Below, piece by piece: positions 1-64,000 of a stretch of 64,000 bases of DNA. Numbering within the stretch: the first letter of the stretch is position 1; each line of letters starts with the position of its first letter. Origin of the DNA: Saccharospirillum sp. (GTDB lineage: Bacteria > Pseudomonadota > Gammaproteobacteria > Pseudomonadales > Natronospirillaceae); the NCBI GenBank assembly GCA_018402545.1, contig JAGYIL010000001.1, positions 2,232,001 through 2,296,000 of the forward strand, read 5' to 3'. The notes below the pieces were generated by a model that did not search any database, was not told the origin of the DNA, and saw only the letters and a program-made list of their open reading frames with translations. A program made the translations under genes and the position numbers.

Positions 1-50
1 AGTTGCCCGTCCAGCGCCTGATTCCGATTCACAGCAAGGGCCCGATCGGG

Positions 51-935
51 TCAGGCACTGCGGGCCTTGAATGCGGTTCTGGCGAACTCGTGCAAATCCA
101 CCAGAGCACACATCCGGTCAATGATGGTACCGGCTAGCCAAGGGCGGCTGGTGCGGGCACTGCGCCATTTGACGGCGTCGGGCTCCAGTGAAATGGAGCC
201 CTCAATCTGATGACACCCAAAGGCCCAGTCCGAGCCATAGACGCCAACGCCAAAGGCCAGCTCTTCAACACTCTCCGGGCGATACCGCTCTGGCATTACC
301 AGCCGCGCGGTATCCACCACCCTCAGGTTCCGACCGTTCTGCACCGGCAACAGCCCCAGAAACCACTCCGGCTGGTCAAACAACGGAGTCAGATCCCGAT
401 CCAGAGGGTGAATATTGCCCAGCAAGATAAGTGGTACGGCCAGTTTCAGACCGTCGACCACAAATACCAGGCAATCAAACCGCTGCTGTGCCCAGGCCGG
501 CCGGCCATTGTCGAGCCAGCGACTGAGGTCGTTTTCATCCGACACCGATTCCGGTGTGGTGATTGTCGCAGACGCAGGCTCCGCAATCTCAACTGAAGGG
601 ATATCCTCAGTCAGGGGTTCAGCAGGTGTTGATTCCACCGTTGGCAGCGACGTTTCCCGGGTTTCCAACTCAGGGAGTTGAATGTCCACCTCTTCGGTTG
701 CTGGCGCGGGGGTTACCAGCGGCGGTGCCACATCGACCGCGGGCGCTGTAACCGGTGGGTCAACGACCAGTGCTGGCTCTGCCGGTTTCGCCAGCGCCTC
801 GGGTTCCGGGTCAAGGTCGGGCCAACGAGCGTCGTCTGCCTCTGTCGCGCTGTGCAACATGGCATCCAGATAATTGGCCAGAGCCACATCGGTAGCCGAT
901 ACTTTTACGTCGGTCGTGCGCGTCGTCTTTACCAT
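51..935 (-). CDS. ParP-like CheW-domain protein (chemotaxis array localisation)
   Basis: The C-terminal half (roughly residues 150-290) is a CheW-like beta domain (FDCLVFVVDGLKLAVPL, later GLLPVQNGRNLRVVDT). The first 150 residues are an acidic, proline-rich, low-complexity stretch typical of a flexible linker. It lies directly downstream of the ParA-like ATPase gene. This pair matches PA1462/PA1463 of Pseudomonas and ParC/ParP of Vibrio, where the CheW-like protein links the ATPase to CheA and places arrays at the pole. I use the ATG at 935; a GTG at 944 is the alternative, and neither has a strong ribosome site. A true cheW probably follows beyond the window edge, by synteny. The CheW fold is clear; the ParP role is inferred from family and position. 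Confidence 0.8.
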   Translation of the reverse strand: MVKTTRTTDVKVSATDVALANYLDAMLHSATEADDARWPDLDPEPEALAKPAEPALVVDPPVTAPAVDVAPPLVTPAPATEEVDIQLPELETRETSLPTVESTPAEPLTEDIPSVEIAEPASATITTPESVSDENDLSRWLDNGRPAWAQQRFDCLVFVVDGLKLAVPLILLGNIHPLDRDLTPLFDQPEWFLGLLPVQNGRNLRVVDTARLVMPERYRPESVEELAFGVGVYGSDWAFGCHQIEGSISLEPDAVKWRSARTSRPWLAGTIIDRMCALVDLHEFARTAFKARSA

Positions 936-1016
936 GCGAGGCACCCGTTACCCCAGGCTTTCAAGCCAGCAGTCGACACACGGCATTTGGCTGCATCAGA
1001 ACAGAAGCTCATCACC

Positions 1017-1787
1017 CTACCCCAACGCCATCAGCGACTTCAGCAAGGACTGATAGGCCCGGGCACCCCGGGAATCCGGCGCCAACTGGTTGATACCTAC
1101 CCCTTCCCGACTGGCATCGCGCAGCCGGGTATCCACCGGAATGGCGGATTGCCAGATATGCCCTTCGTGCTGCTCGCGCAGCGTCCGCAATGCCTTAAGC
1201 GATGCCTGGGTCCGTCGATCAAACATCGTCGGTATCACCAGGTAGTCGAGGGTTCGTTTTTGCGAAGCGGTGACCATGGCTATGGTATGCACCATGCGCT
1301 CCAGCCCCTTGATGGCCAGAAATTCGGTTTGCACCGGTACCAGCAAGCGTTTGCAAGCCGCCAGGGAGTTAATCAGCAAGACTCCGAGAATCGGCGGTGT
1401 ATCGATAATGGCGTAGTCAAAATCATCCCACAGGTGCGCCAGCGTCTTGGATACCACCAGGCCCATGCCATCTTGCTGGCTGACGTTACGCTCCAGGGTG
1501 GCCAGTGCGGTTGAGGCTGGCAGCAGGAATAAACCGGGTTGGGAGGTTTCCAGTAACAGCTGGCCAGGCAGGTCTTCGGGTACCTTGCCCTTGTTCGCAA
1601 ACAAGTTGAAGGCGCTGTTGTCCATATCGTCCGGGTTATGACCAAAATAGCTGGTCAGAGACCCCTGGGGATCCAGGTCAAATATCAGTACCCGCTTGCC
1701 TTTTTCGGCCAGCATGGCGCCCAGAGAAACCACTGTTGTGGTTTTTCCAACACCCCCTTTTTGATTGGCTACCGACCAAACGTGCAT
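1017..1787 (-). CDS. parC: ParA-family ATPase of the chemotaxis cluster (ParC type)
   Basis: 256 residues with a deviant Walker A motif near the N-terminus (KGGVGKTTT, residues about 10-18), the DLDPQGSLTSYFG block and the IIDTPP Walker A' region, all typical of the MinD/ParA superfamily. A strong ribosome site (GAGGAG, six bases before the ATG) supports the start. Its position between motD and the CheW-domain gene, with no parB nearby, indicates the orphan ParA that positions chemotaxis arrays (PA1462 in Pseudomonas, ParC in Vibrio), not a chromosome-partition ParA. The symbol follows Vibrio usage and must not be confused with topoisomerase IV subunit ParC. Confidence 0.85.
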   Translation of the reverse strand: MHVWSVANQKGGVGKTTTVVSLGAMLAEKGKRVLIFDLDPQGSLTSYFGHNPDDMDNSAFNLFANKGKVPEDLPGQLLLETSQPGLFLLPASTALATLERNVSQQDGMGLVVSKTLAHLWDDFDYAIIDTPPILGVLLINSLAACKRLLVPVQTEFLAIKGLERMVHTIAMVTASQKRTLDYLVIPTMFDRRTQASLKALRTLREQHEGHIWQSAIPVDTRLRDASREGVGINQLAPDSRGARAYQSLLKSLMALG

Positions 1788-1822
1788 GACAACTCCTCAA
1801 CCTATCTGCTCAACCTGGCCTA

Positions 1823-2641
1823 TCAATTAGCCGGATCATCATTCACCGGTGCGGCGGTTGGCGGCACCAGAACATTGGGCGTGTTCAGCCGGGTTATAAC
1901 GATGCTCACCCGGCGATTTCGCTCTGCCCGCGCTGCATTGGTTTCATCAAAGCGCGGCTGATACTGGCCAAACCCCAGTGCTGACAACCGCTCCGGGGCA
2001 ATGCCACCCTGCTCCAGGTATTCAACGACACTGACCGCCCGTAACGCCGAAAGGCCCCAATTGCTCAGCTCGTCGTTTCCCGTGGGCGACGAGTCGGTAT
2101 ACCCTTCAACTGCAACCGGGTTTCGCAACGGCGCAAGAACTTTGGCCACTTCGTACAAAACCGCTTCGGCACTGGCTGTTATATCGGCCGATCCGGGAGA
2201 AAATAAAACCGGCTCTTCCAAATTTATCGCCAGCCAGTTTTCCGTACCACTGACGCTGATCAACTGATCCTGAATCAGTTGCTGAAACTGTTCGTCAACT
2301 TGCTGTCGTACCTGCAGCAGGGTCGATTCCTGCTGATAGGTTTCAGTATCAGACACGTCTTCTCGGGTTGACGGTATCGGCTCGGGCCGAAACAGGGGGT
2401 TGAACACATCGGGGCCCTGCGGGGTCGCGTTCAATTCAATGGGGTCGACGCTGCTCGGGCGTACATCGAATATCTGCAACAGATTCTGGCTCACCGCCTG
2501 AAATTTGGACTCGTCTATTGATGAGATGGCATACAGAAAAACAAAGAACGCAAACAGCAGGGTCAGGAAATCGGCGTAGGAAATCATCCAGCGGTGCGTC
2601 TGGGCGCCCTGAAACCGGGTACGGCGACGGTGACGTCTCAC
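1823..2641 (-). CDS. motD: Flagellar motor stator protein MotD (MotB-like)
   Basis: A basic N-terminus is followed by one transmembrane helix (residues about 18-42). This holds the YADF motif with Asp24, the expected proton-carrying aspartate of MotB-type stators. The C-terminal third (about 145-255) is an OmpA-like peptidoglycan-binding domain (VEGYTDSSPTGNDELSNWGLSALRAV). The length of 272 residues is normal for MotD. The start overlaps the end of motC by four bases, so the two are translationally coupled. MotCD is the second stator set of Pseudomonas, used for swarming and high load, and sits in the chemotaxis cluster as here. The ion used (H+ or Na+) cannot be read from the sequence alone. 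Confidence 0.93.
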   Translation of the reverse strand: MRRHRRRTRFQGAQTHRWMISYADFLTLLFAFFVFLYAISSIDESKFQAVSQNLLQIFDVRPSSVDPIELNATPQGPDVFNPLFRPEPIPSTREDVSDTETYQQESTLLQVRQQVDEQFQQLIQDQLISVSGTENWLAINLEEPVLFSPGSADITASAEAVLYEVAKVLAPLRNPVAVEGYTDSSPTGNDELSNWGLSALRAVSVVEYLEQGGIAPERLSALGFGQYQPRFDETNAARAERNRRVSIVITRLNTPNVLVPPTAAPVNDDPAN

Positions 2642-3372
2642 GGCCGGTATTCCTTCAGCCGGCGCTCTAGTACCCGTGGGTTTTCGCTATCAGCAATGGC
2701 CAGAATACCGTCTAGCACCATGTCTTCGAAGCCAAAGCGGGCCTCGGCCATGCTTCTCAGGCGCGCCGCAACGGGCAGAAAGAACAAATTGGCCAGACCC
2801 ACCCCATAGATCGTGGCGACAAAGGCGGTGGCAATACCGGCACCGAGTGCGGCCGTATCTTCAATCTGAGTCATCACCTGTATCAGCCCCAGCACCGCGC
2901 CGATGATCCCCATGGTGGGTGCATAGCCACCCAGGGAGTCAAACAGATGAGCAGCCCGGAGGGTTCGACTCTCGCGGCTGTCCATCGACACTTCCAGGCT
3001 ATGACGGATTTTTGTCACGCTTTCACCATCGACCAGCAACTGCAAGCCAAGGCGAACAAAGTCGTCCTGTTCGCGGTTCGAGTCCGCTTCCAGTGACAAA
3101 AGCCCCTGGCGCCGGGCAATCTGGCACCAGCGGACAAGCTTCGCCTCTGTTGCTTCCGTTTGCCATTGAGCGTGACTGAAAATACCGGGAAAGAGGCGCC
3201 AGGCAAGGCGCCAGGTGGCAAAATCGGACTGAATCATCCCCGCCGCCAGCGTCCCGCCCAACACGATCAGGGCCGCCGGGACATTGGTCAGCGAACCTGC
3301 TTGTCCGCCTTCCAGCAAATGACCGCCAAATACGGCGATCCAGGCCAGAATAAGGCCAGCCAGCGCAATCAT
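2638..3372 (-). CDS. motC: Flagellar motor stator protein MotC (MotA-like)
   Basis: 244 residues of the MotA/TolQ/ExbB family. Two N-terminal helices (MIALAGLILAWIAVFGG and the LTNVPAALIVLGGTLAAGM region) are followed by a cytoplasmic loop. A second helical pair carries the family signature GGYAPTMGIIGAVLGLIQVM (about 147-166) and the region rich in small residues that lines the channel. It is the first gene of the motCD pair and overlaps motD by four bases. Together they form the stator ring that converts ion flow into rotor torque through FliG. A gap of about 117 bases separates it from cheB, so it may be transcribed with the che genes or separately. Confidence 0.93.
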   Translation of the reverse strand: MIALAGLILAWIAVFGGHLLEGGQAGSLTNVPAALIVLGGTLAAGMIQSDFATWRLAWRLFPGIFSHAQWQTEATEAKLVRWCQIARRQGLLSLEADSNREQDDFVRLGLQLLVDGESVTKIRHSLEVSMDSRESRTLRAAHLFDSLGGYAPTMGIIGAVLGLIQVMTQIEDTAALGAGIATAFVATIYGVGLANLFFLPVAARLRSMAEARFGFEDMVLDGILAIADSENPRVLERRLKEYRP

Positions 3373-3489
3373 CTCTACCCCTTTTTATCGTTGGCGGACG
3401 TTGTTTGCCCTTTTACATCCATTGCAGAAAATAAAGCAATGCCCGCGCCAAGTATCAACTCTAGTCAGTTGAAGAGGAAATTGAACCGG

Positions 3490-4548
3490 TCAGGTCAGAA
3501 CCTCGACCAGGCGCCGCGCGACATCGGACAGCGGAATGATTTCATCGGCCAGGTTGGCCTTGACGACAGCAGAGGGCATGCCATCAATAACGCAGGTACT
3601 GGATTCCTGAGCCCAGACCACCCCGTTGGACTGCTTGATCAGACGAGCCCCTTCACGACCGTCGGCCCCCATGCCGGTGAGCACGACCGCGAGCACATTG
3701 GCACCGTAATACTTAACGGCACTGCCAAAGGTCACGTCGACCGAAGGCTTGTAATTCAGGCGTTCATCGCCCTCAAAAATCTTGATGCGACCCTTACCGT
3801 TCAGCATCATCTGCATGCCACCCGGCCCCAGCAGGGCTTCTCCGGGGCGCAGTGCATCGCCATCTTTGGCCTCACGGATGTTGAGCGGGCACTGTCGGTT
3901 CAACCGGTCCGCAAAGGCACCGGTAAAGGTACCGGGCATGTGCTGAATCATCAGAATGGGCGCAGGAAAATTCGCGGGTATTTGCGTCAGTATCTTTTGC
4001 AGTGCTACCGGGCCACCGGTCGAGGTTCCCAGCATTACCAGATCAAAGCGCTGAGTGTAGCGCTTGCGGGCACTCGGCCTGGCCGGAGGCGCAGGCGCGG
4101 GGGCAGGCGCCGGCCTGGACAGCGTAGACACCGGCACCCGGTGGCGCCGGGCTTGGCCGGCCATGGCCAGTATTTTTTCGCACAAGGCGCGTTTGAGGGC
4201 GTTGGGACCGCCGCCCACGTCTTCGTAACTCTTGGGCAGAAAATCAACCGCGCCGGCGTCCAGTGCATCGAGGGTGACACGGGCACCGGCCTGTGTCAGC
4301 GACGAGAACATCAGAATCGGAGTCGGCTGTTTCGCCATGATTTCGCGAACTGCTGAAATGCCATCCATCAGCGGCATTTCGTAATCCATGGTCACGACAT
4401 CGGGTTTCAGGCGGACAGTCTTGTCGACGGCTTCACGGCCATTGGTCGCTTCACCTATGACGTTCAATTCGGGGTGGGAATTGATCAGTCCGCGAATGCG
4501 GGTTCGGAAAAAGCTGGAATCGTCTACGATCAGCACCGAAATGGGCAT
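3490..4548 (-). CDS. cheB: Chemotaxis protein-glutamate methylesterase CheB
   Basis: Residues 1-120 form a receiver domain with the acidic pair Asp9/Asp10 and phospho-acceptor Asp55 (VVTMDYEMPLMDG). A proline/alanine-rich linker (about 140-165) leads to the methylesterase domain. That domain shows the Ser of LGTSTGGP, the His of IQHMPGTFTGAF and the Asp of GMGADGREGA, which make the catalytic triad. It removes methyl groups from receptors, and deamidates Gln, once phosphorylated by CheA. The neighbour cheA lies 172 bases upstream. No cheR is seen in this window. The ATG has GGGAG upstream at suitable distance. Confidence 0.96.
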   Translation of the reverse strand: MPISVLIVDDSSFFRTRIRGLINSHPELNVIGEATNGREAVDKTVRLKPDVVTMDYEMPLMDGISAVREIMAKQPTPILMFSSLTQAGARVTLDALDAGAVDFLPKSYEDVGGGPNALKRALCEKILAMAGQARRHRVPVSTLSRPAPAPAPAPPARPSARKRYTQRFDLVMLGTSTGGPVALQKILTQIPANFPAPILMIQHMPGTFTGAFADRLNRQCPLNIREAKDGDALRPGEALLGPGGMQMMLNGKGRIKIFEGDERLNYKPSVDVTFGSAVKYYGANVLAVVLTGMGADGREGARLIKQSNGVVWAQESSTCVIDGMPSAVVKANLADEIIPLSDVARRLVEVLT

Positions 4549-4720
4549 TTACTTCTCCCTGGAAGGAAGTGTGTCCTGACGGGCGCCCTGGCATGCCGAA
4601 TGGGGTTCCGCCTCTCTTGTTATATTGGGTCTAGGGTGCGCGACCGGGGACGAGCCTGCCATCAACGTCCCCACTCCAACTACACCACCCGACCTTGCAT
4701 CACGCCAAAGACCCCTTGAT

Positions 4721-6943
4721 TCAGGGCCGGGCGTAGGCCTTGAGCAAGCCGGGGACATCCAGAATCAGGGCGATTCGGCCATCGCCGGTAATAGTTGCAC
4801 CGGACATGCCTTCCGTACCCTGCAACATCTGTCCCAGTGGTTTGATCACCACTTCTTCCTGGCCGACCAGCTGATCTACCACAAACCCCACCTTTTGGGT
4901 GCCTACTGTCACGACAACAACGTGCCCGGTCTCTTCGCCTTCGGGCATCGATTCCCGGGTGAGCCAGCGTTTAAGATAGTACAGCGGTATGGGCTTGCCA
5001 CGCACCATCACCACTTCTTTACCGTCGACCACGTTGGTGCGAGTCAGATCGAGATGGAAAATCTCGTTAACGTTAACCAGGGGCAGTGCAAAGGCCTGGT
5101 CGCCCAACATCACCATCAGCGTTGGCATGATCGCCAGCGTCAGCGGCACCTTGATGGAAATAATGGTACCGACGCCCATTTGCGAGTCGATGTCGATCGA
5201 CCCGTTCAACTGAGTGATCTTGGTTTTCACCACGTCCATGCCGACGCCCCGGCCGGAGACGTCGGAAATCTCGGTCTTGGTACTGAAGCCCGGGGCAAAA
5301 ATCAGGTTAAAGCATTCGGCGTTGCTGAGGCGGTCGGCGGCTTCCTGATCCATAACGCCACGCTTTACGGCAATACCGCGGAGTTTGTCCGGGTCCATCC
5401 CGCCGCCGTCGTCGCGAATGATCAGCAGGATATGGTCGCCCTCCTGCTCGGCCGACAACACCACCTTGCCGGTGCGTGGTTTTCCCGCGGCTTCGCGGAC
5501 TTCCGGGGTTTCGATACCGTGATCCACCGAGTTACGCACCAGGTGAACCAGCGGGTCAGCCAGGGCATCCACGAGATTTTTATCGAGGTCGGTTTCTTCG
5601 CCGATCAGGTCCAGCACAATGTCTTTTTTCAGGCTTCGGGCCAGGTCTCGCACAACGCGGGGGAAACGCCCGAATACCTTCTTGATCGGTTGCATGCGAG
5701 TCTTCATGACCGAAGCCTGCAAGTCGGCCGTCACCACATTCAGGTTGCCGACGGCTTTCTGCAAGGTCTCGTCATCGAGCTCGACCCCCAATCGGACCAG
5801 ACGGTTACGTACCAGCACCAGTTCGCCCACCATGTTCATGATGTCGTCCAGCCGCTTGGTATCAACCCGAACGGTTGTATCCTGGGCATTGGCATTGGCC
5901 CGTTCCGGCGCGGCCGGTGCTGGCTCTGCCTTCGCGGGACGGGGTGCCTCGGCTTTAGCCGATGCGGCTGGTGCAGGCGTTTTCTTTTCGGGCTCGGCTT
6001 TCACGGGTTTAGCGTCGGCAGGCTTATTGGCCTCAGCTTTGTCGACCGGCGCCTCTGCACTGGTTGCGCCGGCGTCAGCGGGCTGAGCCGCATTGGGAAT
6101 CGCCTCGACCTTGAATTGACCTTTGCCGTGAAGTTGATCCAGCAAGGCTTCAAATTCATCATCCGAGATTTCATCGTTGTTCGAGGCGGCGCCAGCCGGT
6201 GCCTCCGCTTCGGGTTTCTCAGGTGGCTCAGGTTGCTGAGCGGCAGGCTCGTCTGCGGCAGCGGCGGCCGTGCCATCGGCATTGAATTTGCCCTTGCCAT
6301 GCAACTGGTCGAGCAATGCTTCAAATTCGTCGTCGGAAATCTCGTCGCCATTACCGCTGGTCGACTCGGCCGCTGGCTCGGCTGGCGATGAGGGCGGGGT
6401 TTCCGCGCCGCCTTTGCCGGCTTCCAGAGCATCTAGCAAGGCTTCAAACTCATCGTCGGTAATGTCGTCTCCCGCCGCTGGTTCTGGCGACTGGGCCGGT
6501 GCTTCAGGCGCCGATGTGTCATCGCTGACTACACCGATCTGCTCACCCGGTACCTGCGGTGCGGCGTACTGATGAAGCAACTCAACCAATTCCGGATCTG
6601 CCGGTTCGGGGGCTGCGCCACTGCTGACCTGGGCAAACATGTCGTTGACGGAATCGAGCGCTTTTAGCACGGCGTCCATCAGCTCCGCATCGATTGTTCT
6701 GTGCCCGTTGCGCAGCGTATCAAAGACGTTCTCAGCCGCGTGACAGCAATCGACCAATGCGTTCAGTTGCAAAAAGCCGGCGCCGCCCTTAACCGTATGG
6801 AAGCCCCGAAAAATCGAATTGAGCAGATCCCGGTCATCCGGGCTCTTCTCGAGGTCGATCAGCTGTTCAGACAACTGCTCCAGAATCTCTCCGGCTTCGA
6901 CCAGAAAGTCCTGTAATATCTCTTCATCCGCTTCGAAGCCCAT
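4721..6943 (-). CDS. cheA: Chemotaxis histidine kinase CheA
   Basis: 740 residues. The Hpt (P1) domain at the N-terminus carries the phospho-acceptor His49 in FRGFHTVKGGAGFL. A long alanine/glutamate-rich linker (about 130-345) replaces a typical P2 domain and holds three copies of a (I/T)(S/T)DDEFEALLD motif. Then follow the dimerisation helices (TKRLDDIMNMVGELVLVRNR), the HATPase with the N box (LVRNSVDHGIE) and glycine boxes (DDGGGMD, GRGVGMDVV), and the CheW-like P5 domain at the C-terminus. It phosphorylates CheY and CheB in response to receptors. It is 11 bases downstream of cheZ, in the cheYZAB order of Pseudomonas. Confidence 0.97.
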   Translation of the reverse strand: MGFEADEEILQDFLVEAGEILEQLSEQLIDLEKSPDDRDLLNSIFRGFHTVKGGAGFLQLNALVDCCHAAENVFDTLRNGHRTIDAELMDAVLKALDSVNDMFAQVSSGAAPEPADPELVELLHQYAAPQVPGEQIGVVSDDTSAPEAPAQSPEPAAGDDITDDEFEALLDALEAGKGGAETPPSSPAEPAAESTSGNGDEISDDEFEALLDQLHGKGKFNADGTAAAAADEPAAQQPEPPEKPEAEAPAGAASNNDEISDDEFEALLDQLHGKGQFKVEAIPNAAQPADAGATSAEAPVDKAEANKPADAKPVKAEPEKKTPAPAASAKAEAPRPAKAEPAPAAPERANANAQDTTVRVDTKRLDDIMNMVGELVLVRNRLVRLGVELDDETLQKAVGNLNVVTADLQASVMKTRMQPIKKVFGRFPRVVRDLARSLKKDIVLDLIGEETDLDKNLVDALADPLVHLVRNSVDHGIETPEVREAAGKPRTGKVVLSAEQEGDHILLIIRDDGGGMDPDKLRGIAVKRGVMDQEAADRLSNAECFNLIFAPGFSTKTEISDVSGRGVGMDVVKTKITQLNGSIDIDSQMGVGTIISIKVPLTLAIMPTLMVMLGDQAFALPLVNVNEIFHLDLTRTNVVDGKEVVMVRGKPIPLYYLKRWLTRESMPEGEETGHVVVVTVGTQKVGFVVDQLVGQEEVVIKPLGQMLQGTEGMSGATITGDGRIALILDVPGLLKAYARP

Positions 6944-6954
6944 TGGCGTGCTCC

Positions 6955-7860
6955 TTAAAACCCAAGACTGGACAGCAGATCATCAACATCGTCCTGATTG
7001 GCAACGACATCTTCTGCAGCTTTGTTGATCTGTGGGCCTTCGCCCTTGAGCCTGTCGGTCTCCTTCTCAGGTTCGCCATCCCTTACTATGCCGGTAATCT
7101 CTTCCACCTGACTGGCCATAAACACCAGATCGACCAGGCTGGCTTCAACTTCCTTGACCAGGCCGGTGACCCGATTGATCACCTGGCCGGTCAGATCCTG
7201 AAAGTCCTGAGCCATCAGAATGTCAGACAAATGCTGGTAAACACTCTGCGACTGAGCCGTGACCTGATCAAAAAACGCATCCACTTCCCAGTACAAAGAC
7301 CGGAATTCATCGGCACTCAAATCCCGGTCGACCAGTCGCTTCCACTCAGTTTTCAACCGGGTCGCTTCTGAGGTCAGTCCGGCCACGACCGGCATACTCT
7401 CCTCGACTAGGTCAAGGGTGGTGTTGGCGGCCTTCTCGGTCAGCTGAATCACGTACTCCAGACGGTCGGTGGCATCGGTCATTTCCGACAGGGCCTCTAC
7501 CCGCTCACTCGGGTCGGAATCGATGTGAAAATTGGTAATGGCGCTGTGCAACGCTCGAGTGAGACGCCCCACCTCCTGATACAGGCCGCGATCGCGGGCA
7601 TCCTGCATCTCCTGAAGGGTCTCCAGCGCAGACTCGACTTCGCCCGCTTCAATTCGACGATGCAATTCAGCCGCTTTCTCTTTCAATACCGCTGAAAACT
7701 CACTGTCACCGCTGCCCGCCTGACGGGCATGCTGCAAGGTCACCAGCGTTGCGGCCGCTTCATCCATATGGCCGTGTTCGACCTGGTTTAGCAATACGGG
7801 CGCCAGTTCTTTCAGAGCATTGTGGAAATCGAGCGCTATCGGTTTGTGTGCATCAGCCAT
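6955..7860 (-). CDS. cheZ: CheY-P phosphatase CheZ with extended N-terminus
   Basis: The core resembles CheZ: the GLYQEVGRLTRALHSAI helix, a long coiled region, and the catalytic helix AQDFQDLTGQVINRV with the glutamine that activates water for CheY-P hydrolysis. The last residues (DDVDDLLSSLGF) match the C-terminal CheY-binding peptide. At 301 residues it is longer than E. coli CheZ (214). About 90 extra N-terminal residues hold two related helical segments (VEHGHMDEAAATL and IEAGEVESALETL). It sits between cheY and cheA and 11 bases from cheA, so it is surely co-transcribed. Confidence 0.94.
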   Translation of the reverse strand: MADAHKPIALDFHNALKELAPVLLNQVEHGHMDEAAATLVTLQHARQAGSGDSEFSAVLKEKAAELHRRIEAGEVESALETLQEMQDARDRGLYQEVGRLTRALHSAITNFHIDSDPSERVEALSEMTDATDRLEYVIQLTEKAANTTLDLVEESMPVVAGLTSEATRLKTEWKRLVDRDLSADEFRSLYWEVDAFFDQVTAQSQSVYQHLSDILMAQDFQDLTGQVINRVTGLVKEVEASLVDLVFMASQVEEITGIVRDGEPEKETDRLKGEGPQINKAAEDVVANQDDVDDLLSSLGF

Positions 7861-7895
7861 GGTGGCCTCTTTTAACTACTGGGACGTTTCCCGAC

Positions 7896-8282
7896 TTAAC
7901 CGTCGACACGTTCGAAGATTTTTTCGATCTTTTCTTTCAGAGCTGCAGCCGTGAACGGCTTAACAACATAGCCGTTCACGCCAGCCTGGGCAGCCGCTAC
8001 AATCTGGTCCCGTTTCGCCTCAGCGGTCACCATTAACACCGGTGTTCCCTTGAGGCGCTCATCGGCCCGAATCTTTTTAAGCAGATCAATACCGGTCATG
8101 CCCGGCATGTTCCAGTCAGTCACGACGAAATCGAAATCGCCGTTTTGCAACATGGGCCAGGCCGTGTTGCCGTCATCCGCTTCGTGGGTGTTACTAAAGC
8201 CCAGATCTCGCAGCAGGTTCTTGACAATGCGGCGCATTGTCGAGAAATCGTCCACTACCAGAATTTTCATGTTCTTGTTCAA
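7896..8282 (-). CDS. cheY: Chemotaxis response regulator CheY
   Basis: A single 128-residue receiver domain with the acidic pair Asp11/Asp12, phospho-acceptor Asp56 ([12 protein letters not shown]), the conserved VTAEA threonine and the switch lysine of VVKPF. CheY-P binds FliM and changes rotation bias. I take the TTG at 8282 as start because a perfect AGGAGG lies five bases before it; the in-frame ATG four codons later has no such site. The gene heads the cheY-cheZ-cheA set and is preceded by about 440 bases without a gene that hold a good sigma-28 promoter match. Confidence 0.96.
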
Positions 8283-8559
8283 GATGACCTCCTAAAGCCT
8301 CTCCCGAATGGTACCGTCCCAGACATAATAGACTCTGACATCCGGCAATCCAGTCCTGTAACCCTCAGTACGGTGCATTACCGTTCTGCAAGTCACTGAC
8401 CTGCTCCCAAAACTGTCTGACAACCAGCCGCTGTCTGCCCAAGGTGACAAGGCAATGGGTCAACACCCATAACGCGCTCGTCGGACACGCTCTCCAGGTT
8501 CAATGGTGGTTGAACATCCGGGCCACTGACGCCGCTCCAGAAGGACCCAACTGAATAAG

Positions 8560-8586
8560 GTATCGACCGGTGATCACAATAGTTTA
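8560..8586 (-). promoter_or_regulatory. Putative sigma-28 (FliA) promoter of cheYZA
   Basis: On the minus strand TAAACTAT (8586-8579) and GTCGATAC (8567-8560) are separated by exactly 11 bases. The enteric FliA consensus is TAAAGTTT-N11-GCCGATAA; each box matches at 6 of 8 positions. The predicted start lies about 270 bases before cheY. FliA is encoded immediately upstream. The rest of 8283-8721 shows no convincing gene. Confidence 0.6.
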
Positions 8587-8721
8587 GGGGGGGAATTGCC
8601 GAACCTGCGTATGAATTCGTCGCTAGTTTACCCCATCGTGAGGGTGGGTAAAGCGCGGTGTGGCTTTCGAAGCCAGGTTGGGCCGCTGCAACAGGCCCGG
8701 CGAGCAACCCGGTAAGGCGAC

Positions 8722-9477
8722 TCAAATGTAGGACGTGTCGGCTTGCCAGTCCCGTAGCTTGGACCGTAACCGCAACGCCGCCTGACTGTGGATCTGACTG
8801 ACACGGCTTTCACTGACACCCAGTACCGCGCCGATTTCCTTGAGATTCAGTTCTTCATCGTAATACAGGGAGAGCACCAGCTGCTCACGCTCGGGCAGTT
8901 GTTTGATGGCTTCTGCCAGATGCTGGTTAAGCTGGTCGTGCTCGACATCCATCGCCGGCAGCGGGGTCTGGCTGTGATTGGCCTGATAGTCCTGCAAGTC
9001 GCCGTTGCCCTGTTCCATCAGTTCTTCGAAGCTGAACAGGCGCGACCCATGCGTATCCTTGAGCAGCCCGTAATAATCGTCGAGGCTCATGCCCAGTGAG
9101 GTCGCCACTTCCTGGTCCTGGGCGTCCCGCCCCTCGCGCATTTCAATCTCGCGAATCGCATCGGCTATTCGCCGTGAATTGCGGTGCACGCTGCGGGGAA
9201 TCCAGTCACCTTTGCGCACTTCATCGAGCATGGCGCCGCGGATGCGAATCCCCGCGTAGGTCTCGAAACTGGCCCCTTTGGCGTTATCGTAATTCTGAGC
9301 CGCCTCGAACAGACCGATCATTCCGGATTGAACCAGATCGTCCAGTTGCACGCTGTCTGGCAACCGCGCCAGCAAGTGGTGCGCGATGCGTTTGACCAGT
9401 ACGGCGTGATCATCGACCAATTGGTTGTAATCAACCTTTTTTTCGGTTTGATACATAGTGTACTGCTGCACCGACAT
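8722..9477 (-). CDS. fliA: RNA polymerase sigma-28 factor for flagellar operons
   Basis: 251 residues from the ATG at 9477. Region 2 (DDLVQSGMIGLFEAAQNYD and FETYAGIRIRGAMLDEVRKGDWIPRS) and regions 3-4 (ERE...LSLYYDEELNLKEIGAVLGVSESRVSQIHSQA) are intact and typical of FliA. The reading frame stays open 33 codons further upstream into flhG, but the ATG at 9477 is two bases after the flhG stop and aligns with other FliA N-termini (MSVQQYTMYQ). It directs late genes such as chemotaxis and filament genes, and is normally held by anti-sigma FlgM, which is not in this window. Coupled to flhG. Confidence 0.96.
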   Translation of the reverse strand: MSVQQYTMYQTEKKVDYNQLVDDHAVLVKRIAHHLLARLPDSVQLDDLVQSGMIGLFEAAQNYDNAKGASFETYAGIRIRGAMLDEVRKGDWIPRSVHRNSRRIADAIREIEMREGRDAQDQEVATSLGMSLDDYYGLLKDTHGSRLFSFEELMEQGNGDLQDYQANHSQTPLPAMDVEHDQLNQHLAEAIKQLPEREQLVLSLYYDEELNLKEIGAVLGVSESRVSQIHSQAALRLRSKLRDWQADTSYI

Positions 9478-9478
9478 C

Positions 9479-10303
9479 TCAGGCGACTCCCGCTCCGTTG
9501 ACGAGTCGCTCAACAAAAAACTCCAGATTCCCTCTGGGAGTGCTGGGCAAAGGCCAGGTGGCCACTTTCTGGGCAATCGACCGGTAAGCCACCGCCGCCT
9601 TTGAACGCGGATAAGCCTCTATGACCGCCTTTTGCCGTTGAACCGCCTTGCGCACCGATTCATCCATCGGTACCGACCCCACATATTGCAGGGTGACATC
9701 CAAAAAGCGATCCGTCACTTTGGACAACTTATTGAACAGGTTTTGCCCTTCCGACGTCGTACGAACCATATTGGCCACTACGCGGAAACGGTCGACCTGG
9801 CAATCCCGGTTAAGGACCTTGATCAAGGCATACGCATCGGTGACCGAGGTGGGTTCATCGGTCACGACTATAATCGCCTCCTGGGCGGCCCGCACAAAGT
9901 TGGTGACCGTCTTGGAAATGCCTGCCGCCGTATCGACGATAAGCACATCCATCTGATCGCCAAGTTCGCTGAAGGCGGCAATGATACCGGCATGCTCACG
10001 CTCACCGAGGTTGGCCATTTTCTGGGTTCCGGACGAAGCAGGGATGATCTTCACCCCACCCGGCCCAGGCACCAGAATGTCCCGCAATTCGGCGTTGCCA
10101 TTAAGCACGTCGCTGATGTTACGGCCAGCGGAGATGCCCAGCAGGATGTCAATATTGGCCAGACCCAGATCGGCGTCCAGCAACACCACACGTTTGCCAA
10201 GCTCAGCCAGGGCGACCGCCAGGTTGACCGACATGTTGCTCTTGCCAACACCGCCTTTGCCGCCGGTGACGGCAATCACTTGAATAGGATTCAAACCACT
10301 CAT
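9479..10303 (-). CDS. flhG: Flagellar number regulator FlhG/FleN (MinD-like ATPase)
   Basis: A MinD/ParA-family ATPase with the deviant Walker A GGKGGVGKSN near residue 15, the DADLGLANIDILLG block and VLIVDTAAG. The match to Pseudomonas FleN is strong through its C-terminus (FLDVTLQYVGSVPMDESVRKAV; PRGNLEFFVERLV). The frame is open 16 codons upstream of 10303, but this ATG has GGAG 11 bases ahead and gives the N-terminus expected for FleN. FlhG limits flagellar number with FlhF and, in Pseudomonas, restrains FleQ. It lies between flhF and fliA, the canonical polar-flagellum order. Confidence 0.94.
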   Translation of the reverse strand: MSGLNPIQVIAVTGGKGGVGKSNMSVNLAVALAELGKRVVLLDADLGLANIDILLGISAGRNISDVLNGNAELRDILVPGPGGVKIIPASSGTQKMANLGEREHAGIIAAFSELGDQMDVLIVDTAAGISKTVTNFVRAAQEAIIVVTDEPTSVTDAYALIKVLNRDCQVDRFRVVANMVRTTSEGQNLFNKLSKVTDRFLDVTLQYVGSVPMDESVRKAVQRQKAVIEAYPRSKAAVAYRSIAQKVATWPLPSTPRGNLEFFVERLVNGAGVA

Positions 10304-10413
10304 TCGATTCTGTTTCTCCAGTCTTGCCACAGTATAGGCAATTAGCGTCACTTTGTCGGTGCTTGTGTTCAGGTCAGACCTTTAGCGCCAGCGACGGTGC
10401 TCAATCCCGGTGT

Positions 10414-11784
10414 TCAACTGGCGTACGCCAGTTTGGTTTTTGTCTCACTTAACCCTCTGACCAGCCGCTTGACCAGCAACACCGGGTCACCCAGGGCAAT
10501 ATCCGCCGGAATGTTCTGGCCATCGGTGGTGTACCACAGCGGCCACCGATGCCTGAGGATAGCGTCAAAAATTCCGCCAAAACAGGGGGCTTCGTCGAGC
10601 TTGGTGACAACAACGCCATCAATCCGCCGTCCCGGAAAGCCTTTAATGTACTGACTCAGGCCATCGGCATGCGCCGTCGCGGGCAATACCATGACGGTCT
10701 GAAGCCGTTGATCCAGGCCGGTATCAATCACCTGTTCCCGCCAATGGGCCAGCGCCTCGCGGCTACCGCTGGAGTCGATCAGAACCAGGTCACGATCGGA
10801 CAGGCCCGCCAGTACGTCAGTCAGCGACTCGCCTTCTTGCAGGCCCACAAAGTGCACGCCCAGTATCCGGGCGATGTTTGCCAGCGCATCCTGGGCACCC
10901 ATTTGAAAAAAGTCGGTGCTGACAATGGCAATGCCCGCACTGCCGTGGTGTTTGACATAACGGGCCGCCAATTTGGCCAGTGTCGTGGTTTTGCCCGCAC
11001 CGGTGGGGCCGCACAGTGCTATTTGTCCACCCTGTACAACCGGGTCAAATACCGGCGCGGTCATACCTGCTGCCAGGCGCCCCATTACCCGGCGCCAGTT
11101 GATATCCAGGCTGGTCTCGCTGTCGAACTGACGCAGCAGCGAGCGTTGCACCGGTGAACTTAACCCCAGTGTCTGCAAACGGGCTTCGAGCCGCTCTCGC
11201 TGTGGAGACATGGCTGAAGGTGTGGCCGACTGCAGATGTTCGGTTTGCTGAATCAGCAACTGACGCAGGCTGTCGATCTCTTCGCGCATGACCCGTACCC
11301 ATTGCTTGTCGTCTGCACTGCGCTCACCGGCAGCCTCGCGACGCGCCTGATGATCCGCGCCCCAGCGTTCAGCGGGCGCCGCCTCGGACCGCTCGGGTTT
11401 CGTAGCTGCGGGCGCGGGTCTGCTCAGTGCCGATGCAGCGGCCTGAGTGCGCTCCGGGGCAACGGGTGCCGGTGCGGCATCAGTACCGGCAAAGGCAGCC
11501 CGGGTCTGTGGTGCCAGTGCTTCCAGCAAATGTTGCATGGACGCCGGGTCCAGTTTGGTGGACCCGTTGCGCTCGGTTGATGCCTTGATGATCGCTTGAG
11601 GGTCAACAGCGGCTGGCTGGCTGGCCTGGTACTCCGCCAGTTCGGCTTCGTCGACACCGGCCACTATCTCCAGCCCGCTGGCCAGCTTCTTGTTCGATAA
11701 AATGACCGCACCCGGCCCCAGGGCTGCGCCTATCTGCTTCAGACCAACCTGCATGCTGGGCACCACAAAGCGTTTAACTTTCAT
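10414..11784 (-). CDS. flhF: Flagellar biosynthesis GTPase FlhF (SRP-like)
   Basis: 456 residues. The N-terminal B region (MKVKRFVVPSMQVGLKQIGAALG) and a low-complexity linker are followed by the NG domain. That domain has P-loop GPTGAGKTTTLAKLAARY, the VLIDSSG element and VVTKLDEA. FlhF marks the cell pole where the flagellum is built. I choose ATG 11784, with GAGGA seven bases upstream and ten bases after flhA, over a start seven codons earlier that would overlap flhA. The gene order flhA-flhF-flhG-fliA is that of polar flagellates such as Pseudomonas and Vibrio. Confidence 0.95.
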   Translation of the reverse strand: MKVKRFVVPSMQVGLKQIGAALGPGAVILSNKKLASGLEIVAGVDEAELAEYQASQPAAVDPQAIIKASTERNGSTKLDPASMQHLLEALAPQTRAAFAGTDAAPAPVAPERTQAAASALSRPAPAATKPERSEAAPAERWGADHQARREAAGERSADDKQWVRVMREEIDSLRQLLIQQTEHLQSATPSAMSPQRERLEARLQTLGLSSPVQRSLLRQFDSETSLDINWRRVMGRLAAGMTAPVFDPVVQGGQIALCGPTGAGKTTTLAKLAARYVKHHGSAGIAIVSTDFFQMGAQDALANIARILGVHFVGLQEGESLTDVLAGLSDRDLVLIDSSGSREALAHWREQVIDTGLDQRLQTVMVLPATAHADGLSQYIKGFPGRRIDGVVVTKLDEAPCFGGIFDAILRHRWPLWYTTDGQNIPADIALGDPVLLVKRLVRGLSETKTKLAYAS

Positions 11785-11794
11785 CGACGATTCC

Positions 11795-14035
11795 TCACTG
11801 GCCACCTACAGACGCAACAATGGTAATGTGTTTGTTATCCGGAATTTCCTGGAAACTCAGGACTTTAAGATTGGGAACACCGTGGCGTACAAATCGCGCC
11901 AGGAGCATTCGAACCGATGCCGAGACCAGCAGCACCGCTGGCTTGCCCTCCTGCTCCAGTCGTGAAACGGTTTCCTGTAGCGATTGCTGTAACCGTTCAG
12001 CCATGCCCGGCTCCAGCGATACCCCGTCAAGATTCCCATCATTTCCGGCTTGCTGAACTGTCTTCTGCAACAACTGTTCCAACGAGCGGTCCAGAGTGAT
12101 GACTGGTATCTCTCTGTCGTTCCCGACGATGCCCTGGACGATCAACCGGGACAACCCCATCCGGGCGGCGTTGGTCAACTGGCCGATGTCCTGGGTCTTT
12201 GGCTGCAGGTTCGTCAGCGATTCAGCAATGCTGCGCAAGTCGCGAACCGGTACCTGTTCGATCAGCAGATTCTGCAACACCTTCAGCAACTGGCTCAGCG
12301 AGACGGTATTGGGAACCAGCTCTTCGGCCAGCTTCGGCGACTTCTTCGACAGCAGGTCGAGCATTTGCTGGGCTTCCTCATGGCCAAGCAACTCATAGGC
12401 GTGTTGTTGCAACAAATGATTGACGTGTGTGGCTACCACGGTACTGGCATCGACCACGGTGTAACCCAGCGTCTGTGCGCGCTCTTTCTGGGTAGCTTCA
12501 ATCCAGATGGCTTCCAGACCGAAGGCTGGATCAGTCGTTTTGGCGCCCTCCAGCGGCCCGAATACCTGCCCCGGGTTGATGGCCAGCTCCCGGTCGGGGT
12601 ACACCTCGGCCTCGGCAATACCGACGCCCATCAACGTCAGCCGATAGGCATTGGGCATCAGATCCAGGTTGTCGCGAATATGAATCGATGGCACCAGAAA
12701 ACCCAGCTCCTGAGACAACTTCTTGCGAATCCCCTTGATGCGCCCCAGTAGCTGCCCGCCCTGGGAACGATCAACCATGGGAATCAGCCGGTAGCCGACT
12801 TCCAGACCGACGATATCGACCGGTTGCACATCATCCCAGCTCAGCTCCCGGGTTTCACTTTCGCTGGCAATCGCCGGAGCATCCGTTCCCGCCAGCTCAC
12901 CTTTAAGTGGTTTGCCAGCCGGCCCGGTTTTACCGGGTACTTTGGATGGCTTGTCGGGCATGCCGGGAAAGAAGTTCTCCCCATCGGCCTGCTTTTGACG
13001 AAAGACAATAAACAAGGCGCCAAGCCCTGCCAGAAACGCCAGTGTCAAGAACACGGTGTGCGGCATGCCCGGCAACACACCCATAACGAACATCATAAAG
13101 GCCGCAATGCCCAACGCCTTGGGCGTGGAAAACATTTGCGCCATGATCTGGTCGCCCATTTCCTGACTGTTGCTGTTGCGCGTCACCATAATGGCGGCCG
13201 CTACCGACAGCAGCAGCGACGGGATCTGAGCAACCAGTCCATCGCCAATCGTTAACAGGGCATAGACTTGCAATGCCTGACCGAAATCCAGGTCATGCTG
13301 CATCATGCCGATGGCGAGCCCGCCGAAAATGTTGATCGCCAGAATCAGGATGCCGGCAATGGCATCGCCGCGAACGAATTTGGAGGCACCGTCCATCGAG
13401 CCATAGAAATCGGCTTCCTGTGCAATTTCCGAACGCCGGGTCTTGGCGGTTTCGGCATCAATCAGCCCGGCATTCAAGTCCGCATCGATGGCCATCTGCT
13501 TGCCCGGCATCGCATCGAGGGTAAACCGCGCGCTGACTTCAGACACCCGGCCCGCACCCTTGGTCACCACCACAAAGTTGATGATCATCAGAATGGCGAA
13601 GACGATGAAACCAACGGCATAGTTGCCACCAATCAGTACTTCACCGAAGGCCTCAATCACCTTCCCGGCCGCATCGCCACCTTCATGACCGTACAGCAGC
13701 ACAACCCGGGTAGAGGCCACGTTCAAGGCCAGTCGCAACAAGGTGGCTACCAGAATGATCGAAGGAAAGACGGCGAAATCGAGGGGGCGCAATACGTAGA
13801 TTGCAACCAGCAACACAACGATGGACAGCGCAATGTTAAAGGTGAAGAAGGCGTCGAGCAGCATGGGCGGCACGGGCAGCGTCATCAGCCCAAGCACCAT
13901 CAGCATCATAAACGGGATGCCGAGCACCCGCTGTGTCATCATTTTGGCATTGCTGCGCGTGCTGGTCAGAACAGCGCCGCGGTCCAGCGAGCGGACCTGA
14001 GTACCAAAACCTTTGAGATTATCGAATAGGGCCAT
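11795..14035 (-). CDS. flhA: Flagellar export gate protein FlhA
   Basis: 746 residues. The N-terminal half (to about 330) has roughly eight membrane helices (GIPFMMLMVLGLMTLP...FFTFNIALSIVVLLVAIYVL). The FHIPEP signature region is present (VATLLRLALNVASTRVVL). The C-terminal half is the soluble domain that docks chaperone-substrate complexes. FlhA forms the nonameric export gate and couples proton flow to export. A sigma-54 promoter match lies about 50 bases upstream, so flhA likely heads the flhA-flhF-flhG-fliA transcript. Confidence 0.97.
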   Translation of the reverse strand: MALFDNLKGFGTQVRSLDRGAVLTSTRSNAKMMTQRVLGIPFMMLMVLGLMTLPVPPMLLDAFFTFNIALSIVVLLVAIYVLRPLDFAVFPSIILVATLLRLALNVASTRVVLLYGHEGGDAAGKVIEAFGEVLIGGNYAVGFIVFAILMIINFVVVTKGAGRVSEVSARFTLDAMPGKQMAIDADLNAGLIDAETAKTRRSEIAQEADFYGSMDGASKFVRGDAIAGILILAINIFGGLAIGMMQHDLDFGQALQVYALLTIGDGLVAQIPSLLLSVAAAIMVTRNSNSQEMGDQIMAQMFSTPKALGIAAFMMFVMGVLPGMPHTVFLTLAFLAGLGALFIVFRQKQADGENFFPGMPDKPSKVPGKTGPAGKPLKGELAGTDAPAIASESETRELSWDDVQPVDIVGLEVGYRLIPMVDRSQGGQLLGRIKGIRKKLSQELGFLVPSIHIRDNLDLMPNAYRLTLMGVGIAEAEVYPDRELAINPGQVFGPLEGAKTTDPAFGLEAIWIEATQKERAQTLGYTVVDASTVVATHVNHLLQQHAYELLGHEEAQQMLDLLSKKSPKLAEELVPNTVSLSQLLKVLQNLLIEQVPVRDLRSIAESLTNLQPKTQDIGQLTNAARMGLSRLIVQGIVGNDREIPVITLDRSLEQLLQKTVQQAGNDGNLDGVSLEPGMAERLQQSLQETVSRLEQEGKPAVLLVSASVRMLLARFVRHGVPNLKVLSFQEIPDNKHITIVASVGGQ

Positions 14036-14077
14036 CTGTCAATTTTCAGGCGAATGCAGGGAGTTACAGGAGGTATC

Positions 14078-14093
14078 GCAAGGATTGGGCCAA
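14078..14093 (-). promoter_or_regulatory. Putative sigma-54 promoter of flhA
   Basis: The minus strand reads TTGGCCCAATCCTTGC. This fits the RpoN -24/-12 pattern TGGCAC-N5-TTGC, with the GG and GC elements at the correct 12-base distance. It ends about 40 bases before the flhA start, at the 3' end of flhB. The FleQ/RpoN control of flhA in Pseudomonas agrees with it. Confidence 0.75.
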
Positions 14094-14115
14094 GGAGGCC
14101 CTGTCAACGCCGAAA

Positions 14116-15252
14116 CTAGTCGTCGGCCTTAAGATCATCAGGAATATCGACTGAAGGTTTGCGTTCAGGTTTGGGGGCGCGGCCCTTTTTCCACTGATCA
14201 GTCTGGAAGACAAACGCGAGTACCTGCGCAACAGCCACGTAAAGCCCTTCCGGTATTTCCTGACCGATCTCGGTATGGTGATAGATCGACCGGGCCAGCG
14301 CCGGCATTTCGAGAACCGGTATCTTGTATTCACCAGCAATTTCCCGAATTTTCAGGGCGGTTTCGTCAACACCTTTTGCCAGCAGCATGGGCGCGGGCAT
14401 GCCCTGGGGGTCGTATTTGAGCGCGACTGCATAGTGAGTCGGGTTGGTGATCACCACATCAGCGTCCGGAACGTCGGCCATCATCCGGCGGTTGGCCATT
14501 TCTCGCTGCAACTGCCGAATTTTGCTTTTCACTTCCGGTTTGCCTTCGGTATTCTTGTACTCTTCCTTGACCTCTTGCATCGTCATTTTCAGTTTCTTGG
14601 TGTGGCTGTAAATCTGAAACGGAATGTCGACGATTGCGATAATAATGGTGCTGCAGCAGATAAGCAGAAATGTCCACGCCAAAACAATGGCAGCATGCTG
14701 GACAGAGGGTATGGTGGGTTCGAAGACCATGCTGATAAAGTCGTCTTTCAGACCAACCAGTACCAGCACCGCCACACTGCCGACGACCAGCACTTTGCCC
14801 CAGCCTTTCAACAGCTCTACCAGGGCGTTCATTGAAAACATGCGTTTGAGGCCGGACAAGGGGTTCAGGCGGCTGCCTTTGGGTGCGATGGCCTTGGTTG
14901 AAAAATTCCAGCCACCCAGACCAATAGGCCCGAAAAAGGCGGCGACCAGCAACAGCAAGAATAGCGGCAGCAACGACCACATGGACTCTACGAACGAAAT
15001 TTCCAGATACGCCAGGGCGACCGACGTATCCCAGCTCGCGTTCGGATCGAAACTGAAACTGAACTTCATGATGTCCAGCAAGTTACCCGCCATGGCCGGC
15101 CCGAATATCAACAGGCCCACTGCAGCCGCCACCAGAATGGCAGAGGTGTTCAGCTCTTTCGAGCGGGCAATGTTGCCCTCCTCCGCCGCTTTTTCCTTTT
15201 TTCGCGCCGTGGGTTCTTCTGTTTTTTCCTGGGAGCTGTCTTCTTCAGCCAT
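14116..15252 (-). CDS. flhB: Flagellar export switch protein FlhB
   Basis: 378 residues. A charged N-terminus (MAEEDSSQEKTEEPTARK) is followed by four membrane helices, then a cytoplasmic domain with the autocleavage motif NPTH at about residue 270 (DADVVITNPTHYAVALKYD). Cleavage between Asn and Pro drives the switch from rod/hook to filament export, together with FliK, which is encoded in the same cluster. It follows fliR by about 60 bases, the standard fliPQR-flhB order. Confidence 0.97.
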   Translation of the reverse strand: MAEEDSSQEKTEEPTARKKEKAAEEGNIARSKELNTSAILVAAAVGLLIFGPAMAGNLLDIMKFSFSFDPNASWDTSVALAYLEISFVESMWSLLPLFLLLLVAAFFGPIGLGGWNFSTKAIAPKGSRLNPLSGLKRMFSMNALVELLKGWGKVLVVGSVAVLVLVGLKDDFISMVFEPTIPSVQHAAIVLAWTFLLICCSTIIIAIVDIPFQIYSHTKKLKMTMQEVKEEYKNTEGKPEVKSKIRQLQREMANRRMMADVPDADVVITNPTHYAVALKYDPQGMPAPMLLAKGVDETALKIREIAGEYKIPVLEMPALARSIYHHTEIGQEIPEGLYVAVAQVLAFVFQTDQWKKGRAPKPERKPSVDIPDDLKADD

Positions 15253-15311
15253 GGGACGGCCTCTCCTGCATTACCCGGCGAAACTTACTGGATTTCGGCC
15301 GGCTTACCCTC

Positions 15312-16088
15312 TCAGGGTTGTTGAAGGATCTGCAACATAAAGTCGAGATGCACGTCGAGCAGTTGCTGCACCATGGGCAATGCCACCCAATAACTGGCCC
15401 AGACGATGACCAGCCCGGCCAGCATCGTCACCGGAAAGCCCAGGGCAAAGACGTTTAGCTGAGGTGCAGCGCGCGTCATGACACCAAAGGTCAGGTTTAC
15501 CAATAACAGTGCCGCAATGGCCGGCAGCGCCAGCATCAGCGATGCTTCAAACAGCCAGGCACCGAACTGGGCCACTGACATAAACACACTCTGGCTAAAC
15601 GCCGACTCGCTAACCGGCATCAAAACAAAGGATTCCGCCAACACCTCGAGCACAATCAGGTGGCCGTTAATCGACAGGAACACCAGCGTCACCAGCACCT
15701 GGTACCACTGGCTCAACACCGCAACCGATACGCCATTGGCCGGGTCGACCATGGACGCAAACCCCAGCCCCATTTGCATGGAAATTGTTTGCCCGGCCAA
15801 CACAAATACCTGAAGAATCGTGAGCACAACGAACCCCAGAGTGAGCCCTATCAACAGTTGCATCGCAATGATCACCAGGCTTTGCAAACCCGTTACTTCA
15901 ATGACTGGCATAGGGGGTAAGACCGGATAGAGCGCGACTGTCATGGCAAAGGCCAACCCCAGACGAATGCGTGCCGGCACGACCTGGGCACCAAAGATCG
16001 GAACAATCATAAAAAAGGCGCCAATGCGGAAAAACGGCCAGAAAAAATCGCTGACCCAGCTCGCTACTTGCGCGTCGGTGATGACCAA
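15312..16088 (-). CDS. fliR: Flagellar export apparatus protein FliR
   Basis: Very hydrophobic, six predicted membrane helices, and a match to FliR in the N-terminus (VITDAQVASWVSDFFWPFFRIGAFFMIVPIFG) and in the VPARIRLGLAFAMTVA block. The start is uncertain: a TTG at 16088 has AGAGG seven bases before it and gives a 258-residue product of normal length. A TTG at 16106 would add six residues and overlap fliQ. FliR sits with FliP and FliQ in the export gate core. Confidence 0.93.
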   Translation of the reverse strand: MVITDAQVASWVSDFFWPFFRIGAFFMIVPIFGAQVVPARIRLGLAFAMTVALYPVLPPMPVIEVTGLQSLVIIAMQLLIGLTLGFVVLTILQVFVLAGQTISMQMGLGFASMVDPANGVSVAVLSQWYQVLVTLVFLSINGHLIVLEVLAESFVLMPVSESAFSQSVFMSVAQFGAWLFEASLMLALPAIAALLLVNLTFGVMTRAAPQLNVFALGFPVTMLAGLVIVWASYWVALPMVQQLLDVHLDFMLQILQQP

Positions 16089-16098
16089 GAGCCTGCCT

Positions 16099-16368
16099 CT
16101 ACCCAATCAGAATGGGGATGTTGTAAATAAGCGTATTGGTGAAATCCACCACCATGCCAACGATCCAGGGCCCGGCAAAAATCATCATCATCAGCGTGAC
16201 CAGCAGACGCGGCAGAAAACTCAGCGTCTGCTCATTGATCTGCGTCGCCGCCTGGAAAGTGGCAACCACCAGGCCCACCACCAAACTCGGAACGATCAGG
16301 ATCGACACAATAGCGACCACAATAAACAGAGCTTCGGAAAACAAATCGGCGATGTTAATGGCATCCAT
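16099..16368 (-). CDS. fliQ: Flagellar export apparatus protein FliQ
   Basis: 89 residues with two membrane helices (FIVVAIVSILIVPSLVVGLVVATFQAATQINEQTLSF carries the FliQ signature with the ATQI-EQTL loop). It is the normal length for FliQ and lies 11 bases after fliP and just before fliR. Four copies join FliP and FliR to form the helical export channel. Confidence 0.96.
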   Translation of the reverse strand: MDAINIADLFSEALFIVVAIVSILIVPSLVVGLVVATFQAATQINEQTLSFLPRLLVTLMMMIFAGPWIVGMVVDFTNTLIYNIPILIG

Positions 16369-16379
16369 CGGATGACTCC

Positions 16380-17186
16380 CTACGCAAAGCTGCCAGCGAC
16401 TGAACCCATGATCATGGCCCAGCCATCCACCAGAACGAACAGCATGATTTTAAACGGCAACGAAATGATGATGGGTGACAACATCATCATGCCCATGGCC
16501 ATCAGCACAGAGGCGACCACCAGGTCGATGATCAGAAACGGAATAAACAACAGAAACCCGATTTGAAAGGCGGTCTTCAGCTCACTGGTAACAAACGCCG
16601 GAACCAGGACATTCAGTGGCGTGTCCTGTGGGGTTTCGATTTCGTTTTCCATGTCCGCCAGTCGAATAAACATGGCAATGTCTGTTTCCCGTGTCTGTGC
16701 CAGCATAAAGGTTTTCATCGGGGCAATGGCTTCATCGATGGCTTCAAGCGGCAGGATTTCTTCGTTGATATAGGGCTGAATGGCGTTTTCATTCACCTCG
16801 TTCAATACCGGCGTCATGATAAAGAACGTCAGAAACAGCGCCAGACCAATCAACATCTGGTTCGACGGTGTTTGCTGCAAGCCAATCGCCTGCCGCAGGA
16901 TCGCAAAGACAACAATGATGCGGGTAAAGCTGGTCATCATCATCAAAGCGGCGGGAATAAAGGTCAGCGCTGTCATCAGCGCCAGAATTTGCAGGGTTAC
17001 CGAGTAGGTCTGGCCACCGTCAGCATCGCTCGTCAGGGTAATGGCGGGTATCCCGCGGGCCTGGGCAACGGCGCCCAGTAACAGCAACGCAGCCAGCGCG
17101 ATGCGAGCAAGACAACGGTTACGATTGGGGGTCCGAATCGCCCGGGGTTTTCTGTGGGTTTTTTCTATGTTTGGCCAGAGGGTCAC
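16380..17186 (-). CDS. fliP: Flagellar export apparatus protein FliP
   Basis: 268 residues. A basic N-terminus is followed by a signal-like hydrophobic segment ([18 protein letters not shown]), then the mature part with FliP signatures ([26 protein letters not shown] and [18 protein letters not shown]). The start is a GTG with AAGGA eight bases upstream; it overlaps the end of fliO by 68 bases, longer than usual. A later start would shorten the N-terminal basic stretch but no alternative start codon in frame has a better site. Confidence 0.94.
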
Positions 17187-17631
17187 TGTCCAGTCCTTTC
17201 AATAAGCCTTTCATTCGATCGGCGAATGGACTGGGTTGCATCGCGTCTGTCAGATCGAGCGGGCCATCAAAGCGGTGCAGCGTGGAGATGGATTGTGCGG
17301 TTACCCCAATAAGCAGGGTTTCATCAGCCGCCTTGATCAACATCAACTTTTCGCGCGTACCCAAAGGCATCACTGACAGTACTTTGATGTGGCGGTTATT
17401 GAAGCCAGAGCCGCCAGCCATTCGTCGTACTAACCAGCCACACGCAAAGATGAGGCCAACAATGAACAACAGGGTTAAACCCAGGCGCATATAGTCGCCA
17501 CCCCCGCCGGGAATGGCGGAACTGGTGCTGGCAGCCACCCGGCTGACAGGCAATATCAGGAGCCCCAAGACGGCCGATGCGCGTACAGACGTCAAAGTTT
17601 TGTTGGTAGCGTCAAAGATCGGGGTGCTCAT
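17119..17631 (-). CDS. fliO: Flagellar assembly protein FliO
   Basis: 170 residues with one clear membrane helix ([25 protein letters not shown], about residues 47-71). A FliO-type cytoplasmic region follows ([33 protein letters not shown]). FliO helps FliP assemble the export core. It starts four bases inside the end of fliN and its own end overlaps fliP, so the whole fliMNOP set is tightly coupled. Sequence conservation is low in this family; position supports the call. Confidence 0.93.
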
Positions 17632-18092
17632 CGTAACCGCTGTATCCGTTCCTGCTGGCTGACGACATCGGTCAGGCGAATACCAAACTTCTCGTTCACC
17701 ATCACCACTTCGCCATGTGCGATCAGGGTTCCGTTAACCAGAACGTCCAGCGGTTCACCCGCCAGTCGATCCAGCTCGATCACACTGCCCTGGTTCAACT
17801 GCAGCAGGTTTCGAATCGGAATCTGGGTGTTGCCAACCTCCATGGAAATAACCACGGGGATGTCGAGAATCACATCCAGGTTTGGCGAATCGCCATGAGA
17901 AGCGACCGACGAAGCCGCGCCGAATTCTTCCAGCGGCGCCCTGGTAGGGTCACTCTGGACATCGTCATCGCGCTCGTCGTCGCCGGATTCCGACATGGCA
18001 GCAGCCCATTCATCGGCCAGCGCCTGATCGTCCTGACTGCTTTCTTCGCCAGCGTCTGTCTCGTCTTCCGGTGGCAGGTCATTGTCACTCAT
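17628..18092 (-). CDS. fliN: Flagellar motor switch protein FliN
   Basis: 154 residues. The C-terminal 80 form the SpoA/FliN domain (LDVILDIPVVISMEVGNTQIPIRNLLQLNQGSVIELDRLAGEPLDVLVNG, then GEVVMVNEKFGIRLTDVV), with the hydrophobic patch typical of FliN. The N-terminal 70 residues are strongly acidic. FliN joins FliM in the C-ring and receives FliH-bound ATPase complexes. It overlaps fliM by eight bases and fliO by four. Confidence 0.96.
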   Translation of the reverse strand: MSDNDLPPEDETDAGEESSQDDQALADEWAAAMSESGDDERDDDVQSDPTRAPLEEFGAASSVASHGDSPNLDVILDIPVVISMEVGNTQIPIRNLLQLNQGSVIELDRLAGEPLDVLVNGTLIAHGEVVMVNEKFGIRLTDVVSQQERIQRLR

Positions 18093-19161
18093 CGTTACTC
18101 TCCTCTTTCACCGTCTGGCTGATCGCCTCGACCGCATATTCTTCACGTTTGCGCCGTCGCTGCCCCAACAAGCGGGATTTCAGGTCACCCACATCACGTT
18201 TGGCCATGGGAGACGGGCGTATCACTTTTAACGCCAGGTTTTCACCAGACTGCCCCAGCGTGCATTCAAACAGCGGCACCTTGTTCGCCGCCAGCGTCAG
18301 GGTTTCCGGCAAATCAATGGGAATGATGTCCCCGGCTTCCAGATCAACCAGGTCGCGCAGCTTGATGTCGCGCTCAACCACGGTTGCGTTAATGGGTACC
18401 TTGGCGCGCAGAATGTCGTGACGCAGGGAATCGACCCAGCGATCATCAATTTCATCGACATCGCTTTGCACACCGGCATCGAGTACTTCACGTACCGGTT
18501 CAATCATTGAATAGGGCATGGTGACATGCAGGTCGCCACCACCTCCATCCAGCTCTACGTGAAAGGTGCTGACCACCACAACTTCGCTCGGGGAAACGAT
18601 GTTGGCCATGGCCGGGTTCACTTCGGAAGATACGTATTCAAAGTCCACATCGAGCACGGCGCCCCAAGCCTCTTTCATATCCTGAAAGACCTGTGACAAC
18701 ACCATTTGCACCACGCGAATCTCGGTCGGGGTAAATTCACGACCTTCAATCTTGGCATGGCGGCCATCGCCACCAAAGAAATTGTCGACCAGCTTGAACA
18801 CCAGCTTGGCGTCCAGAATAAACAGCGCCGTGCCGCGCAAGGGCCGAACTTTGACCAGATTAAGGCTGGTCGGAACATAGAGTGTATGTACGTATTCGCC
18901 AAACTTGAGTATTTGAATACCACCGGTAGCAACGTCGGCACTGCGACGCAGGAAGTTGAACATGCTGATGCGGGTATAGCGGGCAAAACGCTCATTGATC
19001 ATTTCCAGCGTGGGCATGCGACCGCGCACAATGCGGTCCTGGCTGGTTAAATCGTAGGATTTAACGCCATTGGCGTCGCCGGTATCTTCCTCTTCAACGG
19101 CACCGTCATCGATGCCGTGGAGCAACGCATCAATTTCGTCTTGTGACAGTAAGTCCTGCAC
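18085..19161 (-). CDS. fliM: Flagellar motor switch protein FliM
   Basis: 358 residues. The N-terminal peptide LLSQDEIDALLHGI is the CheY-P binding site. The middle domain holds the GGDGR-type region (FFGGDGRHAKIEGREFTPTEIRVV), and the C-terminal SpoA domain binds FliN (VNATVVERDIKLRDLV region). All parts are present at normal length. It lies eight bases after fliL. It transmits CheY-P binding to FliG to set rotation sense. Confidence 0.97.
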   Translation of the reverse strand: MQDLLSQDEIDALLHGIDDGAVEEEDTGDANGVKSYDLTSQDRIVRGRMPTLEMINERFARYTRISMFNFLRRSADVATGGIQILKFGEYVHTLYVPTSLNLVKVRPLRGTALFILDAKLVFKLVDNFFGGDGRHAKIEGREFTPTEIRVVQMVLSQVFQDMKEAWGAVLDVDFEYVSSEVNPAMANIVSPSEVVVVSTFHVELDGGGGDLHVTMPYSMIEPVREVLDAGVQSDVDEIDDRWVDSLRHDILRAKVPINATVVERDIKLRDLVDLEAGDIIPIDLPETLTLAANKVPLFECTLGQSGENLALKVIRPSPMAKRDVGDLKSRLLGQRRRKREEYAVEAISQTVKEESNDE

Positions 19162-19169
19162 GGCAGCCC

Positions 19170-19697
19170 CTATTGCATTACAAAGCTGCGAAACAACACG
19201 GTTTCAAAACCGGGTCGGCCGAGCTTTTCTTCTATCGTTGCCTGGACCGTCGCTGTGAGCGACGCGACCAGCTGTTCTTTGCCTTCTACCGTCTTCAGTG
19301 TTTCAAAATCCTGTTCTGCCAGTGTTTGCAGCAAGTTGTTGCGCAACAGTGGCATGTGCATGTTGGCGGTATCGATCGCCTCACCATCGCGAGACACCAG
19401 CGACAACTCCAATTGCAAGAAGCGGGTTCGGCCCGCTTCGTTGAAATTGACCACGAAGGCCGGCTGCATGGCCAGGTAGTTGGCCGGGCCAGCGTTCATG
19501 GCTGCGTTCATCTCTTCTTCCGACATCTCCGTTTCACCCGCAGCGTCGTCCGCCCCCGGGCTCAACAGAAACAGAGTGCCACCGACCGATACGCCTGCCA
19601 CAACCAATACACCGACCAGGATCAGCAGCATCATCTTCAGTTTCTTTTTGCCCGAACCAGTCGCTTCCTCGACATCTGCTTGCTGTTCTTCAGCCAT
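19170..19697 (-). CDS. fliL: Flagellar basal body-associated protein FliL
   Basis: 175 residues: a short acidic cytoplasmic tail, KKKLK before a single membrane helix (MMLLILVGVLVVAGVSVGGTLFLL) and a periplasmic stomatin-like domain (PAFVVNFNEAGRTRFLQLELSL...LRNNLLQTLAEQDFETL). FliL surrounds stators and stabilises torque output. It is the first gene of fliLMNOPQR-flhB and has a good sigma-54 promoter match about 115 bases upstream. Confidence 0.95.
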   Translation of the reverse strand: MAEEQQADVEEATGSGKKKLKMMLLILVGVLVVAGVSVGGTLFLLSPGADDAAGETEMSEEEMNAAMNAGPANYLAMQPAFVVNFNEAGRTRFLQLELSLVSRDGEAIDTANMHMPLLRNNLLQTLAEQDFETLKTVEGKEQLVASLTATVQATIEEKLGRPGFETVLFRSFVMQ

Positions 19698-19810
19698 GCG
19701 TTACTTCCAATTACCTGATGGGTCGGCAGCCCTGTCGGGACACCCTCGTTTAATCATTACTCGCTTGCATTGTCAGGGTGTCAAAACCGCCTGCCTCTCT
19801 ACTTTGGCTA

Positions 19811-19826
19811 GCAAGGGTTGCGCCAA
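19811..19826 (-). promoter_or_regulatory. Putative sigma-54 promoter of fliL
   Basis: The minus strand reads TTGGCGCAACCCTTGC, with GG and GC 12 bases apart as RpoN requires. It differs from TGGCAC-N5-TTGC at a single core base. It lies in the 184-base gap after fliK and would start transcription near 19799, about 100 bases before fliL. Confidence 0.75.
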
Positions 19827-19881
19827 GAGTCAGGTCTACACAGCATTGGCACCCGGGTGCAACTGCAACAGTCTAGTCGGG

Positions 19882-21369
19882 TCAGACGAAATGGTCGACC
19901 AGCCCTTGCCCCCAGGCTACGCTGGTCGCTGACTCATCGGTACTTTCGTCGTCACCCGTTGCCAGGCCATTTGTGTTGCCGCCAGTGTCGTTACCCTGGT
20001 CACTGCCTGCCTGTTGATGCCCGGCTGACTCTTCCCGGATATCGAGTTTCGCCAGCGACAAACCCTGTTGTTCCAGAAATTCACGCAACCGGACACTCTG
20101 ACTTTCCAGGGCCTCGCGAACCTGTGGGCTCTGTACAACGATCTGCACCTGCGTCTGGTCATTCTGAACGGTAATTCGGACGTCCATCATGCCTAGCTCG
20201 GGCGGGTCGAGCCGGATGGTGGCTTGCTGTATGTCGCCTCTGACCATCAACGCCAGCCGCTCACCCAATTGCCGGCCTGCTTCACCGGCCAGTACTGGTT
20301 GTTGCAGGCTGCGCTGGATGACCGCATTAACGGCATCGGCTTTCTCGGGAATTGGCTGTCCACCCAGCAGTGGCTGCCTGGCATCATCGGCCACGGCCGC
20401 TGCCAGCGGAGTCAAACGAGCCGCAGTCAGTGAGTCTGAATGGTCAGTGACGGCTCCACCCGCCTGCAGCAACTTGCTGAACAGAGTATCGGCTGCCGGT
20501 GCCGGCTTGTCGGCAAGCAGCGTCGATTCCTGGGTTAACAGAGCACTCTCGGGACGGGATTGGTCGAAGGTCGATGGCAGGCTGCCCCCGGCCGCCGTAT
20601 TGAGAACCGCTCTGACACGCTCAGCAATGGAAGCAATCAACTGCGACATGCCACCCTGCCCTTCGTTCAGCGCCTGAGACCATTGCTGTAATGTTTCTAG
20701 CATCGTGCGTTCACTCGGCACGACTCCAGTGGCAGAGTTGCCGGCTAAGGGGAAGCCGGTATTCATGATGCCGGGGCCATCGGCCAACCGCGCAACCTGC
20801 TGGTACCACTGGTTCACATCTACTTCCAGTGACGCCAGCGACTCAGCCATGGCTTGAACGGCCACCAGCGCTTCGGACCCGAGATCAGCCAAGGCCTCAG
20901 CCGTCATGGTAACCGTTGGCGGCTCTGCCACCCAAGTCTGAAGGGTGTTAATAAAATCATCGGCGGCCTCTTCGGTCAGACCCAATTGGCCGACCAGCAG
21001 TTCAGTTAGCGGGCCCGTCTCACCTTCGGGCGCGTCCTGTTCAAGCGCAAGCAAATTCTCCAGCGTTGCCGTCAGCCGTTCCAGGGTTTCTGCCAGATTG
21101 TCCAGCGCCAGCTCCGACTCGCCAAGTGGCCCGGTATCGGTTTGCCGCTGCGGCAACAATTGGCCAGAGAGTCGACTGGCCGGAGTTTCAGAAGAGCGGG
21201 CCGAAGCGAGCCTGGCTGCTGCAGGTGCTGAGCCTTCAGATCGATGGGCATATTCGCTAAAAACGCTTTGAAAGCCGCGCTGAGACTGGGCGGGTGCCTT
21301 TGCATCCGCATCGGCGACGACGGCTTCCCGGTTACTGCTTACGGCAAACTGAGGCGACAATAACTGCAT
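19882..21369 (-). CDS. fliK: Flagellar hook-length control protein FliK
   Basis: 495 residues from the ATG at 21369. Most of the protein is low-complexity, rich in Ala, Ser, Glu and Leu, as expected of the molecular ruler. Only the C-terminal region (ATIRLDPPELGMMDVRITVQNDQ...VREALESQSVRLREFLEQQGLSL) is conserved: the Flg_hook domain that acts on FlhB. The frame is open 18 codons further up, but this ATG has GGAA at a fair distance and gives the expected MQLL-type start. Confidence in the start is moderate. It lies between hptB and fliL. Confidence 0.9.
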   Translation of the reverse strand: MQLLSPQFAVSSNREAVVADADAKAPAQSQRGFQSVFSEYAHRSEGSAPAAARLASARSSETPASRLSGQLLPQRQTDTGPLGESELALDNLAETLERLTATLENLLALEQDAPEGETGPLTELLVGQLGLTEEAADDFINTLQTWVAEPPTVTMTAEALADLGSEALVAVQAMAESLASLEVDVNQWYQQVARLADGPGIMNTGFPLAGNSATGVVPSERTMLETLQQWSQALNEGQGGMSQLIASIAERVRAVLNTAAGGSLPSTFDQSRPESALLTQESTLLADKPAPAADTLFSKLLQAGGAVTDHSDSLTAARLTPLAAAVADDARQPLLGGQPIPEKADAVNAVIQRSLQQPVLAGEAGRQLGERLALMVRGDIQQATIRLDPPELGMMDVRITVQNDQTQVQIVVQSPQVREALESQSVRLREFLEQQGLSLAKLDIREESAGHQQAGSDQGNDTGGNTNGLATGDDESTDESATSVAWGQGLVDHFV

Positions 21370-21614
21370 GGTGCCATTTCCGACATAGGAGGTGTTCCGG
21401 ATCAATTGCAAAGCTCGGGCCATTCAGGTGAAAAGCAGGTTACATCGACCTGACAGGGGGTGGGAATGAAAGAATCTCGGGACTGCCATGACGACCAGTT
21501 TCAATCGACCCTGCAAAGTAACTGGTCTAAACAGCAGCTACTTACAAGGGTTTACCTGGAGTGGTTGGGACTGCAGCGTCCAACTGCAGTGTCTTACGGC
21601 AGGTCTCGCCTAAT

Positions 21615-21980
21615 CTACAGGTAAGAATCGCGCATCAGCTTTTCGACCTGATTCAACTCGACTTCGATCCGGTCGACCAGTCCTTTTGATCCCTGGGTTC
21701 GACCTGAGCGAGCCAGATCTTCAAGCTCACGACACAGGCTGGACAATTGCTTGGCCCCGACATTAAGCGTACTGCCTTTGAAGCTGTGCGCAGACTGTCG
21801 AATATCTTCCGCGACACCGGAATCCACAGTGCGCACCAGCTCACGGACGCGAATCCGGGCGTCGCTCAGGAAGGTGTCGATCAGATCCGGAAAATCGTCT
21901 TCGAGCAGCGCCCGCAACTCACCCAATATGGTCACATCCAGATGATCGTCTATCTGAGTTGGGGTATCGGAATCAGACAT
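21615..21980 (-). CDS. hptB: Histidine phosphotransfer protein (HptB-like)
   Basis: 121 residues. The motif HSFKGSTLNVG has the phospho-acceptor His65 and the K-G spacing of Hpt domains; the rest is helical. The ATG at 21980 has GAGG five bases before it; the frame is open 11 codons more. By family and neighbours it corresponds to HptB, which in Pseudomonas aeruginosa passes phosphate from hybrid kinases to the regulator HsbR, encoded next to it here. A sigma-28-like -10 box lies about 80 bases upstream. The Hpt domain is certain; which kinases feed it is not visible. Confidence 0.88.
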   Translation of the reverse strand: MSDSDTPTQIDDHLDVTILGELRALLEDDFPDLIDTFLSDARIRVRELVRTVDSGVAEDIRQSAHSFKGSTLNVGAKQLSSLCRELEDLARSGRTQGSKGLVDRIEVELNQVEKLMRDSYL

Positions 21981-22059
21981 GGCAGCCTCGCGTTGGGTGT
22001 TTGAATTGTGCACCGTCCCTGGGGCTCCGTAAGTCGGTCACTGGCATTCATAATAGGCG

Positions 22060-22067
22060 TTATCGGC
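22060..22067 (-). promoter_or_regulatory. Possible sigma-28 -10 element upstream of hptB
   Basis: The minus strand reads GCCGATAA, identical to the FliA -10 consensus, in the gap between hsbR and hptB. No good TAAA box stands 15 bases upstream, so the promoter is uncertain. It could let hptB and fliK be transcribed apart from the fliE operon. Confidence 0.35.
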
Positions 22068-22140
22068 TGAGTTTTACAGCCAGGCTATCAAGCCATCTGG
22101 CAAGATGACTGGAACGAGCCAGAACCCACTGCACAAATGC

Positions 22141-23868
22141 TCAGTATCTCGGCCAGCGAACGATGGCCCTGACCGACCGACCACCGTCGAGATAGGTCAG
22201 TTCGTCGCTTAATTGCCGGATCAGGGTGATACCACGCCCGCTGTAATCCCATTGAGCGCTGGGTTGCTGGTCGGGCCCTGGTTTTTCATCACCGAAATCG
22301 GCAAAGGGGAACCCGCTTCCGGTATCAGTGACCTCCATGATCAGTTCGCCGCCTATCTCCAGCGGCCGATGGGTCAGAGTGAGCCGGACACTGCCATCCG
22401 AAAGCGTTGCCAGCGCCTGTTCGCGCTGCAGATAATACTGCCCGAAACCCTGGGGGCCGGTCTTCAACCCGGAATCCAGCTCCAGCACACCGTGTTCCAG
22501 TGCATTGCTGAACAATTCAGCCAGCAGGGTGTACAGCTGACCTCCCAACGGCCGCAGCCCTTCCACTTCCATTAACAGATTCATGACCAGCGGCAAGGGG
22601 TTAAATGCCGCCAGGCTCTGATCGTGCAGTGCCAGGCTCAGGGTCCAGCTGACCGGACCGCCGATAGAGCCCTTGCTCGATTCGTAGGTGGTCATGCCGA
22701 TGTCTTCGATATCGACCATTTTGGCCGTTACCAGGGTGATGTCATCGTCCCGGTCGCTGCCGCCCATAAAGTGGTCGACCTGATCGAGAATCGACTGAAA
22801 AATCCGATCGGGCTGGTCGGTGCGGGCAAACACCTGATTGAGCCGCTCTTCACCAAACATTTCGTCGACCGGGTTTCGGCTTTCGATAATGCCGTCTGAC
22901 CACAAGAACACCCGATCGCCGTTGTGCATCACCACATCCTGACTGTGCGGATCAAACTCGTAGGGGTCGAGCACGCCCAGCGGCAAATGCGCGCTGGCAA
23001 ATCGCTCTACCGTTCCGCTCTGTTCACGGTACAGGTACACATCGGGCACACCGCCAACCCAGACCCGGGCAGACTTGTTATGAAAATTCAGTTCCACCAT
23101 AGCACCGCAACAGAACACCCCGACCGGCAGTATTTTACGCAGCTTGCTGTTGACCTCGCGCAACACCTCTTCCATCGAAAAACCCTTGGAGGTCATTCCA
23201 TAGAAAATTTCAGCCAGCGGCATGGCTCCAATGGCTGCGGGCAAGCCATGGCCGGTAAAGTCGCCCAGAAACAGCAACATGCCACCATCGGGTTTGCGTT
23301 CGGCCAGTACGGTATCGCCATTAAACACAGCCATCGGCGACAGGGAGTGCTGAATATTGGGCAGATTCAGACAACCGGAGTGTGCCACATTGTCAAAAAC
23401 GGTTTTGGCGACCTGTTGTTCCAGCAGCATTTGCCGGTTATGGCGTTGCAGTTGGGCATGCATGGCCCGCATTCGGCTGAAGGCGTTGATTTTTGCCTTG
23501 AGGATGACCCGGTTGTAGGGCTTCGACATAAAATCGTCGCCGCCACTGTCGAGGCATTCGGCCAGGGATTCGGCATCCTGCAAGGAAGTGAGAAAGATGA
23601 TGGGAACCAGGTCGCTCTCTGCCAGGGCTTTTATCGCACGGCTGGCTTCAAGACCGTTCATGACCGGCATCAGGGCGTCCATCAAGACAATGTCGGGGGC
23701 GTGCTGCTTGAACAGTTCAACGGCTTCATGGCCATTGGTCGCCAGCAGTACTTCATGACCCTCCCGCCTTACGATGGCCTGCAGGATCATGCGGTCGGAC
23801 TGATTGTCATCTGCGATCAGAATCCGCAGCCCCTGCCCCGGAGGTTGCGCAGCCGGATGGGTGATCAT
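22141..23868 (-). CDS. hsbR: Response regulator with PP2C-type phosphatase and anti-sigma kinase domains (HsbR-like)
   Basis: 575 residues in three domains. Residues 1-135 are a receiver with phospho-acceptor Asp64 (IVLMDALMPVMNG). Residues about 180-390 are a SpoIIE/PPM phosphatase (GGMLLFLGDFTGHGLPAAIGAMPLAEIF; SDGIIESRNP; DDDITLV). Residues about 430-575 are a HATPase_c serine kinase (LFSNALEHGVLEL; MEVTDTGSGFPFADFG; GRGITLIRQLSDEL). This is the layout of HsbR, which phosphorylates or dephosphorylates the STAS protein HsbA depending on input from HptB. It overlaps hsbA by four bases. Confidence 0.9.
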   Translation of the reverse strand: MITHPAAQPPGQGLRILIADDNQSDRMILQAIVRREGHEVLLATNGHEAVELFKQHAPDIVLMDALMPVMNGLEASRAIKALAESDLVPIIFLTSLQDAESLAECLDSGGDDFMSKPYNRVILKAKINAFSRMRAMHAQLQRHNRQMLLEQQVAKTVFDNVAHSGCLNLPNIQHSLSPMAVFNGDTVLAERKPDGGMLLFLGDFTGHGLPAAIGAMPLAEIFYGMTSKGFSMEEVLREVNSKLRKILPVGVFCCGAMVELNFHNKSARVWVGGVPDVYLYREQSGTVERFASAHLPLGVLDPYEFDPHSQDVVMHNGDRVFLWSDGIIESRNPVDEMFGEERLNQVFARTDQPDRIFQSILDQVDHFMGGSDRDDDITLVTAKMVDIEDIGMTTYESSKGSIGGPVSWTLSLALHDQSLAAFNPLPLVMNLLMEVEGLRPLGGQLYTLLAELFSNALEHGVLELDSGLKTGPQGFGQYYLQREQALATLSDGSVRLTLTHRPLEIGGELIMEVTDTGSGFPFADFGDEKPGPDQQPSAQWDYSGRGITLIRQLSDELTYLDGGRSVRAIVRWPRY

Positions 23869-24170
23869 TCGATCCTGAACAACTGTCCGAAATTGGAAAT
23901 GGTCAGAATTTTTCGAACGTCCTCATTGCAATTGACAATGCGGATTTCCGAATGGTCACCTCCGGCGTGATCCCGAAGCAACAGCAACATGCCCAGCGCC
24001 GAGCTGTCCAGATAGGTGGCATCGCACATGTCGATAATATACACCTTGATATCTGGTGAGGCGTTCTCATAGATCTGGCGAAATTCCTGGTGCGAACTGA
24101 AATCAAACCGGCCAGTTATCTTGATGGTCATTTCGCGCCCGTTGTCGCTGGGAATTGCCGACACTGTCAT
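23865..24170 (-). CDS. hsbA: STAS anti-sigma factor antagonist (HsbA-like)
   Basis: 101 residues from the ATG at 24170, which has AGAGGA six bases upstream. It is a single STAS domain with the phosphorylatable serine in YLDSSALGMLLLL (Ser56 or Ser57). In P. aeruginosa HsbA binds FlgM or a diguanylate cyclase depending on phosphorylation and so chooses between swimming and biofilm. Here it sits just after fliJ and is coupled to its switch partner hsbR. Upstream, TAAAGTAA and CCAGATTG 11 bases apart (24281-24255) weakly resemble a FliA promoter. Confidence 0.88.
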   Translation of the reverse strand: MTVSAIPSDNGREMTIKITGRFDFSSHQEFRQIYENASPDIKVYIIDMCDATYLDSSALGMLLLLRDHAGGDHSEIRIVNCNEDVRKILTISNFGQLFRIE

Positions 24171-24317
24171 AGTAAATCCTCTGTGGTGTATTGGGCTCTG
24201 GGGTGGGCGCCCTTTGTTATTGTAGACGGCTCCAAAGAGGATAGCGCCTCCCGACAATCTGGCCCGCTGTCAGTTACTTTACTGGTTGCATGGGCGGGCT
24301 GGCAAGCCGAACCCGGG

Positions 24318-24767
24318 TTATCGGCCCGGTCCTGAACGCTGCGCCATCTGCCCGACCAACTCATCCAGTGCTTTTTGCTCTTGTTTGTCCGCCTCAATCA
24401 CTTCCTGCAACGAGAGTTTGTCTACCAGCTGGCCAATACTCTTGCGTCGCTGATACAGCTTCTGCCATTGCATCAGCACTTGCTGCTCCTGGCGTTGCCA
24501 TTGTTTTATGACCCCTTCCTGCTGACCAATCACGCCTCCCAACTGATCGATAAAACCCTGGGTACGACGCCATTGCACAATGGACAGCCCTGCGCTGCCC
24601 TGGGTTTCCAGATAGCCAAGGTATTCACCCCGATACCCTTCCAGTTCAGTCAGCTGAGCCCGCTCCTGCTCCAGGCGCTGACGCGTCTGGGCAAGCGCCT
24701 GAGCTGCCTGATCTTCCCGTTGCCGGGCCAGTTTCTCGATCAATTGCATGCGCTGTGAACGTTTCAT
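24318..24767 (-). CDS. fliJ: Flagellar export chaperone/ATPase stalk FliJ
   Basis: 149 residues, nearly all helical and rich in Gln, Glu, Arg and Leu (REDQAAQALAQTRQRLEQERAQLTELE), forming an antiparallel coiled coil like FliJ. It follows fliI by about 44 bases. FliJ inserts into the FliI hexamer and links it to FlhA. Sequence is poorly conserved; length, coiled coil and position make the call. Confidence 0.93.
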   Translation of the reverse strand: MKRSQRMQLIEKLARQREDQAAQALAQTRQRLEQERAQLTELEGYRGEYLGYLETQGSAGLSIVQWRRTQGFIDQLGGVIGQQEGVIKQWQRQEQQVLMQWQKLYQRRKSIGQLVDKLSLQEVIEADKQEQKALDELVGQMAQRSGPGR

Positions 24768-24811
24768 GGCGTACTGCCTGCCTGGTTCATGGTGCGATCA
24801 TTGCGCGACCC

Positions 24812-26203
24812 TTACGGGGCGCGTTGCGGCCGGGCCAAAGGCCGGCCTTTCTTCATCGCAGAGGGGGCTGGCGCATTCTGGCCGGGTGTCAGCGACTGCA
24901 ATTGGGCGACGCTTTCCTGATACCGCACCTGTTCGTTTAGCCCCTGCTGCAAAAACCCCCGAACGATCGGAAACATCTGTATCGCCTCATCGATGTCTTT
25001 GTCCGACCCCGAATTATAAGCCCCAATGGCAATCAAATCCCGATTCTGATGGTACCGCGCCCAGACTTGCTTGAGCGTTTGCGCTTGTTTCATATGAGCC
25101 GCTGAAACAACCTGCGGCATCGCCCGGCTGATGCTTTGCTCGATATCAATGGCCGGGTAATGGCCCTCTTCAGCCAGGCGCCGGTTCAACACAAAGTGGC
25201 CGTCCAGAATGGCACGGGAAGCATCGGCAACCGGATCCTGCTGATCATCCCCCTCGGTCAATACAGTATAGAAAGCCGTGATTGATCCGCCACCGGCCTC
25301 GGCATTACCGGCCCGCTCCACCAGTTGCGGTATGCGTGCAAAGACCGAAGGCGGGTACCCTTTGGTGGCCGGTGGTTCACCGATGGCCAGGGCGATTTCG
25401 CGCTGGGCCTGGGCAAAACGGGTCAGGGAATCCATCAGCATCAGAACGTTTTTGCCCTGGGCTCTAAAAAATTCGGCAATGCTGGTGGTGTACTGGGCCG
25501 CACGCAATCGCAACAGGGGCGCGTCATCGGCCGGTGATGCCACGACGACGGCACGGGCCAGTCCCTCGTCACCAAGAATGTCTTCGATGAACTCCTTGAC
25601 CTCCCGGCCGCGTTCGCCAATGAGCCCGACCACGATAATGTCGGCCGTGGTGAAGCGGGTCATCATACCCAGCAGCATCGACTTGCCCACACCCGAACCC
25701 GCAAACAAGCCCAGGCGCTGGCCCCGACCAACCGTCAGCAAGGCGTTGATAGCGCGAATGCCAACATCGAGCGGTTCGCGAATGGGCTGTCGATGCAGGG
25801 GGTTGATCACCACCCCGTTCAGGCTTTGCTCCACCCGGCAACTGAGTGGCCCCTTGCCATCGATCGGCTCGCCAAAGCCGTTGACGACGCGGCCCAGCAG
25901 TTCATCGCCAATCACCAGTTCGCTGGCACTTTCCAGAGGCACTACCCGGGCACCGGAACGCAGCCCTGAAATGGGTTGTACCGGCATCAAAAAGGCTTTG
26001 TCGTCCTGAAAACCCACGACTTCCGCTTCAATCCGGTTTTGCCGGTCGATCACCAGACACCGCTCCCCCACGGTGGCGTTCAGGCCAATGGCTTCCAGCG
26101 TGAGCCCCACCATTCGGGTCAGTTTGCCTTCAACAATGACCGGACTGCGTTCAGGGATCCAGCGCTGACAGTCCTTTAGAAACAGGCCCAGATCCTTACT
26201 CAT
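24812..26203 (-). CDS. fliI: Flagellum-specific ATP synthase FliI
   Basis: 463 residues of the F1-beta-like ATPase family. Walker A is [15 protein letters not shown]. Other signatures are [18 protein letters not shown], the Walker [27 protein letters not shown] and the family signature [29 protein letters not shown]. The C-terminus ends with a short basic, proline-rich tail. FliI powers the early steps of substrate export and unfolds cargo. The start lies four bases inside the end of fliH. Confidence 0.97.
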
Positions 26204-27513
26204 GGGGTGTTGCCATCAGGTTCCGGGGGTTTTTGCCGACCGGGGGATTCATCGTTATCCGATTCGACGGCCCGACCAGCTTTAGGCGCATCGTCACCCG
26301 ATTCGCCAGCGACATCGGCGGCATCCGCCTCCGCTGACGTTGGCTGGCCCGGCTCTTGGAACGCCTCCCGTTCATCTGCTGCGGGCGATGATCTTTCTGC
26401 TGCACGGGCATCAGATTCATCGCTTCCAGACTCCGGGACATCGTCCTGAAGGTGTGCACTGTGAACCGGTTCAGGCACTTCGATATTCTCCGCATCTGCC
26501 TGCAGAATGTCATCGTCTGGTCCGTCAGTTGCCGCTTCAGACGGGTCGTCTACGGAAGACTCAGCACTGATTTCGGGCTCTGTTTCAGCGGACGGCATGT
26601 CCTCGTCCAAAACGCCTCCGGTGACCTGCTCGGGCTCCGGTTCAGCAGGTGGCAAGGGCCAGGGCGCCTCCATTTCAGCCAGCTGTTCACTGAGCCCGGC
26701 ATGCGCCAGCAAGTTGCTGACCTGCTGACGATAGCGATGTTCAAGAGTGTAATCCACGTAGCTGAAGCGGGTACGAATCACGCAGCCACCGCGGCTGACC
26801 GAGGGTGTGGGCACCAGGTTCCAGTGCGGCTCGGCGATGCGTTCCACGTAAGACAGGTCGTCGGGGTTGATCTCCAGGGTGAATCGCTCGTCGGCGTTGG
26901 GCAGCGCCTGGACGGCGGCATGCACAAGGCCCTGAATGTGGTCGGGGTGAAGCGTCAGCTCGGCGTCGATTACATTGCGGGCAATGCGCGCTGCGAGCGC
27001 GACCAGGCCCGATTTGAGCTCATCGGTTTGTTGCCCCAGCACGGCGTTGATCTGTTCAAACAACTCGGCCAGCGGCGCCAACTCGGTGCTGATGCGCTCC
27101 GCCTCGGCTTGTTGGGCTGCCAGCATTCCGGCTTTATTGCCCGCGCTCAGCCCTTCCTGTTCACCGCTGTCGTATCCGGTCTTGTAGCCTTCCGCCTGGC
27201 CAGTCGCCTGACCCTGCTTCATGCCCTGTTCGAAACCGGATTCAAAGCCTTCGTTGTATGCGTCTTCGTGGATCTGGCGAATGTCTTCTGCTGTGGGAGG
27301 GCTCAGACTCTCCGGCTGGACGTCTTCGACCGTGCTGGTATTGGGCTGGCGGTCGCCGGGCTGTGGCACCGGTTTACCCTGGGCATCCCAGCGTGGCAAT
27401 TGATAGGGTTCAACGTTGGGGGCATCCTGTCCGGACGCTGTATAGCCCGTTGCGCCTTTCTTAGGCGATCCGGCTGCGGTTCTGGTCGGCCCACCGGCAT
27501 TATTTGGCATCAT
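26200..27513 (-). CDS. fliH: Flagellar assembly protein FliH with long acidic C-terminal tail
   Basis: 437 residues, against about 230-270 in most relatives. Residues about 85-130 hold ten glycines each four residues apart ([13 protein letters not shown]...), the GxxxG helix typical of FliH. The FliI-binding C-terminal domain follows ([36 protein letters not shown]...[26 protein letters not shown]) and ends near residue 275. Beyond it come about 160 residues rich in Asp, Glu, Ser, Ala and Pro with no recognisable domain. FliH regulates FliI and docks it to FliN. It overlaps fliI by four bases. Confidence 0.93.
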
Positions 27514-27576
27514 ATGACAGGCCTTCTGCTACTGCCGGGTGAATGACGCCTGGGTTGCTCCGCTCATACCCGGGCG

Positions 27577-28641
27577 TCATACCATTGCATCGCCTGCGGA
27601 GCCACCGAGAACGATCTCTCCGGAATCGGCCATGCGCCGGGCGATGTTGAGAATTTCCTTTTGCGCCGATTCGACATCGGTCAGACGTACCGGCCCCATG
27701 GCTTCCATATCGTCTTTGAGTATCTCTGCCGCCCGCTTGGACATGTTGCCGAGAATTTTCTCCTGCAGATTCTGGTCGGCTCCGCGCAGGGCAACCTTGA
27801 GGGTGTCGGTGGCGATTTCGCGCAGCAAGGTTTGAATGCCCCGGTCGTCGACTTCGGACAGATTGTCGAACACAAACATAAGATCGGCAATCTCGGTCGC
27901 CAGGTCTTCGTCGACCTCCTTAATGCCGTCCATGATCTCGGCTTCGACGCTGGATTCGAGAAAGTTCATGATCTCCGCCGCCGTCTTCACGCCGCCCAGA
28001 GACTGTGCCTGGGTACCGGCACTGGACGAGAACTGTTTCTCGAGGATGGAGTTCAGTTCCGACAACGCCGCCGGTTGCACCGTCTCCAGTGCCGCCACGC
28101 GCATGATGATATCGAGCCGGACTTTTTCACTGAACTGGGCCAGAATCTCGGATGACTGATCCGGGTCGAGGTAGGCAATCACAATGGCCTGAATCTGGGG
28201 GTGCTCGTTGCGGATAATATCGGCCACGGCCCGGGCTTCCATCCATTTCAGGGTATCCAGACCGGTGGTGTTGCCCCCGAGTAGAATACGGTCGATCAGA
28301 CCCGAGGCTTTGTCGGACCCGAGCGCCTGGGTCAGCATATTGCGAATGTAATCGTTGGCGCCGATGCCGAGACTGGTCTGGCCGCCCACCTCTTCCAGAA
28401 ACAGTCTGACTGACCCTTCCAGTTGCTGCTGACGGACTTCAGACAACCCCGACATCGCCGTACCGACCCGCTGCACCTCCTTGGGCCCAAGATGTTTGAG
28501 CACCTCGGCGGCGTCGGCTTCACCGACACTCATCAGCAGAATGGCGGCCCGGTTGAGCCAGGGAATGCCATCAAGGGCGCGCTCGGCGTCTTCTTTGCTG
28601 TTCTGCCGGGGCACCGGCAGATTCGGGTTTTGTTCAGTCAT
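27577..28641 (-). CDS. fliG: Flagellar motor switch protein FliG
   Basis: 354 residues with all FliG parts: the N-terminal FliF-binding domain (AAILLMSVGEADAAEVLKHLGPKEVQRV), the middle domain with the EHPQ motif (IIRNEHPQIQAIVIAYL), and the C-terminal torque domain (DLMFVFDNLSEVDDRGIQTLLREIATDTLKVALRGAD) with the charged residues that face the stator. The start overlaps the end of fliF by eight bases. FliG is the rotor part that MotCD acts on. Confidence 0.97.
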   Translation of the reverse strand: MTEQNPNLPVPRQNSKEDAERALDGIPWLNRAAILLMSVGEADAAEVLKHLGPKEVQRVGTAMSGLSEVRQQQLEGSVRLFLEEVGGQTSLGIGANDYIRNMLTQALGSDKASGLIDRILLGGNTTGLDTLKWMEARAVADIIRNEHPQIQAIVIAYLDPDQSSEILAQFSEKVRLDIIMRVAALETVQPAALSELNSILEKQFSSSAGTQAQSLGGVKTAAEIMNFLESSVEAEIMDGIKEVDEDLATEIADLMFVFDNLSEVDDRGIQTLLREIATDTLKVALRGADQNLQEKILGNMSKRAAEILKDDMEAMGPVRLTDVESAQKEILNIARRMADSGEIVLGGSAGDAMV

Positions 28642-30409
28642 TGCTCATAATCCAGCGTTTCAGCACCAGCGCGACCCGGCCCGGGTCTTCTGCTATCAAG
28701 CCGCGCAGGGCATCCAGTTGCCGTTCAAAGCTTTCAGATGGACCCGGCAATTGATACTCGTCGACGGTGCTCAGTGTGACTTTGTCGTCGGTAATGGAGT
28801 CTTCGTCCATATCCAATGACGCCAGCATGTCATCGTCCCCATCCTGCTCGGCTTCTCCCCGGTTCATCAGGTTTCTCAGTGCCGGACGCAAAATGCCGAA
28901 CACCAGAATCAGGACGAACAGGCCCGCCAGAATTTGTTTGGCGATATCCCAAAACCAGGGTTGAGTGTACCACTGTGGCGCGTCGACGGTGTCATCAGGC
29001 CCCATGAAACTGGAGTTGATCACGTTAATGCTGTCGCCCCGGGCCGGGTCATAGCCTACTGCATCCTGAACCAGCAAGCGCAACTGTTGCAATTGTTCTT
29101 CAGTCCACGGCTCGCGTGCGGCTTCTCCGGTCTCCGGGTCAGTACGCATTACATCGTCTACTACCACAGCAACGGTCAGGCGGCGTACCCGCCCCTGCTG
29201 GAATTGAGTGTAGCTGAGGGTCCGGTCAACTTCATAATTGCGGGTCGCCTCACTGCGGCTGGAGGTAGGTGGCTGCACCGGCTGGCCTTCTTCATCCAGT
29301 TCTTCGGGCGCTTCGGCCAGGCCCGGCGGCTGATTGTTGAGTGCGCCAGGGATGTCACCCTCGGCTTCGCCGGTTCGTTCTTCGTCGATGGTTTGTTCAC
29401 TGCGCAAGGCGATCAGATCGGGGTTGTACAATTCTTCAGCCTGCTCAACCCGGGTAAAGTCAATGTCGGCCGACACCTCAGCACGAAATTGCTGATTCCC
29501 CACAACCGGGCTAAGAATGGAGTTAATGGCATTGACCATGCGATCTTCAACGCGTTGGGTGTAGGCGAACTGCCGGTCGGTCAATTCTTCGGCGGCGGTC
29601 TGGGTATCGTCAGACAACAGCCGGCCTCGCTGGTCAACAATGGATACATTGGACGGCTGCAGTTCGGGGATCGAACCGGCCACCAGGTTGCGTATGGCGT
29701 TGACAGAATCGCGATCCATTTCGGCACCGGCATACAGGTCGGCAAAGACCGATGCGGTCGGCTGTCGCTGATCACGAACAAAGACGGAACGTTCCGGTAT
29801 AGCCAGGTGAACCCGGGCGGTGCGAACCTGATTGATCGACGAAATGGTACGCGCCAGTTCGCCTTCCAGGCTGCGCAGATAGCGAGTGTTCTCCATGAAC
29901 TGACTGGTGCCAAGCGGCTGATCCTGATCGAGCAACTCATAACCGACGGTCTGGTCATCCGATAACCCTGCCCCGGCAATCGCTAGCCGTGCCTGGTGCA
30001 AATCGCCCTGACGAACCAGAATGACACCACTGGCCGGGTCGATGTCGAAATCGACTGCATTGGCCTGCAATACTTCTATCACATCGGCCGCAGCATAACT
30101 GTTGGTGCTGTTCATCAGCGGCCGGTAGGTTTCTTTCTGCGACCAGAGCACAACCGCCAGGCCCAACGCAATGCTGGCCGCCAGTCCGATCAGCAAGCCG
30201 AACTGACGCATCATGCCCAGCTTGTTGAATCCCAGCACCAGCGGGTGCAAACGGCTGGTTGCAGAGGTGTCGGCTTCAACCATGTCCGAGCGTTCGGTCG
30301 CTGTCATACCGCGACCTTCACCACGCGAGCGGCTTGGCAAAGCACTGTCATCCTGTTGCGATTGGCCGCCCATGGCCGTTCCAGTGGCAGCGGGTACGTT
30401 TTCAGTCAT
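28634..30409 (-). CDS. fliF: Flagellar MS-ring protein FliF
   Basis: 591 residues. Two membrane helices (LLIGLAASIALGLAVVLW near residue 80 and WDIAKQILAGLFVLILVFGIL near 465) flank a periplasmic region with two ring-building motifs (the YRPLMNSTNSYAAADVIEVLQANAVDFDID block and RTARVHLAIPERSVFVRDQRQPTASV). The C-terminal tail binds FliG. Length and layout are normal. FliF oligomerises first and starts basal body assembly. It is preceded by fliE with a gap of about 70 bases. Confidence 0.97.
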   Translation of the reverse strand: MTENVPAATGTAMGGQSQQDDSALPSRSRGEGRGMTATERSDMVEADTSATSRLHPLVLGFNKLGMMRQFGLLIGLAASIALGLAVVLWSQKETYRPLMNSTNSYAAADVIEVLQANAVDFDIDPASGVILVRQGDLHQARLAIAGAGLSDDQTVGYELLDQDQPLGTSQFMENTRYLRSLEGELARTISSINQVRTARVHLAIPERSVFVRDQRQPTASVFADLYAGAEMDRDSVNAIRNLVAGSIPELQPSNVSIVDQRGRLLSDDTQTAAEELTDRQFAYTQRVEDRMVNAINSILSPVVGNQQFRAEVSADIDFTRVEQAEELYNPDLIALRSEQTIDEERTGEAEGDIPGALNNQPPGLAEAPEELDEEGQPVQPPTSSRSEATRNYEVDRTLSYTQFQQGRVRRLTVAVVVDDVMRTDPETGEAAREPWTEEQLQQLRLLVQDAVGYDPARGDSINVINSSFMGPDDTVDAPQWYTQPWFWDIAKQILAGLFVLILVFGILRPALRNLMNRGEAEQDGDDDMLASLDMDEDSITDDKVTLSTVDEYQLPGPSESFERQLDALRGLIAEDPGRVALVLKRWIMSND

Positions 30410-30480
30410 GCTCTATCCTGTTGGTTAGCCTGTCTCCAGTTACCGGAGTCCGTCATCATGCGCCGAGACAACAACGCAAT

Positions 30481-30927
30481 TCAGATCGGCATGTTCATGA
30501 TTTCTTTGTAGGCTTCGACCATCTTGTTGCGCACTTCGGTCATCGCCTGAAAGGAAACACTGGATTTCTGCAAGGCGATCATCACCTCGGGCAAGTCGAC
30601 CGACGGGTCGCCCATCTCATAACGGGTAGCGATGCCACTGGCCGCCTGCTGATTGTCATTCACGGTATCAATGGCCGACTTGAACATGTCGCCAAAAGAA
30701 GGAACGTCTTCACCAGATGGCGTGCTTTGTGAGGCATTGATGCCCTGTGGTGCCAGACTATCCTGCACTTGCCCGGTCGGGTTCGCCTGTTCCCGGGCCT
30801 GCTGCAACTGGCTGGCAAAGCCCGGCCCGTCTGGCCGGTTGGCGGTATTGGCAGGCGGGTTCATCTGCTCGCGAATGGACCGCATCTGGCCCAGAACATT
30901 CTGAATATCGAGACGATGATCGGACAT
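30481..30927 (-). CDS. fliE: Flagellar MS-ring/rod adapter FliE
   Basis: 148 residues. The C-terminal 80 match FliE (FGDMFKSAIDTVNDNQQAASGIATRYEMGDPSVDLPEVMIALQKSSVSFQAMTEVRNKMVEAYKEIMNMPI). The first 65 are Gln/Asn/Pro-rich and less conserved, longer than in E. coli (104 residues). FliE joins the MS ring to the rod and is among the first exported proteins. It is the promoter-proximal gene of the fliEFGHIJ operon, with a sigma-54 site about 130 bases upstream. Confidence 0.95.
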   Translation of the reverse strand: MSDHRLDIQNVLGQMRSIREQMNPPANTANRPDGPGFASQLQQAREQANPTGQVQDSLAPQGINASQSTPSGEDVPSFGDMFKSAIDTVNDNQQAASGIATRYEMGDPSVDLPEVMIALQKSSVSFQAMTEVRNKMVEAYKEIMNMPI

Positions 30928-31055
30928 CTGTATTCCCCTTAAACGCCCCTGCCAATCGGAGCGTCAAAAAAACCGGTGATTCGGGTCGATTCGGGCTCGG
31001 GGCGACAAAATACAGTCGCTTTACACTCGAAATGACCACTGACAAGGGAGACAGA

Positions 31056-31071
31056 GCAAAGGATGGGCCAA
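31056..31071 (-). promoter_or_regulatory. Putative sigma-54 promoter of fliE
   Basis: The minus strand reads TTGGCCCATCCTTTGC, with GG and GC 12 bases apart, matching TGGCAC-N5-TTGC except at one core base. The expected start is near 31045, leaving a leader of about 115 bases before fliE. The stretch 30928-31200 holds no gene that I can support. Confidence 0.75.
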
Positions 31072-31204
31072 TCTTTGCCGCTTGGGGTGGAATACCGACA
31101 AAACGTGGTTATTACTTAGCTTTCGAAGCTCACTAAGTGGCCATGGTACGAATCAGCCACCGGTGTACGCGCACCCCAAGAATTGAGTTATTTAAACGTC
31201 AGAC

Positions 31205-31238
31205 ACAAAAAAGCCGGCTCAATGGCCGGCTATTTTGT
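31205..31238 (-). terminator. Distal intrinsic terminator after tRNA-Pro remnant
   Basis: A 7-bp GC-rich stem (AGCCGGC with GCCGGCT, loop of six) is flanked by A and T runs, so on the minus strand it ends in a U tract. It is a near copy of the terminator at 31330-31360 and follows the decayed tRNA-Pro copy. Confidence 0.8.
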
Positions 31239-31247
31239 GAAGTTTTT

Positions 31248-31309
31248 TGGTCGGGCTTGCAGGATTTGAACCGGCCGGCGTTCCGGCTGCGGCTTGAGCC
31301 ACCCCACGA
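31248..31309 (-). pseudogene. Decayed 3' half of a second tRNA-Pro
   Basis: Positions 31248-31272 repeat the 3' end of tRNA-Pro (CCA, acceptor strand and T arm) with 24 of 25 bases identical. A further match (GCCACCCCA, about 31298) corresponds to the anticodon-arm region but is displaced by 15 extra bases that contain a GCCGG/CCGGC hairpin. The 5' half of a tRNA is missing. It is followed by its own terminator, so it looks like a duplicated tRNA unit that has lost function. Confidence 0.65.
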
Positions 31310-31329
31310 TTTTCCTTTCCTGCAGGCAC

Positions 31330-31360
31330 AAAAAAGCCGACTTCTCAGTCGGCTCTTTTG
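31330..31360 (-). terminator. Intrinsic terminator of tRNA-Pro
   Basis: A 7-bp stem AGCCGAC/GTCGGCT flanked by AAAAA and CTTTTG. On the minus strand the hairpin runs into a U-rich tract ten bases after the tRNA end. Confidence 0.85.
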
Positions 31361-31369
31361 TGGTGTTTT

Positions 31370-31446
31370 TGGTCGGGCATGCAGGATTTGAACCTGCGAC
31401 CCTCGCCACCCCATGACGATGCGCTACCAGACTGCGCTAATGCCCG
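31370..31446 (-). tRNA. tRNA-Pro (anticodon GGG)
   Basis: 77 bases including encoded CCA. The acceptor strands CGGGCAT and ATGCCCG pair fully, and D, anticodon and T arms all fold. The seven-base anticodon loop ATGGGGT gives anticodon GGG (proline, CCC/CCU codons). It lies directly downstream of the merR-type gene, the same order as ihfA-merR-tRNA-Pro in Pseudomonas. Confidence 0.96.
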
Positions 31447-31499
31447 AAAACGTCGCGAATAATACGCTAAGCAGTTGAAAAATCAAACCTTTTTGACGA

Positions 31500-31862
31500 T
31501 TAATCGTCGGAGAGCAACTTCAATACAGCTTCGAGTTCGCGAATCATATCCTGAATCAGGGCCTGATGCTGATGCTGCATGACTTCGCCCTCTTCAGGAT
31601 CGGACAGTTTTTGCCGGGCGCCACCAATGGTAAAGCCATCTTCATAGAGAAGGTGACGAATCTGGCGAATCAGCACGACATCATCCCGCTGGTAATAGCG
31701 ACGGTTACCCCGACGCTTCACCGGACTGAGCTGCGGAAACTCCTGTTCCCAATAACGCAGGACATGTGGTTTGACGGCACACAGTTCACTGACCTCACCA
31801 ATGGTGAAGTATCGCTTCCCTGGGATAGGAGGCAATTCATTATTCTGGCTCGGTTCCAGCAT
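31500..31862 (-). CDS. MerR-family transcriptional regulator
   Basis: 120 residues. The N-terminal winged helix has the MerR signature ([63 protein letters not shown]). A coiled-coil dimer helix follows ([23 protein letters not shown]). There is no cysteine-based effector site of the metal-sensing type and no ligand-binding domain. The start lies inside the last codons of ihfA (23-base overlap). This short MerR protein is a conserved ihfA neighbour in Pseudomonas (PA2737); its targets are unknown to me. Confidence 0.9.
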
Positions 31863-32142
31863 ATGCCTCGACTTTTACCTTAAGCTTCTGACCGGGACGG
31901 AATGTCACCACCCTGCGCGCTGAAATCGGGATTTCCTCTCCCGTCTTCGGATTCCTGCCAGGGCGCTGACGCTTGTCTCGGAGATCAAAATTGCCGAACC
32001 CCGAGAGCTTAACCTGTTCGTTATGCACTAACGAGTCGCGAATCTCCTCGAAGAAGATTTCGACCATTTCCTTTGCTTCACGTTTGTTAAGGCCTAGCTC
32101 TTCATACAAGCGCTCTGCCATCTCCGCCTTGGTCAGGGCCAT
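31840..32142 (-). CDS. ihfA: Integration host factor subunit alpha
   Basis: 100 residues of the HU/IHF family ([35 protein letters not shown]; the DNA-binding arm [27 protein letters not shown]). The residues and length are those of IhfA; ihfB is encoded separately at 40251. IHF bends DNA and, among other things, helps sigma-54 activators reach promoters such as the flagellar ones in this cluster. It lies two bases after the pheT stop, the classic pheST-ihfA operon. Confidence 0.97.
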
Positions 32143-32144
32143 TC

Positions 32145-34520
32145 TCAGTTCCTCAGCGCAGCATCGAACCTCGTCTGCAAGGTGTTGATGATCGAATCCA
32201 TCAAACTGTTTACTTCTTCATCAGTAAGAGTGCGTGAAGGATTCTGCCAGGTCAAGCCCAGAGCCACGCTTTTTCGTTGCGAATCAATACCTTTGCCACG
32301 ATAGATATCAAAGAGGGTCAAGCTTTCCAGGTCCTCTCCGGCCATTTCACGAATACTGTTCATCAGGTCTGCAACCGGGGTTTCTTCATCAACAACAACG
32401 GCCAGATCACGGGTACTGCCGGGGTACCGTGACAGGGCTGTAAAGGCTGGCAATTCGGTTTTGACAATCCGATCCAGGCGCAGTTCGAACAAAAAGGTCG
32501 GTTGTCTGATGTCCAGATGACGGGCCAGGCTCGGGTGCAGGGCGCCGATGTAGCCGACCAGCTTACCATTTCGTTCGATGCGGGCGCTCTGGCCCGGGTG
32601 CAAGGCTGTATGACGACCCGGCAGAAAATCGAATTCAACCCCTTTCACCAGCGACAAAACCTGCTCGACATCGCCTTTGACATCAAAAAAGTCGAGCGCT
32701 TCACCGTTTTCATACCAGGCTTCAGGCAGCCGGCTGCCGGTCGCTATGCCGGATACCATGGCAATCTGCTCTGTCCCCTTCGAGGTTTCCCGGAACCGCA
32801 AGCCCGTCTCAAACAGCCGGACCCGGTCTTGCTGGCGTTTCAGGTTATACGTCAGAGCGCGGGCCAGGCCCGGCCACAGGGATACCCGCATCACGGCCAT
32901 ATCGGCAGAAATGGGGTTGGCCAGTTTAATGCCCGCTTCTTTGGGGAACATGGCCTGTTGCAACGCGGGTTCCACGAAGCTGTAGGTAATGGCCTCCTGG
33001 TAGCCAAGCGCGGCCAACCGATCGGCGATGGCTGCGGTGGTGACGCGCTGCTCCGGCTTGCCCCGAGGTCCCAGAGCGGCCTTGGGCTGGGTCACCGGCA
33101 AGCGGTTATAGCCGTAGATACGGGCAATTTCCTCGACCAGATCGGCCTCGATCGCCATGTCAAAACGCCAGCTCGGTGCCACAACCTGCCATTCACCGGC
33201 GGCGGTTTCCTGCACGGCAAAGCCCAGTCCGGTCAGTATCCGCTGAATCTCTTCACCGGCTATTTCCAGCCCCAGCGCCGATTTGACGTGGTCAGCGCGC
33301 AGCGCAATGGTCGCCGGTACCGGTACATTCGCCTGTACTTCATGTACCTGAGTAGGGCCGGGTTCTGCGCCGCAGATATCCACCAGCAAACGGGTGGCTC
33401 GCTCAACGGCGATCTCCTGCAAGGCCGGGTCTACGCCTCGCTCGAAGCGGTGGCTGGCATCGGTATGCAGGCCAAAGCCACGGGCCTTGCCGGCTATTTC
33501 AATGGGTGCAAAGAAGGCGCTTTCCAGAAATACCCGGCGGGTTTCCGGGGAGACACCGCTCTGCTCGCCGCCCATGACACCGGCCATCGCCAGGGGGCCC
33601 GAAGCGTCAGTGATCAGCAGAATGTCGTTACCGAGCGTCAGGGTCTGGCCGTCGAGCAGCTCCAGGGTTTCCTGATCCTGCGCACGGCGCACCGTGATAC
33701 CCTCTTTCAGTCGGTCGAGGTCGAAACCATGCAGTGGCTGACCCAACTCCAGCATTACGTAGTTGGTGACATCAACCACCGGATCGATTGAACGAATGCC
33801 CGAGCGGCGCAACCGCTCAACCATCCACAGTGGCGACTGGGCTGCGACGTTGACATTATTCAGTACCCGCCCTACGTAACGCGGGCACCCTACCGGATCT
33901 TCAAGGGTGACGGGAAAGGTATCCTGATGTGTTGCCGCGACGGGCTCAATCGCCGGTGCAGTTAGGGTAAGATCGTTCAGTACCGCTACTTCGCGAGCCA
34001 GGCCTGCAATGCTCAGGCAATCTGCCCGGTTCGGGGTCAGGTCGATCTCGATGCTCAGATCATCGAGGTTCAGCAGAGTGCGCACATCCTGCCCGACCGG
34101 TGCCGAATCAACCAGCTCAAGAATGCCGTCGTGGTTGTCTGACAAGCCAAGCTCTTTCTCGCTGCACAGCATGCCCTGGCTTTCGACATCCCTTAGTTTG
34201 GCCTTCTTGATCTTAAAGTTGCCCGGCAACACCGCACCGACTTGCGCCAGTGCAACCTTGATTCCAGCGCGGGCATTGGGTGCCCCGCAGACGATCTGCA
34301 CCGATTCTGAACCGGTATCGACGCTGCACACCTGCAGTTTATCGGCATTGGGGTGCGGTTCGCAGGCCGTGATGTGAGCGACGATCACACCGGAAAACGC
34401 TTCGGCTACTGGCTCGGCACCATCGACTTCCAGACCGGCCATGGTGATCTGATCCATCAGTGCCTGTGCACTGAGATCGGGGTTCACCCATTCTCGTAAC
34501 CACTGTTCGCTGATTTTCAT
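32145..34520 (-). CDS. pheT: Phenylalanyl-tRNA synthetase beta subunit
   Basis: 791 residues. It has the N-terminal EMAP-like tRNA-binding domain ([45 protein letters not shown]), the B3/B4 editing domain, B5, the core catalytic-like domain ([15 protein letters not shown]) and the C-terminal anticodon-binding domain ([25 protein letters not shown]). Length and order match the bacterial enzyme. It joins PheS in an alpha2-beta2 tetramer that charges tRNA-Phe. It follows pheS by 41 bases. Confidence 0.98.
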
Positions 34521-34561
34521 AAACTGTTAACCATCCTGACTTTTTGACGGGCCACCGGGGT

Positions 34562-35620
<1,059 letters not shown>

Positions 35621-35622
35621 TT

Positions 35623-35650
35623 ACTATAAAGATGAGATTAAAATAAGCAA
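35623..35650 (-). promoter_or_regulatory. Putative sigma-70 promoter of pheST-ihfA
   Basis: On the minus strand TTGCTT (35650-35645) and TATAGT (35628-35623) are 16 bases apart. The transcript would start near 35616 and begin with a small AGGCT/AGCCT hairpin. Confidence 0.65.
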
Positions 35651-35651
35651 C

Positions 35652-35715
35652 TGAAAAACAAGGCTTTTTAGGCCTGAAGCACAGATATACCGGGGTGCCT
35701 AAAGGCGACCTGGCA
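35652..35715 (-). terminator. Terminator region after pyrI
   Basis: On the minus strand two hairpins follow the pyrI stop. The first is a large CCGGGG...CCCCGG stem (about 35685-35720). The second is a smaller AGGC/GCCT stem followed by TGTTTTT (about 35655-35675). The second has the U tract expected of an intrinsic terminator. Confidence 0.6.
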
Positions 35716-35723
35716 ACCCCGGC

Positions 35724-36200
35724 TCAGAGGCTGCCCTGCTCAATAAACAAGCTGTCGGCAAAGGCACGTTCACAATAGTGACACTTCAACTTAACGGCCT
35801 CACCGGCGACCAACACACTGAAGCGGGTATCGACCGGTTCATTGTGCGTAATACAATTGGTATTGGGGCACGCAAAGACACCGACAAAGCGCTCTGGCAG
35901 ACCAATCGGAAATTTTCGAACGACCCGGTAATCCTCAATGATGTTGACGGTCGCCCGGGGGGCAAACAGGGCCATCTCGGCCGCATCGCTCTCGGTAAAG
36001 CGCCATTCGTCAATCTTGATCAGATCTTTCAGGCCACCCCCATGACTGGGCAGGTTCAAGCCGACAGTCAGGCGAACCTCAGCATTCTTCAGCTGTAACC
36101 GCCCAATAATCGTAAGCCCCTTTCCGGCCGGGATATGATCGATCACCGTGCCGGACTGAATGGCCTCTACCAGCATTTTGCCCCGGTTCATCGCAGACAT
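35724..36200 (-). CDS. pyrI: Aspartate carbamoyltransferase regulatory chain
   Basis: 158 residues from the ATG at 36200, which has GGAGG eight bases upstream and begins one base after the pyrB stop. The N-terminal allosteric domain (VEAIQSGTVIDHIPAGKGLTIIGRL) binds ATP and CTP. The C-terminal domain holds the zinc site C-x4-C (CPNTNC) and C-x2-C (CHYC). It makes the dodecameric, feedback-controlled enzyme with PyrB. Many Pseudomonas lack pyrI and use a PyrB-DHO complex instead, so its presence separates this organism from them. Confidence 0.97.
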   Translation of the reverse strand: MSAMNRGKMLVEAIQSGTVIDHIPAGKGLTIIGRLQLKNAEVRLTVGLNLPSHGGGLKDLIKIDEWRFTESDAAEMALFAPRATVNIIEDYRVVRKFPIGLPERFVGVFACPNTNCITHNEPVDTRFSVLVAGEAVKLKCHYCERAFADSLFIEQGSL

Positions 36201-36201
36201 T

Positions 36202-37146
36202 TCACCGACCTCCCGGAAATGGCAATTCAATGGCTTCGTTCATGACACCGGACAACAGTGCCTGGCGCGCATAAACGCCGTTTTCGGCTTGCTGGAAATA
36301 GTAGGCAAAGGGCGTCCGGTCGACACTGGGGTGTATTTCATCAACTCTGGGCAGAGGGTGCATGACCCGCAGGTTGGGACGTGCGTGACTCAGCATATCG
36401 GCCTTGAGAATAAACTGAGAGGCAATATGGGTGTATTCGGTTGGATCCAGACGTTCCTTTTGCACCCGGGTCATGTACAGCACATCCACCATGGGAATCA
36501 CTTCTTCCAGCGATTCGACGCGGCTGAAGCGAATGCCCATCGCCGTCAGATTGTCTTCAATGTAAGCTGGCATCGCCAGTGCATCGGGCGATACAAAATA
36601 AAAGGTGGGGTTGAAATGCCCAAGTGCCTGAGCCAGTGAATGCACGGTTCGGCCGTACTTGAGGTCACCGACCAGGGCCACCGAGAGACCATCGAGCCGG
36701 CCCTGGCATTCTGCGATCGAGACCAGATCGAGCAAGGTTTGGGTTGGGTGCTGGTTTGCGCCATCGCCACCATTGATGACCGGCACACCAGCCACTTCGG
36801 CCGCCAGCCGGGCCGACCCTTCCTGTGGGTGCCGCATGATGATGGCATCGGCATAGGAGGCAATCATTTGAATGCTGTCGGAGAGGGTCTCGCCTTTTTT
36901 GGCCGAGGTATTACCGCTGTCGGAAAAGCCGATCAACGTGCCGCCCAGGCGCTGCACCGCCGTTTCAAATGACAACCGTGTGCGAGTGGAGGCTTCAAAA
37001 AAACAGCTGGCGATCAGTCGGTCTTTCAGCAATGGCAACGGGCCGGAGTGTTTGAGCTCAGCCGAACGATTAACGATAAATTCGAGGTCGGTGCGTGACA
37101 GATCTCCGATGGAAATCACGTCTCGACGATACAGAGGGTTACTCAT
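36202..37146 (-). CDS. pyrB: Aspartate carbamoyltransferase catalytic chain
   Basis: 314 residues from the ATG at 37146. Carbamoyl phosphate sites are clear: [21 protein letters not shown] (STRTR), [23 protein letters not shown] (HPTQ) and [10 protein letters not shown]. It makes carbamoyl-aspartate, the committed step of pyrimidine synthesis. It is of the short PyrBI type, unlike the longer Pseudomonas PyrB. A TTG four codons upstream is a less likely start. It is the first gene of pyrBI. Confidence 0.97.
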
Positions 37147-37172
37147 GAACCTGCCCAAGCAAGATTTGGCGC

Positions 37173-37200
37173 ATTATAAAGCAAGGGAGCCTCTGAACAA
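37173..37200 (-). promoter_or_regulatory. Putative sigma-70 promoter of pyrBI
   Basis: On the minus strand TTGTTC (37200-37195) and a perfect TATAAT (37178-37173) are 16 bases apart. The start would fall near 37166, only about 20 bases before pyrB, so there is no room for an E. coli-type leader peptide and attenuator. The rest of the 290-base divergent gap to 37436 carries a GTATAC-rich stretch and probably the comEA promoter, which I cannot place. Confidence 0.7.
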
Positions 37201-37436
37201 CTCCCGCCCGCATCTTATTCCACAGTGTACCTTCTCCAACCCCGACGAAAGCAGCCTGCGAAAGCTTGTGATCGACTTCACAACAGTGTTCGGAAGGTGT
37301 AATCAGACGCCACCCGGGGTATACCCACGGTATACTTGAACATTGGTTGTTTTTTCTGATCGGATAGCTTGCTACTTTTTGTCTTGCCCGCTGTAACGGC
37401 ACCACAAAAACGACCAACAACCGATAAGGAAAGACG

Positions 37437-37754
37437 ATGTTGAAAAAAGGAATCATCACCCTGGGACTGGCCTTTAGCTGCCTACTGCCATTGGCACACG
37501 CCGAGGAAGCGCCCACTGAAACAGCCGCCGCAGAATCCGTAGTACTGCACGTTGACATCAACAATGACTCTGCCGAAAAACTGGCCGATCTGCTGGACGG
37601 CGTCGGCCTGGTAAGAGCCGAAGCCATTGTTGCCTACCGCGATGAATTCGGCCCCTTTATTGCCCCTGAAGACCTGATGAACGTACAGGGCATTGGGCCG
37701 GCCACGCTCGAGAAGAACCGTGATCGCATTCAAGTAGGCATGACCGACGAATAA
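37437..37754 (+). CDS. comEA: ComEA-like helix-hairpin-helix protein, periplasmic
   Basis: 105 residues: a signal peptide (MLKKGIITLGLAFSCLLPLAHA) with likely cleavage after residue 22, a short linker, then a helix-hairpin-helix DNA-binding domain (VDINNDSAEKLADLLDGVGLVRAEAIVAYRDEFGPF...LMNVQGIGPATLEKNRDRI). This matches the short ComEA family, which binds DNA in the periplasm during uptake; in many gammaproteobacteria its role in competence is unproven. AAGGA lies upstream of the ATG. It is the only plus-strand gene between pyrB and mtaD, and the CsrB-like RNA follows it at once. Confidence 0.9.
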   Translation: MLKKGIITLGLAFSCLLPLAHAEEAPTETAAAESVVLHVDINNDSAEKLADLLDGVGLVRAEAIVAYRDEFGPFIAPEDLMNVQGIGPATLEKNRDRIQVGMTDE

Positions 37755-38198
37755 CCACCGAATCAGGGATGGCACCACCGCCAGGGAACCGGCACAGACA
37801 GGCGTAGGGCCCGCAACACGCGGGAAACAGGGAAGACGGCAGGAAGCCGACACTCGACAGGGAGGCAACAGACAGGGATGTCTGCAGGGATGATTTTATC
37901 TGCCAAGGAAAGCAGGCTCAGGAAGATAAGCAGGCAGGGATGTGAGCTCAGGGAGGGCTGAACCAGGGAGGGCTGAACCAGGAAGGATCGAACCAGGGAA
38001 GAAGCTGTCAGGGACGGCATGGTCAGGGAGGATCAGCACGGATGACCAATAACCGGTTACGGGAAGCGGTCGTCGTTATAGGACGGGAAAACTGAGGGAG
38101 CGAGGTTCGCTTTGCCAGGGAAAAGGGACACCAGGAAGGTGTGACCTGAGCGGCATTCAACAACAACCGGGACATCTGATCAATGTTCCGGTTTTTTT
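37755..38198 (+). ncRNA. CsrB/RsmX-class RNA: array of GGA motifs with intrinsic terminator
   Basis: The stretch holds 17 CAGGGA or CAGGA motifs, starting at 37764, 37782, 37828, 37840, 37858, 37873, 37885, 37919, 37935, 37949, 37964, 37979, 37994, 38009, 38024, 38116 and 38132, plus about ten other GGA triplets. Many lie in hairpin loops: CAGACA-GGGA-TGTCTG at 37869, CGGC-AGGAA-GCCG at 37837, TGGTC-AGGGAG-GATCA at 38020, ACACC-AGGAA-GGTGT at 38128. It ends in a 9-bp stem and seven T (38167-38198). CAGGA(U/A)G and CAGGGA in loops are the CsrA-binding repeats of CsrB, whose length (about 370 in E. coli) is similar. No protein-coding frame fits. The 5' end is unknown; I see no clear promoter, so it may start inside or at the promoter of comEA. 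Found by pattern, not by database match. Confidence 0.8.
38167..38198 (+). terminator. Intrinsic terminator of the CsrB-like RNA
   Basis: CCGGGACAT and ATGTTCCGG form a 9-bp stem (one G-U pair) around a seven-base loop, followed by seven T. It is one of the strongest terminators in the window and defines the 3' end and strand of the RNA. Confidence 0.9.
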
Positions 38199-38212
38199 GT
38201 GTCCGGAAGAAT

Positions 38213-38284
38213 GTCATGGATCGCAGCTGGAATCTCGGTTCCCATAAACAGAAAATTCAGCCATTAGGCTGCTTTAACAATAAT
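38213..38284. repeat. Partial first copy of the tRNA-Gly-associated repeat
   Basis: About 70 bases match the second half of the 143-bp unit (GGATCGCA...GGAATCTCGGTTCCC, the AGCC(A)TTAGGCT hairpin and TAACAATAAT). They are more diverged than the two full copies: the first GGA hairpins are missing and the stem of the third is altered. Confidence 0.85.
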
Positions 38285-38427
38285 TGGAGCGGGATCAAAC
38301 GCCGGGAGCGTTTAACGACGCGTTAGCGCCCGTAGGGGCCATCACAGGGACGTGATGGATCGCAACGAGATGGAATCTCGGTTCCCATAAACAGAAAAAG
38401 CAGCCACTAGGCTGCTTTAACAATAAT
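38285..38427. repeat. 143-bp tandem repeat, copy A (tRNA-Gly 3' end plus hairpins)
   Basis: The unit starts with TGGAGCGGGA, the complement of the last ten bases of tRNA-Gly, and ends just before the next such block 143 bases later. Inside are four hairpins: AAACGC/GCGTTT with loop CGGGA, GCCC/GGGG-type, CCATCAC/GTGATGG with loop AGGGAC, and CGAGAT/ATCTCG with loop GGA. A terminator-type AGCAGCC/GGCTGCT hairpin follows, oriented to end minus-strand transcripts. It is almost identical to copy B. The unit lacks the tRNA body. Confidence 0.9.
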
Positions 38428-38570
38428 TGGAGCGGGATTAAACGCCAGGAGCGTTTAACGACGCGCTAGCGCCCGAAGGGGCCATCACAGGGACGTGATG
38501 GATCGCAACGAGATGGAATCTCGGTTCCCATAAACAGAAAAAGCAGCCATTAGGCTGCTTTAACAATAAT
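38428..38570. repeat. 143-bp tandem repeat, copy B
   Basis: Same layout and exact same length as copy A, abutting the intact tRNA-Gly. Here the first hairpin is perfect, with an 8-bp stem and loop CAGGA (38438-38458). Others are the AGGGAC-loop hairpin with 7-bp stem (38482-38501) and the GGA-loop hairpin with 6-bp stem (38509-38523). The last hairpin (about 38541-38562) serves as terminator of tRNA-Gly on the minus strand. The few differences from copy A mostly keep or improve stems. Confidence 0.9.
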
Positions 38571-38645
38571 TGGAGCGGGAAACGAGATTCGAACTCGCGA
38601 CCCCAACCTTGGCAAGGTTGTGCTCTACCACTGAGCTATTCCCGC
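38571..38645 (-). tRNA. tRNA-Gly (anticodon GCC)
   Basis: 75 bases with encoded CCA. Acceptor strands GCGGGAA and TTCCCGC pair fully; the anticodon stem CAACC/GGTTG encloses TTGCCAA, giving anticodon GCC. It is the second tRNA of a two-gene transcript and is followed by the repeats described at 38213-38570. Confidence 0.97.
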
Positions 38646-38691
38646 GTTTTTTGCCTCAAGAACAACAATGCCCTCAAAACAGAAAAATAAA

Positions 38692-38767
38692 TGGTATCCC
38701 GTAGGGGACTCGAACCCCTGTTACCGCCGTGAAAGGGCGGTGTCCTAGGCCACTAGACGAACGGGAC
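38692..38767 (-). tRNA. tRNA-Glu (anticodon UUC)
   Basis: 76 bases with encoded CCA, close to E. coli tRNA-Glu. The anticodon stem CCGCC/GGCGG encloses CTTTCAC, giving anticodon UUC. It is the first gene of the tRNA-Glu-tRNA-Gly unit, with a promoter match just upstream. Confidence 0.97.
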
Positions 38768-38801
38768 ACAGGCACTCAGCTGGTTGCTGAAAGCGGGGCA
38801 A

Positions 38802-38829
38802 ATAATACCAACTCATCATTTGAAATCAA
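38802..38829 (-). promoter_or_regulatory. Putative sigma-70 promoter of tRNA-Glu-tRNA-Gly
   Basis: On the minus strand TTGATT (38829-38824) and TATTAT (38807-38802) are 16 bases apart. A GC-rich discriminator (GCCCCGC) follows, as in stringently controlled tRNA promoters. Confidence 0.75.
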
Positions 38830-38865
38830 GGATTTTCGGTTATAAATCAACGCCCTACCCTATGC

Positions 38866-39981
38866 TCAGGTATTACTTGCTTCAAACGTCTTCTGTTCAT
38901 GGCGAGAATACAGCGTCTCCCAGCGCTCGCATTGCGGGCAATACCACAACAGGGTGGTTGACTGGAAACCGCAGTGGGTGCACTGGTACTGATCCGATAG
39001 CCGCAGTTTAATGCGCTTCAGTGATTCGATCAGTACCGAACGGGCACGATCGCCAATGTCCTGACGTTGCTCGATCCATCGCTGCATCAACTCGAAAGAG
39101 GCGCCGGAATGCACGATTTGCTCGAACTCATTTTGCCATTGCAGAGCCCTGGGATCGTTCGGCCCAACCAGGTCGAGCAATTCGCTTAGAATGCGATGAC
39201 TGGGGTGACGCTGGTAAAGCGTTTCCAGGTACTTTCGAAAATTCGCCTCGCCGCCGGTTAGACGGCTAAGCCGTTTTAGCGCCGGGAGTATCACATCGAT
39301 GCGTCGAACATCCCGGTCGAGACCATCACGCAACCACCGGATTGCCCGGTGATAGTTGCCCTGAGTGGTATCCAGTTCGGCACTGACCAGATAGGTTCTG
39401 GCACTGTCGGAAACCCGGCGAGCTTCTTTCAACGCCTGACGCGCCTCGGCCGTCTGACCTTCGTGGCTTAACTTGATCGCCAGTTCGCAATAGAAGTTGG
39501 CCAAGCGGATGCTGCCCGACCCTGCCTGGCCGTATTTCTGTACCAGTTCAATCGCGCGCTCCCACTCCTGCTCACGCTCAAGCACGGCAAGCCACAGGCG
39601 AAATGCCCGGGCTGAATCGAGCATACCATCGCCGACAATCATCGATTCGAGAATGGATTCAGCGTGCCCAAGGAAGCCGCCGGAGAAAAAATCCTGCGCC
39701 AGCTCTACTCGCACTCTGCTGGTATCCGATTCGGATAGATCGGCTTCAAGGATGGCCTCATGCACGCGAATGGCACGGTCGATCTGGCCTCGTTTGCGAA
39801 ACAACTCGCCCAAAGCCAGATGGATCTCGAGGGTATCTTCATCAACGGCCAGCCGTTCCAGCAACACATCGAGCTCACGATCCGGCTGAGCCGACAACGG
39901 CTCAAACGGATCAAGCTGAAAACGGGGGCCGGACATGGGGTTAACCAGGCGCTGAAAGGCCTGTTTCAACAGGGATATCAT
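38866..39981 (-). CDS. lapB: LapB/YciM-like TPR protein with rubredoxin-type zinc knuckle
   Basis: 371 residues. TPR repeats fill the middle (LEIHLALGELFRKRGQIDRAIRVHEAIL onward). The C-terminus has a rubredoxin-like domain with paired cysteines (CTHCGFQSTTLLWYCPQCERW). In E. coli LapB works with FtsH and LapC to control LpxC and so lipopolysaccharide amount. It lies three bases after lapA, the conserved order. Unlike E. coli LapB, whose N-terminus is a membrane helix, this one begins with an amphipathic stretch (MISLLKQAFQRLVNP) and shows no clear transmembrane segment. Confidence 0.88.
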   Translation of the reverse strand: MISLLKQAFQRLVNPMSGPRFQLDPFEPLSAQPDRELDVLLERLAVDEDTLEIHLALGELFRKRGQIDRAIRVHEAILEADLSESDTSRVRVELAQDFFSGGFLGHAESILESMIVGDGMLDSARAFRLWLAVLEREQEWERAIELVQKYGQAGSGSIRLANFYCELAIKLSHEGQTAEARQALKEARRVSDSARTYLVSAELDTTQGNYHRAIRWLRDGLDRDVRRIDVILPALKRLSRLTGGEANFRKYLETLYQRHPSHRILSELLDLVGPNDPRALQWQNEFEQIVHSGASFELMQRWIEQRQDIGDRARSVLIESLKRIKLRLSDQYQCTHCGFQSTTLLWYCPQCERWETLYSRHEQKTFEASNT

Positions 39982-39984
39982 GAT

Positions 39985-40203
39985 CTACTTCCGGGCTGCC
40001 TTGCGGCCAGCAAGTCGTCCGAATACCAGACCGATCAGTATGCCCAGGAATACCGCCAGCACCAGCCAAACAAAGAGGGGCAGCGCGGGGGTCATCCATC
40101 CCAGAAATGTCAGGGCCACACTCTGGTTGTTACCAAAGGCCAATAGCCAGGACATTACTAGCAGAACCAGCAGAATAATGAGTCGGAGTGATCGGGCGAT
40201 CAT
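39985..40203 (-). CDS. lapA: LapA/YciS-family inner membrane protein
   Basis: 72 residues with two membrane helices (LRLIILLVLLVMSWLLAFG and LFVWLVLAVFLGILIGLVFG) and a basic C-terminal tail. It matches the LapA domain (NNQSVALTFLGWMTPALPLFVWLVLA). It is encoded between ihfB and lapB as in many gammaproteobacteria and accompanies LapB in lipopolysaccharide assembly. Confidence 0.92.
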   Translation of the reverse strand: MIARSLRLIILLVLLVMSWLLAFGNNQSVALTFLGWMTPALPLFVWLVLAVFLGILIGLVFGRLAGRKAARK

Positions 40204-40250
40204 GTTTAACGCAAGCCTCCCGGCTTAGAGATGGGGTACAGGGTAACTCG

Positions 40251-40544
40251 TCAGTCGCTTTCGATGGCAATGTTGACCGATTCGCGCAATTCCTTACCCG
40301 GCTTGAAATGAGGCACGTACTTGCCTTCCAGAGTAACGGATTCGCCTGTCTTGGGATTGCGCCCTACGCGGGGTGACCGGTAATGCAGAGAAAAGCTTCC
40401 AAACCCGCGAATTTCAATACGCTCACCATCTGCCAGACTTTCAGCCATATGATCGAGCATTGTCTTGATTGCGAGCTCGACATCCTTGACTGACAGCTGA
40501 TTCTGACGGTCGACGATGCGTTCAATTAACTCGGATTTGGTCAT
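40251..40544 (-). CDS. ihfB: Integration host factor subunit beta
   Basis: 97 residues of the HU/IHF family with IhfB features ([70 protein letters not shown]). It pairs with IhfA from this window. GGGGAGG precedes the ATG. It follows rpsA, the conserved rpsA-ihfB order, but has its own promoter match. Confidence 0.97.
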
Positions 40545-40587
40545 CTTCGAACCTCCCCGGTCGGGTCTTCCTTTACGGTCAATATTT

Positions 40588-40616
40588 AGACTAATTCACC
40601 CTTTGAAATAACACAA
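40588..40616 (-). promoter_or_regulatory. Putative sigma-70 promoter of ihfB
   Basis: On the minus strand TTGTGT (40616-40611) and TAGTCT (40593-40588) are 17 bases apart, placing the start about 35 bases before ihfB, downstream of the rpsA terminator. Confidence 0.55.
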
Positions 40617-40730
40617 GTGTTTATTTTTTAACGTTTTTTTACGGTTCACCCTAATTCGAACAGACTTCCGGCAATCACGTCACCGGCTAAGCCATCCCTG
40701 TTTATTCAAATCCACTTTTTCACAGGCACA

Positions 40731-40757
40731 AAAAAACCGGCACTGGGCCGGTTTTTT
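40731..40757 (-). terminator. Intrinsic terminator of rpsA
   Basis: A 7-bp stem AACCGGC/GCCGGTT with a five-base loop, flanked by runs of A and T, about 15 bases after the rpsA stop. On the minus strand it ends in seven U. Confidence 0.9.
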
Positions 40758-40773
40758 CAGACAGCGCGAGTTA

Positions 40774-42453
40774 TTAGTCGCCCTGCTCCATTTTCTGCTT
40801 GATCAGATCACCAATGGTGGTCGGGCCAGAGGCTTCAACGGTTTTCTCTTTCAGGTCGCGAACTGCAACTTTCTCGTCCTGAACGTCTTTCGACTTCACA
40901 GACAGAGTAATTGCACGGTTCTTGCGGTCAACGCTGATGATCTTGGCTTCAACTGAATCGCCTTCTTTCAACACGTTGCGCGCATCTTCAACCTTGTCGC
41001 GCGAGATTTCGGAGGCTTTCAGGGTGCCTTCTACTTCGCCAGACAGGGTGATGATAGCGGCCTTGGCATCCACTTCCTTGACCGTACCGGTCACGATAGC
41101 GCCCTTGTCGTTCTCGCTGACGTACTCGGCAAACGGATCGCTGTCCAGCTGCTTGATACCCAGAGAAATGCGCTCACGCTCAGGGTCGATCGACAGGATG
41201 GTGGTTTCCAGCTCGTCACCTTTCTTGTACTTGCGTACTGCATCTTCGCCGGATTCGTTCCAGCTGATGTCAGAGAGGTGAACCAGGCCGTCAATGCCGC
41301 CTTCCAGACCAATGAAGATACCGAAATCGGTGATCGACTTGATCTTGCCGGAGACTTTGTCGCCCTTGTTGTAGTTGTTGGAGAAGTCTTCCCATGGGTT
41401 TACGACGGTCTGCTTGATACCCAGAGAAATACGACGACGCTCTTCATCAATGTCGAGAATCATGACTTCGATGTCGTCACCAACAGAAACCACCTTGGAC
41501 GGGTGAATGTTCTTGTTGGTCCAATCCATTTCAGAAACGTGTACCAGACCTTCAACGCCTTCTTCCAGCTCAGCAAAGCAGCCGTAGTCGGTCAGGTTGG
41601 TTACGCGTGCCTTAACAACAGACTCTTCCGGGTAACGGCCCTTGATGTCGACCCAGGGATCTTCACCCAGTTGCTTCAGACCCAGAGAAACGCGGTTGCG
41701 CTCACGGTCGAACTTCAGCACTTTAACGTCGATCTCATCACCCACCTGAACGATCTCGCTCGGGTGCTTGATGCGCTTCCACGCCATATCAGTGATGTGC
41801 AGCAGGCCGTCAACACCGCCCAGGTCTACGAAAGCACCGTAGTCGGTCAGGTTCTTGACGATGCCCTTAACAACCTGGCCTTCCTGCAGGCTGGCCAGCA
41901 GTTCTTCACGCTCAGCGCTGTTGGAAGCTTCCAGTACGGCACGACGGGATACGACGACGTTGTTACGACGACGGTCCAGTTTGATAACTTTGAAATCCAG
42001 CTCTTTGCCTTCCAGGTGAGCGGTATCGCGCACCGGACGGATGTCGACCAGTGAACCCGGCAGGAAAGCGCGTACAGAGCTGATATCGACGGTGAAGCCA
42101 CCTTTGACCTTGCCGTTGATGATACCTTTGACTACTTCTTCCGCTTCGTAAGCTTTTTCCAGCTCAGACCAGGCTTCTGAACGCTTGGCTTTCTCACGCG
42201 ACAGGCGTGTGTCACCAAAACCGTCTTCCACCGCTTCCAGAGCAACTTTAACTTCGTCGCCCACGGCCACTTCCAGTTCACCTTCTTCGCTCAGGAACTG
42301 TGAGCGAGGGATAACACCTTCAGATTTCAGGCCAGCATGTACAGTTACCCAGTCAGAGTCGATGGCGACAACGACACCGGTAACAATGGAGCCCGGCTCC
42401 ATTTCAATGGTCTTTAAGCTTTCTTCAAAAAGTTCGGCGAAAGATTCAGTCAT
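40774..42453 (-). CDS. rpsA: 30S ribosomal protein S1
   Basis: 559 residues from the ATG at 42453 (E. coli S1: 557), starting [13 protein letters not shown]. Six S1/OB repeats follow one another (for example [32 protein letters not shown] and [33 protein letters not shown]). S1 brings mRNA to the 30S subunit. The frame is open 53 codons more, but that part is the untranslated leader. The ATG lacks a good Shine-Dalgarno sequence, as in E. coli rpsA, where this allows S1 autoregulation. Confidence 0.97.
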
Positions 42454-42659
42454 TCGATTAAATGTCCCAATGATTAACGGCCTGTGGTGTGAGGAGTGCG
42501 ACTCTCTCGTAAATACAGACCTTTCCGCACGCCAGCCCGCACGGGTCAACCCAACATATCCTGGAGCCGCTTTGCTGGAACTGCGGTCTGCCAGGGTCTT
42601 TGCTACGTCCAATTCCGGTCCGAAAACCGAGTCGAAAATAGCGGAAATCAGGAGCGCGT
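42454..42659 (-). promoter_or_regulatory. Long rpsA leader without Shine-Dalgarno
   Basis: About 200 bases lie between the predicted transcript start and the rpsA ATG. They hold no gene and only a weak GGGA 10-14 bases before the start. A long structured leader is how S1 controls its own synthesis in E. coli; that it does so here is inference. Confidence 0.5.
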
Positions 42660-42687
42660 ATTATACGGATTAAGCGCCCGGAACCAA
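42660..42687 (-). promoter_or_regulatory. Putative sigma-70 promoter of rpsA
   Basis: On the minus strand TTGGTT (42687-42682) and a perfect TATAAT (42665-42660) are 16 bases apart, in the 319-base gap after cmk. Confidence 0.75.
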
Positions 42688-42772
42688 GGGGTACAACCCT
42701 TTTTTTGGCCTGATCCGGGTTAAATTCAGCCTAATCCCTGTAAATTCTCGTTGATAAGCCGATTCAGCGGGT

Positions 42773-43462
42773 TCAACGACTCACCAGACCTCGGTCTGCT
42801 GCCTGCTGCAGAACGCGCTCGAGAACCGCCTCGATACTCAGTTCAGTGGTGTCGATGACCAGAGCGTCTTCAGCCGGCTTCAGCGGGGCGACTGTGCGAT
42901 TGCGATCGCGCTCATCCCGCTCGTTAATGTCTTGCAACACCTGTTCGTACTCAACTACGCTGCCGCCCTGCTCCAGTTGCAACACCCGGCGACGAGCCCG
43001 TTCGTCGCTGGTGGCGGTGAGGAATATCTTGAGCGGCGCATCGGTAAAGACCACCGTACCCATATCGCGGCCATCGGCGATCAGACCAGGTTCGGTACGA
43101 AAGGCCCGCTGGCGGCGCAACAGCGCGTCTCTGACCCGGGAAAAGGCAGCCACACGGGAGGCATTCGAGCCGACTTCTTCGGTACGAATTTGCCGGGTCA
43201 CATCGTCACCTTCCAGCAGGATCGTGACGGCGGCACCGCTTTCCTGCTGGAAACGAATGTCCAGATGCTCGGCAATCACGGCCAGGGCGGATTCATTGTC
43301 AAAATCAACGCCATGATTCATCGCCGCCAGGGCTGCGAGGCGGTACAGGGCACCGGAGTCGAGGTAGTGCCAGCCCAGGTGTTTGGCCAACAGACCACTG
43401 ACGGTGCCTTTTCCTACGCCACCAGGCCCATCCAGGGTGATGACGGGAGCTTTGGATAACAT
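42773..43462 (-). CDS. cmk: Cytidylate kinase
   Basis: 229 residues from the ATG at 43462, which has GAGG upstream. P-loop [22 protein letters not shown], the [16 protein letters not shown] nucleotide-binding block and the [21 protein letters not shown] motif identify CMP/dCMP kinase. It makes CDP and dCDP. It starts after tyrA-aroA with a four-base offset of stop and start regions, and rpsA follows, the conserved cmk-rpsA pair. Confidence 0.96.
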
Positions 43463-43464
43463 AA

Positions 43465-45681
43465 TCAATCCTCTACGGTCACCGAATAGCCAAGTGCCAG
43501 TGCATGCTCGGCAAAATCCGGATAGGCGCCCAATACGCGCCCTGAATTTCGAATTATGACGGGTCGCAGCGCCGTCTGCGCCGCGACCACATAGGCCAGT
43601 GCCACTCTGTGGTCACCGCCGCAATCAACAATACCGCCGTCCAGAGGGCGATCGTTCCGGCCCCGGATAATGACGGTATCTCCTTTCAATTCTATGTCGG
43701 CGCCCAGAGTGGTCAGTCCTTCCACCATGGTTTTCAGCCGGTCGGTTTCTTTGTATCGCAATTCGCGGACACCGCTGAACCGGGAGACCCCCTCTGCCTG
43801 GGTCGCCAGTACAAAGAGCAGCGGGTACTCATCGATCAGCAGTCCGGTTACGTCCGCTGCACCCTCGGTCGCGTCAAGCGGCGCGTAGTTTACCTGAAGA
43901 TCCGCCACAGGCTCACCCCCGAGGTCACGATAGTTGGTCAGTTCAATGCGGGCGCCCATACGCCCCATCACATCAAGCAGACCGACGCGACTTGGGTTGA
44001 CACCGACTCCCAGCAAGCTGACTTCGGATCCTGGAACCAGACTGGCCGCCGCCAGATGCACGGCAGCCAGGGAAAAATCACCAGGAATGTCGTACTGAAA
44101 GCCAGCCCATTGGGGCGCATCCGACAGTTCAATGACCCCAGCGTCCGCGTGAACCGGACAACCCAGTCGGGCCAATAACACTTCAGTATGGTTCCGGCTG
44201 GGACCTGCTTCCTGTAAACGCATCGAAACACCGGAACACAGCCCGGCAAACAGCAGCGCCGTTTTTACCTGAGCACTGGCCATCGGCAGTTTATAGTCGA
44301 GCGGTTTCAGCACTTCGGCAGGATGAATAACAATGGGCGCTGTCTTTCGTGGCGACAGGTCGATGCGAGCACCCATCGATTGCAATGGCTGTTGAATTCG
44401 ATCCATCGGCCGCTGGCTCAGCGAGGCATCACCAATCAACTCACTGCTGAAAGACTGGGCACTGAGCACACCCGCCATAAGCCGCATTGAGGTGGCAGAA
44501 TTGCCCATATACAACGGGCTGTCCGCTGCCTTTAACCCCCGACGACCCACACCGGTCACCTGCACACAACCGGCATCGTCTGCCTCGATACAAACGCCCA
44601 GCTTGCGCAAGGCTTCGAGCGTGGTGCGATTGTCGTGGCCGTTGCCAAAGCCCCTGAGCTCACTCTGGCCTTCAGCCAGGGCAGCCAGAATGACAGCGCG
44701 ATGAGATATGGAGCGATCACCAGGCACGACTACCGTTCCGGCCAGGCCCGCACGAACCGGCGCCGCAATCAAATTCTTGCGGATATCATCGGTATGGCGC
44801 TGACGGCTGCTGAGGATTTCGGTGAAATAGTCCCGGGCAGACTTGGCACGACCGAACACCGACTTGAGCGTAGCGCCCTCCCGGTGCTCGATGGCATCGG
44901 CAAGGACATCAAGATCAGACTGGAATCGACGCAGAATGCTGAGCGTCGCCTCGCGGTTTGCCAGAAACACATCGTGCCACATGGTGGGATCCGAAGCGGC
45001 AATGCGGGTGAAGTCCCGAAAGCCGCCAGCGGCATACCGGAAAATCTCCCGGTTCTCGGACTCCCTGGCCAGCGTATCGACCAGCGAAAAGGCAAGCAAA
45101 TGCGGTAAGTGGCTGGTTGCGGCCAGCACTTCATCATGACGCGACACCGACATGGTCACCACATCCGCACCCACCGACTGCCAGAGACGAGTCAGTAACT
45201 GCACCGCCTCCGCTGATGAGGTTGGCAGGGGCGTCAGAATCAGCAGATGATGATCAAACAGATCGGATTTGGCGGCGGCCAGGCCGGAACGTTCGGCCCC
45301 GGCAATTGGGTGACCCGGCACGAAACCTGCGGGCAGCTGTCCCAACGCGTCGCGGGCGGCTTCAACGACGGCCCCCTTAACACTGCCGACATCAGAGATA
45401 ACGGTATCGGCACTGAGCCAGGGTTTCAGTTGGGTCAGCACAGGCCCCATAGCCAGCACCGGCACGGCGAGAATCACGGCATCAAAGGTTGTATTCAGAT
45501 CGGGAAAGGAGACAGCTTCATCCACAATGCCCATGGCCCGGGCTTTGTCGGCGATGCCTGGCTGGGCATCCAGTCCAATCACCGTCGCCGCCTGCGACAG
45601 ACACAGGGCTTTGGCAAAGGAGGCGCCAATCATCCCCAGGCCAACAATCAGTACCCGGGGCTTCGCTGCGGGTGGCGTCAT
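43465..45681 (-). CDS. Fused prephenate/cyclohexadienyl dehydrogenase and EPSP synthase (TyrA-AroA)
   Basis: 738 residues. The N-terminal ~300 are a TyrA-type dehydrogenase: NAD fold ([17 protein letters not shown]), [14 protein letters not shown] and [10 protein letters not shown]. Residues about 310-738 are EPSP synthase: [46 protein letters not shown] and [14 protein letters not shown]. The GNSATSMR form, not NAGTAMR, places it near class II types. The fusion joins a tyrosine step with the sixth shikimate step, as in Pseudomonas. The ATG at 45681 has a weak ribosome site and overlaps the stop of a 13-codon upstream ORF; a GTG at 45699 is the other candidate start. Confidence 0.95.
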
Positions 45682-45719
45682 GGCGCCACCCGCAGCCACA
45701 GATCGCCTGTGCAGCTCAT
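45678..45719 (-). CDS. 13-codon upstream ORF overlapping tyrA-aroA start
   Basis: An ATG at 45719 follows a strong AGAGGAG site (spacing about five). The frame encodes [13 protein letters not shown] and stops at TGA 45680-45678, whose TGA overlaps the ATG of tyrA-aroA (ATGA). The large gene itself has no comparable ribosome site. The peptide has no Phe or Tyr run, so it does not look like a classical attenuator; translational coupling is the simplest role. It could also be what remains of a gene lost between pheA and tyrA. Confidence 0.5.
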   Translation of the reverse strand: MSCTGDLWLRVAP

Positions 45720-45793
45720 AGTGTCTCCTCTATTTCCCTGCAGAGCGACCAACACGCCAAACACCAGTCCACCGTTCAAACACTGCCAGTGAA

Positions 45794-46915
45794 TTATAAA
45801 ACCGCCTTCGGGTATGACCCGAGTACCTTGACTTCAACCGCCTTTTCACGAATCTCAGCCAGCGCTCGCTGAACGTTCTCGTTACCAAGGTGGCCGGAAA
45901 AATCGATAAAGAACACATAGGTCCAGTTACCCGAGGGCGATGGCCGGGTTTCCAGCCGGGTCATATCGACGTTGTGGTCATTGAAGGGTCGCAGCAAATG
46001 GTAGAGTGCACCCGGCTCGTTACGCATCGAGACTACGATGGATGTTTTATCTTCACCGGAGGTACCCACGTCTTCGGTGCCAATGATCAGGAACCGGGTC
46101 GAGTTGTCGGGCGAGTCTTCGATCTTTTGCTCAATAATGTCCAGGTCGTAAAGACTGGCCGCCATTTCACCGGCAATGGCTGCCGAGTTCCACTCGCCGT
46201 GCACCCGTCGCGCTGCCTCGGCATTACTGTTGACGGCGATGCGCTCGGCCATCGGCATATGAGCATCAAGCCACTTGCGGCACTGCGCGAGTGATTGCTG
46301 ATGGCTGTAGATGCGAGAAATTTTACCGCGCTGGGTATTGGGCCCAACCATCAGGTGATGATGAATGCGCAGCTCAACTTCACCGCAGATTTTCAGATTT
46401 GAATTGATGAAGGTATCCAGGGTATGGTTCACCACGCCTTCCGTCGAGTTTTCGACCGGCACCACACCATACTTGCAGGCGCCAGCTTCCACTTCGCGGA
46501 ATACTTCATCGATGGCGGGCATGGGTTTGGATTGCACCCACTGGCCAAAATGCTTCAGCGTTGCCTGCTGAGTGAAGGTGCCTTCCGGACCGAGGTAGGC
46601 CACTTCAAGCGGTTTCTCAAGCGCCAGGCACGCCGACATGATTTCGCGGAACAGCCGCGCCATGTCTTCATTACCCAGGGGGCCCTGGTTGCGTTCCATC
46701 ACCCGGGTCAGCACCTGTGCTTCACGCTCGGGACGATAAAAAACGGCATTGTCCGGATCGGCCTTGAGTTTCACATCGGCAACTTTTAATGCGCAATGAG
46801 CCCGGGCAGAAATCCGCTCGAGAATTTCCAGATCGAGACGGTCAATGACCTCGCGCAACTGCGCCAGATCGAGCGAATCGATTTCATCAGCTTTTGGGGG
46901 ACGTTGCTCAGCCAT
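45794..46915 (-). CDS. pheA: Chorismate mutase / prephenate dehydratase (P-protein)
   Basis: 373 residues: AroQ-type chorismate mutase (about 1-100, LREVIDRLDLEILERISARAHCA), prephenate dehydratase (about 105-280, AYLGPEGTFTQQATLKHFG; VPVENSTEGVV; NSTRFLIIG with the catalytic threonine) and a C-terminal ACT domain (SIVVSMRNEPGALYHLLRPFNDHNVDMTRLETRPS) containing the GALY and ESRP-type phenylalanine site. It makes phenylpyruvate under phenylalanine feedback. It overlaps serC by eight bases. Confidence 0.97.
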   Translation of the reverse strand: MAEQRPPKADEIDSLDLAQLREVIDRLDLEILERISARAHCALKVADVKLKADPDNAVFYRPEREAQVLTRVMERNQGPLGNEDMARLFREIMSACLALEKPLEVAYLGPEGTFTQQATLKHFGQWVQSKPMPAIDEVFREVEAGACKYGVVPVENSTEGVVNHTLDTFINSNLKICGEVELRIHHHLMVGPNTQRGKISRIYSHQQSLAQCRKWLDAHMPMAERIAVNSNAEAARRVHGEWNSAAIAGEMAASLYDLDIIEQKIEDSPDNSTRFLIIGTEDVGTSGEDKTSIVVSMRNEPGALYHLLRPFNDHNVDMTRLETRPSPSGNWTYVFFIDFSGHLGNENVQRALAEIREKAVEVKVLGSYPKAVL

Positions 46916-47990
46916 GACGTTGCTCGAACTCCTTCATGTAAGAGACCAGCGCTTCAACGCCCGCCAGCGGCATGGCGTTGTAGATGCTGGCACGCATGCC
47001 ACCCACACTGCGATGGCCCTGCAAATTGTAAAGCCCGGCTTCCTGAGCGCCTGCCAGGAAGGTGTCGTTCAACCGTTCATCGGCCAGTATAAAGGGCACG
47101 TTCATGCGTGAACGGTGCGGGATCGAAATCGGGTTCGAGTAGAATCCACTGTCATCGATAACCCGATACAACAAATCGGATTTTTCGGCATTCAAACGTT
47201 CAAACGCCTCAACGCCGCCCTGGCTTTCGAGCCATTCGAACACCAGATTCGACAAATAGATGGCAAAGGTCGGCGGCGTGTTAACCATCGATCCGTTTTC
47301 GGCCTGCGCCTGATAATCGAGCAATGAGGGTGTACCCGGCAACGCCTTACCCAACAGCGAGCGGCGCACTATCACCAGCGTCAGACCGGCCGGGCCAATG
47401 TTCTTCTGAGCGCCGGCGTAAATCAGATCGAAGTCGTTTACATCAATGGTTTTCGACAAAATGCAGGACGACATGTCCGCGACCAGCGGCACAGAACCCG
47501 AGTCCGGCACGTAATCGAACTCGACACCGCCAATGGTCTCATTGGGGGTATAGTGCAGATAGGCAGCATCCGGGCTAGCGGTGAATTCATCGGCGCGCAC
47601 AGCCCGTAGATAGTTTTCGGTTTTTGTCGATGCCAGCACCCGGGCTTCACCATAGCGGGCGGCTTCTTTGATGGCCTTGACCGACCAGGTCCCGGTATCC
47701 AGAAACTCGGCTGCACCACCGCGCCCCATCAGATTCATGGGCACACAGGAAAACTGCAGGGTGGCACCGCCCTGTACAAAGAGCACGGCAAAATCATCGG
47801 AAACGCCCAGCAACCGCCGCAAGCGGGATTCAGCCGAAGCCAGCACACCGACAAACTCGTCAGACCGGTGCGACAACTCCATCACCGACATGCCGGTGCC
47901 CTGCCACTCCATCAATTCCTGTTGCGCCCGCTGCATCACGGCATCGGGCAACATCGCAGGCCCAGAACAAAAATTGTATCCCCGGGTCAT
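46908..47990 (-). CDS. serC: Phosphoserine aminotransferase
   Basis: 360 residues of class V aminotransferase. It starts YNFCSGPAMLPDAVMQRAQQEL and has the PLP lysine in YAGAQKNIGPAGLTLVIVRRSLLG. Other matches are NETIGGVEF and PDSGSVPLVADMSSCILS. It makes phosphoserine from phosphohydroxypyruvate (serine path) and a similar step for pyridoxal phosphate. It starts about 57 bases after gyrA and is coupled to pheA. Confidence 0.97.
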   Translation of the reverse strand: MTRGYNFCSGPAMLPDAVMQRAQQELMEWQGTGMSVMELSHRSDEFVGVLASAESRLRRLLGVSDDFAVLFVQGGATLQFSCVPMNLMGRGGAAEFLDTGTWSVKAIKEAARYGEARVLASTKTENYLRAVRADEFTASPDAAYLHYTPNETIGGVEFDYVPDSGSVPLVADMSSCILSKTIDVNDFDLIYAGAQKNIGPAGLTLVIVRRSLLGKALPGTPSLLDYQAQAENGSMVNTPPTFAIYLSNLVFEWLESQGGVEAFERLNAEKSDLLYRVIDDSGFYSNPISIPHRSRMNVPFILADERLNDTFLAGAQEAGLYNLQGHRSVGGMRASIYNAMPLAGVEALVSYMKEFEQRHG

Positions 47991-48046
47991 CGCTCGCGTT
48001 CCTGGTCTGATTGATCATGCCGTCTAACCGACGGCGTTATTCACTA

Positions 48047-50716
48047 TTACTGCGGATCATCTTCCTGATCAGCATCGCCCGAAACGTCATGCGCATCATC
48101 CGGGTCATTGCCATCCGGCTCGCCTGGTGAGGCGGCAACGATTTCCGAATCCGGCGTTTCGGCGACATCGAGTACCGACTCGTCTTCAGCCGGTTCTTCA
48201 ATGCGTTCGATACTGACCAGATGCTCGTCTTCGGCCAGTCGAATCAGGGTAACACCCTGGGTGTTCCGGCTGAGTACGGAAATACCCTCAACCGAGGTTC
48301 GCACCAGCGTGCCCTGGTCGCTGATCAGCATGACTTCATCGCCATTAAAGACCTGCTTCGCGCCCACCAGCGCACCATTGCGTTCGCTGGTAACCATGGC
48401 GATCACGCCCTGAGTACCGCGGCCCTTGGTCGGGAATTCGCTGATATCGGTGCGTTTGCCATAACCACGTTCAGAAGCCGTGATGATGGTGCCGCCAGCT
48501 TGCGGAATGATGAGTGAAATAACAGACTGACCAGCACCCAAACGAATACCACGTACACCGCGCGCGGTGCGACCCATGGCACGAACGTGATCTTCGCTGA
48601 AACGAACCACCTTGCCCGCGTCAGACAACAGCATCACTTCCTTCTTGCCATCGGTCAGTGCGACCCCGACCAGGCGGTCACCCTCGTCCAGGGACAAAGC
48701 GATCAAACCGGCTGAGCGCGGCCGCGAGAACGCATCCAGTGTCGTCTTTTTAACGGTACCACTGGCGGTCGCCATAAAGATGAAGTGATCGGCATCGTAA
48801 TTACGAATCGGCAGAATTGCCGTCACTCGCTCTTCAGGCTCCAGCGGCAGCAGATTCACCATCGGTCGGCCGCGAGCGTTTCGGCTGGCTTGCGGTATTT
48901 CAAAGACACGCAGCCAATACACCTTACCCCGGTTGCTGAAACACAACACAGTGTCATGGGTGTTGGCGACCAGCAAATGCTCAATAAAGTCATCGTCTTT
49001 CAAGGCAGACGCCGAACGGCCTTTACCGCCACGACGCTGTGCTTCGTAGTCCGTCAGCGGCTGCGTCTTGGCGTAACCACCGTGGGAAATGGTGACCACC
49101 ATGTCTTCTTCAGTGATCAGATCTTCCATCGACAAATCGAGCCGGCTGGCAATGATCTCGGATTTCCGCTCATCACCGTACTGGGCTTTCACTTCCAGCA
49201 ATTCTTCGTGAATCACCTCCATCAGGCGCTCGTAGCTGTCTAGAATGCGCAGCAGCTCGCCAATGGTGTCGATAATCTGCTTGTACTCGCCAATGAGCTT
49301 CTCGTGCTCCAGACCGGTCAGCTTCTGCAGACGCATGTCGAGAATTTGCTGAGCCTGTTCGGGTGACAACTGGTAGCGGTTGTCGTGCACACCGAATTGC
49401 TCGTCGAGGTCCTCCGGTCGGGAAATATCAGAACCGGCACGTTCCAGCATGGCCGACACTTCGCCAAGCTCCCAGCTTTGCGAGAGCATTCGCTCTTTGG
49501 CTTCCGCACCGGTGGCAGAACCGCGAATCAGTTCGATCATCCGGTCGATGTTGGCCAGCGCAATCGCCAGACCTTCAAGAATATGGCCGCGTTGCCGGGC
49601 TTTGCGCAGTTCAAAAATCGTGCGGCGCGTCACCACTTCACGGCGGTGACGAATAAAGGCTTCGAGCAGTTCTTTCAGGTTCAGAATGCGCGGCTGGCCG
49701 TCAACCAGTGCCACGGTGTTGATACCGAATACGGTTTCCAGCTGAGTTTGGGCGTAGAGGTTATTCAGCACCACATCGCCGGATTCGCCACGTTTCAGAT
49801 CGATGGCAATGCGCAAGCCGTCTTTGTCGGACTCGTCGCGCAGTTCAGAAATGCCTTCAATCTTCTTCTCTTTTACCAGGTCGGCAATCTTCTCGATCAA
49901 CCGGGCCTTGTTGACCTGGTAGGGAATCTCATGAACGATGATGCTTTCGCGACTGGTTTTAGGGTCAACGACCACTTCGGCACGGGCACGAATGTAAATG
50001 CGGCCCCGGCCGGTCCGGTAGGCTTCAACGATGCCCTTGCGGCCATTGATGATGGCGCCGGTGGGGAAGTCGGGCCCGGTGATGTGCTCCATCAGATCAT
50101 CGACGGTCAGATCCGGGTTTTCCATCAACGCCAGGCAGCCAGCGATGACTTCGCTGATGTTGTGGGGCGGAATGTTCGTCGCCATACCTACCGCAATGCC
50201 CGATGAACCGTTAATCAGCAGGTTAGGCACTCGAGTCGGCAGTACTTCGGGAATCAGTTCGGTGCCGTCGTAGTTTTCAACGAAATCGACGGTCTCTTTT
50301 TCCAGGTCGGCCAGCAAGTCGTGCGCCAGCCGCTCCATCCGGATTTCGGTGTAACGCATGGCGGCGGCCGAGTCACCATCGACCGACCCAAAGTTACCCT
50401 GGCCATCGACCAGGGTGTAGCGCATGGCGAAGTCCTGCGCCATCCGCACGATGGTGTCGTAAACAGCAGAGTCACCATGGGGGTGATACTTACCAATAAC
50501 GTCACCAACCACACGGGCGGATTTCTTGTAGGGTTTGTTCCAGTCATTACCCAGCACGCTCATGGCAAAGAGCACCCGACGGTGCACTGGTTTCAGGCCA
50601 TCGCGTACATCGGGCAATGCCCGCCCGACAATCACGCTCATTGCGTAGTCGAGGTAAGACTGTTTCAGTTCCTCTTCGATATTAACGTTGAGGATTTCTT
50701 TGGCTAGCTCACCCAT
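48047..50716 (-). CDS. gyrA: DNA gyrase subunit A
   Basis: 889 residues. Catalytic Tyr122 is in [10 protein letters not shown]; the quinolone-resistance region reads [14 protein letters not shown] with Ser83 and Asp87, the wild-type susceptible residues in E. coli numbering. The C-terminal beta-pinwheel has its GyrA box (QRRGGKGRS) and ends in an acidic tail. With GyrB it introduces negative supercoils. It is the first gene of the gyrA-serC-pheA-tyrA/aroA-cmk series. Confidence 0.98.
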
Positions 50717-51048
50717 GCGGTACCGTATCCTTTATGTTCAGTCAGTCGCTCTGTTGCGGCCTGGGGCCGGTGCTTGAGCGGCGTAAAACAGGGCGAAATC
50801 ATACCACAAATCAATGAGATAGATAGCCATCCGCCGGGTAGAGAGGCTGGTTGCCAGCCGCTGTGCAGGCTCGGATTCGGGTCACCTTCCAGCCGCCCAC
50901 TGGTGATCGAACGCCCAAGCCACTAGAATGCCGCATTAATCTGACTCATCAGACAGGTCCCGGTCGTTGCCTCTACCACGCAACTACCCAGGCCACCGGG
51001 TCAACCGAGTCGAAAACACATCGAACATCGCTAAACAGGCAGACCTTC
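50717..51048. promoter_or_regulatory. Divergent gap between gyrA and mtaD
   Basis: 332 bases without a supported gene. On the minus strand TGGTATGAT (TATGAT at 50803-50798) is an extended -10 element and a likely gyrA promoter. The plus-strand part before mtaD has an open frame running into the gene, but no start with a better ribosome site. Confidence 0.45.
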
Positions 51049-52368
51049 ATGCAAACAGTCGACACCCTTATCCACGCCCGCTGGATCATTCCCGTCAACC
51101 CGGCCCGCGACGTTCTGGTCGATCACAGCCTGGCGGTCAAAGACGGCAAAATCGCCGCCATACTCCCCACCGCAGACGCCAACGCCCAGTACCAGGCTAC
51201 CGACACGCTGGATCTGGGTGAACAGGCGCTGATACCCGGCTTTGTCAATGCTCACGGTCACGCCGCCATGTCTCTGTTTCGCGGCCTGGGCGATGATCTT
51301 GAGCTGATGACCTGGCTCAACGATCATATTTGGCCGGCTGAAGGGGCCTGGGTGGGTGAAGACTTTGTCGGTGACGGCACCGAACTGGCGATCGCCGAGA
51401 TGATTCGCTCCGGCACCACCACCTTTGCCGACAACTACTTCTTTCCGGATTCGGCCGCCCAGCGTGTAGAAAAAGCCGGTGTGCGCGCCCAGTTCTCGTT
51501 CTCTGTTATCGACTTCCCGACCAACTGGGCCAAGACACCGGATGAGCACATTGATCTGGGCATGGAGCTGGTCGCCAAATACAAAGACAGCAAACTGGTC
51601 AAAATGATGTTCGGCCCGCACGCGCCCTACACCTGCTCCGATGAGCCTCTGACCCGCATACGCGATCTGGCCAAAGAACACCAACTGATGATCCAGATGC
51701 ACGTACACGAGACCCAGACCGAAGTCGACGGCGAGATCGAAAAGCGCGGCAACCGCCCGGTACGTCGCCTGCGCGAACTCGGCCTGCTGACCGATCAGTT
51801 CCAGGCCGTGCACATGACCGCCCTGAATGAAGACGACATTAACGACATCGCTGAGACTGGTGCGCACATCATTCACTGCCCGGAATCCAACCTGAAGCTC
51901 GCCAGCGGTTTCTGCCCGGTCGACGCATTGCAAAAACGCGGCGTGAACGTAGCACTGGGCACCGACGGCGCAGCCAGCAACAATGACCTCGACATGATGA
52001 GCGAAATGCGCACCGCGGCCATTCTGGCCAAGGCCGTTAGCCAGAGCGCTACCGCCCTGCCCGCCTATGAGGCGCTGGCCATGGCGACTCTGAATGGTGC
52101 TAAAGCCATGGGCTGGGATCAGGAGATCGGCAGCCTGGAGGTTGGCAAAGAAGCCGACATCACTGCCATTCGACTGGACGATCTGGAAAGCCAGCCCATT
52201 TACGACCCGGTATCCCACATTGTGTATGCCTCCAGTCGCGACCAGGTCACTAACGTCTGGGTCAGCGGCAAGCGCTTGCTGAACGATCGCAAGCTGACGA
52301 CGCTCGACAAGGACGCTATCATGGCCAAAGCTCGCCAGTGGCGTGACCGCATCGCTGCCGGCAAATAA
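51049..52368 (+). CDS. mtaD: 5'-methylthioadenosine / S-adenosylhomocysteine deaminase family amidohydrolase
   Basis: 439 residues of the TrzA/MtaD amidohydrolase group. Metal ligands are visible in [13 protein letters not shown] (HxH), [23 protein letters not shown] and [14 protein letters not shown], with the [12 protein letters not shown] block. It most likely deaminates methylthioadenosine or related adenosines; the equivalent Pseudomonas gene (PA3170) in the same place between gyrA and ubiG encodes such an enzyme. The ATG at 51049 fits the family N-terminus; 66 open codons upstream are not needed. Substrate assignment is by family and synteny. Confidence 0.9.
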
Positions 52369-52475
52369 GCAGGCTGGCTTCGCTCCATGCTGCGCCTTTC
52401 GGGGTTCAGCGGCATGGACGCGACGCTCGCGATCACCCCGCCGGATGGCTCCAGAAACCTGATGCAGGAAACACT

Positions 52476-53186
52476 GTGACGCACAACGTTGACCCGTCTG
52501 AAATCGCCAAATTCGAAGCCCTGGCCAGCCGCTGGTGGGATCCGGACTCCGAGTTCAAGCCACTGCACGCCATGAACCCGGTACGCGCCGGCTACATCGA
52601 TGAACACCTGAACATAGCTGGCAAAACCGTACTCGATATCGGCTGCGGTGGCGGCATCCTCACCGAGGCCCTGGCTCACCGCGGCGCCCGGGTCACCGGC
52701 ATCGACATGACCGATGCACCCTTGAAAGTCGCGCGCTTGCACGCGCTCGACAGCGGCCTCGAAAGCATTGACTACCGGCAGATGACTGCCGAAGCCCTGG
52801 CAGAGGAAGCCCCGGGCCAGTTCGATGCCATCACCTGCATGGAAATGCTGGAACACGTCCCCGACCCGACCTCGATCATGGCGGCCATTCAACGCCTGCT
52901 CAAGCCGGGTGGTTATGCATTTTTCTCGACCATCAACCGCAATCCCAAGGCCTGGTTGATGGCGATAGTCGGTGCCGAATATGTGCTGCGGCTGCTACCC
53001 AAAGGCACCCATGACTACAAAAAACTGATTCGCCCCTCGGAATTGAAGCGCTGGGCGGAACAGCACGAATTGAAAGCGCTCGATCTGCGCGGCATTCATT
53101 ACAACCCGCTCAGCAACCGCTTCAGCCTGAACACCGATGTGTCCGTCAATTACCTGATGGCCTGCCGCAAAACGGATGCCTCATGA
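52476..53186 (+). CDS. ubiG: Ubiquinone biosynthesis O-methyltransferase
   Basis: 236 residues. SAM motif I is [26 protein letters not shown]; the N-terminus [29 protein letters not shown] is the UbiG signature, and NPLSNRFSL is near the end. It methylates two hydroxyl groups in coenzyme Q synthesis. It is first in ubiG-gph-yciK and overlaps gph with ATGA. Confidence 0.97.
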
Positions 53187-53851
53187 TGGCTCGCAAAGGC
53201 CTGCTGTTTGATCTCGACGGCACCCTGCTCGATTCCGCACCGGCCTTTATGGCGGCTATGGATGCGTATGCGGATCAGGTCGGGTTACCGCGGCTGACCG
53301 AACACCGCGAGCATTTCGCCTCGGCCGGTGCCCGGGCAGCTATTCGCGAGATTCATCAGATGACGCCCGAGCACCCCCGGTTCGATCAGCGGCGGGCTGA
53401 CTTTCTGGCCCTGTTTCTGGATACTCCGGTTACCCTCAACAGCTGGTACCCGGGCATCCGCGACTGGCTGATGGAGCTCGACCGCGAAGGCATTCCCTGG
53501 GGCATCGTGACCAATAAACCACGGCCCCATACCGAGAAAGTGCTGGCGGACTTGCTCGAACTGGAACCACCGGCCCTGGTGTGCCAGGGCGACCTGCCCA
53601 CCATTAAGCCCGACCCGGCCATGCTCTGGGCCGCCAGCGATCAGCTCGGACTGGCACCGGAGCACTGCCTCTACGCCGGAGATCACGAGCGCGATGTCCA
53701 GGCAGGCCAGGCTGCCAGAATGCACACCCTGGCCTGCACCTTTGGCTACCTGCATGAAGAAGACCAACCCGATCAATGGGGTGCCCAGGGCCTGGTACAT
53801 ACCCCGCTTGAACTGAAACACACAGCAACCCAATGGCTGACACAAACATGA
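53183..53851 (+). CDS. gph: Phosphoglycolate phosphatase-like HAD hydrolase
   Basis: 222 residues with HAD motif I ([16 protein letters not shown]), motif II (GIVTNKPRP), the KPDPAMLW lysine and motif III ([12 protein letters not shown]). It resembles Gph/MupP of Pseudomonas, which lies in the same ubiG-gph-yciK operon and dephosphorylates MurNAc-6-phosphate in peptidoglycan recycling. Whether this copy acts on phosphoglycolate or MurNAc-6-P cannot be told here. Starts four bases inside ubiG. Confidence 0.9.
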
Positions 53852-54657
53852 CACAACCGGACTCCGGCACACTGCTTGCCCGCACCGACCTCACACTGGA
53901 TCTCCTGCACCAGACCCAAACCAGCGATGCGCTCGCCGGTCAGGTGATTGTTGTCACCGGGGCTGGTGACGGCATAGGCAAAGCCGCTGCCCTGGATTTT
54001 GCCAGCGCCGGCGCTCACGTGGTGCTGATTGGCCGCACCCAGGAAAAACTCGAAGCGGTGTACGATCAGATTGAAGCCACGACCCAGACGGAACCGATCA
54101 TCCTGCCGCTCGATCTGAATGAACTGACCACCGAGTCGGCTCAGGAACTGGCCCACGGCATAGAGCAAACCTACGGCCGGCTCGATGGCGTGTTGCTCAA
54201 TGCCTCGCTGCTGGGTGACAAGATGTCCATCGCCCAATATCCGCCCAAGGTCTGGAACTCGGTGATAAACGTTAACCTGAACAGTGCCTTTCATATGACG
54301 CAGGCGCTATTGCCACTGCTCGAAGCTGGCCCGAACGGCCGCATTATCTACACCACCTCGAGTGTGGGTCGTGAAGGCCGGGCCTATTGGGGAGCCTATG
54401 CCGTGTCCAAGTTCGCCACCGAAGGGCTGATGCAGACCCTGGCAGATGAACTGCAGAACACGTCCCGCGTGCGGGTGCATTGCATCAACCCTGGCGGTAC
54501 TCGCACCGGCATGCGTGCCAAGGCCTACCCCGGCGAAGACCCGCAAACCGTGCCAGCACCCGAAGTGCACATGCCACTGTACCGCTACTTGCTTAGCCCG
54601 CTCAGCCAACCCTTCAACGGTATATCCTGGGACGCCCGGGACTTTCTGACTCAATAG
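53848..54657 (+). CDS. yciK: YciK-family short-chain dehydrogenase/reductase
   Basis: 269 residues. NAD(P) motif TGAGDGIGKAAALDFASAGAHVVLIGR, the DGVLLNASLLGD block and the catalytic YxxxK of WGAYAVSKFATEG with Ser in YTTSSVGREG. It closely follows E. coli YciK; substrate unknown. The ATG at 53848 overlaps the gph stop as ATGA; an ATG five codons earlier is possible. Confidence 0.92.
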   Translation: MTQPDSGTLLARTDLTLDLLHQTQTSDALAGQVIVVTGAGDGIGKAAALDFASAGAHVVLIGRTQEKLEAVYDQIEATTQTEPIILPLDLNELTTESAQELAHGIEQTYGRLDGVLLNASLLGDKMSIAQYPPKVWNSVINVNLNSAFHMTQALLPLLEAGPNGRIIYTTSSVGREGRAYWGAYAVSKFATEGLMQTLADELQNTSRVRVHCINPGGTRTGMRAKAYPGEDPQTVPAPEVHMPLYRYLLSPLSQPFNGISWDARDFLTQ

Positions 54658-54859
54658 TTGGCTTTACGCGTCTGTCATGCCGGTACGTGCCAGACGCGAC
54701 AAAATCCCGCCACTGCCGCTAATCCAAATAGCGGCAACTCTTGTCCGATCCGCCAACGCACTGACGCCACCCGCCTCAAACCCTTGTTTTTTAACGACTT
54801 TTAAACTTGGCACACTAATCGCTTAACAAGCGTTAACTCCTGTAACCGGCAACGACATC

Positions 54860-55810
54860 ATGCCCAGTAGCTTCAGCCAAACGCCAAACTGGCAAGAACG
54901 CAAAACCGTCAAATCCATAAAAGCCGGTTTATCAGCGATCGATACGCCAACTGCGGACCAGCTCAAGGATTTCCGGCTGCATTTGATGATGCACCTGCAA
55001 ACCTCGTTGGATACCGAGCAGTTGCTGCGCACCTTCTTCACCGAAGTTCAGCACCTGATTCCGCTGACCGGTTGCGACTACCTCAATTGCGATGCGGGCC
55101 TGTCCCTGCATATGGGCACACCGGGTCGACACCGCTGCAACTATCAGCTCAGCCTGAATGACGAGCAGTATGGCGAGATCACCTTCACGCACCGGTTGCG
55201 CCTGGCCGAACAGGACCTGGCTCTGCTTGAATCGATCATGGACACCCTGATCTACCCGCTGCGCAACAGCCTAACGCACCGCAAGGCCATCGCAACAGCC
55301 ATGATCGACCCGTTGACCGGACTCAGCAATCGCGGTGCCATGGCCATTACTCTGAATCGGGAAATCGACCGCAGCCGTCGCCTGCAGCAAGACATGAGCG
55401 TGCTGATGATCGACATCGACCACTTCAAACAACTGAACGACCGCTATGGCCACCTGGCCGGCGATGACGTGCTGCGCAACGTCGCCCGGGCATTGGAAGA
55501 CTGCGTTCGCGCCTGTGATGCCTGTTTTCGGTTTGGAGGGGAAGAGTTTCTGGTGCTGTTGTCGAATTCCAACCTGCCGCTGGCGCGCCAGGTTGCCGAA
55601 CGAATCCGGCAAACCATTCAGACGGTGTGCCGCTCGCCGGATCCGAAAAAGCCAATCACGGTCAGCGTTGGCCTGGCGCATTACGAAAACGAGAACGACT
55701 GGCCCGAGCTGGTTACCCGGGCCGACAAGGCTCTGTATCAGGCCAAAGCCGCCGGCCGTAACCGGGTAGTCGCCAGCCACGTCCGCAACCATGAGGGCGA
55801 GTGGGTCTAG
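54860..55810 (+). CDS. Diguanylate cyclase (GGDEF domain)
   Basis: 316 residues. The N-terminal ~140 form a sensor-like region without a membrane helix. The C-terminal half is a GGDEF domain with active motif GGEEF, the metal-binding IDIDHFKQLNDRYGHLAGDDVL block and an RACD inhibitory site five residues before GGEEF. It should make c-di-GMP in the cytoplasm under product inhibition. It stands in the place of PA3177 in Pseudomonas. No degenerate residue is seen; the input signal is unknown. Confidence 0.93.
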   Translation: MPSSFSQTPNWQERKTVKSIKAGLSAIDTPTADQLKDFRLHLMMHLQTSLDTEQLLRTFFTEVQHLIPLTGCDYLNCDAGLSLHMGTPGRHRCNYQLSLNDEQYGEITFTHRLRLAEQDLALLESIMDTLIYPLRNSLTHRKAIATAMIDPLTGLSNRGAMAITLNREIDRSRRLQQDMSVLMIDIDHFKQLNDRYGHLAGDDVLRNVARALEDCVRACDACFRFGGEEFLVLLSNSNLPLARQVAERIRQTIQTVCRSPDPKKPITVSVGLAHYENENDWPELVTRADKALYQAKAAGRNRVVASHVRNHEGEWV

Positions 55811-55830
55811 GCCGGTTTTTTTATGCCGCC

Positions 55831-56688
55831 TTATTTACGACGAATGGCCCCACTCTTGCGCCGCGGCGCTGTGACTGAACGGCGCGTTCGCTGATTAGCG
55901 ACCTTACGTCGATTGGGATCGTTTTTGCCCTGCACAATCGATTTCCAGGGGGCCGGTTCCAACTCGACCAACCTCGCCAGCTTGTCGATTTCACTTTTCG
56001 GCAGTTCCTTCCAGGTTCCGGCCCGCACATCGGAATCCAGAAACACCGAGCCGTAACGAACCCGCTTCAACCGCGAGACCTTAAGGTCCTGGCTTTCCCA
56101 GAGCCGACGCACTTCGCGATTGCGACCCTCCATGATCACCACGTGAAACCAGGTATTGGCACCACTGCCCCCGAACTCCTGAATGTCGGTAAAACGCGCC
56201 GGGCCATCTTCCAGCTCAACGCCTTCGTGCATACGCTGCACGTGCTCGGGCTTGACCTCACCCAGCACCCGCACCGCGTATTCACGGTCGATCTGGCTGG
56301 AGGGGTGCATCAGGCGGTTGGCCAGTTCACCGTCGTTGGTGAACAGCAGCAGGCCCGAGGTGTTCAAATCGAGGCGTCCGACCACGATCCAGCGCTCACC
56401 GGGCAACTCCGGCAGACGGTCAAACACCGTGGGGCGGCCATCGGGGTCACGACGGGTACAGACCTCGCCTTCGGGTTTGTTATAGACCAGTACCCGCCGG
56501 GCCCGAAGGTCTTCGACCTTAACCGGCCGGCCGTCCAGCTCCAGGGTGTCGTTCAGCCCTACCCGGTCGCCCAGGGATACCGCTTCACCATTCACCTTCA
56601 CCCGGCCTTCCTCTATGGCTTTTTCCATATCGCGGCGAGATCCCTTGCCCGCCTTGGCCAGTACTTTCTGAATGCGTTCAGTGCTCAT
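55831..56688 (-). CDS. rluB: 23S rRNA pseudouridine synthase RluB
   Basis: 285 residues. An S4 RNA-binding domain (IQKVLAKAGKGSRRDMEKAIEEGRVKVNGEAV) is followed by the RsuA/RluB catalytic domain with the Asp of GRLDLNTSGLLLFTND. The basic C-terminal tail is typical of RluB. It modifies helix 89 of 23S rRNA (U2605 in E. coli). The ATG at 56688 lies inside the last codons of scpB (11-base overlap). Confidence 0.94.
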   Translation of the reverse strand: MSTERIQKVLAKAGKGSRRDMEKAIEEGRVKVNGEAVSLGDRVGLNDTLELDGRPVKVEDLRARRVLVYNKPEGEVCTRRDPDGRPTVFDRLPELPGERWIVVGRLDLNTSGLLLFTNDGELANRLMHPSSQIDREYAVRVLGEVKPEHVQRMHEGVELEDGPARFTDIQEFGGSGANTWFHVVIMEGRNREVRRLWESQDLKVSRLKRVRYGSVFLDSDVRAGTWKELPKSEIDKLARLVELEPAPWKSIVQGKNDPNRRKVANQRTRRSVTAPRRKSGAIRRK

Positions 56689-57982
56689 TATCATCGTCTC
56701 CGCCCGGCTGGTCGCTCTCACGACCGTCCAGCAAGGCTTGTTGTTGTGCCAGTTTTTCCTGAATGATGCGCCATTGCTCTGCTTCGCTCAGCGCTTCTTC
56801 TTCCTGTGGTGCTTGTGGTGCTTGTTCCTGTTCCGATTGGACGGAACCTGGTTCGTAATGCTCAGGCCTGTCGCTTGCCTGATCGGCTGCTTCAGATTGA
56901 CCTTCCGTCGACTCCTCGTCGGCATCGCTCAGATCCAGATCCGGGTGGTTGTGCCCCGCTCGCTGGGCTTCGAACGCCTGCTCGATGGCATCGTTGACGG
57001 CATCCATTTCTGACAGCTCATCGTCGAGCTGTTCGTCAATGAAGGTATTGCCGGTCTTGCCGCTGCGCTCGCCCTCACGCAGCTTGTCGACCATGGTGCT
57101 GAAACTGATTTCGGCCTGATTATCCACGGCGCCAACTGAACGGTCGTCATCCCCTTCCAGACCCAGTTGCGGGTTGATGTCATCGAGATCCCGAATCTCA
57201 CCCAGGCTCGGCAACTGATCCAGACTGGTCAGCCCGAAATGGTCAAGGAACTGACGGGTGGTGGCGTACATGGCAGGCCGTCCGGGCACATCACGGTGCC
57301 CGACCACGCGCACCCACTCGCGCTCCAGCAGAGTTCGTACAATCTGGGTACTGACCGACACGCCGCGCACGTCTTCGATCTCGCTGCGGGTAATCGGCTG
57401 GCGATAGGCGATCAGCGCTATCGTTTCGAGCAAAGCCCGCGAATACCGCTGCGGCCGTTCTTCCCACAAGCGGCTGACCCAGGCTCCGATCGAATGGCGC
57501 GTCTGAAACCGGTAGCCGCTGGCGACTTCAACCAGCTCAACACCGCCGCCCTGATAATCCGCCAGTAATTCTGCCATCAGGGAACGCAGGCTGCTGCGAT
57601 GCGGCCGTTCGTAGGGTTCGAACAAAGCGGCAATCTGCGCAATGGACAAGGCCGTACCGGCGGCAAACAAAGCCCCTTCGATAATCTGTTTGACTTCCTC
57701 GGGCGCATGACCGCCATAGGGGTCGCCCGACTCCAGCTCCGGATCAGTGTCTTCGTCTTCGTCGGCGAGCTCTGCCCCGGGCAATGCCGGGTCGTCCAGT
57801 TGCTGGTCATCATGCGCTGCCGGGTCTGAATCCGGCTGGCCGGTTGTCTCGCCAGGCGCCTCTGCTGACTCTGTGTCTTGTTGCTCGTCCGACGGCACCG
57901 GGTTTGCGGAAACGTCACTCTCATCGGGCTGAGCCCCGGTGGACTCCCCGGGTCGGGTTTGATCGTTGTTTTCGTCAATCAT
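56678..57982 (-). CDS. scpB: Condensin-like chromosome segregation protein ScpB, with acidic extensions
   Basis: 434 residues, against about 180-300 usually. The ScpB winged-helix core lies at about 90-260 (EEVKQIIEGALFAAGTALSIAQIAALF; LLETIALIAYRQPITRSEIEDVRGVS; GHRDVPGRPAMYATTRQFLDHFGL). Before and after are Asp/Glu/Ser-rich stretches of about 85 and 170 residues with no known fold. ScpB pairs with ScpA and SMC to organise the chromosome. It overlaps scpA by four bases and rluB by 11. Confidence 0.93.
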   Translation of the reverse strand: MIDENNDQTRPGESTGAQPDESDVSANPVPSDEQQDTESAEAPGETTGQPDSDPAAHDDQQLDDPALPGAELADEDEDTDPELESGDPYGGHAPEEVKQIIEGALFAAGTALSIAQIAALFEPYERPHRSSLRSLMAELLADYQGGGVELVEVASGYRFQTRHSIGAWVSRLWEERPQRYSRALLETIALIAYRQPITRSEIEDVRGVSVSTQIVRTLLEREWVRVVGHRDVPGRPAMYATTRQFLDHFGLTSLDQLPSLGEIRDLDDINPQLGLEGDDDRSVGAVDNQAEISFSTMVDKLREGERSGKTGNTFIDEQLDDELSEMDAVNDAIEQAFEAQRAGHNHPDLDLSDADEESTEGQSEAADQASDRPEHYEPGSVQSEQEQAPQAPQEEEALSEAEQWRIIQEKLAQQQALLDGRESDQPGGDDDNEH

Positions 57983-58935
57983 TCACTGCGAGCCTTGATG
58001 TGGATGGGCGCAAAGGCCTCGTTCTGAACCAGGTCGATCAGGGATTCCTTGGTCAGCTCCATAATCGCCAGAAACGTTACCACCACGCCCAGGCGCCCTT
58101 CAGCGGCGTCAAACAAGGTGATGAACGGTACGAAGGCGGTGCCGTTCAGTTTTTCCAGCACATCCGCCATGCGTTGCCGGGTAGACAAGGTTTCCCGCTG
58201 AATTTCGTGTTCCTCGAACATGTCGGCCCGAGCCAGCACGTCCTTGAGCGCCAACAATATCTCGCGCATATCGACATCCGGGTGAATGCGCGGCCGCTGG
58301 TAATCGGGCTGGTGTTCGTTGGTCGTATAAATATCGCGTCCGACCCGGGGCAGTTCGTCGAGGTTTTCCGCCGCCGTTTTGAACTGTTCGTATTCCTGCA
58401 AACGGCGAATCAGCTCCGCCCGGGGGTCCTCTTCTTCCTCGTCTTCGGCATCGCTGGAACGGGGCAACAGCATGCGGCTTTTAATTTCAGCCAGCATGGC
58501 GGCCATCACCAGATACTCGGCCGCCAGCTCAAGCTGCATGCTGTGCATAAGCTCAACGTACTGCATGTACTGCTCGGTGATCTGGAAGACGTTGATGTTG
58601 AGGATATCGAGGTTTTGCTTCTTGATCAGGTACAGCAACAGATCCAGCGGGCCTTCAAAAGCATCCAGAAAGACTTCCAGCGCATCGGGCGGGATGTACA
58701 GATCCATGGGGATCTGCGTCATCGCCTCGCCATCGATAATGGCAAACGGCATTTCCGACTGCTCTGACTGGGCGCGCTCACGCAGGCGCTGCAACGCCCG
58801 TTCTTTGGGTGTTGCGCCAACCTCCACTACCGGGGCTTCCGAGGGCGTGAAGAGTGCGCCAGGCGCAATCGGCTCTGCTACGCCGCTGTCATTCCCGGCG
58901 TTGTCCAGTTCGGAGTTGTCGTTCGGTTCAGCCAT
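57979..58935 (-). CDS. scpA: Condensin-like chromosome segregation protein ScpA
   Basis: 318 residues. The kleisin N-terminus (LEVFLDAFEGPLDLLLYLIKKQNLDILNINVFQITEQYMQYVELMHS) and the LAAEYLVMAAMLAEIKSRMLLP block are clear. The C-terminal winged helix (RLGVVVTFLAIMELTKESLIDLVQNEAFAPIHIKA) is intact. The first ~75 residues are an acidic leader, so the protein is longer than average. It bridges SMC heads with ScpB. Confidence 0.95.
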   Translation of the reverse strand: MAEPNDNSELDNAGNDSGVAEPIAPGALFTPSEAPVVEVGATPKERALQRLRERAQSEQSEMPFAIIDGEAMTQIPMDLYIPPDALEVFLDAFEGPLDLLLYLIKKQNLDILNINVFQITEQYMQYVELMHSMQLELAAEYLVMAAMLAEIKSRMLLPRSSDAEDEEEEDPRAELIRRLQEYEQFKTAAENLDELPRVGRDIYTTNEHQPDYQRPRIHPDVDMREILLALKDVLARADMFEEHEIQRETLSTRQRMADVLEKLNGTAFVPFITLFDAAEGRLGVVVTFLAIMELTKESLIDLVQNEAFAPIHIKARSE

Positions 58936-58980
58936 TGCGCCTTGCCATCCTGAATCGGAGGTTACCCGGTCTGGTCATGG

Positions 58981-59604
58981 TCAGACCCGGAAGGGTTCCA
59001 CATCGCCCGCCCCTTCGCGCACGATGGTGACGGTATCTTCCAGAAAACTGATGATGCTGGATTCCTCGAAACCGCAAAACCCGCCATCGATTACCAGGTC
59101 CAGCTCGTGCTGAAGAATATCGCGGATTTCATAGGGGTCGCTCTGGGGCTCATCTTCACCGGGCAGAATCAGCGTGGTGCTCATCATCGGCTCACCCAAC
59201 TCTTCCAGCAGCGCAGCGGCAATACGGTTTCCCAGTACCCGCAGGCCAATGGTACGACGTTTGGGGTGCATCATTCTGCGCGGGACTTCACGGGTAGCGT
59301 CGAGCAAGAAAGTAATCGGGCCCGGCGTGTTGTTCTTGATCAGCCGGAAGGCGACGTTGTCGACCTTGGCAAAGGTGGAAAGTTCGGACAGATCGCGACA
59401 CACCAGCGTCATGGGGTGAGAGTCGTCAATCCGCCGTATCCGGCGAATGGTATCCAGCGCCTTTTTATCTTCCATATGACAGCCGAGTGCATAGGCACTG
59501 TCGGTTGGATAGGCAATCACCCCGCCCTCACGAACAATGGCGGCGGCCTGTTTGATCAGCCGTGGCTGGGGGTTTTCCGGATGTATCGCAAAAAACTGGC
59601 TCAT
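58981..59604 (-). CDS. yciO: YciO/Sua5/YrdC-family protein
   Basis: 207 residues from the ATG at 59604 (GGGAG five bases upstream). The Sua5/YrdC fold is shown by KQAAAIVREGGVIAYPTDSAYALGC and FLLDATREVPRRMMHPKRRTIGLRVLG. The YciO branch is related to threonylcarbamoyl-AMP synthase, but its exact role is not settled. Upstream of scpA as in Pseudomonas and E. coli relatives (yciO near rnm). Confidence 0.9.
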   Translation of the reverse strand: MSQFFAIHPENPQPRLIKQAAAIVREGGVIAYPTDSAYALGCHMEDKKALDTIRRIRRIDDSHPMTLVCRDLSELSTFAKVDNVAFRLIKNNTPGPITFLLDATREVPRRMMHPKRRTIGLRVLGNRIAAALLEELGEPMMSTTLILPGEDEPQSDPYEIRDILQHELDLVIDGGFCGFEESSIISFLEDTVTIVREGAGDVEPFRV

Positions 59605-59717
59605 ATTGGCTCCCGCCAAGAGGGATTGTCAGAAGTTTGTACAACAGGCGCACTTTAGCACTAATGCGGGCCGATGCGGAACCGTTTGCATCGGCAAACG
59701 GAGGGACACAACATCGC

Positions 59718-60569
59718 TTAGCTGTTTAATAAGCTATCCACCAGCTTCGGCCCCAGAGATGGCCACTGAGGATAGTATCCCAGTCTTGCCCAGGGCACTT
59801 CCGGCTGATGAAAATCGCTACCACCGCCGATCAGAATATCGCGCTCACAGCAATGGTCGACCAGCCGCTGGCGCATCGCAGGTGGCATCGCCGGGCAGCT
59901 GACTTCAACAGCCTGGCCGCCGGCGGCGGTAAAATCATCCAGCAGTTGCTCCAGCTTGCGCCAGGTCAGCTTGTACCGGTGCGGATGGGCGAGCACCGCC
60001 CAGCCACCGTTATCGATAATATCCGCCACAGCCTGCTCCAGCTCTGGCCAGGACTGTTTTACATCGCCTACCTTGCCGTTTCCCAGCCAACGCTTGAAGG
60101 CCTGGGCGCTGTCTTTTGCCTGGCCCGTATCGACCAGATAACGCGCTATGTGCGGGCGACCCAGGGTGGCGCCATCGGCCTGGGCACGTATGGCAGCTTC
60201 ATCGAGTGTCAGTCCTTCACGCCGCAATACAAACAGCAGCCGCTCAAACCGGGATTCTCGGGCCTGATCATAGCGGGCCTCAACGGCCTGCCAGGCGGGT
60301 GACATCACATCCATACCAATGCCAACGACGTGCACAGAACGCTTCATCCAGACCGTCGACAGCTCAGCCCCAGGCCAGAGTCGTAGCGAATCAGACAAGG
60401 TGCCGTGCTCGCGCAACCAGCGGTAGCCGGCGGCTGTGTCGTGGTCGGTTAGCACCAGATGTTCCAGCTGGCGCTCCAGCGCTAGGTCATAGACACCCTG
60501 AGCCGACAGAGCGCCATCCGAAAAGGTGCTGTGGCAGTGCATTTCCCAAGTGTGGGCAATGTTGGTCAT
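59718..60569 (-). CDS. rnm: PHP-domain phosphoesterase (Rnm/YciV type)
   Basis: 283 residues. The metal sites of the PHP family are visible: MHCHSTFSDGALSAQGV, LTDHDTAAGY, GAELST, AHPHRY and GSDFHQPEVPWARLG. E. coli Rnm (YciV) matures 5' ends of rRNA and breaks nucleotide 3',5'-bisphosphates. The gene pairs with yciO on one strand and faces yciI. Confidence 0.93.
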   Translation of the reverse strand: MTNIAHTWEMHCHSTFSDGALSAQGVYDLALERQLEHLVLTDHDTAAGYRWLREHGTLSDSLRLWPGAELSTVWMKRSVHVVGIGMDVMSPAWQAVEARYDQARESRFERLLFVLRREGLTLDEAAIRAQADGATLGRPHIARYLVDTGQAKDSAQAFKRWLGNGKVGDVKQSWPELEQAVADIIDNGGWAVLAHPHRYKLTWRKLEQLLDDFTAAGGQAVEVSCPAMPPAMRQRLVDHCCERDILIGGGSDFHQPEVPWARLGYYPQWPSLGPKLVDSLLNS

Positions 60570-60662
60570 AGTATCCTTAATTGTCAGGATTCAGGCAGGT
60601 GCCGTATGATGCCTGATTTATGGACGTTTGTCGGCCATCCCCCTGTCTGAGGAGAATGAACC

Positions 60663-60962
60663 ATGTGGTTTTCCATCGTCTGTGAAGACGTTCCCGATAG
60701 TCTGGCACGCCGCCAGAGTGTGCGTGCTGACCACCTCAAGCGGCTCGAGTCACTGAAAGACGCGGGGCGGTTGCTCATTGCTGGCCCCAACCCTGCCGTT
60801 GAGGCGAACGATCCGGGTGAAGCAGGCTTCACCGGCTCACTCATTATTGCCGAATTTGATTCGCTGGCCGATGCCCGGGCCTGGGCTGAGGCAGACCCTT
60901 ATGTCGGCGCCGGTGTTTATGCCGAAGTCAGCATCAAGCCGTTTAAAAAAGTATTACCTTAA
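60663..60962 (+). CDS. yciI: YciI-family protein
   Basis: 99 residues of the YciI ferredoxin-like fold: [45 protein letters not shown] and the [24 protein letters not shown] end, with the conserved His and Asp of the putative active site. GAGGAGAA precedes the ATG. The family's function is unknown. Confidence 0.94.
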
Positions 60963-61080
60963 CGCAACGTAAGGGGCCTGTTTTGTAAGTGCCCACCGGG
61001 TGTAAACTGTTTCGACAGTATCTGCGTCTGTTTATTAGCCAATTTTATTAACCAACTTAGATTTCATGGGAACTGAATTA

Positions 61081-61758
61081 ATGACTGTGCTCTCCAAAAC
61101 CCGCCTGATCCTCGGTCTGACTCTGGTACTGATGTTCAGTGGCACTGCCAGCAGTGCCACCTTGTGGCTTATCGATGAGCTTTGGGTCAATGTTCGAACG
61201 GGAGCCGGCGATCAGTTCCGAATTTTGAAGACCATTCCATCGGGCACCCGCATGGAAACCCTGCAGGATGAGCCGGAAAACGGCTATTACAATGTGCGCA
61301 CTGAAGAAGGTATTGAAGGCTGGATCCCGGAGCGTTTTGTGCAGGAGGAGCCCACCGCTGAGCTTCAGCTGGAAGCCCTTGTCGCAGAGCGAGACCGCCT
61401 GCAGGAGCAGGTCACCGAACTCGACGAACGCTACACCAGTCTGCTGGCCGACCGGGGCGATGTTACCGGTGAGTTGGACACGCTGCGCTCGGAAAACCAG
61501 CGTCTGACGACCGAGCTGCGCGAGATCACCCAGGTCAGCGAAGATGCCATCAATCTCGACCAGCGCAATCAGCAGCTTTCCGAGGAAAACGCCAGCCTAC
61601 GCAATGAACTCGATGTCGCCCGGCAAAACCTGGCCAACACCCGCGAAACCCGGGAAAGCCGCATGCTGATCGCCGGCGGCAGCCTGATCGTCATTGGCCT
61701 AATCATGGGCGTACTGCTCCCCAAAGTCCGCAGCAAGCGCCGCGATAGCTGGGCTTGA
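61081..61758 (+). CDS. SH3-domain membrane protein (TIGR04211/YgiM type)
   Basis: 225 residues: signal peptide (residues about 5-28), a bacterial SH3 domain (LWVNVRTGAGDQFRILKTIPSGTRMETL...GWIPERFVQ), a long coiled coil (LEALVAERDRLQEQVTELDERY... to about 195), and a C-terminal membrane helix (MLIAGGSLIVIGLIMGVLLP) with a basic tail. The domain therefore lies in the periplasm. I use ATG 61081, with GGGAA eight bases before it; an ATG five codons earlier is open. Family function is unknown; E. coli YgiM is similar. Confidence 0.9.
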   Translation: MTVLSKTRLILGLTLVLMFSGTASSATLWLIDELWVNVRTGAGDQFRILKTIPSGTRMETLQDEPENGYYNVRTEEGIEGWIPERFVQEEPTAELQLEALVAERDRLQEQVTELDERYTSLLADRGDVTGELDTLRSENQRLTTELREITQVSEDAINLDQRNQQLSEENASLRNELDVARQNLANTRETRESRMLIAGGSLIVIGLIMGVLLPKVRSKRRDSWA

Positions 61759-61796
61759 GATACAGTCAACTTAGTGGCACTGGCCCGCATCGGCAA

Positions 61797-61889
61797 CCGG
61801 GTGTGCCTCTGTGGGGTCGGCGTAGATCCATCCATGGAGCCTAGACCGCAGCATCCATGCTGCGGACTCCCCCACAGAGGCACACCCGG
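61797..61889. repeat. Composite palindromic element (REP-like)
   Basis: Perfect 20-bp inverted arms (61797-61816 and 61870-61889) enclose two further palindromes: a TCCATCCATGGA-type one and CCGCAGCAT/ATGCTGCGG (61846-61865). The whole folds as a three-way structure on either strand. It lies in the 268-base gap after the SH3-domain gene. It has no T run after the arms, so it is not a simple terminator; it looks like a dispersed palindromic repeat. The remaining bases to 62026 hold no gene I can support. Confidence 0.75.
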
Positions 61890-62026
61890 CCACCGCCGCT
61901 AGTCAATTCTGCATACTCTAAAAAATGATCAGCCTTAAGCCTGAGATCTGATCTACCCGAAACGTTGTCACCTTATGTAAATTCGGGTGCGATGATACAC
62001 TGCAACAAATTTGAACGAGTGGTCCC

Positions 62027-62377
62027 ATGGCCTGGTCCAGCACGCCTATTACCAAACCCCATACCCTGTCCAATCTGGCCGATTTGCTGAGCCAGGGGTT
62101 GCTTGGGTCTATGTCCCGGTTCAGCCATTTCCAGATCGTTGAATGGTGCGTGCGGTTTGGTGACGATTTCGATCACCAGCCTGATGATCAGATACCAGCC
62201 AGCCCGGAGCTGGCGCTGGATATCGCCGACGATGTTGTGGTTCAGTGGGAGCTGCACCTGGCAACCCAGTACACGCTGGAAGATCTGCAACGCTTTTCGA
62301 TGGACGACGTGGTACTGCCCAAACAGTATTTCGAGAGCTGGCTGAACCAATTGCTGGATTTACCAGTGTCGCACTGA
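62027..62377 (+). CDS. Hypothetical protein, 116 residues
   Basis: I do not recognise this protein. It is soluble, acidic (DDFDHQPDDQIPASPELALDIADDVVVQWELHLATQY) and Leu/Trp-rich, with no signal peptide or membrane helix. The N-terminal half has a possible helix around LSNLADLLSQGLLGSMSRFSHF. It ends 19 bases before mnmC on the same strand, so the two are probably co-transcribed. Codon use looks like that of its neighbours. Confidence 0.7.
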   Translation: MAWSSTPITKPHTLSNLADLLSQGLLGSMSRFSHFQIVEWCVRFGDDFDHQPDDQIPASPELALDIADDVVVQWELHLATQYTLEDLQRFSMDDVVLPKQYFESWLNQLLDLPVSH

Positions 62378-62396
62378 CCGCCGGGGATAACCGACA

Positions 62397-64000
62397 ATGA
62401 ATAACCTCAGCGCTGACCCGGACGCTGGTGCAGACAACACAGAGCAAGCCGCCATGCAACGCCCCGACCTGGTGTTCACAGACGCTGGTTCTCCGCGCTC
62501 TGCTTACTTCGACGACTTCTATTTCTCGACCGACAACGGCTACGCCGAGACAGACTACGTCTTTCTGCAAGGCAACAACCTGGCACAGCGTTTTGCCCAA
62601 CTGGCTGAGTACAGTCACTTTACCGTCGCTGAAACGGGCTTCGGCACCGGACTGAGCGCCCTCGCTGCCTGGGAACTATTCGAACAAACCGCACCTGCCA
62701 GCGCCCGTCTGACCTTTATCAGTACCGAACGCTACCCCTTGTCGAAACACCAGATACAGCAGGCCTTGAAAGCCTGGCCCACGCTGTCGGGACGGGTCGA
62801 ACGGCTGGTTATAGAGTACCCGCCCCGCTTGCCGGGTTTTCATATGGTGGAGTTGAACGAACGGGTCGATCTGTTGCTGCTATTTGGCGACGCTCAGGAC
62901 ACCCTGAGCGACCTGAATGCCCGAGTAGATGCTTGGTTTCTCGATGGCTTCACGCCCAGCCGCAACCCGGACATGTGGCAGCCGCCGCTCTTTCAATCGA
63001 TGGCCCGTTTAAGCCATGCTGACACGTCTTTTGCGACGTTCACCTCGGCCAGCCAGGTCCGCAACGGTCTTCGGGGTGCCGGTTTCACCGTTTCCCGGCG
63101 GCCCGGGTTCGGCAAGAAGCGTGAAATGCTGCATGGTCGTTTTGCCGGTATTGTGGGGCCGCCCAAGCCGGGCCTGTGGCCGCAAAACGAATGGCATTGG
63201 CCCGCTGCCCCGGCAAACGCCAGCAATCGCACGGCCATTGTAGTCGGTGCCGGGCTGGCCGGTGCCCATACCGCCCGGGAGCTGGCCCGTCGTGGTTGGC
63301 AGGTGACGGTACTGGAACAGGCGGGTGAGGTAGCGGCAGGTGCCTCGGGCAACCAGCAGGGCGCTGTTTATGCCCGGCTGTCTCACGACGACACGCCGGT
63401 AAACCGCTTTTACACCGGGGCCCTGCACCTGGCACAGCGACGCCTGGCGACCTTGCCAGAGACCGTGCCGCACCAGGCATGTGGCTTGCTGCAATTGAAC
63501 CAGGGCAGCAAGGAAGCCCGGCGCTTCAATCACCTGCACCAGCAAAACCCCTTTGCCGGGGAGTTGGCTGATTGCGTCAGCCAATCTCTGGCCAGTGAAC
63601 AGGCGGGCGTAAACCTTCCCTGCGAAGCGCTGTTTTTTCCGGGTGGTGGCTGGGTTCAGCCGCCGGCGCTGGTGCAACACCGGTTGGCTCACCCGCTTAT
63701 TCAGGTGCGCACCCAACACCGCGTCACCGCGTTACACCAGGGTGAAGACGGGCACTGGCAGGTACTGTGCGAGACCGACGGCGGCCAACAAACTCTGGCG
63801 GCCTCACAGGTCATACTGTGCAACGCCTGGAACGCCCTTTCACTGTCGCAGAGCCAGTATTTGCCATTGAAACCCATCGGTGGCCAGGTCACTCGCATTG
63901 AGTCGACCCCGGCCCTTGCGGGACTGAAAGCGGTGATCTGTTCAGACCGCTACCTGGTGCCCGCCTATGACGGAGCGCACAGCCTGGGCGCCAGCTTTCA
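62397..64000 (+). CDS. mnmC: tRNA mnm5s2U biosynthesis bifunctional protein MnmC (partial)
   Basis: The frame starts MNNLSADPDAGADN at 62397 and stays open to the window end, about 534 residues of an expected ~650. The N-terminal methyltransferase domain shows YFDDFYFSTDNGYAETDYVFL and ETGFGTGLSALA. The FAD-dependent oxidoreductase domain begins near 63235 (AIVVGAGLAGAHTARELARRGWQVTVLEQ) and continues with GNQQGAVYARLS. MnmC turns cmnm5s2U34 into mnm5s2U34 in certain tRNAs. It is cut only by the window edge. Confidence 0.95.
   Translation, partial: MNNLSADPDAGADNTEQAAMQRPDLVFTDAGSPRSAYFDDFYFSTDNGYAETDYVFLQGNNLAQRFAQLAEYSHFTVAETGFGTGLSALAAWELFEQTAPASARLTFISTERYPLSKHQIQQALKAWPTLSGRVERLVIEYPPRLPGFHMVELNERVDLLLLFGDAQDTLSDLNARVDAWFLDGFTPSRNPDMWQPPLFQSMARLSHADTSFATFTSASQVRNGLRGAGFTVSRRPGFGKKREMLHGRFAGIVGPPKPGLWPQNEWHWPAAPANASNRTAIVVGAGLAGAHTARELARRGWQVTVLEQAGEVAAGASGNQQGAVYARLSHDDTPVNRFYTGALHLAQRRLATLPETVPHQACGLLQLNQGSKEARRFNHLHQQNPFAGELADCVSQSLASEQAGVNLPCEALFFPGGGWVQPPALVQHRLAHPLIQVRTQHRVTALHQGEDGHWQVLCETDGGQQTLAASQVILCNAWNALSLSQSQYLPLKPIGGQVTRIESTPALAGLKAVICSDRYLVPAYDGAHSLGASF

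Follow-up and report, generated by a model that had tools for sequence, protein, structure and literature searches.

Directly behind comEA in a Saccharospirillum genome lies a stretch of about 440 nt crowded with GGA motifs, and the question that it raises is whether this is a CsrA-binding RNA and, if so, whether it is a gene of its own or a part of the comEA transcript. CsrA sponges are usually free-standing small RNA genes switched on by GacA/UvrY. The window, the whole 64,000 nt stretch of DNA analysed, lies on contig 1 of a 4.25 Mb genome (G000; assembly 95% complete) that belongs to the genus of Saccharospirillum impatiens and to a family that we take to be Saccharospirillaceae. It was compared with five congeners (G001 to G005), of which G001 is S. 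impatiens (DSM 12546), with its comEA at locus L036.

A sequence-only reading of the window had proposed a large CsrB-type RNA that binds CsrA/RsmA and is encoded on the plus strand, and in a genome with both csrA and gacA/uvrY this prediction is still the best reading of the locus. We consider it very probable that the array is a CsrA-binding RNA. As to its origin, we favor with moderate confidence a sponge that would be made from the comEA transcript, an enlarged comEA 3'UTR expressed together with comEA and not by way of GacA.

The GGA array, its setting and its conservation

The features of the locus are collected in Table 1. A carbamoyltransferase gene, identified by Pfam scan, diverges upstream of comEA, and tRNA-Gly and tRNA-Glu genes follow the array on the minus strand; Rfam at its gathering threshold finds nothing in the whole window except three tRNAs. 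Beyond the terminator, three successive 143-nt units at 38225-38653 all include the 3' flank of tRNA-Gly, with 94% (second) and 62% (third) identity to the first unit. The first two contain a perfect hairpin, CCATCACAGGGACGTGATGG (at 38339 and 38482), that resembles a CsrA site, and S. impatiens has additional tRNA-Gly-like copies and one hairpin similar to CCATCACAGGGACGTGATGG. A flagellar and chemotaxis cluster, recognized by Pfam matches to CheB, CheA-like, FlhF-like, FlhA, FlhB, FliM, FliK, FliI-like, FliH and FliF proteins, occupies 3490-30409; the earlier suggestion of a flagellar link is not borne out, as the cluster is about 7 kb away and nothing connects it with the array.

Table 1. 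Coordinates of features at the comEA locus, in window positions.
Feature	Coordinates	Strand	Remarks
Carbamoyltransferase gene	36202-37146	-	Divergent, upstream of comEA
CRP-type site TGTGATCGACTTCACA	37267..37282	+	Upstream of comEA; exact match to TGTGA-N6-TCACA; identical in S. impatiens, one mismatch in G003
TATACT, candidate comEA -10	37331..37336	+	ATACTT invariant in G000, S. impatiens and G003
comEA	37437..37754	+	105 aa, helix-hairpin-helix protein; TIGR00426 77.5 bits (cut-off 53.1); PF12836 58.7 bits (cut-off 27)
GGA array, proposed CsrA-binding sponge in comEA 3'UTR	37764..38143	+	17 CAGG(G)A motifs
Hairpin CGGC-AGGAA-GCCG	37837..37849	+	CAGC-AGGAC-GCTG in S. impatiens: both sides of one pair changed, the rest kept
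Hairpin CAGACA-GGGA-TGTCTG	37869..37884	+	Compared with S. impatiens: 3 of 6 pairs stay, one of these changed on both sides; innermost and two outer pairs lost
Seven-motif run	37935..38029	+	14-15 nt steps: 37935, 37949, 37964, 37979, 37994, 38009, 38024
Two adjacent hairpins, AGGGA in loops	38006..38035	+	S. impatiens keeps 3 of 4 and 3 of 5 pairs
Hairpin ACACC-AGGAA-GGTGT	38128..38142	+	2 of 5 pairs kept in S. impatiens
Intrinsic terminator	38165..38198	+	11 pairs at 38165-38193, then seven T; stem and T run kept in S. impatiens

Between 37755 and 38198 there are 13 CAGGGA and 4 CAGGA motifs and 28 GGA triplets altogether, in agreement with the 17 motifs and further GGA counted earlier. When the region 37755-38160 was compared with 300 dinucleotide shuffles, the number of bare GGA (27) fell within the shuffled range (mean 19.3, maximum 29), whereas AGGGA (15 versus a mean of 2.7, maximum 8), CAGGRA (17 versus 1.3, maximum 6) and ANGGA (18 versus 6.0, maximum 12) lay outside all 300, and it is therefore the extended motif that is special. 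The motifs are confined to one strand, with 27 GGA on the plus strand and 0 on the complement of the same region, and no other 440-nt stretch of the window, taken in 20-nt steps on both strands, has more than 2 AGGGA. A search of the 4.25-Mb genome for AGGGA-N3..30-AGGGA-N3..30-AGGGA gave 6 matches, every one of them within the array; the reversed-pattern control of this search carries no information because AGGGA is identical read backwards.

The presence of GGA in the loops of small hairpins, as the earlier reading had described, was confirmed when loops were counted against an expectation in which the GGA cores were held fixed and the remaining bases shuffled. With stems of four pairs or more, six array GGA fall in loops, compared with 1.4 expected (0 of 500 shuffles reach 6), and at three pairs eight do, compared with 4.6 expected (p 0.07). 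The E. coli csrB control behaves likewise (9 versus 1.4 expected at four or more pairs), as does the S. impatiens array (6 versus 1.2), and the G003 array has 2 versus 2.4 expected at four or more pairs and 16 versus 7.6 at three. Folded as a whole, the 446 nt are only moderately above shuffles in stability (z -2.4, with 2 of 100 shuffles equally stable). The proposed terminator is present with its seven T, although its stem has 11 pairs and not the 9 bp given before.

The array is found behind comEA in G000, S. impatiens and G003. G000 and S. impatiens are 69% identical over the array, and GGA triplets outlast their surroundings, with 16 of 27 GGA unchanged compared with 72 of 271 other triplets. 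Several of the G000 stems are broken in S. impatiens, and the array seems to keep its GGA content more than its individual stems. G003 has 39 GGA in the 536 nt after comEA, although BLAST aligns no more than 14 nt of it with the G000 array. The array is dispensable, since G002 and G004 carry comEA without it and no comEA match was found in G005.

These comparisons bear on two readings in which the array is not a regulatory RNA at all. Neutral growth of a tandem repeat, or a skewed composition that mimics a CsrA array, is very improbable: the 15-nt repeat run, the absence of the array from two congeners and the ordinary number of bare GGA would suit it, but the extended motifs are far beyond the shuffles, the strand bias is complete, GGA are kept above background between G000 and S. 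impatiens, and other genera have compact GGA-hairpin sequences at this position. That the stretch codes for protein, on whichever strand, has next to no probability, and this reading was rejected. The minus strand has open reading frames here, two of them (85 and 64 aa) on the array and a third (128 aa) running across its start, but the 85- and 64-aa frames have no Pfam match, and the open frames shift in position and length in S. impatiens and G003.

Promoter elements and the Csr system of the genus

A strict sigma-70 consensus scan found no promoter either before comEA or for the array, and there is no GacA/UvrY box near the array. The CRP-type site upstream of comEA was called with TGTGA-N6-TCACA, which we take to be the CRP consensus, and we infer that its spacing from the TATACT element would fit a CRP-activated promoter.

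The earlier reading had pictured a free-standing intergenic CsrB gene. Such a gene would have a promoter of its own, within comEA or shortly behind it, and would be a neighbour of comEA by position only. In our view it is unlikely, although its size of about 400 nt, the number of its sites and its terminator would be like those of E. coli CsrB, and most known CsrB/RsmZ genes are free-standing. Against this, the first CAGG(G)A motif (37764) is only 9 nt past the comEA stop (37754), neither a sigma-70-like promoter nor a GacA box was found for it, other genera also have GGA-rich sequence after comEA, and a precedent for a sponge made from a comEA 3'UTR is reported in the RsmU RNA of Xanthomonas (PMC7694677).

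The window genome has one csrA gene, whose absence would have spoken against a sponge; its product of 64 aa is above the NCBIfam cut-off and carries the functionally relevant residues L4 and R44. Its gacA/uvrY scores 292 bits against an NCBIfam cut-off of 280. GacA-box csrB-type RNAs are present in all five congeners, at a conserved locus other than comEA that is flanked by a gene without a Pfam match and an S1/P1-nuclease-like gene, with two tandem boxes in S. impatiens and G003 and one in G002, G004 and G005; G003 has one further GacA-box RNA elsewhere in its genome. Judged by eye, some 165 nt separate the GacA box of these loci from a -10-like site downstream. In S. impatiens (L147, 736-1700) there are two tandem csrB-type RNAs with one GacA box each.

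Neither this locus nor its two flanking genes, both present in all five congeners, was found in G000. That the DNA query missed the locus says little because the same query also missed G002, which has it. When 16 contig ends and small contigs of G000 were compared with the S. impatiens contig that carries the region (G001:C35), two short DNA matches were obtained (123 nt at 75% and 69 nt at 86%), both from one place about 4 kb off the csrB region, and protein matches reached only 26-36%. The GacA-box pattern has one two-mismatch match in G000, on contig 5, and a CAGGAA candidate at G000:C5:277407 was set aside as a hexamer repeat. The locus may be missing through an assembly gap or through deletion. 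With GacA-box csrB-type RNAs elsewhere in all five congeners, and their flanks not found in G000, the suggestion that the array is the main sponge of this organism is not sustained.

Two further observations concern GacA boxes in this material. A GacA-box csrB-type locus in G008, a member of the same family with a 6.5 Mb genome (L148, 680-1490), is about 800 nt long with 84 GGA and repeats of about 62 nt, which is unusually large for a CsrB-type sequence. In G002 and G004 (L184 1501 and L186 1501), GacA-box-like sites occur by eye just upstream of a coding-like stretch, without a GGA RNA, and this stretch is possibly a direct GacA target.

comEA 3' ends in other genera

To judge from the family, the layout is not peculiar to the window genome. 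At least four ANGGA in the 200 nt past the comEA stop were found at 8 of 21 family loci (G000, G001, G003, G006, G008, G015, G020 and G021, in three genera) and, with the own genus left out, at 5 of 16, compared with 4 of 759 control 3' regions. The corresponding Fisher p values of ~3e-11 and ~2e-7 are optimistic because the rows are related; the controls, the 3' regions of the longest mechanical open reading frames of at least 100 aa at the same loci, include some that are spurious and are likewise not independent. By eye, G007 and G014 are weaker candidates. In the region L013 (G015) the predicted fold strings four GGA hairpins together (z -5.8), and the 19 ANGGA counted in L027 were rejected because they come from a simple repeat of the opposite strand. 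At E 0.1, BLAST gave no match between the window array and the comEA 3' regions of six family members of other genera (L011, L013, L015, L018, L027 and L033), and a search from L033 gave a 30-nt piece in common with L027 (83%, E 0.008).

A search of the order matched comEA in 267 of 293 genomes, and 165 comEA 3' regions were surveyed, 126 of them from order genomes and 39 from named loci (L036-L074 of 73, the 34 weaker ones being left out). Ten rows have at least four ANGGA in 200 nt, one of them (L036) duplicating the S. impatiens locus, and all belong to the family or to Stenotrophomonas; on the reverse strand there is one such row. These 165 regions do not show the layout to be widespread in the order. 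In a sample of the class, a Stenotrophomonas ComEA had matches in 273 of 369 genomes, and among the best 70 ranked loci two rows reach four ANGGA (L315 and L353, the count in L353 looking like chance) and one does so on the reverse strand. Of 235 rows, two with less than 200 nt downstream were dropped. The remaining 233 give weaker contrasts by other measures: 29 have at least six GGA, compared with 53 of the 759 controls, and 11 have at least three GGA hairpins, compared with 11 of the 759.

Outside the family, GGA-rich comEA 3' ends are seen in Stenotrophomonas (L063 4256-4560 and L067 2214-2530) and in L314-L316, from three related-looking genomes of one family in the same class. Two short GGA hairpins and a terminator-like stem form a 3' module common to all five. 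When a structure drawn from these five regions was scored on the same sequences, pairing was possible in 95.8% of cells, and 3 of the 19 pairs had changed on both sides, values matched by 4 of 500 and 12 of 500 shuffles, respectively. We regard them as putative RsmU-like, partly enlarged comEA 3' ends that would extend beyond the published Xanthomonas limit, with the qualification that L314-L316 could themselves be Xanthomonas. None of the five matches the window array at E 0.1, a comparison made with these Stenotrophomonas-type regions in place of X. campestris RsmU itself.

Since no BLAST similarity was found between the array and the regions of other genera tested, the layout may have arisen repeatedly. 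The balance is about even for the broader proposal that CsrA sponges have come to lie at the 3' end of comEA mRNA again and again in the Gammaproteobacteria, possibly by independent evolution, in Saccharospirillum and neighbouring genera on the one hand and in Xanthomonas, Stenotrophomonas and relatives on the other, and that in some lineages these have become CsrB-sized, so that expression of comEA would lower free CsrA independently of GacA.

Proposed mechanism and comparison with known systems

Under the favored reading, that of a sponge made from the comEA transcript, RNA polymerase would start upstream of comEA, probably under cAMP-CRP control, transcribe comEA and the array of about 440 nt, and stop at the terminator. 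The array could act whole or be cut from the mRNA, as RsmU is in Xanthomonas. Up to 28 GGA sites would be exposed in the small hairpins and the 15-nt-spaced run, and by binding several CsrA dimers they would lower free CsrA, so that CsrA repression would be relieved upon comEA expression. Such relief would provide another input, in addition to the GacA-driven csrB-type RNAs of the five congeners.

CsrA might instead act mainly in cis on the 3'UTR, protecting or destabilising comEA mRNA, with its titration a side effect. The Xanthomonas report finds comEA mRNA to be less stable without RsmA, and slightly reduced when the 3'UTR is deleted (PMC7694677), and a P. putida study lists a comEA-like transcript, PP_1813, among Rsm-bound RNAs (PMC7937890). 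However, the 28 GGA of the array, and the larger number in G003, are presumably more than cis protection should need, and we consider this explanation improbable.

If the sponge is made from comEA mRNA, there would be a direct line from DNA uptake to the switch between motility, biofilm and carbon storage, and the layouts in the family and the Xanthomonas group suggest that this wiring is wider than reported. That the layout also occurs in a different order of the class from Xanthomonas, in three genera and without similarity found, suggests repeated selection for the coupling, which becomes testable outside pathogens.

Among known systems, the array shares with the functional class of CsrB/RsmZ RNAs the many GGA and ANGGA, the hairpin loops, the terminator and a csrA gene in the genome; the usual GacA/UvrY box upstream is not present, and such a box is usual for these RNAs but not universal. 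CsrB itself (RF00018) is alike in its length (about 370-440 nt), in having at least 20 GGA with several in hairpin loops, in its intrinsic terminator, and in the presence of csrA and uvrY, and differs from the array, which lies directly behind comEA, has no GacA/UvrY box nearby and uses mostly CAGGGA cores. The Rfam CsrB model, one of the checks proposed for the earlier claim, gives the array 13.3 bits (E 0.3) against a cut-off of 71, compared with 380 bits for E. coli csrB, and the other Csr/Rsm families yield sub-threshold matches only, except for the E. coli control. This is not decisive because three GacA-box csrB loci of the genus (L147, L195 and L197) miss the Rfam cut-offs as well, and it appears that Rfam misses such RNAs. 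These loci and the others of their kind resemble the array in being GGA-rich and of CsrA-sponge type, and coexist with it in S. impatiens and G003, but they have a GacA box of their own and lie between two other genes. The array has no BLAST match at E 0.1 to the congener csrB loci compared, and one 17-nt match (E 0.04) to L148 of G008.

The closest precedent is RsmU (sRX061) of Xanthomonas campestris pv. campestris, which is reported to be processed from the comEA 3'UTR, to be cotranscribed with comEA and dependent on its promoter, to bind RsmA both in vitro and in vivo, and to be possibly limited to Xanthomonas (PMC7694677). In the same report its loss has no phenotype, and both RsmA binding and the overexpression effect remain when all four GGA are changed (PMC7694677). 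A literature search, with most subscription papers beyond its reach, returned no report of a comEA-3' sponge outside Xanthomonas and no paper on small RNAs in Saccharospirillum. Like the array, RsmU lies on the same strand directly 3' of comEA (it starts 25 bp past the stop, compared with 9 nt for the first array motif), ends in an intrinsic terminator, has GGA motifs and belongs to no Rfam family; its target, RsmA, is a homologue of CsrA. It differs in its size of 77/117 nt with 3-4 GGA, compared with about 440 nt and 28 GGA, and its transcription and binding were established by experiment, whereas those of the window array are predicted. The array is placed with RsmU by position and motif, not by shown homology. 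As such it would be a greatly enlarged form of an RsmU-like sponge, and the main interest lies in the recurrence of this arrangement behind comEA in two groups that are distant from each other.
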